The notes beneath the pieces are model-generated. The model had not been told where the DNA came from. It made no database searches and saw only the letters and a list, made by a program, of their open reading frames with translations. A program made the position numbers and the translations under genes. Positions 1 through 33,951 of a DNA stretch of 33,951 nucleotides are shown here, piece after piece (the first letter of the stretch is position 1; the number at the start of each line of letters is the position of its first letter). Source of the DNA: Bacteriovoracaceae bacterium (GTDB taxonomy: Bacteria; Bdellovibrionota; Bacteriovoracia; Bacteriovoracales; Bacteriovoracaceae); contig JAGSHI010000029.1 of assembly GCA_023954635.1 (NCBI GenBank), positions 1-33,951 on the forward strand, written 5' to 3'.

Positions 1-1
1 A

Positions 2-247
2 CCGGGGATTGCGAAAGAGATTCTTTCATATCTTCAGAATTCGAAAATTACATTAAAGAAGAGGCCAAAGCCAGATACTATTAAAATCTCGTATAAGGGA
101 ACAATGTTAGCTGGTGGACCAAAAGATGCTGGTGGAATGTGGTATTACGACTTCAATGACAATGCCATTGTCTTTTACTCTTTGGACTTTGCTCCTGGTA
201 ATGAAGAAATAGTAAACATCGAATTCGATGAAGACGACGGGTTCTAG
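2..247 (+). CDS. C-terminal 81 residues of an unidentified protein (5' end outside window)
   Basis: An open frame enters from the left edge and ends at a TAG at 245-247. The readable part is 81 residues, with a short basic stretch (residues 19-24), then a Gly-rich turn and a run rich in Tyr, Asp and Phe, and an acidic tail ending EDDGF. The alternation of hydrophobic and polar residues suggests a beta-rich domain, perhaps from a secreted protein. I do not recognise a family. Without its N-terminus neither localisation nor start can be judged. It is followed by a 166-base gap, so it is probably the last gene of its transcript. Confidence 0.6.
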   Translation, partial: PGIAKEILSYLQNSKITLKKRPKPDTIKISYKGTMLAGGPKDAGGMWYYDFNDNAIVFYSLDFAPGNEEIVNIEFDEDDGF

Positions 248-364
248 AGTAAACTGCTCAATCGATTGGCGTCAAAACTTTAGACAATCCCGGTTATCTA
301 ATCAGGATTTCAACTCCTTACAAGTTTCCAAATTTTCCCTGCCGAAAATTGTCTACTTTTAAAC

Positions 365-370
365 TATAAT
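365..370 (+). promoter_or_regulatory. Candidate -10 box (TATAAT) for the gene at 414
   Basis: A consensus TATAAT lies 43 bases before the start codon in the gap at 248-413. No good -35 sits 16-18 bases upstream; TTGTCT at 349-354 is only 10 bases away. The start codon has its own Shine-Dalgarno (AGGTGGA) just upstream, so a leader of roughly 35 bases is expected. Nothing else is recognisable in this gap. Confidence 0.4.
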
Positions 371-413
371 TGTATTTGAAGAGTTATCAGTTAAATTTAA
401 AGGTGGACTAATT

Positions 414-1955
414 ATGAAGTTGCTAACGTTCCTTGCTGTTTTTGTTGTGTCGCTACCTCTATTTGCTAATTCAAATTATACAAATCAAGATATTGATCGA
501 ATCCTTGAATACTCGAATCAGGAAGAGTTTGGTGTAATTTATCAAGCTACAGTTAAAAAGCTTATAGAAGATGAGGAAAAGGAAGTATTTTACAATTCTT
601 CGACTTTCTTTAACCTTTTAACAGCTCCAAAACTTTATTCAATTCATTATATTTTGTTTGGGGAGTATGTTAACTCAGGCTCTGAGAAGATGTGTTTCTT
701 TGGCGGATGGATGGTTTATAAACAAGGCCGTAAGTGCCCTAGGCCTTGGAAGATGCGTAACCATTCTAAATTCAAAAGAGATCTTAGTGCTCACGTTTAT
801 TCAAAAGAATATAACTGTGGAGGATCAAGCTTTAGATGTAACCCTCTCATCTTCGGATCTACAAGTTCGGGTAATGGAAAGTGTATTAACTATTCACCTG
901 TTAATAATCTCTCATCAAGGTGTGCTTCTGCGAGTGCCGATTTAGTTGATGCTCATGTAAATAAACTTAAAGACGATCCAATACTTAGAGGAAAATTTTC
1001 TGCCTATCTCGCAGAACTTCTAAAAAAATGTGGAAAAAGTCGCAGTGGAACTTGTGGAATCCTCAAAAGTCATTTAGATAAAATTGTTACCAAAGCAAAG
1101 GCTACAAATGATGTAAACCTTTGTCGTGATATTGTTGAGCCAGTGTTAAATGTTGATAATGTTGTTACAGTTGCAACAAGAATTAATACTCCTCCTGTCG
1201 TTACTTCAGACGATGATAATGAAGATATTCCGACTCCTGTTTCTCTAGCAGAGGCCGAACAAAAGATGTTTGAAAACTATAAGAAAATGGGAGGAGACCC
1301 TAAGGCCTTCGCCCATGTCATGTGTTTTTATAAGAAACACAAAGAATCTAAGTTTAAAGGTGGTCATGGTAGAGGACTTGGGATTAAAGACAAATGTAAT
1401 ATTATAATCAATGATTATAATAAATCTTCTAAGTATAAACGATTATTTGTTATGAACCGATGTACAGGAAAAGTACAGGCCATGCAAAGTTCACATGGAG
1501 TAGGAGGAGGAGCTGGGGCTGGAAAAAATAGTCACTCTACGGCTCGACATATTTCAAATAAAGGTAATACAAATTTGAGTCCTTCTGGCTTTTTTATTAT
1601 GGGTGGATGGCATAGAACTAGTAAACCATGGGCCCCAGGTATTAAAATGCATGGACTTCAAAAAGGAATTAATGACAACTCTTATAGACGTGGAGTTGTA
1701 TTTCATAGATCTAAAAATAAAAGAGGAGCCTATTGTGGTGGAGGAATTGCTTCTAGTGATGAATCTAGTCCTCGTCTAAGTGGAAGCAATTGTGGAAGAA
1801 CTCATGGGTGTATTGGGATTCCACCATCGAATTGGGGTGTTGCAACAGATAAAATTAAAGGTGAACGAAGTGGTGGTCCTTTACTCTACACTTATTCTCA
1901 TATTGAAGCAGCGAAACCAGCGTCTTATTGTGGAGGGAGTAACTTATGGCAATAA
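414..1955 (+). CDS. Secreted L,D-transpeptidase-like protein (YkuD_2 type)
   Basis: 513 residues. The N-terminus is a Sec signal peptide ending near ANS (residues 18-20), so the protein is periplasmic or exported. The middle is Cys-rich and not assignable. The last third resembles the murein L,D-transpeptidase catalytic family YkuD_2: a GGW turn, a conserved His in VVFH (H431) and the signature THGC (H464, G465, C466), where Cys would be the acyl-acceptor nucleophile. Members of this fold make or edit 3-3 crosslinks or exchange D-amino acids at meso-DAP in peptidoglycan. The long N-terminal extension with many cysteines is unusual and may carry disulfides. The start has Shine-Dalgarno AGGTGGA. 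The 3' end overlaps the next start by 10 bases, so the two are probably co-translated. Fold is fairly sure; substrate is not. Confidence 0.72.
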   Translation: MKLLTFLAVFVVSLPLFANSNYTNQDIDRILEYSNQEEFGVIYQATVKKLIEDEEKEVFYNSSTFFNLLTAPKLYSIHYILFGEYVNSGSEKMCFFGGWMVYKQGRKCPRPWKMRNHSKFKRDLSAHVYSKEYNCGGSSFRCNPLIFGSTSSGNGKCINYSPVNNLSSRCASASADLVDAHVNKLKDDPILRGKFSAYLAELLKKCGKSRSGTCGILKSHLDKIVTKAKATNDVNLCRDIVEPVLNVDNVVTVATRINTPPVVTSDDDNEDIPTPVSLAEAEQKMFENYKKMGGDPKAFAHVMCFYKKHKESKFKGGHGRGLGIKDKCNIIINDYNKSSKYKRLFVMNRCTGKVQAMQSSHGVGGGAGAGKNSHSTARHISNKGNTNLSPSGFFIMGGWHRTSKPWAPGIKMHGLQKGINDNSYRRGVVFHRSKNKRGAYCGGGIASSDESSPRLSGSNCGRTHGCIGIPPSNWGVATDKIKGERSGGPLLYTYSHIEAAKPASYCGGSNLWQ

Positions 1956-2437
1956 AAATATTTATGACTTCACTTTTATGCTTTCTCTCAACAATTATAT
2001 TGTCTGATGAGATTAAAATTCCTAAGTGCCAAGATATAAAAATAGAAGTTCAAAGTACATTTGTAGACTATCAATATGATAATAAAACGATGAAACTTCT
2101 CAGTAAAAAACTTGAAGTGGGACCTTTGGAGCCACAATGGTCAAATGAAACGAGAGAGATGAAAGAAGTCTTTTTTAAATATAACTCTGAATCTGATAAA
2201 GCTGATAGCGTAAAAATAGTTTATGTAAGAGAAAAAGATAATAAGGTTTTAGTAGACAAGACTTATGCTCTTGAGAAATCAAAAAATAAAATTCTAAAAA
2301 TTAAAGGATTCCTTTTCGAGAATGGAGTCCAAGAGCCAAATAATAGGCCGGGTATTCAATCTTATATCTTTCAAAAAGATAAAAAGCCGATTTGTCAGTC
2401 AGTAGTGATGCATTATCACGCTACAGAAGTTCAATAA
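1946..2437 (+). CDS. Small secreted protein coupled to the L,D-transpeptidase-like gene
   Basis: 163 residues. Residues 1-20 form a signal peptide, leaving a mature protein of about 143 residues that is rich in Lys, Glu and Val and has two cysteines, one near the N-terminus and one in the C-terminal 15 residues, possibly a disulfide. Alternating hydrophobic residues suggest an all-beta domain. I do not recognise the family. Its ATG lies inside the last codons of the upstream gene behind a strong GGAGGGAG Shine-Dalgarno, so translation is coupled. A role as partner or inhibitor of the upstream enzyme is only inference. Confidence 0.75.
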   Translation: MAIKIFMTSLLCFLSTIILSDEIKIPKCQDIKIEVQSTFVDYQYDNKTMKLLSKKLEVGPLEPQWSNETREMKEVFFKYNSESDKADSVKIVYVREKDNKVLVDKTYALEKSKNKILKIKGFLFENGVQEPNNRPGIQSYIFQKDKKPICQSVVMHYHATEVQ

Positions 2438-2459
2438 AAAGGCCGTCTTCTGACGGCCT
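2436..2459 (-). terminator. Intrinsic terminator for the minus-strand lipoprotein gene
   Basis: A perfect 8-bp stem (AGGCCGTC / GACGGCCT, 2440-2447 and 2452-2459) closes a TTCT tetraloop. Read on the minus strand it is followed by TTTTATTG, a proper U-tract, 36 bases after the stop of the 790-residue gene. On the plus strand the bases after the stem are not T-rich, so it may serve the converging plus gene only weakly. Confidence 0.8.
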
Positions 2460-2495
2460 AATGACATACTGTCCGTAAAAGGTGTGACGTACCTT

Positions 2496-4868
2496 TTAGA
2501 GGAAAACTCCCTCAATTACTTTTAAAATGACATTCGCTGGAACAGGACCGACTTGTGGATCGACAGAAGAAGGAACCCCTTCAAAATCCAATTCTCCTTC
2601 AATACTCACTAAGCAGTCATCAAGCTCGACTTTATGAAGTAGTCTGTAGCCATGCCTAGGTTTAATTTTATAAGAGATGTTTGAATCTTCTCTATCTAAA
2701 TACTCACCGGCCGGAAGGTTTACGATCTTAGATTGTATCTCTGGAGTAAGTTCACCATCACTATCTCTTAACATTTCCCAAAAATTTGGCATTCCAATGA
2801 GATGACCATCAAACCCAATGAAACTCATATTTTTTCCATCTATATCAAATGGAGCAAAGTAGATGGCCTTGTCAAGAAATACAAATTCACCATTCATATC
2901 TTTTAAGAATGATACTTTCTCCCAAGGTTGTTCTTCAGTAGCATACGACCATGAATACCTATTCCCGTCTGAGCCTTCTAGATCCCAGAGTCCTTGAGTT
3001 ACTGGATTTGAATCAGAATCGAGCATTCCCATACTAAGATAATCAAAAGTATAAGTCTTAGAGCTATCATGACGATCCCTAAAGTCTACTGATGCTAAAA
3101 GTTCAGCTTGCTGATTAGGAAGTATGACTTCTTCAATTTCTCTTGAGACAGTAAAATCTCCTGAGTTATGCTCAACTACAAACTTTAAATCATGAGCTCT
3201 CAATTCATATCTATAATTATCAAGTTCATAGACTGAACTTTCTCCTAACTCATATCTCCAACGATCTAGATCTGTGAAAAGATAAGAGTATGAGTGAAAG
3301 TCGATTCCATCATATTTAAGAAAGAGAGGATGTCCCATCCAACCCCAAGCAGTATCTCCATCATTTGGAACGACTCCAGCAAAACCTGAACCAGATTCAT
3401 TTATAGAGAGCTCCATTGAAACACCATTGATATGACCATTGAAGCCACTTTCTCTCTTGAGGATTGCATCAGGCTTTAAAGAGTTAAAATCAAAAGCTTC
3501 TGAACCAACTGAAGAACAGTCCCATTCGTTCTGTGCTCCTGTACATTTATGCCAACCCCCACTTTCTGAACTAAACACGAAAGAAAAATTTTCGTGGTGA
3601 TGAGACTCAAAAGTATGACCTTTGATCTCTTCTAAACTTGATTCCCTATATGAGTACTTCTTAAGGTGCCCGTCATACGATGCTCCAAAGAAATATTCTT
3701 TTGAAGGAAGTTCTCTATCTTCACTTTGTAGAATCGTTCCAACAGGAAGAGAGATCATTTCATTGTGTCCGTGAAGGCCGTGTCTACCATTCCACGCTCC
3801 ATACCAGTAGTACTTATCAGGTGAGTCTACACTTCCTGGAAGTTTTACTGAGAAACCATACGTTTTACTCTTTCTAATGTTCATTCCATTTGAGTCATAA
3901 ACATTATAATCAAGAAAAAGGTCCTGATATTGATTTCGGTCTTTACATGAGCGAGAACTCAACTGAGAGTCAACAGATCTATTATCAATGAGTAGGTGAT
4001 TTTGGTCATAAGCATAACGAGTCACTTTATCATAGAACGTTACCGTATTATCTTCTTCATTATAGTTATGCTCAGGGTACTGGATAATCCCTTGTCCACT
4101 GTCATCAGAAAGTATTAACTTTCCTTTTACTCCATAACTGCCTTCGTCTCCTAAGTCTTTAGCATTGATAAGAACTATTGACCGATTTGACTCATCGATA
4201 TCAATCTTTGCAGAAAAGTATCCAACCTTCTGACTATCTTTTCTATTTATCTTGGCATCGAATTGCCATTTACCATACTTATTTTCAGCATTTGCTGCTT
4301 CAAAAATTTTGAATTCAACTGAAGCGAGTTCATCATCTTCATCAATCCAGGCCTTTATTAGGTTGATTGTTTTTCCATTTTCAACAATCATCGAAGAGTC
4401 AACAATCCACTTTTCAAGCTCTGGTGATCCTTCATCATCTTCAAACTTTACTAGTGCCGCATAAGGACCTTGATTAATATTTTTAGGATCAGCATATTTA
4501 GTTTGATTAAGGGCCTGAAGGACACCATCGACGATGTCGAAGTGTTCAAGACTTTCTTCATTAATTTTTAATCTAACTTCATCACTATCAAAATCAGAAA
4601 TAGTTTTCTGTTTGATAGTACCTACATTGCTCATCTTACTTATAAATGAAGAGTTTTGTTTTTTTGCTTGAATCGACTGAGAAGATTCTGTCGGTATGGC
4701 CTCTATACTACTTGGGAGTGCGTACCCAGAAACTTGAGTTGGAGTTACTCCTCCCGCTTCTGGAACTGGTCCAGGAGCACTACTTACGTTGCAACCAGTT
4801 TGTATTAGTGCCATTAAAACGACTGGAATTAATTGAACCGCTAATTTGCGCGAAAAGTCCTTTTTCAT
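2496..4868 (-). CDS. Large lipoprotein of unknown function (790 aa)
   Basis: Residues 1-26 look like a lipoprotein signal: basic start, hydrophobic core and a TGC before Cys26; the -3 residue is Gln, so the lipobox is imperfect. The next 50 residues are Pro/Ser/Gln-rich, a likely flexible linker. The remainder is long, acidic, rich in Asp, Ser, Tyr and Gly, with many short beta-type stretches and few cysteines (two about 14 residues apart near the middle), which suggests a large beta-sheet or repeat protein exposed at the surface. No catalytic motif or known domain was recognised. The start has a GGAG Shine-Dalgarno 6 bases upstream. It ends 36 bases before a strong terminator and appears to be monocistronic. 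Confidence 0.8.
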   Translation of the reverse strand: MKKDFSRKLAVQLIPVVLMALIQTGCNVSSAPGPVPEAGGVTPTQVSGYALPSSIEAIPTESSQSIQAKKQNSSFISKMSNVGTIKQKTISDFDSDEVRLKINEESLEHFDIVDGVLQALNQTKYADPKNINQGPYAALVKFEDDEGSPELEKWIVDSSMIVENGKTINLIKAWIDEDDELASVEFKIFEAANAENKYGKWQFDAKINRKDSQKVGYFSAKIDIDESNRSIVLINAKDLGDEGSYGVKGKLILSDDSGQGIIQYPEHNYNEEDNTVTFYDKVTRYAYDQNHLLIDNRSVDSQLSSRSCKDRNQYQDLFLDYNVYDSNGMNIRKSKTYGFSVKLPGSVDSPDKYYWYGAWNGRHGLHGHNEMISLPVGTILQSEDRELPSKEYFFGASYDGHLKKYSYRESSLEEIKGHTFESHHHENFSFVFSSESGGWHKCTGAQNEWDCSSVGSEAFDFNSLKPDAILKRESGFNGHINGVSMELSINESGSGFAGVVPNDGDTAWGWMGHPLFLKYDGIDFHSYSYLFTDLDRWRYELGESSVYELDNYRYELRAHDLKFVVEHNSGDFTVSREIEEVILPNQQAELLASVDFRDRHDSSKTYTFDYLSMGMLDSDSNPVTQGLWDLEGSDGNRYSWSYATEEQPWEKVSFLKDMNGEFVFLDKAIYFAPFDIDGKNMSFIGFDGHLIGMPNFWEMLRDSDGELTPEIQSKIVNLPAGEYLDREDSNISYKIKPRHGYRLLHKVELDDCLVSIEGELDFEGVPSSVDPQVGPVPANVILKVIEGVFL

Positions 4869-4989
4869 GCAATTCTCCTTGGTTAGGAATAGTAATGAGA
4901 TAAATTTTGGGGAAAGTGATTCGCCAATTAATGAATAACATGAATGATAGGTTGGTGTTTGATTGAAGTTGATAAGGGGTTAAATATAC

Positions 4990-5027
4990 GTTGCTATTAC
5001 AGCTTAGCTTAGAAGTGTAATAGCAAC
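4990..5027 (-). terminator. 12-bp perfect inverted repeat after the small secreted gene; possible terminator
   Basis: GTTGCTATTACA (4990-5001) and TGTAATAGCAAC (5016-5027) pair perfectly around a 14-base loop that itself holds AGCTT twice in tandem. It lies 13 bases past the stop of the minus gene at 5040-5606 and upstream of the minus gene that starts at 4868. The minus-strand bases after the stem are GTATATTTAA, so the U-tract is poor. It could be a terminator, an mRNA-stabilising hairpin or an operator for the lipoprotein gene. Confidence 0.5.
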
Positions 5028-5039
5028 ATTTCGTAGAAT

Positions 5040-5606
5040 TTATTGATTGTATAGAGCACTTCTTAAGTTTTCGAAATATCTCTTTCTTAAGTACTTATTT
5101 TTACCTTGCTTCTTTGGATTTAACATATGTTTTAAACCTCTCATCATTCTTCTTTTCATAAGAAGATCAGAGCCTTTATGAGTAAGGTAAAGAAGACCTA
5201 CGAATGGAGCTTTAACTACATCAATTGCTGCTCCTAATGCCATCGCTGGAACTCCTATGACTCCACTTTCTGTAGTCCAAGCTACAGCAAAACCACCAAT
5301 GAATCCAACCATCGCAGCCGTTTGATATGAATCATTGATATCATCATTTGCATTTCTGTAAGCATCTCTTCTGATTTCAGTTGTGTCCATTTGATCAAGA
5401 GTTAGAGTTGTATAAGTTTCCCACTCATAATTTTTTGACCACTTAACTTTGACAGCAACTTCTTCACAAGTTCTATCTAAAGACATAAGTGTACACTCCA
5501 TCGCCATTTTCCTGCCATTCTTTGATTTAACAACTCCACCAATAAACTCAGCATGAGCATTAAAGCTGATCAATGATAGTAGTGTAATAATAATTAGATT
5601 TTTCAT
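5040..5606 (-). CDS. Secreted or membrane-associated protein of unknown function
   Basis: 188 residues from the ATG at 5606; a TTG four codons upstream is ruled out because TTGGAGGG forms the Shine-Dalgarno. Residues 1-19 are a signal peptide ending AHA. The mature part begins beta-like with two cysteines about 9 residues apart, then a Gly/Ala-rich hydrophobic stretch (about 97-112) and a second one (about 117-142) that could be membrane helices or a glycine-zipper-like hairpin. The C-terminus is strongly basic (KKQGKNK, RKR). No family is recognised. The Gly-rich pair of helices next to a basic tail would fit an inner-membrane or membrane-inserting protein. Confidence 0.75.
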   Translation of the reverse strand: MKNLIIITLLSLISFNAHAEFIGGVVKSKNGRKMAMECTLMSLDRTCEEVAVKVKWSKNYEWETYTTLTLDQMDTTEIRRDAYRNANDDINDSYQTAAMVGFIGGFAVAWTTESGVIGVPAMALGAAIDVVKAPFVGLLYLTHKGSDLLMKRRMMRGLKHMLNPKKQGKNKYLRKRYFENLRSALYNQ

Positions 5607-5784
5607 GTTTCCCTCCAAACATTTAATTGTTAATTCGAAGGCTTTTAATCATGGAGTGGGGAAATGTGCACGCAATTCAATCGACAGGTTTTACTCGATA
5701 GTGTCAAAAAAACGAAAAAACAGTAGGTTAGTCTAGGTCAAATATGTTTTCAGCTTGTCTTTCTTGCTCTTTTTCTCCAACAAA

Positions 5785-5814
5785 TTGATTGAATATTTTT
5801 GAAAAACCTATAAT
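5785..5814 (+). promoter_or_regulatory. Sigma-70-type promoter, TTGATT-N18-TATAAT
   Basis: TTGATT (5785-5790) and TATAAT (5809-5814) are 18 bases apart, the best -35/-10 pair seen in the window. Transcription would begin near 5821, downstream of the potential starts at 5789 (TTG) and 5813 (ATG, inside the -10). This is the main reason for placing the start of the following gene at 5897. Confidence 0.6.
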
Positions 5815-5896
5815 GCATTTTGATATCCAAGTCTCTGATATTACAATAGATAGTAATGCTTATCTCCCTTTTGGAACTACTTTATATGGAGAGTTT

Positions 5897-6286
5897 ATGG
5901 ATGTAGTAGGTTTGATGAAAAATATGATGCGTATGAAGCCTATATGGGTTGTATGGGTAATGATTCTTGGATCTCTCAATATTGTTGGAGGAGTTTATTT
6001 CTTTAACACTCTAGAGGGTAAGCTCGCTATTGTTTGCATGGTATTTGGAATTATTGTGATGAGTTTTATTCATGGAAAATATGGATTTGTAAGACTCCTC
6101 GGGCTTGGACATACATTATGGTTGCTTTTAGTTCCTTGGTACGCCATGGAAGTTCTTCAGGGAAAAGTTGAAGGACATCTTGCTCTATGGATGTGGTCAG
6201 TTGTGGGGATTAACTCTTTAAGTCTTATTATCGATATAATGGATGTCGCTAGATATTTTGGGGGAGATAAGGAGCCTGTTGTCTAA
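5897..6286 (+). CDS. Small four-helix membrane protein
   Basis: 129 residues from the ATG at 5897, which has GGAGAG 3-4 bases before it and lies downstream of a good promoter. The frame is open further up (ATG at 5813, giving 157 residues), so a longer N-terminus cannot be excluded. Four hydrophobic segments are visible at about 15-36, 43-58, 68-86 and 95-115, with a short Met-rich amphipathic start (KNMMRMKPIW). Trp and His residues face the helix ends. The layout recalls small integral membrane proteins of unknown role; no binding motif is seen. It stands alone between divergent and convergent neighbours. Confidence 0.7.
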   Translation: MDVVGLMKNMMRMKPIWVVWVMILGSLNIVGGVYFFNTLEGKLAIVCMVFGIIVMSFIHGKYGFVRLLGLGHTLWLLLVPWYAMEVLQGKVEGHLALWMWSVVGINSLSLIIDIMDVARYFGGDKEPVV

Positions 6287-6305
6287 CAGACTCCTAAAAG
6301 CTTTT
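6271..6305. terminator. Weak bidirectional hairpin between convergent genes
   Basis: GGAGCCTGTT (6271-6280) pairs with AACAGACTCC (6285-6294) with one mismatch and a 4-base loop; a palindrome AAAAGCTTTT follows at 6296-6305. The stem contains the stop codon of the upstream plus gene, and the next gene ends on the minus strand at 6304. The symmetric A/T flanks could help ending in both directions, but the hairpin is imperfect. Confidence 0.35.
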
Positions 6306-7668
6306 ATAATTTAACTGTAATAGTATTTCCGTTTACCTGAATATCATCGGAACTAATAAATTTGGTCAAAAGATAGAGAACAAACTTACGTGTTGGAATA
6401 CCTGCAATATGCGCAGCCTTAACTGTTAATTTGAGCTCATTCTTTTCACTATCAAACTCTGATTTCCCTCTGAATCTGACAGGAATTCTAAAAATGAATT
6501 TTACTTTAGCTTTGAATGAGAAATCTTTGTTAACACTTGTTAGTTGAATATTTTTAAAATCATAAAGATCAATAATGCCTTTTTCTTCTAATGATTTTGC
6601 ATAATCCCAAGCTGTAGGGGAGTTTTTTATTAGAAATTTACGGGCCTTCTCTTCATCAACTTGAATTCTAGAGACTCTAATGTCTCCTCTATCTAGACAG
6701 CCTTCAAGAACAATACGTTGATCAATAACTAGAGCTTTATTATTAATTGGTTTCTTCTCACAGTTTATTTCGAGGTGAGAAATATTAGTCACATCAGTAC
6801 CAACTTTAAATGTAGCCTTGTCAGAGACTAGAGAGTAGTTTTCCTCTCCAATGACCATATGAGCATTACCAATATTTGCTTCAACTTCTCTTCGAAGCAT
6901 ACTGAAGTTCTTGAAAGTATTGTTTGAAGTTTTTAAACAGCCATTAAGGATAACTTCTGGGTCAATATCTCTCATTCCTTTTTCTTTGTAGCAATCGATA
7001 TTGGCCATTTTCATATTGTAATGTGTTCCCATTATTACACCGGAAATATTCTGAACTTGTCCTTTGATTGACTCGTCTTTAATAAACAACTCTCTAACAA
7101 AGAGTTCTAGATCTAGAGGGTATTGAGAATCTAGATCTTTAATTTTTAAAGTAGTTAATCCTGTTTCGTTATTACTTCTTAGGTAAGAGTTTTGCAGACA
7201 AACTTTATCAATTTCAGTTGAATAAGTTCCTTCAGAGTCACAAAAGAGATTTACATTTTTAAGGCCTATATCAACTCCTTCGAGTGTCATATCAAGCTGC
7301 TCACCAATGATGCTAATACCCTTACTTGTAAATTCAACATCTCCATTCGAAATATTGAAGTCATTGATTCCTGCTAGAGGGTTTCTTTGGCCTAGGTCTG
7401 ATGAAAAACTAATATAACCTTTTTTAAAATTGATCATACTGTCTTCCATGAAAACTTTGGCCTCAAAGATTTCACCTTGTTCTGGTTCAATTTGAATTCT
7501 TTCACTATCAAATAAAAGAAGCATTTTTTTAGCTTTAATTTCGCCCATTAGGGGAGTATTGATTGTTTCTTGATTCATCCAGAAACTTTCAACTGAAAAT
7601 AACATGTAATCGTCTGCCGCAAAGGTCTGTGAACTAAAGAAGATCACGAGGGCCAAAAGATGTTTCAT
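6304..7668 (-). CDS. Secreted protein with three Cys-pair repeat units
   Basis: 454 residues with a signal peptide (1-17, cleavage at TFA-AD), so periplasmic or outer membrane. Three segments share a plan: a hydrophobic strand, Cys, a 13-20 residue insert and a second Cys mostly followed by Leu (NLFC...VCL, NIDC...GCL, EINC...GCL), then more beta strand. I read this as three diverged copies of a beta unit closed by a disulfide. The long runs of alternating residues suggest a beta-sandwich or beta-helix such as lipid-carrier or AsmA-like folds, but I cannot name a family. Start supported by AAGGA 8 bases upstream. Single gene between convergent neighbour and a 118-base gap. Confidence 0.78.
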   Translation of the reverse strand: MKHLLALVIFFSSQTFAADDYMLFSVESFWMNQETINTPLMGEIKAKKMLLLFDSERIQIEPEQGEIFEAKVFMEDSMINFKKGYISFSSDLGQRNPLAGINDFNISNGDVEFTSKGISIIGEQLDMTLEGVDIGLKNVNLFCDSEGTYSTEIDKVCLQNSYLRSNNETGLTTLKIKDLDSQYPLDLELFVRELFIKDESIKGQVQNISGVIMGTHYNMKMANIDCYKEKGMRDIDPEVILNGCLKTSNNTFKNFSMLRREVEANIGNAHMVIGEENYSLVSDKATFKVGTDVTNISHLEINCEKKPINNKALVIDQRIVLEGCLDRGDIRVSRIQVDEEKARKFLIKNSPTAWDYAKSLEEKGIIDLYDFKNIQLTSVNKDFSFKAKVKFIFRIPVRFRGKSEFDSEKNELKLTVKAAHIAGIPTRKFVLYLLTKFISSDDIQVNGNTITVKL

Positions 7669-7725
7669 CCTTAAAATCCTTGATAATTATGTTGTACCAA
7701 AATTCTAGGTTTTAAGGAGGGAAAT

Positions 7726-7746
7726 GCCAAGATCGAGGACCTTGGC
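7726..7746 (-). terminator. Short hairpin after the 722-residue lipoprotein gene
   Basis: GCCAAG (7726-7731) and CTTGGC (7741-7746) form a 6-bp stem with a 9-base loop, 40 bases past the minus-strand stop at 7787. Minus-strand sequence after the stem is ATTTCCC, so the U-tract is short. It could instead be part of the control region of the gene starting at 7668. Confidence 0.3.
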
Positions 7747-7786
7747 TAAACAAATAAATTCTATCATTTTGAGTTGTGACGCGTCG

Positions 7787-9955
7787 CTATGGCGTTTCTA
7801 CGAAAAAGCTTAAAATTGAGGCAAGTCTAAAGCGATCGCAGACTATGTCCTTCTTCTTACCAAAGAAGTGAAAGGTAAGGAGCTTTAGTGTAGAAGGCTC
7901 TTTCATTTCTTTCACTAGATAGAGAAAGATAGACTTGGCCAAAAATTGCGTAGCAGGCTTTAGCTGGGCCACTTGAATTATAAGATTTTTAAATACAGGG
8001 AACGCCATATCAAGTTCTGGTCTTTCAAGAACACCACCTGAGCGATTCTGATCAAACTTAAGTATAGAGGACTCAACATTCCCAAAGCCGATAATGACTC
8101 TACCTAAATCAGTTTGTGTCATTGGTAGGCTAGGATCAGGAATAATTCTTGAATATGTTTCCATGTTGACCAAGTGTTGTAATGCTTTCTCTGGTCCAAT
8201 ACTGTCTAAAAATACTTTTAACTTTGGATAATATTTTTCCATGTGCATTTCTTCAAAGAAAACTTTGTAGAAGTTCTCACGATAACATTCAATTTCAAAC
8301 GACTTGTCTTCTTCATCAACCACATCACAGTAGTTTTTCAGTTTTGCATGAACATCTTTTGTAATATCAACAGAAGTGAAAACAGTAGTGAAATACTCAC
8401 TTGCTTCATGAATATTTGCTACCATATCTCCATTGGCATTAAACTGAAAATTGTCAGAGCTATTTACACTTTCAGAAAGGAATCTTTCAACATCAGCTTG
8501 CCAGAAATCCATCTCTCTTAAGAGGCCTTCGATTTCATAAATAAGCACTCTCATGTCATCGATACTTATTGACCAACCATTCTCTCTTGGAGCTCCGTAG
8601 GCTTTTATCAATTTATTCAGACCCCAATTGAATAGGGTTAGTATTGTATAGCCAGAACTACTTCTTTTATAAGTGTCATCGAATATAACCCATCCATTCT
8701 TGTCCTGAAAAAATCTATGTGTGGAGGTTAATTCGTCGAATTTATTCCAGAGCTGAGGGACTCGTTTCTTATGAAATGTTTGATATTCTTCGAGGTCTGG
8801 TCTTTGAAGATCAGTTACAGCTCCAGGTCCATCTAATACAGATCTAAAATGTTCGTAGGTGACTTCATTAAAATAGAATTGCTCAAAAATCCCCTGACCC
8901 CAAGTAAGGAGAGTCTCAACATTTTTGAAAGTGTAACTATCAGCAGTGCCACCAATTATCCTTGTCTTAATGTTCTTTATGGAGTCTTCCATATTCTCCA
9001 TACTATATTTATTTCCAAGGATTCTTCCTGAAACATTTGAGAGGTCTGTATGTGATAGGATTTCTGTTTCTTGTTCAAATGGATAAAAGTAAGTTCTAAA
9101 CTCTCTTACTACATCCATATAGAAAAACCATTTATCTCCATCAGAGAAAAACTTTTTTCCTCCACTCATCATCGCATCCATACCCAAAACGAGAAGATTT
9201 GGAATCATTGAAAACAACTTTTCAAACTGAGCTGAGTCAATAACGTTTCTTTCTCCACCAAGAATGAGTTTTTTTACAAATAAAAAATTGTCTATTAACT
9301 CAATATCTAGGTCTGCTTCTCCAATTTCAAGAATTACCTTTAACTCTGAAAGAAAATTTTTAATTTGAAGGTTACTAGACTCGTTTACTGGTCGTTGTTG
9401 AATGATGTTCAAAACTTTTTCACTAAGAGCAGCAGTTAACGTAAAAATTGATTGCCTTCTATCCCAGTATGAAAACTCATCCATCCCTGTAATAAGACCA
9501 TTGAGAAGGCGCCCTTCGTGGTTTACTACTCGAAACAACTGGAAAAGTAGTTTCATATTACCTACAGAAATTTTATCAGTAGGGTCCTTTAGAAGAACTG
9601 TATTGAGGTCAAAAACTAACTTGAGTAGTTCTTTAACTTGTGTGTTTTTGTTTGCTGGAAAGAATTTATCTATGAACCTTTGAAGTTCTGATCTGGCGAT
9701 GAACCTAGGGTCTTCTCGTCTTACAAAATCGACGAACTTGGATAGGTTACTCTCTAGACAGTCAATTTCTCCGTCAATTTGCTCATCTAAGATTTTTCCA
9801 AGCTTTTCTGTATCGAACTCGCATGTGCCTTCTAATTGTCCTAGATCGAACACTTCTAAGCTTTCCTCAGCGTTATCGCCAAGTCCACATGAGGAAACCA
9901 ATATCAAACTACATAAAATGGTCAGGTATCTGACTAACTTATTTAAATTTTGCAT
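7787..9955 (-). CDS. Large lipoprotein of unknown function (722 aa)
   Basis: Residues 1-23 are a clear lipoprotein signal with lipobox VSSC (Cys23). The mature protein is acidic at the start and then largely helical, with many Leu/Phe heptad-like stretches and few prolines, so it is probably a long alpha-helical domain. A Cys pair sits near residues 566-579. Near the C-terminus FDQNRSGGVLERPE resembles a degenerate EF-hand loop, and QDKNGW near the middle another, but spacing is off by one, so calcium binding is doubtful. The start has GGAG 4 bases upstream. No family recognised; the size and helical make-up differ from the beta-rich lipoprotein at 2496-4868. Confidence 0.8.
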   Translation of the reverse strand: MQNLNKLVRYLTILCSLILVSSCGLGDNAEESLEVFDLGQLEGTCEFDTEKLGKILDEQIDGEIDCLESNLSKFVDFVRREDPRFIARSELQRFIDKFFPANKNTQVKELLKLVFDLNTVLLKDPTDKISVGNMKLLFQLFRVVNHEGRLLNGLITGMDEFSYWDRRQSIFTLTAALSEKVLNIIQQRPVNESSNLQIKNFLSELKVILEIGEADLDIELIDNFLFVKKLILGGERNVIDSAQFEKLFSMIPNLLVLGMDAMMSGGKKFFSDGDKWFFYMDVVREFRTYFYPFEQETEILSHTDLSNVSGRILGNKYSMENMEDSIKNIKTRIIGGTADSYTFKNVETLLTWGQGIFEQFYFNEVTYEHFRSVLDGPGAVTDLQRPDLEEYQTFHKKRVPQLWNKFDELTSTHRFFQDKNGWVIFDDTYKRSSSGYTILTLFNWGLNKLIKAYGAPRENGWSISIDDMRVLIYEIEGLLREMDFWQADVERFLSESVNSSDNFQFNANGDMVANIHEASEYFTTVFTSVDITKDVHAKLKNYCDVVDEEDKSFEIECYRENFYKVFFEEMHMEKYYPKLKVFLDSIGPEKALQHLVNMETYSRIIPDPSLPMTQTDLGRVIIGFGNVESSILKFDQNRSGGVLERPELDMAFPVFKNLIIQVAQLKPATQFLAKSIFLYLVKEMKEPSTLKLLTFHFFGKKKDIVCDRFRLASILSFFVETP

Positions 9956-10108
9956 GATACTCCGATCGGTAAAACCATCTTCCTGATGGAGTTGTTTTAT
10001 TTAGTCTTGGTACTAAGGCAGATTTTTCCCAAGCAAATAGAACGGACAATACTCCATGATGCATCGTGTCGGGAAGTTTTAGCTTGTCTAATGAATTCGA
10101 AAACGAAA

Positions 10109-10117
10109 TGCTAGACT
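10109..10117 (+). promoter_or_regulatory. Extended -10 (TGCTAGACT) placed for a leaderless transcript
   Basis: TG-C-TAGACT fits the extended -10 pattern TGnTAnnnT. The hexamer ends six bases before the ATG at 10124, so the usual start point is the A of the start codon. No Shine-Dalgarno is present in the preceding 25 bases. TTGTCT at 10084-10089 is 22 bases away, too far for a normal -35, as expected for an extended -10 promoter. Confidence 0.5.
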
Positions 10118-10123
10118 GTATAA

Positions 10124-11428
10124 ATGAAAAAGATATCAAAGCTGAAATACCTTACCCCTTTATTCCTAAGTAGTATTATCCCCTTTTTTCCATGTTTAGG
10201 TAAGGGAATTTTCTCAGTCCAGCAAATTCAACGACTAAACGAACCAAGAATGGAAGGAATTTCCGATCAATTCCTTGAATTGAACGTTTCTGGTGATAAA
10301 GAGAAGTTTCAGCGTTGGGATGGTTATTATGATTTAGATGGACGCATGTATCCTGGAGATAAAGGCGGAATGCTTTTCTCTCTTAAAGAAGCTTATTTGC
10401 AACGCAAACTTGGGCGCTCTAGAATATCTGCCGGTAGAAAGATAATAAATTGGAACCCTCATGAGGCCTTTTGGGGGCTTGGTGTACTTAACGCCAATAG
10501 AGGCTTTTCCTATATGGATTATGATCGTGAAGGAATTGTCGCTCTTCACTTCCAGAGAACTGCTGGAAGATTTAACTTTCATTTGTTTGGAAGTTTTGTC
10601 CATATCCCACAAGTTAACCCAACATTTAAAATTAGAGACAATAGAGTAGAGTCTATAAATGAATGGAGCGCTCTTCCTTTTGATGCTGTTTCGTTTAATG
10701 GAACTCGGATTCCTATCAACTACACTTTGGATGAACCAGATATTGCAAATCTTGTTTTAAATGAAAGTATAGGAGCAAATCTAGGTTACTCCTGGGATAC
10801 AGGGGGAGTAAATGCTTATGGAACTTATAAGCCTGAAAATGCTATTAGGATAAATGCAGCTGGATACTATGACCCAGACTCAGAAGCGGCTGAAGTTAAG
10901 GCCAAACCCTTTACTAACCACCACTTGGTGTGGGGAGCTCAAGCAAAGCAAAAAGTACTTGGGTTAGATACCGCTGTCGGTATGGAGGTCGATCACCCAC
11001 GAATCGGTTCAGATGACTCTTTTGAGTTTGAAGCTTTAAAGATTGTTCCTACATATACAAAGAGAACTTATGCTTATGGCCAAGTTCAGAAAAATTTTAA
11101 ATATGCAAAAGTTGGTGTTCATTTTGTCGAGTTACTAGAAGGAGAAATGTCTGAAGCAAACACTTTTGCCTCCAAAAGTATGTGGCAAAGGGCGGGAGGT
11201 CTTTCTGTCGATTGGGATGTCACTGAAAGGCTAAATTATTTTTTCATGGGGAAATATGACATTACCCTCGGGGATAGCTTAATGAGGAATCAAGTCTCAT
11301 ATCGGTTTGGAAAACATATCTCTGCAAAAGCAGGTTTTGAAATGGTACGAAGTGAGGATATTCGCTCGTTTTGGACTCCATTTAAAACCAATGATTCTGT
11401 CTATACTAGTTTAGGATATATCTTTTAA
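10124..11428 (+). CDS. Outer-membrane beta-barrel protein
   Basis: 434 residues. N-terminal basic start and hydrophobic core (about 10-25) form a signal peptide. The rest consists of amphipathic strands with frequent Tyr, Trp, Gly and Asn girdles, and the protein ends GYIF with the terminal Phe typical of barrels folded by the BAM complex. Length and strand count suggest 14-18 strands, possibly a porin or alginate-export-like channel; a KIINWNPHEAFWG motif near residue 106 would fall in an early strand or loop. No Shine-Dalgarno is visible and an extended -10 sits just upstream. It is monocistronic and converges on a small lipoprotein gene 17 bases away. Substrate unknown. Confidence 0.75.
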   Translation: MKKISKLKYLTPLFLSSIIPFFPCLGKGIFSVQQIQRLNEPRMEGISDQFLELNVSGDKEKFQRWDGYYDLDGRMYPGDKGGMLFSLKEAYLQRKLGRSRISAGRKIINWNPHEAFWGLGVLNANRGFSYMDYDREGIVALHFQRTAGRFNFHLFGSFVHIPQVNPTFKIRDNRVESINEWSALPFDAVSFNGTRIPINYTLDEPDIANLVLNESIGANLGYSWDTGGVNAYGTYKPENAIRINAAGYYDPDSEAAEVKAKPFTNHHLVWGAQAKQKVLGLDTAVGMEVDHPRIGSDDSFEFEALKIVPTYTKRTYAYGQVQKNFKYAKVGVHFVELLEGEMSEANTFASKSMWQRAGGLSVDWDVTERLNYFFMGKYDITLGDSLMRNQVSYRFGKHISAKAGFEMVRSEDIRSFWTPFKTNDSVYTSLGYIF

Positions 11429-11445
11429 CAGTGATCCTCTTTATT

Positions 11446-11703
11446 CTATTGTTCTAAAATAAATAAAATATTTTCTTTTACATGTTTCTTTCCAAGATCT
11501 CTGCAGGTCTCGAAGAAACCTGATCTTCCTTCTTTCTTGTTAAAGTCTGTACACGCTTTTAGGTAGGAAGTGAATGCTAGATCTAGTGCAGTTTGGACAG
11601 TCACTTTTTCATATTCATCTTTTTCGACCTTAATAGAGTCTGGAATATGGTTTGTAGCACAGGAGGATAAAAGGATTATAAGGGTTAAACTGATTAAATT
11701 CAT
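11446..11703 (-). CDS. Small lipoprotein
   Basis: 85 residues with a type II signal peptide and lipobox LSSC (Cys15). The mature 70 residues are charged and probably helical, with two further cysteines about 16 residues apart (YLKAC, ETC) that could bridge two helices. Start supported by AAGGA 6 bases upstream. It stands alone, convergent with the beta-barrel gene on its left and divergent from the kinase gene on its right. No family recognised. Confidence 0.75.
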   Translation of the reverse strand: MNLISLTLIILLSSCATNHIPDSIKVEKDEYEKVTVQTALDLAFTSYLKACTDFNKKEGRSGFFETCRDLGKKHVKENILFILEQ

Positions 11704-11761
11704 TAAGGTTCCTTATTTCAAATATTTAGCGCATTGTAAAAGGGAGAGTTTTTACCGGTCT

Positions 11762-11791
11762 AGCGCCATTCTAGCACGTTAAAAGGGCGCT
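11762..11791. repeat. GC-rich inverted repeat AGCGCC/GGCGCT in an AT-rich gap
   Basis: AGCGCC (11762-11767) and GGCGCT (11786-11791) are exact complements around 18 bases. TCTAGC also occurs twice, 11 bases apart, at 11759 and 11770. The site lies between the lipoprotein gene and the kinase gene, which diverge, so an operator or a transcript hairpin are both possible. Confidence 0.3.
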
Positions 11792-11881
11792 TATTCTACT
11801 ATTTAGGGTCTTAATTCTTAAAACTTTCTACGATCGTTATAAAGTTAAAAAGTACTAAAATAACAAGTTTAGGAGCAAATT

Positions 11882-12607
11882 ATGGGTCTATGTTCAATAG
11901 AGGAAATTCATATTGATATGAAGCCGATGGAGCCGAGTATTACACGTATTGATGACTTACTTGAAGGACTTTCTCAAGTAGTTCATGACATTAAGTCACC
12001 TTTAGCAGCGCTAGATACAGTACTTTCTAACTCAGATGAACTATGTAAAGAAAAGAAAGACCTAGTTCAACAGGCAGTGATGAGAATTAGGAATATATCC
12101 AAGGATGTACTCAGTAAAAATAAAGTCATTAATGAGTTAAATGAAAAAAAGTCATTAGTATCTCTTAATAATATTTTGCATTCAGTAGTAAACGAGAAGC
12201 TACATGAGATCAATAGTTTAAAAGGCGTTGTGATTAACATAAATAACTTTCTACATTCTAATGATGCAAGGATAAAAGTTAGACCGAGTGAATTCAAAAG
12301 GGCCCTTTCAAATATTCTTAATAACGCTGTCGAGTCGCTTGATCAAATTGGATTTGTTGAGATAAATGTAGAACAGATATCAAATGGAAAGGTAATGATT
12401 ACATTTAGAGACAATGGGAAGGGTATTCCAAGAAAAGTGACGTCCCGACTTGGTCAAAAAGGATTTACTTACGGGAAAAGGGATGGGAATGGCCTGGGTC
12501 TATATTCGGCACTTAAAATCATCAAGAAGCATAAAGGCGATGTTGAAATCTCAAGTGTATTAAGAAAAGGAACTAGCGTTAGAATCTTCTTACCTTGTTT
12601 TGTATAA
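11882..12607 (+). CDS. Soluble histidine kinase without sensor domain
   Basis: 241 residues. A short N-terminus leads into a dimerisation/phosphoacceptor helix with the H-box HDIKSPLAAL (His35) and a second helix to about 90. The ATPase domain follows with N-box (NNAVESL, about 147-153), G1 box DNGKGIP (177-183) and G2 box GNGLGLY (202-208). All four kinase boxes are intact. No membrane segment, PAS, GAF or receiver domain is present, so it must receive its signal through a partner protein or the cytoplasm. No response regulator gene lies nearby, making it an orphan. Shine-Dalgarno AGGAG is well placed. The next gene, a beta-barrel, starts 30 bases downstream and seems to have its own promoter. 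Confidence 0.88.
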   Translation: MGLCSIEEIHIDMKPMEPSITRIDDLLEGLSQVVHDIKSPLAALDTVLSNSDELCKEKKDLVQQAVMRIRNISKDVLSKNKVINELNEKKSLVSLNNILHSVVNEKLHEINSLKGVVININNFLHSNDARIKVRPSEFKRALSNILNNAVESLDQIGFVEINVEQISNGKVMITFRDNGKGIPRKVTSRLGQKGFTYGKRDGNGLGLYSALKIIKKHKGDVEISSVLRKGTSVRIFLPCFV

Positions 12608-12622
12608 AAAAATAAGATGTTG

Positions 12623-12631
12623 TGTTAATAT
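12623..12631 (+). promoter_or_regulatory. Extended -10 (TGTTAATAT) placed for a leaderless transcript
   Basis: TG-T-TAATAT ends at 12631, exactly six bases before the ATG at 12638, the same geometry as at 10109-10117. There is no Shine-Dalgarno in front of this ATG. The AT-rich context makes chance matches easier than at the first site. Confidence 0.42.
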
Positions 12632-12637
12632 TTTAAT

Positions 12638-13660
12638 ATGAAAAAACTAATCATTACATTCTTATTCGTATCCTTTATTCAACCTACGTTCTCTCAAGAA
12701 ACTGGACGATTTGACTCAGTTATAAATGAGTACATGAGACGAAAAGAGAGAGTCGAAAAGAAGGCACAAGAAAAACCAAAAGAAGAAACACGTTCTGAAG
12801 ATAGTCCCAAAAGTAATTCGGGTTACGGGCTCGATAAAACTGGCGCTGCTGGAAGTACAGCTGGAGCAGTAGGTAGTGTCGTTCCAAAATCTCCTGGCTT
12901 CGGAGTTTCTTCACCATCCAAAAGCTATTTCAAACTTGGTGTTGAACCTTTCAAGATTACAAGAGTAGATAAAAACCGTAACTACGGACTCGATGCAAAA
13001 TTTAGACTACAAGGTGTTGGACGTTACATATTTGATGGTAAGTTTAATTTTGAGTTAGAAGATCAAAATGATCCATATACGGACGATACAATCACACGTA
13101 GGCATTATCAGGGTGATTTTGCCATTGAGAAAACTAATTTCTTGTGGAACTTGAATCTATTAGTACAAGCAGGATATCAACGTGAAAGGTCTGGACCAGT
13201 TTTTCCAATCTATAGAAGAATGTATGGTGGAGTTATAGGCTTAAAATTTCTCTATGAAAATGAAAGAGATTTTGTGAGAGAGTTTAGTGCTTCTTTCCTT
13301 CCTATTTATGATCGACTAGAATCTGATGCATACGTTGGAAATTCAAATGTATTAGTTCGAAAAAAACGAGAATATATTAGACAATATTTTCAAATAGACT
13401 TTACTCTTGCGCTCTTGAACTACCTTAAGGCCTCGAATCACTTTCATTGGCGTCCAGTTTACGACCTAGATACAAAAAAGTTTAATGCTAACAATGCAGA
13501 AATTGAACAACGTTTTACTTTGACGATGGAGTTAACAAAGACTTTCTCTCTTTCTTGGGAAAATAAGTTAACATGGGATAAAAGAATGCAAGTTGATTTA
13601 AATCGGCCAACTACTGACTTAATCAACTCATTTAAGATGAACTGGAAAGTTGGACTCTGA
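12638..13660 (+). CDS. Outer-membrane beta-barrel protein with charged linker
   Basis: 340 residues. Signal peptide 1-19 (cleavage after TFS). Residues 25-65 are highly charged and probably disordered, followed by a Gly/Ala/Ser stretch (66-95). From about 97 to the end there are regular amphipathic strands with Tyr, Phe and Arg, fitting a 10-14 strand barrel, perhaps of the DUF481 type; the last residues are WKVGL. No Shine-Dalgarno; an extended -10 lies just upstream, so it may be leaderless although it follows the kinase gene by 30 bases. The 3' end runs 33 bases into the end of hoxW on the other strand. Confidence 0.7.
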   Translation: MKKLIITFLFVSFIQPTFSQETGRFDSVINEYMRRKERVEKKAQEKPKEETRSEDSPKSNSGYGLDKTGAAGSTAGAVGSVVPKSPGFGVSSPSKSYFKLGVEPFKITRVDKNRNYGLDAKFRLQGVGRYIFDGKFNFELEDQNDPYTDDTITRRHYQGDFAIEKTNFLWNLNLLVQAGYQRERSGPVFPIYRRMYGGVIGLKFLYENERDFVREFSASFLPIYDRLESDAYVGNSNVLVRKKREYIRQYFQIDFTLALLNYLKASNHFHWRPVYDLDTKKFNANNAEIEQRFTLTMELTKTFSLSWENKLTWDKRMQVDLNRPTTDLINSFKMNWKVGL

Positions 13661-14095
13661 AATAGAACTTTCAAAATCTTGAAGAACAATTTTTGCTTGT
13701 GGAGATAATTCAGATCCCAGAGAAAAATCCTCTCCTGGAAGCTCTGTAATAATCACTTTTACATTTTTCTTATATATCTCAGAGGCCATTGATGCCAATA
13801 AGTCTGGTTCTAAATGATGAACACTAGGATTAAATGTAACAGGAACTGGTTTGAAATCCCTTGTTATCATTGTTCTAGAGTGTGAAGCATCTAAGAACCA
13901 AACCGTATCAAACTCAACCCATTCTAAAACATCTTCAAAATATAATTGATAGTTCTCTTTAAAGGTAAAATTTGGATAGTGAGCTTTCACAATCTCCAAG
14001 GCCATAAGTCCTAGAGCATCGTCAGACCTTGTTTCGTTGCCAACCGCGTGGACAAGAACTCTACCTTTCAATTGTTCTGATAAGATCATTTTCAT
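13628..14095 (-). CDS. hoxW: [NiFe]-hydrogenase maturation endopeptidase
   Basis: 155 residues from the ATG at 14095. An upstream TTG (14110) and a second ATG two codons on are alternatives. HyaD/HycI/HoxW peptidases remove the C-terminal tail of the large subunit once nickel is bound. The family hallmarks are present: GN-x4-DDALG near residues 19-29, FLDAS in the middle and HHLEPD further on, supplying acidic and His ligands for the nickel-sensing site. Length is close to Ralstonia HoxW (about 166). Its start overlaps the end of hoxH by 35 bases, so it is last in the hox operon and co-translated with its own substrate. Its 3' end overlaps the convergent barrel gene by 33 bases. Confidence 0.9.
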   Translation of the reverse strand: MKMILSEQLKGRVLVHAVGNETRSDDALGLMALEIVKAHYPNFTFKENYQLYFEDVLEWVEFDTVWFLDASHSRTMITRDFKPVPVTFNPSVHHLEPDLLASMASEIYKKNVKVIITELPGEDFSLGSELSPQAKIVLQDFESSISESNFPVHLK

Positions 14096-15509
14096 TGTTC
14101 CGTATTTCAATTTTTAATGGCATCTGTCCAATTGCATGAGTTGCACAGCTTAAGCAAGGGTCATAAGCTCTTATCGCAACTTCAATCTCATTTAGAAACT
14201 CTTCGCCTCTTTCTTTATGCTTTGACCAAATATGATGTGCTCGTTGTGTAACTGACTTATTCATCGCTATATTGTTGTGTGTTGTAGATACAATTAGGTT
14301 ACACTTTGTAATTTGATCATCAGGAGCTACTTTGTAGTGATGAATAAGAGTCCCTCTAGGCGCTTCAAGGAAGCCAATTCCTTCTGATTCTCTATTTCCT
14401 TTGGCCATTAAATCGTCTTTAGTAACATCTGGATCATCTAATAATAATTGAATTTTTTCGGCACAATGAAGAATTTCTATTAAACGGGCCCAGTGGTAAA
14501 GTAGCGTACCATGTGGAAACCTACCATTATGGCTTCTAAAATCTTCTAGTTCTTTTTGGGCCAGTGGAGAATCTATATATTCACAAGTATTCAGTCTTGC
14601 GAGTGGTCCAACTCTGACCCATCCATTTTCACGACCCAGATGTTTAAGGAAAGGAAATTTCATATAACTCCATTCCTTTACATCTTCTTGATAGACATCA
14701 AGATATTTTAAATAGTTCATATCATCTAATACTTTTTTACCTGTTGCTGATATACAGCGAAGGTTTCCATGATAAAGCTCTAGTTCTCCGTTTTTACCAA
14801 TTAGTGATAGGTAATTAGATTCTAACTGATCAAAGGAAAGTATTTCGGATTGATTTTTACGATGATAAGTTTTGTAATGGTCTAAAACTTCAGTACACCA
14901 AGATATAACTTCATTTATTGAGGGGATATCACCACCTCGCTTAAACGAGTCAATTTCGTCTGTCGAAAGGCTCTTGTGAACACCACCTGGAACAGCTGAG
15001 ATTCCATGTATTTTTTTACCTGCAGTCGCACGGATGATTTCTTGTCCAAATTTTCTTAAGAGAATACCTTTCTTTGCCAGGTCTTGATTCATCTGTGCAA
15101 GGCCAATAATATTACGAGTTTCAACTTCTGAGTTCATTCCTAACAACAGGTCTGGGGCTGCTAAGTAAAAATAATGAAGAGCATGGCTTTGAAGAACTTG
15201 TCCATAATGCATTAATCTTCTGAGCTTAGCTGCACTTGGAGTGATAGTTTCATCGTTTACACCAACAACTTGATCTATTGCTTTTGCTGCACAAAGATGA
15301 TGACTGACAGGGCATATCCCACAGAGTCTTTGGACCAAGACAGGTGCTTCCCAGTAGGGACGTCCTTGGACAAATTTTTCAAAACCTCTGAACTCTACAA
15401 TATGTAGTTTAGCATCATCCAATTCATCTTTATCATTAAGATGAATTGTTACTCGTCCATGTCCTTCAACTCGAGAGACAGGGTCTATTATAATTTTTTT
15501 CTTAGTCAC
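14061..15509 (-). CDS. hoxH: NAD-reducing [NiFe]-hydrogenase large subunit
   Basis: 482 residues from a GTG start, chosen because the protein then begins like Ralstonia HoxH just before IDPVSRVEGHG. It carries the NiFe(CN)2CO active site where H2 is split or formed. Nickel and iron ligands are visible in RLCGIC (Cys63, Cys66) and DPCLSC (Cys452, Cys455). The maturation site ATH-A places His458 as the last residue of the mature protein, leaving a 24-residue tail, the same length as in Ralstonia. No signal peptide, so cytoplasmic. Motifs FRGFEKFVQGRPYWEAP and EAPRGTL are typical of group 3d. Lies 14 bases after hoxY and overlaps hoxW. Confidence 0.97.
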   Translation of the reverse strand: MTKKKIIIDPVSRVEGHGRVTIHLNDKDELDDAKLHIVEFRGFEKFVQGRPYWEAPVLVQRLCGICPVSHHLCAAKAIDQVVGVNDETITPSAAKLRRLMHYGQVLQSHALHYFYLAAPDLLLGMNSEVETRNIIGLAQMNQDLAKKGILLRKFGQEIIRATAGKKIHGISAVPGGVHKSLSTDEIDSFKRGGDIPSINEVISWCTEVLDHYKTYHRKNQSEILSFDQLESNYLSLIGKNGELELYHGNLRCISATGKKVLDDMNYLKYLDVYQEDVKEWSYMKFPFLKHLGRENGWVRVGPLARLNTCEYIDSPLAQKELEDFRSHNGRFPHGTLLYHWARLIEILHCAEKIQLLLDDPDVTKDDLMAKGNRESEGIGFLEAPRGTLIHHYKVAPDDQITKCNLIVSTTHNNIAMNKSVTQRAHHIWSKHKERGEEFLNEIEVAIRAYDPCLSCATHAIGQMPLKIEIRNNENDLIRTIER

Positions 15510-15523
15510 AGTTATGTCTCATG

Positions 15524-16066
15524 TTAATCATATTTAATTAATCTTTTACTAATTTCTAATTTATCATTTTTGATTAAAGCCGCTAGTGCTTGCCAGATAA
15601 TCTCTCCACTCGGGGGACAACCTGGAAGAAAATAATCAATTTTAACTAATTCATGACAAGGGTAAACCTTATCCAAGAGCTGAGGGAGGTCTTCATGCCT
15701 AGGAATAGTTTGATTATGGTTACTTGTGGGGACGTTAAAGTATGCTTCTTCTAAACATTCTTTTAGAGTTAAATGGTTTCGAAGAGCAGGGAGTCCTCCC
15801 ATAATGGCACATTCTCCTAGAGAAATGAGAATGTCACAATTCTTTCGAAAATCCTTAAGTACTTTTACATTTTCATCATTGCTACATCCTCCCTCAATTA
15901 TTCCAATATCGATTCGTTTAGAGAATGTCTTAATATCTGTTAGGGGAGAACGATTAAATTCGACGAGCTCTATTAGTTCGAGAAGTTTAAGGTCTATGTC
16001 CAAAAAGGACATATGGCAGCCAAAACAGCCAGCAAGACTAATTGTGGAGATTACTTTTTTATCCAT
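15524..16066 (-). CDS. hoxY: NAD-reducing [NiFe]-hydrogenase small subunit
   Basis: 180 residues. It holds the proximal [4Fe-4S] cluster that passes electrons between HoxH and the diaphorase. Ligands are Cys14 and Cys17 (GCFGC), Cys86 (LGEC) and Cys150 (PGCPPSG). It is a short, single-cluster small subunit with no Tat signal and no medial or distal cluster domain, as expected for soluble group 3d enzymes; Ralstonia HoxY is about 209 residues, with the difference in its N-terminal extension. The ATG overlaps the end of hoxU by 16 bases. Only a weak GAG precedes it, so translation probably relies on coupling. Confidence 0.96.
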   Translation of the reverse strand: MDKKVISTISLAGCFGCHMSFLDIDLKLLELIELVEFNRSPLTDIKTFSKRIDIGIIEGGCSNDENVKVLKDFRKNCDILISLGECAIMGGLPALRNHLTLKECLEEAYFNVPTSNHNQTIPRHEDLPQLLDKVYPCHELVKIDYFLPGCPPSGEIIWQALAALIKNDKLEISKRLIKYD

Positions 16067-16749
16067 AGTGGCTCTTTTTCAAATTTTCTTTCTCCATAGG
16101 GTGTTTTAAACCCTTCGCCTTTTACTAAGATTGCACCGACTGGACAGAGGTCCATTGCCTCTTGGGCCTTGTGTTTAGATAAAGACTTTTCTGTTTCCTT
16201 ATTGATAACAACTTGAGTGTCTTTTCCTTTTCCAATAAAGCTAAATACTTTCTCTCCGTCATCATTAGTGAAAAGCTCTGTACACCTTTTACAGTGAACA
16301 CACCGGTTCCTTTCGAGGATAATCATTTCTCCACTGTAATCTATTTCATAGTGATTAAACTCGTATGGAAAACGAGAGTGAGTCATCTCTAATGCTTGGG
16401 CCTCAGCCTGGAGAAGACAGTCTCCCGACTTCTCACAACTTGGGCAATAATGGTTTCCTTCGACAAAGAGTAGTTCTATTATCGATTTCCTTAGATCATT
16501 AAGTTCAGAAGTATCGAACTCTATTTTCATTTCTTCTGTAGTATTAAGAGTGCAGGCCGCAGATGGTCTTCCATTGACATTGACTGTACAAACTCTACAA
16601 GTTCCGAGGCAGTCATCCATACCTTTATACCAACAAAGTGTCGGGACCCTTATTCCTTGAGATGAAAGAGCTTCTACTAGATTAATATTTTTGGGTACAT
16701 CGTACTTTTTACCATCGACTGTGATAGGGATTTTCTTAGGACTACTCAT
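16051..16749 (-). CDS. hoxU: Hydrogenase diaphorase iron-sulfur subunit
   Basis: 232 residues from the ATG at 16749, which overlaps the hoxF stop as ATGAGTAG; a start at 16791 would add 14 unlike residues. It resembles the N-terminal part of complex I NuoG and wires HoxF to HoxY. An N-terminal plant-ferredoxin domain binds [2Fe-2S] (Cys39, Cys51, Cys54, Cys66). The His-Cys3 cluster motif follows (His100, Cys102, Cys105, Cys111), then a [4Fe-4S] set (Cys150, Cys153, Cys156 and Cys202 in LCPVGA). All expected ligands are present. Length matches Ralstonia HoxU (about 234). Confidence 0.95.
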   Translation of the reverse strand: MSSPKKIPITVDGKKYDVPKNINLVEALSSQGIRVPTLCWYKGMDDCLGTCRVCTVNVNGRPSAACTLNTTEEMKIEFDTSELNDLRKSIIELLFVEGNHYCPSCEKSGDCLLQAEAQALEMTHSRFPYEFNHYEIDYSGEMIILERNRCVHCKRCTELFTNDDGEKVFSFIGKGKDTQVVINKETEKSLSKHKAQEAMDLCPVGAILVKGEGFKTPYGERKFEKEPLWIKK

Positions 16750-18499
16750 TGTGGAACTCTTTGTATTCAGCCGTTGCTTGTTCAATGTCAAAGTCTAAAA
16801 AGTTTTCATCTTTATTTGTAATAGCATTCTCAAAATATTCAGGCATGGACTTAAGAGATGTTAAAAGTGGGTTCGGGGAAGTCATTCCAAGTCCGCACCG
16901 ACTTGTTTTAGAAACAATATTACCCCAGTCTTTTATTTTGTTAAGGTCTGAAGGTCTTGCTTTTCCAGTCTTTACCTTTGTCAATAGGTCTCTCAGAATT
17001 ACATTTCCAGCTCTACAAGGCGTACAATTTCCACACGATTCATCGACAAAGAAATCCATAAAATTACTTAATATGTCGAATAGACTTCTCTTTTTGGAAA
17101 ACACCATAAATGAACCACCTGTTGGAAGATCATCATGAGATATTTTTCTGTCAAACTCTTTGTTTGAAATCATAGTCCCTGAAGGACCACCAACTTGGAC
17201 AAATGTAGGTTCAATAGCTTTACAATCTCTCAAGATTTCACTGATTGAAACTCCCCATTCATATTCATAAATACCCGGCTTTTCTACATCCCCACTAATT
17301 GAAAGAAGTCGAATTCCTCTAGAAGACTCTGTCCCTAAGCTTGAAAAAGACTCATGTCCGAATCTTATTATTTGTGCGGCCAAGACAAATGTTTCTACAT
17401 TATTAACAACTGTGGGACATCCAAAAAGACCTTGTTCTACAGGGAAAGGAGGTTTTATTCTTGGTTCACCTCTTTTTCCTTCAAGTGATTCTAATAATGC
17501 AGACTCTTCTCCACAAATATATGCTCCTGCCCCAAGAAAAACTTCAATAGGGAAGGAATTTATAAACCCGCTTTCCTTAAAGTCTAAGATTTGTCTTTCT
17601 ATGTGATTTTTTAAATAAGAATATTCACCTCTTAAGTATATATAGCCTTTACTTGCTCCGACAGCTTTTGAAGCAATGATCATACCTTCAAGGAGCAGTC
17701 CAATAAACTCGGTAAGTAAAACTCTATCTTTAAAAGTGCCAGGTTCACCTTCATCTGCATTACAGACAATGTACTTTTTATCTGAAGGAACTTCTTTGGC
17801 AAGTTTCCATTTTAGACCTGTGGGAAATCCTGCACCACCTCTACCTTTGAGACCTGAATCTGATATTACTTGAATAATGTTTTCTGGGCTCATCTGAGAT
17901 GCAATTGAAATGGCCTCGCCTTTAGACCATTTCTTAAAAAGAAAATGCCCTTTTTTTACAATATTATTATTTATATTTGATTGAATATAATTTGAAGAGT
18001 TTGCGCCATCTCCTAAACCTAAAGACAATATTATTTCTTCAAGTTTTATTCCGTTTTTTAATGAATTTAAAATTATTTTTACTTTTTCTACGGTTAAGGA
18101 AGGAACAGGGATGAAGTCGATTAAAACAGCGGGTGACTGATCACTCATACCTATACATGATGTTTCAAATAATCCAAATGTTCCACAAGGTGTCACTGAT
18201 CCAGTATTTATTTTTAATTCATTTTCAAACGTAGTTTTTATCTGATTTCTATCATGAAAATCAGCAATGATTGAAGAATCAATATAGATTTGATGTTTTC
18301 CTCGATATTCTTCACTGAAGAAATGATAAAAACTAACGACCTCTTGTATTTCCGCAGGTGAAAGGTTTAATTTTTTTGAAAGATCGGTTTGAGTATCGAG
18401 AGAGATACAACCTATATCTTTTTGGATTTCCCATAGGATTGGTATAAGGCGATCTTGAGAGTTACCCTCTTTTTGAATGATTAAATCAAGTTTGTGCAT
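16742..18499 (-). CDS. hoxF: Hydrogenase diaphorase subunit with fused HoxE-like domain
   Basis: 585 residues, close to Ralstonia HoxF (about 602). Residues 1-160 are a HoxE/NuoE-like domain; 200-585 are the NuoF-like part that binds FMN and NAD(H) and reduces NAD+. Visible motifs are GRGGAGFPTGLKW (219-231), CNADEGEPGTFKDR (246-259) and GAGAYICGEE (323-332). The [4Fe-4S] ligands are SCGNCTPC (Cys489, Cys492, Cys495) and Cys535. In the HoxE-like domain only two of four possible [2Fe-2S] ligands remain (Cys105, Cys115; Asp74 occupies the region of the first pair), so it is probably structural. First gene of the hox operon, divergent from hypF with 56 bases between. A weak AAGG precedes the start. 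Confidence 0.96.
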   Translation of the reverse strand: MHKLDLIIQKEGNSQDRLIPILWEIQKDIGCISLDTQTDLSKKLNLSPAEIQEVVSFYHFFSEEYRGKHQIYIDSSIIADFHDRNQIKTTFENELKINTGSVTPCGTFGLFETSCIGMSDQSPAVLIDFIPVPSLTVEKVKIILNSLKNGIKLEEIILSLGLGDGANSSNYIQSNINNNIVKKGHFLFKKWSKGEAISIASQMSPENIIQVISDSGLKGRGGAGFPTGLKWKLAKEVPSDKKYIVCNADEGEPGTFKDRVLLTEFIGLLLEGMIIASKAVGASKGYIYLRGEYSYLKNHIERQILDFKESGFINSFPIEVFLGAGAYICGEESALLESLEGKRGEPRIKPPFPVEQGLFGCPTVVNNVETFVLAAQIIRFGHESFSSLGTESSRGIRLLSISGDVEKPGIYEYEWGVSISEILRDCKAIEPTFVQVGGPSGTMISNKEFDRKISHDDLPTGGSFMVFSKKRSLFDILSNFMDFFVDESCGNCTPCRAGNVILRDLLTKVKTGKARPSDLNKIKDWGNIVSKTSRCGLGMTSPNPLLTSLKSMPEYFENAITNKDENFLDFDIEQATAEYKEFHNE

Positions 18500-18555
18500 T
18501 GCCTTAAAGCCTATTTCCTTTACGTCTCTATTTTCAAAATTATAGGATATTTGAG
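18500..18555. promoter_or_regulatory. 56-bp divergent promoter region between hoxF and hypF
   Basis: This is the only non-coding DNA in the hydrogenase locus. Both operons must be driven from it or from inside the neighbouring start regions. On the minus strand a TATAAT (18542-18537) could be the hoxF -10; its -35 would fall in the first codons of hypF (TACTTT), a poor match. On the plus strand ATTATAGG offers only a vague -10 for hypF. No clear -24/-12 (sigma-54) element or palindrome was seen. Confidence 0.4.
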
Positions 18556-20697
18556 ATGAAAAGTACTAATGTAATGCACTGCTTGAACATAAAGCTAAAA
18601 GGTCTGGTCCAAGGAGTTGGAATGAGACCTGCTTTATATCGACAGGCCCAAAAGTTTAACTTGATAGGTTCAATCGAGAATAATCATATCGGAAGTGAAC
18701 TAGAGTTATTTGGTGAGAAAGAAATTCTTAATTCCTTTTTGAAAGATCTTGAAAAGTGTTTCCCAAAGTCTTCACATGTTACAGAGAAAATTATTACTTG
18801 GAGTAGTAAGGAGTGTCTACACTCGGAGCTTCAGTTTAAAAAGTCTACAAGTAAAAAAGAAGCAAAAGAATATTCAATACCTGTAGACTTATCGACATGT
18901 AAAAAATGTTGGAGTGAATTTAAGGATCCTGGTAATAGAAGATACCTTTATCCATTTATTACTTGTTGTGATTGCGGTCCTAGGTGGAGTATTTTGAAAG
19001 ACCTTCCTTTTGAAAGAAATGATACAAGTATGGTCTCATTTCCGATGTGTTCACAATGTAAAAACGAATATGAAAACCCTAATGATCGTCGTTTTTTTGC
19101 TCAAACAATAAGCTGTAACGATTGTGGGCCCAAAGCTAGTATGAATTTTAAGCAAGTACAGGAGTTATTACTTTCAGGGAAAGTTGGAGCAATTAAGAGC
19201 ATAGGCGGATATGCTTTAATTTGTGATGCTACAAATAAAATGGCAATCGAGAGAGTCAGAAAAATAAAGAATAGACCATCAAAGCCACTAGGAATAATGA
19301 CTAGAGATAAAAAGTCCTTTAACTCTCTTTCAACGAGTGGAGTAGAATGGGAAGATTTAAATACACCAGCTTCACCAATGATAATTTCTAAATACAATAA
19401 CACCTTGGCCACTCAACATTCATTAGCTCCATATAATCAAAACATTGGAGTTATGGCACCACCATCACCCTTTCATTATTTATTATTTGGAGAACTTAAT
19501 CATCTCGTTTTCACCTCTGCCAATAGATCAAATTTTCCCCTCATATATGAAAATAATAAGTTAGAAGAACAATTAAATGCAGACCTAGACTTTATCCTTG
19601 ATCATAGTCGTACAATTGAGCGGCCAATAGATGATTCAGTACTTTCTACCTCTGGCTCAATCATACGAAAGGCGAGAGGTCTTGCTCCTCAAGTCTATAA
19701 GGTTAAAAACTATCAAGATGAAAATGTGATAATAGCGAGTGGGTCAGATCTAAAATCTTCTTTTGCAATACTTAATGGAGAAAATATTTTTCAATCCTCA
19801 TTCTTAGGCGACCTAGAGAATGCGAAAACTTTAGAAAGATATGAAAAAGAAATTGATAAAACATTAGATTTGTTAAATTTAACTTCTGAAAAAAGTTTAT
19901 GTGATAAGCATCCAAAATGGCTTTCGAGGAACTATGCTTTAAGTTATAAAGAATGCATCGAAATACAACACCATAAAGCACACTCAATGGCCGCCGCTTT
20001 TGAGCATTCAGAATCGAATTGTTATATCTTTGCATGTGATGGGACAGGATTTGGAGATGATGGGAATATTTGGGGAGGAGAATGCTTTCATTATAAAAAT
20101 GGAAACTTAAATAGGGTTGCATCTTTCGAAAAATTTAATGTTCCAGCTGGAAGTGTCGGACATAGATCTCCTCGAATCCTTTTCGATATGATGATGAACT
20201 ATAAGGTAGATGGACTTAAAACAAATTCAGTCGGGAGATGGTTTGATGCAATGGCCTGGTATTGCTTCCCTGATCAATTAGAGTCTCTATCGTATGAAGC
20301 ACAAGCACCTGAGTTTTTAGAGTCGAAATCCGTTGAAGCTACTACATCGTGGCCTACTCTTGTATTTAATGAAGATAATGATGGCAAACTCATAATTCCA
20401 TTATTGGAAATATCTGACTTAATTATTAAGAGTGATTATCCTCCTGAGAATAAGGCATGGCTTTTTCATGATGGATTGGCAGAAGTAATAATTCAATACT
20501 TAGATCATATAGCATGTGATGAGCATATTATTTTTACAGGAGGCGTCTTTCACAATGCACTCCTAACCGAACGATTAAAAAGTAAGAATGAGTTTAGAAA
20601 TTTTAATTTACTTTTTCCTGAGGGCATTCCTTGTGGAGATTCTCACATCTCGTTAGGGCAAATTTTATACTTCCTCAAAGGAGGTCGCGATGCATGA
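18556..20697 (+). CDS. hypF: Carbamoyltransferase for hydrogenase cyanide ligands
   Basis: 713 residues (E. coli HypF is about 750). It converts carbamoyl phosphate to carbamoyl-AMP and transfers the carbamoyl group to the C-terminal Cys of HypE. Domains in order: acylphosphatase (about 9-95, motif VQGVGMRP with Arg24); two zinc fingers (CKKC...CCDC and CSQC...CNDC, about 114-190); YrdC-like carbamoyl-adenylate domain (about 195-375, with KSIGGYALICDA and KxRxxKPLG-type residues); and a Kae1-like domain with metal-binding HHKAH, CDGTGFGDDG and GGVFHNALL. All hallmarks are intact. It opens the hyp operon and its end overlaps hypA by 8 bases. A second Met at residue 7 is an alternative start. 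Confidence 0.97.
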   Translation: MKSTNVMHCLNIKLKGLVQGVGMRPALYRQAQKFNLIGSIENNHIGSELELFGEKEILNSFLKDLEKCFPKSSHVTEKIITWSSKECLHSELQFKKSTSKKEAKEYSIPVDLSTCKKCWSEFKDPGNRRYLYPFITCCDCGPRWSILKDLPFERNDTSMVSFPMCSQCKNEYENPNDRRFFAQTISCNDCGPKASMNFKQVQELLLSGKVGAIKSIGGYALICDATNKMAIERVRKIKNRPSKPLGIMTRDKKSFNSLSTSGVEWEDLNTPASPMIISKYNNTLATQHSLAPYNQNIGVMAPPSPFHYLLFGELNHLVFTSANRSNFPLIYENNKLEEQLNADLDFILDHSRTIERPIDDSVLSTSGSIIRKARGLAPQVYKVKNYQDENVIIASGSDLKSSFAILNGENIFQSSFLGDLENAKTLERYEKEIDKTLDLLNLTSEKSLCDKHPKWLSRNYALSYKECIEIQHHKAHSMAAAFEHSESNCYIFACDGTGFGDDGNIWGGECFHYKNGNLNRVASFEKFNVPAGSVGHRSPRILFDMMMNYKVDGLKTNSVGRWFDAMAWYCFPDQLESLSYEAQAPEFLESKSVEATTSWPTLVFNEDNDGKLIIPLLEISDLIIKSDYPPENKAWLFHDGLAEVIIQYLDHIACDEHIIFTGGVFHNALLTERLKSKNEFRNFNLLFPEGIPCGDSHISLGQILYFLKGGRDA
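20677..20685 (+). promoter_or_regulatory. Near-perfect Shine-Dalgarno AAAGGAGGT for hypA
   Basis: The sequence matches the 16S anti-Shine-Dalgarno almost fully and lies 4 bases before the hypA ATG, inside the last codons of hypF. It is much stronger than the sites in front of the other hyp and hox genes, so HypA may be made in greater amount than HypF from the same mRNA. Confidence 0.7.
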
Positions 20698-21034
20698 GCT
20701 TTCATTGGCCATAGAGCTCGTTGATCTCTGTGAAAAAGAAATTAACTTAAATGACAAAGTTTACTCTGTAGAACTTGAAATAGGACCCTTTAGTGGTGTC
20801 GATAAAAGAGCATTTCAGTTTGCTTGGTCTGAGGCAACTAAAGATAGCCTTCTTTTTGAAAGTAACCTTGTCATTAATGATACAAGAGGACTCTTGTCAT
20901 GTAACTCATGTCACATACGATTTGAATCTCCTGACCTGATAACAATTTGTCCAAGTTGTGACTCTGTAGGTTTTGAAATTATTAAAGGACGTGAATTTAA
21001 AGTATTAACATTGGAGATTATAGATGTGCCTTGA
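20690..21034 (+). CDS. hypA: Hydrogenase nickel-incorporation metallochaperone
   Basis: 114 residues, the normal family length. HypA delivers nickel to the apo-large subunit together with HypB. The N-terminal Met-His-Glu (residues 1-3), the nickel site, is present. The zinc site is the pair CNSC (Cys71, Cys74) and CPSC (Cys87, Cys90). Its ATG overlaps the hypF stop by 8 bases and its stop overlaps hypB by 11 bases. No oddities. Confidence 0.97.
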   Translation: MHELSLAIELVDLCEKEINLNDKVYSVELEIGPFSGVDKRAFQFAWSEATKDSLLFESNLVINDTRGLLSCNSCHIRFESPDLITICPSCDSVGFEIIKGREFKVLTLEIIDVP

Positions 21035-21764
21035 TTGTGGATGTGAAAATGCAAACTTGTTAACTGTTAAAGGAAGAGTCTCAAGCCTGCAAGAGATTAA
21101 CTTGAAAGATATCAAACCGCTTACTAAAAAGATGAAAATTGGTAAGGATATTCTGTCTAAAAATAATAAATACGCTGAAAAAAATAGAAAACAATTCAAT
21201 TCAGCAGGTGTTTCAGTAGTTAACTTTATGAGTAGCCCTGGAGCAGGAAAAACTTCTTTGTTATGTGCACTGAAAGAGTTTTTACCTAGAGATATTGACT
21301 TAAAAGTTGTAGTAGGTGATTTAGAAACTGAGATAGATGCAACAAGACTTAAAAAGCATTATGATAATGTTGAACAAATAAATACAATATCGAGCTGCCA
21401 TTTAGATGCAGAAATGTTGACTGATAAAACTATTGATATGAAAGGCGCAGGCCTTTTATTAATTGAAAATATTGGAAACTTAGTTTGTCCTGCTTCATTT
21501 GACCTAGGTGAACATAAGAAAGTTGCTCTCATTTCATTAACTGAAGGGGAAGAGAAGCCTTTAAAATACCCTCTGTTATTTAAGGATTGTAATCTTGTAG
21601 TTATAACAAAAACTGATCTTAAACCTCACTTGAGCATTAATATTGAATTACTAATATCAAATATTCGAAAGGTTAACTCAGAAGTAAAAATAATTATGAC
21701 TAACACAAAGACATTAGAGGGTCTAAAAGACCTTTCAAAGTGGTTAATAGAGAGCAAACATTAA
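21024..21764 (+). CDS. hypB: Hydrogenase nickel-incorporation GTPase
   Basis: 246 residues. SIMIBI-class GTPase that drives nickel release to the large subunit. The N-terminal MCLDCGC holds the high-affinity nickel site of the CXXCGC type. The P-loop is SSPGAGKTS (about 70-78), and the dimer-interface metal site CH lies at Cys125-His126 followed by LDAE. The base-recognition motif is TKTD instead of NKxD. There is no His-rich nickel-storage stretch after the N-terminal motif, unlike HypB of some rhizobia. Overlaps hypA by 11 bases and hypC by one base (TAATG). Confidence 0.97.
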   Translation: MCLDCGCENANLLTVKGRVSSLQEINLKDIKPLTKKMKIGKDILSKNNKYAEKNRKQFNSAGVSVVNFMSSPGAGKTSLLCALKEFLPRDIDLKVVVGDLETEIDATRLKKHYDNVEQINTISSCHLDAEMLTDKTIDMKGAGLLLIENIGNLVCPASFDLGEHKKVALISLTEGEEKPLKYPLLFKDCNLVVITKTDLKPHLSINIELLISNIRKVNSEVKIIMTNTKTLEGLKDLSKWLIESKH

Positions 21765-21982
21765 TGTGTTTAGCTATCCCATCTCAGATTATTGAATTAA
21801 ATGGCGATTTTGCAAAAGTAACTTTGCAAGAAAGTTGTTTTCAGGTTGATATCTCTTTCTTAGATAATCCTCAAATTGGAGATTGGGTCATTGTTCATGC
21901 CGGAGTTGCATTATCAATAGTCGATGAATCAGAGTTGAAAGAAATTCAACAGTTAGTCGAAGAGAGTTTAGATGAACTTTGA
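21764..21982 (+). CDS. hypC: Hydrogenase assembly chaperone HypC/HupF family
   Basis: 72 residues starting MCLAIP, the invariant N-terminus whose Cys2 becomes the terminal ligand after Met removal. An in-frame GTG eight codons upstream is rejected for this reason. HypC carries the Fe(CN)2CO unit with HypD and holds the large-subunit precursor open. The OB-like core motif GDWVIVHAGVALS is intact. Its ATG shares one base with the hypB stop and its end overlaps hypD by 11 bases. Confidence 0.96.
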   Translation: MCLAIPSQIIELNGDFAKVTLQESCFQVDISFLDNPQIGDWVIVHAGVALSIVDESELKEIQQLVEESLDEL

Positions 21983-23078
21983 GGTGCATAGGCAAGCCGA
22001 ATCAAACCCAAAACTTATTAAAGTCAAAATTGATGAGTTAGCTAATCTTTGTACAAACAAACGCTATCGAATTATGGAGTTTTGTGGTGGTCATACACAC
22101 TCTTTTTTTCGGTCAGGTTTAGCTGGAATGGTCAAACCCTTTATTGACTTAGTTCATGGTCCAGGTTGTCCCGTATGTGTATTACCTCCTGGTCGTGTAG
22201 GAATGTTGCTCGACTTAATAGAAAATCGAGACGATGTAATTGTGGCCACATATGCAGACATGATGAGAATTCAAACTCTTGAAGGGCGATCTCTTCTTAA
22301 AAGTGGAAAAAGAGCGATCATGGTATATTCGGCGTTAGATGTCATAAACATAGCTGAAAAAAATCCTGATAAAGAAATCGTATTTGCTGCCATTGGTTTT
22401 GAAACAACAACACCTCCTACGGCATTATTACTGGATAAAATTGTAAAAAATAAAATACAAAATATTACTATTTTTTGTAATCACGTTCTAACTTCTCCTG
22501 CTATCTATGGTGTAATGGATCTTCTTGATGAAGAAACGTCCCCGGATGGAATAATTGGACCAGGCCATGTAAGTATGGTTTTAGGTAGCAAAGCCTATGA
22601 TGTCGTATCTCAAAAAATTCAACGTCCTATTGTTATCAGTGGATTTGAACCACTAGATTTAATTGATTCTTTGATTGAGCTCGTTAAACAGATCCGGAAA
22701 AATAAAAATGATGTTTCAAACCTTTATTCCCATGTTGTAAAGCCCCTAGGAAACGAAAAAGCTCAGAAACTAATAAGTAAGTATTTTGAGGTAAGGCCAA
22801 GTTTTGAATGGCGTGGGGTAGGAAGTCTCAAAGAAAGTGCCCTTCAAATTAAGGGAGAGTATAGTGCATATGATTGTGAGAAAAAATTCAATCTGAAAGA
22901 TACTCACTTGAACGAACATCCACAATGCAAATGTCCTATGATTTTATTAGGAAAATCTTCTCCTTTGGACTGTAAACTTTTTGATAAAGCCTGTACTCCT
23001 TCTACGCCTTTAGGCTCATGTATGGTTTCATCTGAAGGGGCTTGTAATGCTTATTATAATTATGGAGTCGAGAAATGA
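21972..23078 (+). CDS. hypD: Hydrogenase Fe(CN)2CO assembly scaffold
   Basis: 368 residues, typical length. HypD is the [4Fe-4S] scaffold on which cyanide and CO are attached to iron with HypC and HypE. Conserved motifs: FCGGHTH (Cys38), GPGCPVCVLP (Cys66, Cys69) in the thiol-redox centre, CNHVLTSPAI, GFEPLDL, and a C-terminal set of cysteines (CKCP, DCKLF, KACTPSTPLGSC, EGAC) that binds the cluster. All are present. It overlaps hypC by 11 bases and hypE by four (ATGA). Confidence 0.97.
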   Translation: MNFEVHRQAESNPKLIKVKIDELANLCTNKRYRIMEFCGGHTHSFFRSGLAGMVKPFIDLVHGPGCPVCVLPPGRVGMLLDLIENRDDVIVATYADMMRIQTLEGRSLLKSGKRAIMVYSALDVINIAEKNPDKEIVFAAIGFETTTPPTALLLDKIVKNKIQNITIFCNHVLTSPAIYGVMDLLDEETSPDGIIGPGHVSMVLGSKAYDVVSQKIQRPIVISGFEPLDLIDSLIELVKQIRKNKNDVSNLYSHVVKPLGNEKAQKLISKYFEVRPSFEWRGVGSLKESALQIKGEYSAYDCEKKFNLKDTHLNEHPQCKCPMILLGKSSPLDCKLFDKACTPSTPLGSCMVSSEGACNAYYNYGVEK

Positions 23079-24082
23079 GTAAAGTCATTGAGGCCCGACA
23101 TGGTAATGGTGGGCGAATGACCCATGAGTTAATTTCAAATATGTTCCATCGCATATTACCCATGGCGAATGGTAGTGATAATGACTCTTGCCCTATACAT
23201 ACTTCAACGGATGGTCTCGTTGTAACAACTGATGGCCATGCAATAGACCCCATCATCTTTCCTGGTGGAAATATTGGCAAATTAAGTGTTACAGGAACAA
23301 TTAATGACTTATTGGCCTTAGGTGCAAAACCTTTAGGAATTAGTGCTGGATTTATATTACAAGAAGGTCTTCCTCTAGATACACTTGAGACAATACTTCA
23401 ATCCATGGCAAAAGAATTAAAAGATCATGATATGAATTTTTATTCCGGGGATACAAAAGTAATTCAAACGATTGAAGAGCCTGGTCTGTTTATAACTACA
23501 ACGGGGTTTGGGACTAGGATTGGTAGTTCATTGATTGGGCCTAGTTATGTTAAAGCAGGTATGGATATAATATGTACTGGGCCTATTGGATCTCATGGTG
23601 TCACAATTCTAGGGCATCGGAATCAATTTGAGATGACAAGTGAACTACAAAGTGATGTTCAGTCATTGTTTTTCATGATGGCCGATTTGTTTAAAGAGGG
23701 GGACCTCATTTCTTGCTTTCGAGATGCTACACGTGGAGGGATCCTTTCTGTCATGTATGAAATTTGTCAAAATCGATCTCTTCAAGCCGTCTTAAAAGAA
23801 ACTCGTCTTCCAATAGAGAATGGTGTTAAGTCTTCTTGTGATCTTCTAGGACTCGAAATTTTAGAAGTAGCCAATGAGGGAGTAGGAATAATTTTTTGTG
23901 AAAAAAAGAATACTCCTTATATTTTAAAACATTTACATAATTTTAAAGAAGGGCGAAAAGCTGAATGCATAGGGGAGCTCGTAGATGGTTCCGGGCGTGC
24001 AAAAGTTATTCTTGAAACTGCTATCGGAGGTCAAAGAGCTATGGCCTGGACAAACGCAGATAACCTTCCTCGTATTTGTTGA
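23075..24082 (+). CDS. hypE: Hydrogenase thiocarbamate-dehydrating enzyme
   Basis: 335 residues. An AIR-synthase-like ATPase that receives carbamoyl on its C-terminal Cys from HypF and dehydrates it to thiocyanate for transfer to iron on HypC/HypD. It begins with the GNGGRMTHEL loop and carries STDGLVV, GTINDLLALGAKP and FRDATRGGI of the family, and ends with the invariant PRIC (Cys335). Last gene of the hyp run; a 138-base gap with only a weak hairpin (TTTCAC/GTGAAA, 24114-24130) follows, so the operon end is not clearly marked. Confidence 0.97.
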   Translation: MSKVIEARHGNGGRMTHELISNMFHRILPMANGSDNDSCPIHTSTDGLVVTTDGHAIDPIIFPGGNIGKLSVTGTINDLLALGAKPLGISAGFILQEGLPLDTLETILQSMAKELKDHDMNFYSGDTKVIQTIEEPGLFITTTGFGTRIGSSLIGPSYVKAGMDIICTGPIGSHGVTILGHRNQFEMTSELQSDVQSLFFMMADLFKEGDLISCFRDATRGGILSVMYEICQNRSLQAVLKETRLPIENGVKSSCDLLGLEILEVANEGVGIIFCEKKNTPYILKHLHNFKEGRKAECIGELVDGSGRAKVILETAIGGQRAMAWTNADNLPRIC

Positions 24083-24220
24083 TCATTTACTTTAATGCAC
24101 CTCGCCCCTTCATTTTCACATAGAGTGAAATAAACTTTAGAGCATGCCTAATACTTTCTCGTCTACTCCCTATAAACAAGTTAGCTTTTTAATACTATAA
24201 CTATTCACTGGGAGAAAATG

Positions 24221-24637
24221 ATGAAAAAGATTTTATTATTAGCAGTTATGATTTTTTCAACTTCAGTATTTGCAGAAGACGTAAGAATTAAAAAAACAAA
24301 TTGTACAATGTTTGGAAACTTAAAAGTTAAAGTTTCTGGACTTGAGTCTTTTGGAAGACTTGGAACAGGTTATTTACGTGCAAACGTTCCTGTATTAGAC
24401 AGCTGTCGAGAAGTAATGATGACATTTAATCAAACAATGGGAAGAGGAACAAGTTCTGTTGATGTTGATTTAACAAAAGAAACAATCATTAGAAGAGAAC
24501 ATCGAAATGATAACAAAGAAATGATTTGTACTACTGTCGAAAGATCAACTCTTTCTGTAGTTTTCCCTAACTTTTCTGAATACACTTTCAAAAATATTAC
24601 GGAAAAAATCATTGATCGTGATAGATACTGTAACTAA
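24221..24637 (+). CDS. Small secreted protein with four cysteines
   Basis: 138 residues from the second of two adjacent ATGs, which has the better distance from GGGAG. Residues 1-19 are a signal peptide (cleavage SVFA-ED). The mature protein of about 119 residues has cysteines spread through the chain, suggesting two disulfides, and alternating polar/hydrophobic residues of a beta domain. No family recognised. It has a strong terminator directly downstream and is probably a separate transcript from hypE. The plain codon use and signal peptide match the other secreted proteins of the window. Confidence 0.75.
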   Translation: MKKILLLAVMIFSTSVFAEDVRIKKTNCTMFGNLKVKVSGLESFGRLGTGYLRANVPVLDSCREVMMTFNQTMGRGTSSVDVDLTKETIIRREHRNDNKEMICTTVERSTLSVVFPNFSEYTFKNITEKIIDRDRYCN

Positions 24638-24646
24638 GTAAATACT

Positions 24647-24673
24647 AGGGAGAGGCAAGTCTTCTCCCTTTTT
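24647..24673 (+). terminator. Intrinsic terminator
   Basis: AGGGAGA (24647-24653) pairs with TCTCCCT (24663-24669) around a 9-base loop, followed by TTTTTCTTT. It starts 10 bases after the stop of the small secreted protein gene and is the clearest plus-strand terminator in the window. Confidence 0.85.
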
Positions 24674-24731
24674 CTTTCCACTTTGAATCCACTTTCTGTG
24701 GCATCAATAAAATTCCTCTAGTTAAAACTTC

Positions 24732-24761
24732 TTACATAAAATCAGTAACTTATGTCATAAT
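24732..24761 (+). promoter_or_regulatory. Candidate promoter with inverted repeat in the spacer
   Basis: TTACAT (24732-24737) and CATAAT (24756-24761) are 18 bases apart. An inverted repeat ACATAA-N10-TTATGT (24734-24739, 24749-24754) covers most of the spacer, a usual position for an operator. The predicted leader before the ATG at 24852 is about 85 bases. Confidence 0.38.
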
Positions 24762-24851
24762 CTGGGATAAATATTTTTTCTAAATTATCATCATGTTAGA
24801 ATTAATAGGTTGTACGTTTTGAAGCTGAACCAGTTGAAGTGGGAAAAAACT

Positions 24852-25847
24852 ATGTTAAAGACAATTCTATTTATCTCCCTTGTTTTATTATTCTCTTGTC
24901 GTGATGGTGGTGGCGAAATTGGTGGAATCACCAACGATCAATATAATCAAATTAACGATCCTCTCCCCGAACCAACTCCGGATGTAGACCAAGACAATCC
25001 GTGCCCTAGACCAACGGATGATGGGACTGGGAATATGGGGGACCTCGATGATCATATTGGAACTATTACTTGCCAAAAGAAATGTCCCCATCACTACTCG
25101 GTACTTAAAGAATTAGATGAAGTTGATCCGTTAGGACATTTTGCCTTTCCTAATGCCTTTAGAACTAGAGCTGGGAAGTGTAGGGGATATACAATAACTC
25201 AACAAAAATTTAATATGCTGGCCGAGTTTAATAAAGGTAAAAATCCAAACAACTGTGGTCATGGCAAACCAATGACATCTAACTGTAAGTCGCTTTATAA
25301 AAGGCTTGTTGATGATATTATAAACTTCAAAGTCACAGAAATCCCAGGCTTTAATGGACTTCATCAATTCTCAAGGGATCCTTATATTCAGGGAATCTTA
25401 AGTAAAGAAATTAAAAGTTGGAGCCATCGTTTCACGGCCTCAAGTCCTCATCTCTCAGAAAAAACGGGAAATCATAAACTTGATGTTTTTAATGAAGTCA
25501 TGAAAAGAGTTGAAAAAAGACAGATGCCTTATCTTGGAATTAAGGGGAATGGAATAGGGGATCACGCTGTAATGCCATATAAAATGAAAGTAATTGCAGG
25601 AAAAAAAGCACTTTGTATAAGAGATCCTAATATACAACCAACAGGTTCTGATGGAAGAGATATGTGCTCTAATTACATGTATAAGGAAGGTTCTAATGTC
25701 TATTACCACAGAAAAGGTAAAAGACTATCTAAGATGTCTAAGTTTAATATCTATGGAGAAGAAGACAAAAGAACTGTGAAATACGTTGAGGCTAGAAAAA
25801 AGTATTGTGTTACTCAAATGGTTGAGGGAGGTCTTTGTGTTCAGTAA
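24852..25847 (+). CDS. Lipoprotein with papain-like cysteine peptidase pattern
   Basis: 331 residues from the ATG at 24852, which gives a lipoprotein signal with lipobox LFSC (Cys16); a TTG 14 codons upstream would bury it. Residues 17-75 are Gly/Pro/Asp-rich linker. The rest shows the order Cys-His-Asp of papain-fold enzymes: GKCRGYT (Cys110), GDHAV (His238) and IRDPN (Asp258, Asn260). This C-x-G-x-T / HAV / DPN pattern occurs in papain-like peptidases and related acyltransferases. Several other cysteines may be disulfides, so the nucleophile assignment is tentative. Its position on the outer or periplasmic face would suit prey or envelope protein processing. Its last codons overlap the next start by 11 bases. 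Confidence 0.65.
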   Translation: MLKTILFISLVLLFSCRDGGGEIGGITNDQYNQINDPLPEPTPDVDQDNPCPRPTDDGTGNMGDLDDHIGTITCQKKCPHHYSVLKELDEVDPLGHFAFPNAFRTRAGKCRGYTITQQKFNMLAEFNKGKNPNNCGHGKPMTSNCKSLYKRLVDDIINFKVTEIPGFNGLHQFSRDPYIQGILSKEIKSWSHRFTASSPHLSEKTGNHKLDVFNEVMKRVEKRQMPYLGIKGNGIGDHAVMPYKMKVIAGKKALCIRDPNIQPTGSDGRDMCSNYMYKEGSNVYYHRKGKRLSKMSKFNIYGEEDKRTVKYVEARKKYCVTQMVEGGLCVQ

Positions 25848-26640
25848 ACTATTACTACTCTCACTACTACTTCCAACATTTCTTTTTGCTGAAGATATTA
25901 AAATCCCAATGAAGATTATTAAAGAGTATGAGAAAAAATATAATGTAAAATACGCTGAGTTAAATAATACTGAAAAAGCATCTCTTTATCTTAAAGCTGG
26001 ATCTCGTTTATACGAAGTGAAGGAGTTTAAAGGAGCAAGGTATACCCTCGGTAAGTCTCTCTCTGATGGAAACATTGAAGTACAGTTGAAGTCCTGTGCC
26101 CTTTTGTCTGAGATTTCAATAAGGCAAAATTATAAAAATTGGAATGAAGATTGTTTGTCTTCTTTTAACGATAAATTACTCAAAGATTACCCAGATGAAT
26201 TTGCCGAAATATTAATGTACAGATTACGGCAAAAGAAAGAGCTTTCTTCAAGGCTATTCAATAAGACTCAAAATACACTCTTAGTGAAATTAGGGTATGA
26301 AGATGATATTGCTTGGCTTGATTCACATGTACTACTTAATAGAAAAGAATACTTCAACTCTTGGAAACTCTTAAAGAAATTTTCATCAGAAAATCTAATG
26401 GTAAATGACAAAATAACACTAGATATATTAAGAAAATTGGCAGGAATTAAAGGAACTATGCTTTGCAAAAAAGAGCTAGATAAATATGGAAAGAAATACA
26501 GTCTGACTCTTGGTTTATGCGATGAGCTTCACAGAAAGAATAGAATAAATTTTATGTTATTTAAAAAGTATAAAAAAGATGTCAATAAAGAAGACTTTTT
26601 TGTTAGAGACTTAATCGATCACTTCGTTGCAAGCAAGTAA
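25837..26640 (+). CDS. Secreted alpha-helical protein coupled to the papain-like lipoprotein
   Basis: 267 residues from a GTG at 25837, preceded by GAGGGAGG at ideal distance; this start also gives a clean signal peptide (1-17, cleavage FLFA-ED). The mature chain is Lys/Leu-rich and helical, with pairs of helices spaced like TPR or Sel1 units (SLYLKAGSRLYEV, ALLSEISIRQ) but no clear consensus. A TPR-like scaffold is possible. Translation is coupled to the upstream lipoprotein (11-base overlap), so the two probably act together. No enzyme motif seen. Confidence 0.72.
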   Translation: MFSKLLLLSLLLPTFLFAEDIKIPMKIIKEYEKKYNVKYAELNNTEKASLYLKAGSRLYEVKEFKGARYTLGKSLSDGNIEVQLKSCALLSEISIRQNYKNWNEDCLSSFNDKLLKDYPDEFAEILMYRLRQKKELSSRLFNKTQNTLLVKLGYEDDIAWLDSHVLLNRKEYFNSWKLLKKFSSENLMVNDKITLDILRKLAGIKGTMLCKKELDKYGKKYSLTLGLCDELHRKNRINFMLFKKYKKDVNKEDFFVRDLIDHFVASK

Positions 26641-26653
26641 TTCAGTTGTGTAT

Positions 26654-26670
26654 TTGATATAAAATATCAA
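26654..26670. promoter_or_regulatory. 17-bp perfect palindrome TTGATATAAAATATCAA before the P-type ATPase
   Basis: Arms TTGATAT and ATATCAA are exact complements around AAA. It sits 14 bases after the previous stop and 36 bases before the ATPase ATG. It is not followed by a T-run, so it is a poor terminator; an operator for a metal- or stress-responsive repressor fits better. A TAAAAT (26693-26698) downstream could be the -10 and would start the mRNA at or next to the ATG, which has no Shine-Dalgarno. Confidence 0.45.
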
Positions 26671-26706
26671 GACAAGATTGAATAAAATTATGTAAAATAA
26701 GACTGT

Positions 26707-29271
26707 ATGGAAGATGAAATACCTAAAAACACATGGTTTTCTCAGGCTCCTAGTCAGGTCGTAAATGCTTTTGAATCCTCCCTCGATAAGGGCTTGTCTC
26801 TTTCTGAAGCTGAAACTCGTTTAATTAAATTTGGGAAGAACAGAATTCCTATCGAAAAGAAAACTACTCTTTTCAGTATGATCTTGAATCAACTGTCAGA
26901 TTTTATGATAGTCATACTCATTTTTGCCTCTATCCTCGCAGGAGCTTTAGGTGAAATTGCCGATTCTATTGCTGTCTTAGTAATCATAGTCATTAATGCA
27001 TGTATTGGAGTGATTCAAGAGTATAAAGCAGAGGAGGCCTTGGACGCTCTTCAGAAAATGACGACTCCACACTCCTTGGTCCTCCGCAATGGTTTATGGA
27101 GTGAAATAAGTTCAGATGATTTAGTCCCAGGAGATATTGTAAAGATTGAGGCCGGAAATGTTATTTCAGCTGATATGAGAGTTTTACAAGGGTCCTCTCT
27201 CAAAACAGAAGAAGCTGCTCTAACTGGAGAAAGTGTTTCTGTCGAAAAATCACATTCTGAGATCAACGAGAACACAGTTTTAGCGGAACGAACTTCAATG
27301 GTCTATAAAGGAACATTGGTTTCTTATGGGCACGCAATAGGGATAGTTACTGCGACAGGACTGAATACTGAATTTGGAAAAATAGCGAATCTTTTAAAAA
27401 GTGAAAAGCGTGTCGCAACACCTTTACAAAGAAAGATGGAAATTTTTGGAAAAAAACTAACATGGTTTTTACTTCTTATTTGTTTGTTAATTTTTATCTT
27501 TGGAGTCTTAAGAGGAGAAACGTGGATTGAAATGCTCATGACCTCTGTTTCGCTCGCAGTTGCTGCCATTCCGGAAGCATTACCTGCAGTGTTAACAATA
27601 TCTTTAGCATTAGGTGCAAGGACATTAGTTAAAAGAAATGCCTTGGTTCAAAGATTACCAGCAGTGGAAACATTAGGGACTGTCACTTATATTTGTTCAG
27701 ATAAAACAGGTACATTAACTGAAAATAAAATGTCAGTTGATGAAATCTGGACACTAAATTTACCTGAAGAAAAGCTAATTAGTTCTATGTATATGAACAA
27801 TGATACTGAAATAGGAGAGAACAAAAGACTTATTGGAGAACCAACAGAAACTTCAATGTTTAGGTATGCATTAGATGAGTGCAAAAATAGTAAAAACCTT
27901 AATGACTTTAGTAGAGTTGGTGAAATCCCTTTTGATTCAACCGTTAAGAGGATGACAACAGTTCATCAAAATACTAAAGATAGCTCATTTCAAATCATTG
28001 TTAAGGGAGCTCTTGAAAGTATTTTACCCCTATGTGACAACATCGATCCCACAATTGAAAAAAAAGCCCATTCTATGGCCAGTGATGGGCTAAGGGTTTT
28101 AGCCTTTGCGATTAAGTCTACAAAGTCTAAAGGGAGTGAAGCTGACTGGAATTCTGGCTTAAGTTTTCTGGGATTAGTTGGCTTAATTGACCCACCAAGG
28201 AAAGAGTCTGAAGATGCCGTAAGAGAATGTAAAAATGCTGGAATAATCCCATTAATGATTACTGGAGATCATCCTGTTACAGCACTAGCAATTGCAAAGC
28301 GAGTTGGAATTGTTTCTGCCGATGATACCGAAGTTATAACTGGAAGTGAGTTAAGTACTTTTTCTGACGATACTCTTAAAGATCATCTCAAAAAAACGAG
28401 GGTCTTCTCTAGAATGACACCAGAGCAGAAAATTAGAATTGTTAAAATTTTACAGGAAGAAGGTGAGTATGTGGCCATGACTGGTGATGGAGTAAATGAT
28501 GCTCCAAGCTTAAAAAGGGCCGATATAGGAATTGCAATGGGAATCACTGGTACTGATGTTGCAAGAAAAGCTGCTCACATGACACTTCTTGATGATAACT
28601 TTTCAACTATTGTAAAGGCCATCCGTGAAGGACGTAGAATTTTTGACAATATTAAAAAATTTATTAAATTTGCCCTGATCGGAAACTCTGGTGAAGTTCT
28701 AACTATTTTCTTGGCGCCTATATTTGGCCTAAGTATTCCATTATTACCGATCCATATTTTATGGGTTAATTTAATTACAGATGGTATGCCAGGACTTGCT
28801 TTTTCAAAAGAAACTGAGGAAGAAGGAATTATGTCAAGAAAACCTAGGGATGTTTCCGGCAGAGTTTTTGATAAGAAATTTATTAGGCAAATCTTAATGT
28901 ATGGAACTCTTATTTCTGCTGTAACATTAATAGGCTACTCAATGAGTTTATCTAAGTCTGAAGTCCATGCTCAGAGTGTCGCATTTACAATATTAACATT
29001 TAGTCAGTTGATTCTAGTTTTAGAACTAAGAAGAAAAAAAGAGTCACTTTTTTCAAAGTCATTTTTTTCAAACCCTTCTATGTTATTCGCTGTAGGGTTA
29101 GGTTTTTTATTTCATTTTCTTATATTATACATACCCGTTCTAAATGGATTTTTTAAAACAGTTCCTCTTGGAAATAGTGACTTGATATTAAGCTTTGGTC
29201 TTGTTTCTATTATTGGTTTTGTTTTCGAAATCGAAAAATTAATTAACAAATTACAATATCGTTCAGTATGA
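26707..29271 (+). CDS. P-type cation ATPase, Ca2+/Mn2+ type (P2A, PMR1/PacL-like)
   Basis: 854 residues. Inner-membrane pump that exports Ca2+ or Mn2+ using ATP. An N-terminal cation-ATPase domain (1-60) leads to helices M1-M2. The actuator domain has LTGES (172-176); M4 has IPEALP (Glu290). The phosphorylation site is DKTGTLT (Asp332), with KGA (433-435), TGDGVNDAP (592-600) and a hinge before M5. M6 carries NLITDG (Asn688, Asp692), and 10 helices are expected. Glu290, Asn688 and Asp692 form the single ion site of PMR1/LCA1-type pumps. The ion is inferred, not proven. The gene stands alone behind a palindrome, suggesting its own regulation. Confidence 0.93.
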   Translation: MEDEIPKNTWFSQAPSQVVNAFESSLDKGLSLSEAETRLIKFGKNRIPIEKKTTLFSMILNQLSDFMIVILIFASILAGALGEIADSIAVLVIIVINACIGVIQEYKAEEALDALQKMTTPHSLVLRNGLWSEISSDDLVPGDIVKIEAGNVISADMRVLQGSSLKTEEAALTGESVSVEKSHSEINENTVLAERTSMVYKGTLVSYGHAIGIVTATGLNTEFGKIANLLKSEKRVATPLQRKMEIFGKKLTWFLLLICLLIFIFGVLRGETWIEMLMTSVSLAVAAIPEALPAVLTISLALGARTLVKRNALVQRLPAVETLGTVTYICSDKTGTLTENKMSVDEIWTLNLPEEKLISSMYMNNDTEIGENKRLIGEPTETSMFRYALDECKNSKNLNDFSRVGEIPFDSTVKRMTTVHQNTKDSSFQIIVKGALESILPLCDNIDPTIEKKAHSMASDGLRVLAFAIKSTKSKGSEADWNSGLSFLGLVGLIDPPRKESEDAVRECKNAGIIPLMITGDHPVTALAIAKRVGIVSADDTEVITGSELSTFSDDTLKDHLKKTRVFSRMTPEQKIRIVKILQEEGEYVAMTGDGVNDAPSLKRADIGIAMGITGTDVARKAAHMTLLDDNFSTIVKAIREGRRIFDNIKKFIKFALIGNSGEVLTIFLAPIFGLSIPLLPIHILWVNLITDGMPGLAFSKETEEEGIMSRKPRDVSGRVFDKKFIRQILMYGTLISAVTLIGYSMSLSKSEVHAQSVAFTILTFSQLILVLELRRKKESLFSKSFFSNPSMLFAVGLGFLFHFLILYIPVLNGFFKTVPLGNSDLILSFGLVSIIGFVFEIEKLINKLQYRSV

Positions 29272-29406
29272 AGTAGTGGGTTCATTGGTTAATTTCTACT
29301 ATACTTCTTGTTATATCCTTTATTAGACATAAAACTTTGAAATCTTAACTTAATTTTACTAGGCAGTAATTCGGCTTGTGGGACTAATTTTTATTACGTA
29401 AGTTGT

Positions 29407-30156
29407 TTAATCTATTGTCTCTTGACTCCAGATATTCATTTCTGGGAACTGAAGCATATTTAATTTGTCTAAGCCTGGTAGTGGATTTGTTTTATTTTCT
29501 TTGGCCCAAGCTGTAGCGAAAACTCCACCATCTAAGTTTGCATGCCATTTACTGATTTCAGGTTCTTGCAGATAACAATGTCCGAAAACATTAAAAAGAC
29601 CTGGAATGTCTGAAATCTTACCATCTTCAAATGGTTTTCCTCCATTTCTAGAATAAGGTCTATTCCAAATGAGTTTATCTTTTTCGATGTCAGTGAGTGG
29701 AACCATAAAATCGACATCTGAAAGCCATGAATGAGAAACAACTAAAATTCTTCCATCTTCATTCCTAGCTTCAGGATAAGGGATGATATAGGGGAGCCGT
29801 TTCATCCACTCTATTTGCTCATTCATTTCATCCATTTCTTCGTCAGAACTACCAAATTCAGAAAAATAAAGTCGACCTCCATTTTTCATATAATCAGGAC
29901 CTGACATATTTTGGCCTGTTGAAAAATCGATGAGCATTTTCTCATGATTTCCCATTACGACATGGACTTTCTTTTCCATACAAAAATCGACAACTTTCCT
30001 GCCTTTACAACCTCTGTCGATTAAGTCACCAGTGACAGTTAAGAGTGAATAGAATTCATCTTCTGACAGACCTGTCTCTGCAATGACTTTTTTACAAAGG
30101 GCCATAAAGGTCTCAAAATGGCCATGAATATCAGTTGTTATAAATCTTGTACTCAT
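29407..30156 (-). CDS. Calcineurin-type metallophosphoesterase (PPP phosphatase-like)
   Basis: 249 residues, cytoplasmic. The two-metal site motifs are all present: DIHGH (Asp9, His11), GDLIDRG (Asp44, Arg48), GNHE (Asn70, His71), VSHS and FGH. The order and the GDxxDRG/GNHE pair fit the PPP group that includes bacterial Ser/Thr phosphatases (PrpA/PrpE, PphA) and ApaH-type diadenosine tetraphosphatases. The size fits PphA/PrpE. Protein phosphatase or nucleotide hydrolase cannot be separated by eye. It diverges from the Ppx/GppA gene with 100 bases between, which hints at a shared signal-nucleotide or phosphate role. No Shine-Dalgarno is obvious. Confidence 0.85.
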   Translation of the reverse strand: MSTRFITTDIHGHFETFMALCKKVIAETGLSEDEFYSLLTVTGDLIDRGCKGRKVVDFCMEKKVHVVMGNHEKMLIDFSTGQNMSGPDYMKNGGRLYFSEFGSSDEEMDEMNEQIEWMKRLPYIIPYPEARNEDGRILVVSHSWLSDVDFMVPLTDIEKDKLIWNRPYSRNGGKPFEDGKISDIPGLFNVFGHCYLQEPEISKWHANLDGGVFATAWAKENKTNPLPGLDKLNMLQFPEMNIWSQETID

Positions 30157-30256
30157 ATGTTTATCTTATCATAAATTTCATTGCCTGTTACGCATATTCC
30201 TAAATTGTATTTTTAAGAAATGTATAAGATCATAAACATAGTTATTAAGGGAATTT
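30157..30256. promoter_or_regulatory. Divergent control region with mirrored ATGTTTAT/ATAAACAT
   Basis: Between the phosphatase and Ppx/GppA genes, ATGTTTAT (30157-30164) and ATAAACAT (30232-30239) are exact inverted copies placed symmetrically next to the two starts; CTTAT/ATAAG copies lie just inside. They could be twin binding sites or simply two AT-rich promoter ends. The plus-strand gene has Shine-Dalgarno AAGGGA before its ATG. Confidence 0.35.
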
Positions 30257-31177
30257 ATGAAGAGAATTGCGGCCATCGATATAGGCTCAAATGCAATAAG
30301 AGAATGTATAGTCGAAGTTAAAGATAACTTTGAATATAAAGTTATACATAAAAAAAGAACACCTATTCGGTTGGGTGATGAAGCTTTTACTCATGGGGTT
30401 TTGTCAGAAAATACAATCAATGAATGCTTAGATATATTTGAAAAAATGAGAAGCCATTTTGAATCAGAAAATGTTCAGTTGATACGGGCAGTTGCCACAA
30501 GTGCATTAAGAGGCTCTAAAAACTCTAAAGAGTTTGTCAGAAAAATATTTAATAAAACAGGTATCGTTATTAATATTATTGATGGACTTCATGAAGCTAA
30601 GTTAATTTATAAAGCAGTAAAAAAAGAAGTTGATATATGTTCCTCGAAAGCCTTATTGATGGATTTAGGTGGAGGTAGTTTGGAGTTAACAGCTCTTCTT
30701 AATGGAAGAATAGTGAAATGTCATACCTTCAAGTTAGGCGCTCTTCGGTTACAGCATTTGCAGGCATTGTCAGAAGAAAGAATGCTTAACCACATTGAAA
30801 GTAAAAAGAATAAAATTATTGATTTTCTAGAAGATTGTTTTGAAAGTAATTATGATCAACTATTATTAGTTGGTACAGGTGGAAACCCACGTCGAATGGG
30901 AAAACTTAGAAAAAAATTTCTAGGTAAAAGTTCTAGTTGTCATGTACTAGAAGAAGAACTTGAATACTTTCATTCAGAATTTAAAAACTTAGAACCAAGT
31001 AGTAGGGCAGAGAAGTTTGAACTTCGAGCAGATAGGGCGGATGTTATCTTACCTGCAATTGATGTTTTCAAAATGATGATGAAATTAGTTAATGTATCAA
31101 GAATTGAACTTCCAAAGGCCGGATTAATTAATGGTGTGTTTGAAGATGTTTTAGGCCCTGAGGATAATAGAGTTTAG
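30257..31177 (+). CDS. Ppx/GppA phosphatase family protein (single-domain)
   Basis: 306 residues. The ASKHA-fold core matches exopolyphosphatase / pppGpp phosphohydrolase: DIGSNAIR (8-15), RAVATSALR (77-85), HEAKLIY with the likely catalytic Glu113, DLGGGSLEL (136-144) and GTGGNPRRM in domain II. It lacks the C-terminal HD-like domain of E. coli Ppx (513) and GppA, so it is a short form as found in many bacteria and archaea. It would hydrolyse polyphosphate ends or pppGpp; which one cannot be told. Neighbouring divergent phosphatase suggests joint phosphate or alarmone turnover. Confidence 0.88.
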   Translation: MKRIAAIDIGSNAIRECIVEVKDNFEYKVIHKKRTPIRLGDEAFTHGVLSENTINECLDIFEKMRSHFESENVQLIRAVATSALRGSKNSKEFVRKIFNKTGIVINIIDGLHEAKLIYKAVKKEVDICSSKALLMDLGGGSLELTALLNGRIVKCHTFKLGALRLQHLQALSEERMLNHIESKKNKIIDFLEDCFESNYDQLLLVGTGGNPRRMGKLRKKFLGKSSSCHVLEEELEYFHSEFKNLEPSSRAEKFELRADRADVILPAIDVFKMMMKLVNVSRIELPKAGLINGVFEDVLGPEDNRV

Positions 31178-31241
31178 CCTAATAATTGACCCAAGAACTT
31201 GTCACTCTTAGAAAACGTTACTTTACGATATCCTTCCTATC

Positions 31242-31269
31242 TTACTGAAATTATATACCTAAATAATAT
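31242..31269 (+). promoter_or_regulatory. Candidate promoter TTACTG-N16-TAATAT
   Basis: The pair lies 60-90 bases before the ATG of the Arg-rich repeat protein at 31331 and would give a leader of about 55 bases ending in a strong GGAGGG Shine-Dalgarno. The region is AT-rich, so the match is only moderately specific. Confidence 0.35.
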
Positions 31270-31330
31270 TGTTACACTACACTTCATAGCAGACCGATAA
31301 TGAATCGTCTGATTCTTTATGGAGGGTTCT

Positions 31331-32149
31331 ATGAAATTTTTGTTGTCCTTAATTGCTTTGTTTTCAATGTCAATATCATTACCAGTTCTATCTCAAGATG
31401 GACTTCCCTCTATCTCACCTCCAGATAAAATGAGTGATACTGGAAGAGAGAATAGTGAATTTGGAAGAAGTCGAGCAGAAGAAGGTGGAAATGCTTATGG
31501 TCGAGACGATCAAGAGAGCAAAGAAAAGAAAAAAGATGGACGATGGGCCAAACGAAGAGAAAGAAGAAAAGATTTTAGAGATGATCGAAGTGGTGATAAG
31601 CAGGCATACCGAAAAGATAGAAAAGGTGACAGGAAAGACTTTCGCCAAGAGAGGCGTGGAGACAAGAAAGACTTCAGAGGTGAAAATGGTGAAGATCGTC
31701 GAAGTTTTCGTGCTGACTTAAAGGAAAACAATAGAGATTTCCGCTCTGGGAATATGGGCAAAAAAGAGTATAGACAAGCAAATAGAGAGGATCGAAAAGA
31801 TTATAAAAAAGATAGACGATCAGACAAGAAATCATATCGAAATGATCGGCAAGGGGATAGACAAGATTTTCGTAAAGAAAGAAGAGCTGACTCTAAAGGT
31901 TATCGAAAAGAAAGACGCAGTGATAAGAGAAGCTATAGAAATGAAAGATCTAGTGATAGGTCAAATTTCCGTAAAGAAAAGCGGTCTAATTATCAAGCTC
32001 TTGGGAGACGTGATAACTCGAACAATCGACGCAGAGATATGATGAAGAAAAGAAGAAATCAAGGAAGAAGTGCATTTGGACAACGACAAGGACAAAGACG
32101 CAATCGAGCGCCAGCCTCAATTCCGAGAGGTAATTCGAAACGAAGATAG
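31331..32149 (+). CDS. Secreted Arg/Lys/Asp-rich 11-residue repeat protein
   Basis: 272 residues from the ATG at 31331; an ATG four codons upstream is part of the ATGGAGGG Shine-Dalgarno. Residues 1-21 are a signal peptide. After a Ser/Gly/Glu-rich segment (22-65) comes a tandem array of about thirteen 11-residue units (about 75-217), consensus R-x-x-D-[KR]-[KRQ]-x-[FY]-R-x-[DE], with one unit of 10 residues. The tail (218-272) is again very basic, rich in Arg, Asn, Gln and Gly. There are no cysteines. Net charge is strongly positive. The 11-residue period fits hendecad helices or a disordered polyampholyte. No known domain. It could bind nucleic acid, lipopolysaccharide or peptidoglycan outside the cytoplasm; this is inference. 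Confidence 0.8.
   Translation: MKFLLSLIALFSMSISLPVLSQDGLPSISPPDKMSDTGRENSEFGRSRAEEGGNAYGRDDQESKEKKKDGRWAKRRERRKDFRDDRSGDKQAYRKDRKGDRKDFRQERRGDKKDFRGENGEDRRSFRADLKENNRDFRSGNMGKKEYRQANREDRKDYKKDRRSDKKSYRNDRQGDRQDFRKERRADSKGYRKERRSDKRSYRNERSSDRSNFRKEKRSNYQALGRRDNSNNRRRDMMKKRRNQGRSAFGQRQGQRRNRAPASIPRGNSKRR
31553..31981 (+). repeat. Imperfect 33-bp coding tandem repeat (about 13 copies)
   Basis: The DNA behind the 11-residue units repeats every 33 bases, with diverged copies built from AGA, CGA, AAA, GAT and TTT/TAT codons. The divergence at third positions shows the array is old and kept by selection on the protein, not freshly amplified. It also creates long open frames on other frames and strand that are not genes. 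Confidence 0.75.
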
Positions 32150-32278
32150 TTAAAACACTTTAAAAAGAAAATTCAGTTGACCCCAGAAGGTATTTGGAGG
32201 TGTATTGTTAAATACATCAAGCTTTTTGGGGCCATCACGATCTGTCATATTGAAAGTACTAAAAAATTAAATTCAAAG

Positions 32279-32878
32279 CTAATCCAATAAACTAAAACCA
32301 TCAATATAACCATGGCCTTTATTGTTAACTATTTGGAGAAAGACATAATTGGGAGAGTTTTTACTGAGTCTTAAATATTTATTCCATTTGTTTTTGCGAC
32401 ATTTCGTAGAGGTTTGCTGTTGATTTACTTGTATTTTTACATTCCGAGACATTGGAAAACAACGACCACTTATTTTTAGTTCACGGTTATCCTTATTAAA
32501 TTTTCGTTCTGTTATAGTTAGAAATGGGCTTTTCTTTTTGCTTTTGAACTTATCTACTTTTAAGAAAAGTTTAAAATTTTGATCATCAAACTTCACTAGA
32601 GAATCGACGATATTAAAAGACTTGAGCATTTTGGATTTAAGTATATTTCTTGAAAGGAAATAAACGATTTTTTGATTAGTAGATTTACCTTGAATGACAA
32701 AAAAACTGTCTTTTCTAAAAATATTTTTTACATTAATACCGGGATTAATTTTGATTCGATAAAACTGGATAGTGAAATCACCTACAGAAGGGGTCTTTTT
32801 TGAACTTGAGAGAGCAGTATTTGAGCTCAAAAAAATGATGAAAATACAGCATAAAGCCCATATTAATTGGCTCCTCAA
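32279..32878 (-). CDS. Secreted protein with Ig-like Cys-Cys domain
   Basis: 199 residues from a TTG start at 32878. Residues 1-24 form a signal peptide (start may be later). The C-terminal 65 residues follow a pattern I know from secreted Ig-like units: ISGRC...V.I.V...Cys...K.W...L.LS, ending in a G-Y-I-D-G strand, with one Cys pair as disulfide (GRC and TKC). The N-terminal part is beta-rich and basic. Start is uncertain: the only strong Shine-Dalgarno-like sequence, GAGGAG, lies in codons 2-3, after the TTG, and no ATG or GTG follows in frame at the right distance. No partner gene; convergent with the repeat-protein gene. Confidence 0.65.
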   Translation of the reverse strand: MRSQLIWALCCIFIIFLSSNTALSSSKKTPSVGDFTIQFYRIKINPGINVKNIFRKDSFFVIQGKSTNQKIVYFLSRNILKSKMLKSFNIVDSLVKFDDQNFKLFLKVDKFKSKKKSPFLTITERKFNKDNRELKISGRCFPMSRNVKIQVNQQQTSTKCRKNKWNKYLRLSKNSPNYVFLQIVNNKGHGYIDGFSLLD

Positions 32879-33012
32879 AAAAATAATTATCTTTCTAACT
32901 ATTTGAAATTTAATAAATAATACCTTGAAATCAAGTTTCTCTGTGTGATTTTACCATACTTCTTTAATATTAGGGTGTTGATGCGACGATAAGTTGGAGA
33001 AGGTTGATAATC

Positions 33013-33951
33013 ATGATCAAGAAAAATACAACGGCCATTATATTGAATAGTTTGATAATTCTTTTATCAAGTTTTCTGATTTCCTGTGAAGAGGATATGA
33101 CTCACAATGGAATTCATCAAAACTATGATACAGATAGATATAATCCTAACTTTGATCGACAGTATGCTCCTATCCCTCCTGAGAGGTTAGATAACTCACC
33201 AACTAGAGAAGAAGATTTCCAAAACGATATCGATGAAATACGTTCGAGTGGATTAGCATCCTATGTAAACAATCAAGTTACTCCATACCAAGGAAAACCA
33301 CCATGTGGTTATAGACATATTTCCCCCGCCGATATTGCTGAGTATGACGAAAAGAAAGAGTGTATTCCATACAATCGAGATCAATACGGAGAAAATGGTG
33401 GGGCCCAACTTGCTGCCTATATCAAGGAAGAAGCTAAGAAAGGAACTGCAGCTAAAAAAGCGGCCTTCTTTAGAGCGTTCGGCCCTCTAGCTGTGAAAAT
33501 GCAAGACGAAACAGGTTATCCTGCATCAGCTCTTCTCTCTCAATGGGCAGAAGAGACTGGATGGGGCGTTAGTTCGAGACTCCTTAGAAAGGGAAATGGA
33601 ATAGGTGGACACTCGTGTTTCAAAAGAAAAGATGTGGTTGAATACGATGTCTTCAGAGTTCCCGGGACAAAGAAGCCAGGGAAAATAAAAGCAAGCTGTA
33701 CTTATAATCGACCTTCAAATGAAGGTGCGTACTATTTAACATTTGAAACCTTAGAGGACTCTGCATATGCTCAAGTCCAAAATATACTCTACAACCCTCG
33801 AGTCCAGAAAAATTATGGAGCTGCTCGTTTGGAAGTTTTTAACTCAGTCTCCGCTAAGAGAAAAGCAAATCCAAATAAAGTTATTGATGGTCTTGTTGGT
33901 TATGCAGCTTTCCCTCCTACATATAGGAAACAATTAAAAGATAGAATTAAA
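33013..33951 (+). CDS. Lipoprotein glucosaminidase (FlgJ/GH73-like), 3' end outside window
   Basis: At least 313 residues; the frame is open to the last base. The ATG has GGAGAAGG 9 bases upstream. Residues 1-25 form a lipoprotein signal with LISC (Cys25). Residues 26-125 are Pro/Asp/Asn-rich linker. From about 150 the glucosaminidase domain begins: FGPLAVKMQDETGYP, then LSQWAEETGWG where Glu181 aligns with the catalytic Glu of FlgJ and Atl (ESGWG), then NGIGGH. These enzymes cut the beta-1,4 bond after N-acetylglucosamine in peptidoglycan. Anchoring by lipid would place it in the periplasm or on the surface, fitting self-wall remodelling or attack on other cells. Confidence 0.82.
   Translation, partial: MIKKNTTAIILNSLIILLSSFLISCEEDMTHNGIHQNYDTDRYNPNFDRQYAPIPPERLDNSPTREEDFQNDIDEIRSSGLASYVNNQVTPYQGKPPCGYRHISPADIAEYDEKKECIPYNRDQYGENGGAQLAAYIKEEAKKGTAAKKAAFFRAFGPLAVKMQDETGYPASALLSQWAEETGWGVSSRLLRKGNGIGGHSCFKRKDVVEYDVFRVPGTKKPGKIKASCTYNRPSNEGAYYLTFETLEDSAYAQVQNILYNPRVQKNYGAARLEVFNSVSAKRKANPNKVIDGLVGYAAFPPTYRKQLKDRIK

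Follow-up and report, generated by a model that had tools for sequence, protein, structure and literature searches.

The gene at 31331-32149 and its product

The window, the whole stretch of DNA analysed here, comprises 33,951 nucleotides from a Bacteriovoracaceae bacterium (GCA_023954635.1, contig JAGSHI010000029.1). At 31331-32149 on the forward strand it carries an open reading frame encoding a 272-aa product. A strong ribosome-binding site had been proposed in an earlier sequence-only reading, and GGAGGG (31321-31326) indeed lies 4 nt 5' of the ATG at 31331. A second in-frame ATG, at 31319, overlaps this site; since it sits on top of it, 31331 is the better start. The same reading had described the product as a secreted polyampholyte rich in Arg and Lys and free of cysteine. 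Consistent with this, the protein from residue 21 contains 88 Lys and Arg residues, 47 Asp and Glu residues (net charge +41) and no Cys, and a signal peptide was recognised by eye, with cleavage between MKFLLSLIALFSMSISLPVLS and Q. The product does not appear to stay in the cytoplasm, as all family members that we read begin, by eye, in a signal-peptide-like manner. The gene is single-copy within its own genome. The features of the locus are listed below.

30257..31177, +: neighbouring Ppx/GppA phosphatase gene (PF02541, E 1.5e-34); linkage seen in the window's genus only
31321..31326, +: ribosome-binding site GGAGGG, 4 nt before the ATG (sequence)
31331..32149, +: CDS of the 272-aa polyampholyte (ORF)
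31331..31393, +: probable signal peptide, residues 1-21 (by eye; family members read begin alike)
31394..31504, +: N-terminal linker, residues 22-58, low confidence (pLDDT mostly <60)
31505..31744, +: predicted helix 1, residues 59-138 (AlphaFold2 model mc0ea1275f1fc)
31559..31984, +: thirteen 11-residue units, residues 77-218, aromatics 82-213 (sequence)
31745..31759, +: turn S-G-N-M-G, residues 139-143, at the sole 10-residue step (alignment, model)
31760..32068, +: predicted helix 2, residues 144-246 (AlphaFold2 model)
31994..32146, +: basic Asn/Gln/Arg-rich tail, residues 222-272, overlapping the end of predicted helix 2

The basic tail (residues 222-272) is missing from the aligned relatives, of which that of genome G002 ends at a contig end. 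The sequence CCGATA(A or C) occurs 5' of the start codon in four members (window 31294-31300, G002, G046 and G019). Positions 32279-32878 on the reverse strand, after the gene, encode a 199-aa exported-looking protein for which no Pfam family was found at E 0.01, and the region 13628-24082 was read by eye as encoding hydrogenase-like subunits together with HypF-, HypB-, HypD- and HypE-like maturation proteins.

Aromatic residues at positions 82, 93, 104, 115, 126, 137, 147, 158, 169, 180, 191, 202 and 213 define 13 units. The residue after the aromatic is Arg in 12 of the 13 units and Lys in one (158). An acidic position in each unit had also been noted from the sequence, and acidic residues are found at +3 of the aromatic in 11/13 units and at -4 in 10/13. 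The rhythm itself had been called strict, with aromatic-Arg pairs; the 13 units with their aromatic-basic pairs were borne out, but the step from 137 to 147 is one of 10 residues. The count of 11-residue steps was matched in none of 100,000 residue shuffles, and the identity autocorrelation at lag 11 reached z = 6.6 in the window protein and 5.2-8.5 in six relatives. Tandem Repeats Finder did not find a DNA array of the 11-residue units, and the 12 conserved Arg residues are encoded by four codons (AGA, CGA, CGC and CGT). Thus, the rhythm is maintained by selection on the protein, and recent duplication of the DNA does not account for it.

If each unit is wound as three helical turns, the acidic residues come to lie near 230-330 degrees and the basic residues at 33-196 degrees, with the aromatic at 0. 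Each helix would consequently carry an acidic stripe and a basic face with an aromatic seam between them. The aromatic is the sole regularly hydrophobic position, the +3, +4 and -4 offsets being mostly charged. The window protein shares the 11-residue period of hendecad coiled coils, as the lag-11 and shuffle results indicate. In contrast to them, it lacks a hydrophobic core at several positions per unit, since one aromatic per 11 residues does not make up the usual core.

Relatives and a predicted helical hairpin

An initial genome-contig search with the window protein alone gave no match, viral contigs gave no match either, and among plasmids one RcnB protein was matched, outside the hairpin part. 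As the sole query, the window protein matched 7/97 genomes at E<=1e-3 (its own genome counted), and a seven-member profile matched 27/129 family genomes. A reversed-profile control matched 7/129 genomes with a best E of 2e-8, and matches weaker than about 1e-9 were therefore held unproven. With a ten-member profile at E<=1e-9, matches were obtained at 25 places in 24/368 genomes of the phylum, covering 20/181 genera. The named relatives are a Bacteriovoracaceae MAG, Bdellovibrio sp. CG22, Bdellovibrionales RIFOXYC1, a Halobacteriovorax marinus isolate and Sphingomonas sp. ID1715; five further charged-protein records from the same search were not accepted as relatives. A match in another family, from genome G086 (L165), is built of the same units, with ALKNGEMTKEQF as its turn. 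The Sphingomonas protein (L149) is the closest match outside Bdellovibrionota, and in it the hairpin is fused to an RcnB domain (PF11776, E 2.4e-13), which Pfam describes as a nickel/cobalt transporter regulator. Over query residues 31-103, its hairpin shares 63% identity with that of G036, and its turn reads GEVSREQF.

The number of units differs widely among species, and the window's genus has a longer protein, with 13 units and the extra tail. Some relatives are near neutral, with a net charge of +6 or +7 in G036, G019 and G002. One could suppose that this is a low-complexity charged protein without specific function and that the relatives are compositional matches. The weak matches of the reversed profile fit such a view, as do the 7-residue units of many looser matches. 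However, members outside the build set score E 1.6e-28, 9.5e-21 and 2.4e-20 with the forward profile, and the turn, promoter box and synteny described below are conserved. We therefore disfavour this explanation as highly improbable.

Some matches were set aside. We claim no homology for G005 (6.7e-8), even though it has the ECF position described below, nor for other weak matches, including the many with 7-residue units. L008 (1387-1854; the second match in G046) and L029 (1420-2010) were excluded because they are coiled-coil proteins of a cytoplasmic type, unlike the hairpin family. Both have 11-residue units and a C-terminal hydrophobic segment.

The single 10-residue step of the window protein is a conserved turn and not noise. 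In relatives the aromatic phase likewise breaks once, at a shared turn motif, which reads ALKDGEISKREF in the CG22 record, LRSGDLSREEY in the Halobacteriovorax isolate, FQRGEVSREQF in Sphingomonas and FRSGNMGKKEY in the window. Gly is present at the turn in 9/10 aligned sequences, and the alignments A5 and A6 are gapless across it in all six rows. The step there is exactly 10 residues in 6/10 sequences, with other steps in G002, G009 and G054 and one of 11 in G127.

AlphaFold2, run on a six-row alignment, placed helices at residues 38-117 and 123-225 (mature numbering) of the window protein, with a pLDDT of 95-96 by the break and a mean of 78. For the CG22 relative the helices span residues 3-60 and 66-133, with a mean pLDDT of 90.2. 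The window protein is predicted to be a long two-helix hairpin joined by a tight turn, with the caveat that charged repeats tend toward helix in models anyway and that six sequences underlie these models. The pTM values, 0.47 for the window protein and 0.63 for the CG22 relative, make the pairing and packing of the two helices uncertain, so although the models give two helices and a turn as opposed to one uninterrupted helix, the helices could act apart. An amphipathic or hendecad helix had been suggested for this protein; the 11-residue helical rhythm was retained, but the alignment and both models turn the one continuous helix into a hairpin. Single alpha-helices are similarly rich in Arg, Lys and Glu, according to the available excerpt of PMC5347031, but the window protein differs from them in its conserved turn and in having its charges segregated into stripes. 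Foldseek returned no match under E 0.001 against the PDB, and a PDB sequence search returned one match, at E 0.17. VIA-align reached Z values up to 10 on generic helical bundles, which the tool's own note treats as uninformative.

Antiparallel helices packed on their aromatic seams would bring like-charged stripes face to face, and this geometric consideration of ours argues for another packing or for oligomers. The hairpins might even act as a mechanical or filamentous element of the envelope, their complementary acidic and basic stripes pairing to build up fibres or a layer in the periplasm. Segregated stripes with an aromatic seam would suit such an assembly, and so would the variable unit number. 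The models, however, are of monomers, and the linkage to a stress module described below fits a soluble helper equally well; we consider the filament unlikely.

An ECF sigma factor module and its promoter box in relatives

At 4/25 places (G046, G019, G161 and G329, representing four genera), the hairpin gene lies at most one gene away from a module containing an ECF sigma factor gene and a DUF3106 gene. No further ECF genes were found in 270 kb of context around the 25 places, to which some contigs contributed little sequence. In G046 and G019 the hairpin gene is divergent from the ECF sigma gene, which is followed in the module by a small anti-sigma-like gene, a small exported gene, the DUF3106 gene and a barrel-like exported gene. 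The anti-sigma-like gene is named by its position; its product has one hydrophobic segment and no Pfam match. The arrangement differs in G161 and G005: there the module faces a divergent operon, whose second gene encodes a charged exported protein built of 7-residue or irregular units. In G329, a GC-rich genome of another family found by the profile alone, the ECF, anti-sigma and DUF3106 genes diverge from the hairpin gene, the ECF gene being detected by a six-frame scan. In G009 and G054, a different charged exported gene adjoins the ECF module and the hairpin gene is unlinked; in G001, from the window's genus, the module is present and a hairpin match is absent.

The adjoining genes of G009 (L081:6200-6688) and G054 (L082:6239-6694) are divergent from the ECF gene and encode exported basic proteins (SGELTKREA ... 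SKKIFKKKHN). The two proteins are 60% identical, match no Pfam family over cut-off and stand behind the same promoter-box type; no homology of this KHN-type pair to the hairpin was found beyond the signal peptide.

The divergent genes are preceded by G[AC]AACTT, 14-15 bases, and CGTA or a near form of it. The box G[AC]AAC..-N14/15-CGT was found upstream of 7/22 genes or operons, two of them hairpin genes unlinked to the sigma gene, as compared with 0.05 expected in shuffles, and is absent from 15/22 upstream regions. This count is partly post hoc: the expression was loosened after sites had been seen, its seventh position being widened to C as the G329 site needed, and without G329 the count is 6/22, with several of those sites being the motif's own sources. 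The 22 regions correspond to 21/25 profile places (G035, G077, G365 and G364 were left out) plus the operon start of G005, and G161 was entered by its operon's first gene.

Genome-wide, GCAACTT-N14/15-CGTAA occurs at 2 sites in G054, the sigma gene start and the unlinked hairpin gene, and at 4 sites in G009. Two of the G009 sites lie at the sigma gene and at the unlinked hairpin gene; the other two belong to the charged gene next to the sigma gene and to a gene for a 92-aa exported charged protein. GAAACTT-N14/15-CGTAT has 1 site in G019, at the hairpin gene; of its 3 sites in G046, one lies inside another gene and the other two at the sigma gene start and the hairpin gene. Backward-read controls gave 0 to 5 counts per genome and strand, so the numbers of boxes alone are not special; their positions are.

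This arrangement would also suit a protein that senses metal or stress and, as a partner of the anti-sigma factor, controls the ECF response; CnrX/ZraP-like logic provides a model for this. The divergent pairing with the sigma and anti-sigma module and the fusion to RcnB, a nickel/cobalt transporter regulator in Pfam, are both consistent with a sensing role. On the other hand, the mature proteins counted contain no Cys, no conserved His or Met motif was seen, and the module is not nearby at most gene places. We regard a sensing partner as quite improbable.

Upstream of the window gene itself, no ECF box was found in the form counted in 7/22 regions, and a sigma-70-like site was not found on the + strand at 31150-32330; a weak GAACTT-N15-CGTTA 136 bp upstream is not relied on. 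There are no DUF3106 matches in G000, G002, G036, G123 and G035, and G002, G036 and G123 resemble the window in having neither box nor DUF3106. Because the window gene has no box and its genome no DUF3106, its link to stress comes from homology and its regulation is extrapolated from relatives. The hairpin gene of the window's genus must be under other control.

The neighbourhood of the window gene could instead indicate a protein that binds polyphosphate or is otherwise linked to it. In the window's genus the hairpin gene comes after ppx: the Ppx/GppA gene adjoins it in the window and lies near in G002, where ppk1 stands between the two. However, ppk1 is divergent from the hairpin gene in G002, so they do not form one operon. 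A PPK1 match is missing altogether from G000, and G036 and G046 carry ppk1 and ppx together on a contig other than that of the hairpin gene. On these grounds the polyphosphate link was dropped as very unlikely.

A second ECF class was observed in the window's genus (L083:5985-6440 in G000, L085:4750-5199 in G002 and L087:4680-5126 in G001), with the box GAAAC[CT][TA]-N14-CGTA. The gene divergent from this ECF gene encodes a charged, helical, exported protein that also shows an 11-residue rhythm in its C-terminal part; hhalign gave a probability of 54 for this protein against the hairpin.

Known families and a candidate role in envelope stress

No Pfam or NCBIfam family matched the window protein or the relatives scanned at cut-off, in line with the earlier remark that no described family like it was known; with the Pfam threshold relaxed to E 10, the sole match of the window protein was GvpG, at 0.19. 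In the search listings and opening lines of abstracts on hendecads, Bdellovibrio/ECF/Spy, RcnB, DUF3106, Spy/CpxP and charged helices, no paper on the hairpin family was found, and a literature search on DUF3106 returned 0 papers. DUF3106 proteins (PF11304) are exported, charged and repetitive as well, and are encoded in the same ECF modules, but they form a separate sequence family: PF11304 is absent from the window protein and present in the modules' neighbouring gene. Similarly, the RcnB protein of Sphingomonas carries the same hairpin, but PF11776 was not found in the window protein or in the Bdellovibrionota relatives scanned.

A functional parallel is offered by Spy/CpxP, whose members are small, exported and helical, with a basic surface and a tie to envelope stress; the hairpin protein is likewise small, with a basic surface and predicted helices, while its tie to stress comes through relatives and its export was judged by eye. 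LTxxQ is the Spy/CpxP motif. The hairpin protein has no LTxxQ and no Pfam match to the family, and consists instead of 11-residue units with an aromatic seam; ten relatives scanned to E 1 gave no Spy/CpxP (LTXXQ) match. Moreover, Spy is a cradle dimer of four-helix monomers whereas the window protein is a predicted hairpin, and Spy/CpxP are controlled by Bae, Cpx and Rcs whereas hairpin relatives are associated with an ECF module. On sequence grounds, the hairpin protein is not a member of the Spy family.

The sequence-only reading had instead proposed prey-directed targets, such as LPS, DNA released from lysed cells or murein. A secreted polycation acting on prey or debris would agree with the net charge of +41, with export and with the extra basic tail of the window copy, and the lineage does include Bdellovibrio-like organisms and a Halobacteriovorax marinus isolate. 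However, the relatives sit in an ECF envelope module of their own, with anti-sigma and DUF3106 genes, and the proteins of G036, G019 and G002 are near neutral. In addition, the closest outsider is the RcnB fusion protein of Sphingomonas, which to our knowledge is not a predatory genus. These observations argue against prey-directed targets, and we consider the polycation improbable.

Our tentatively favoured reading is that the window protein is exported, most likely to the periplasm, and serves as a helical hairpin in the response to envelope stress, probably as a little-studied envelope-protection protein rather than a weapon. We hypothesize that envelope damage leads an ECF sigma factor to induce the hairpin protein. 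Its basic face would then capture acidic, unfolded or exposed envelope material through long-range electrostatics, while the regularly spaced Phe and Tyr residues would supply a short-range grip. According to the available excerpt of PMC8144458, Spy is a small, strongly induced dimer whose positively charged concave surface captures clients electrostatically before hydrophobic contacts form. By analogy, the hairpin might work without ATP, following the logic of E. coli Spy from a different fold and sequence. The periplasmic place, the induction and the client binding are all inferred. A broader proposal, which we think rather unlikely, is that charge-striped hendecad hairpins are a new class of envelope-stress effector, combining client capture with self-assembly, modular across Bdellovibrionota, fused to RcnB in Alphaproteobacteria and adjusted in size by added 11-residue units.

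In this picture the window protein would be an exported helical protein linked to stress, unusual in its charge-striped 11-residue hairpin. The analysis provides a fold prediction and a regulatory setting for a charged exported family that profile libraries miss. It also raises the testable question of how charge and aromatics, in place of a hydrophobic core, can serve envelope protection in bacteria whose life cycle puts envelopes under stress.

The findings point to an envelope-stress regulon under an ECF factor in Bacteriovoracaceae and their relatives. The strict box marks four targets in G009, the sigma gene itself plus three genes for small, charged exported proteins. Two RpoE-like factors have been studied in B. 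bacteriovorus, and the available excerpt of PMC3464611 calls their downstream genes unique to Bdellovibrio. Look-alike exported charged proteins of 92-99 aa with two Cys are encoded behind ECF-type boxes at L112 (G009) and L127 (G127), and these may be further members of the regulon.
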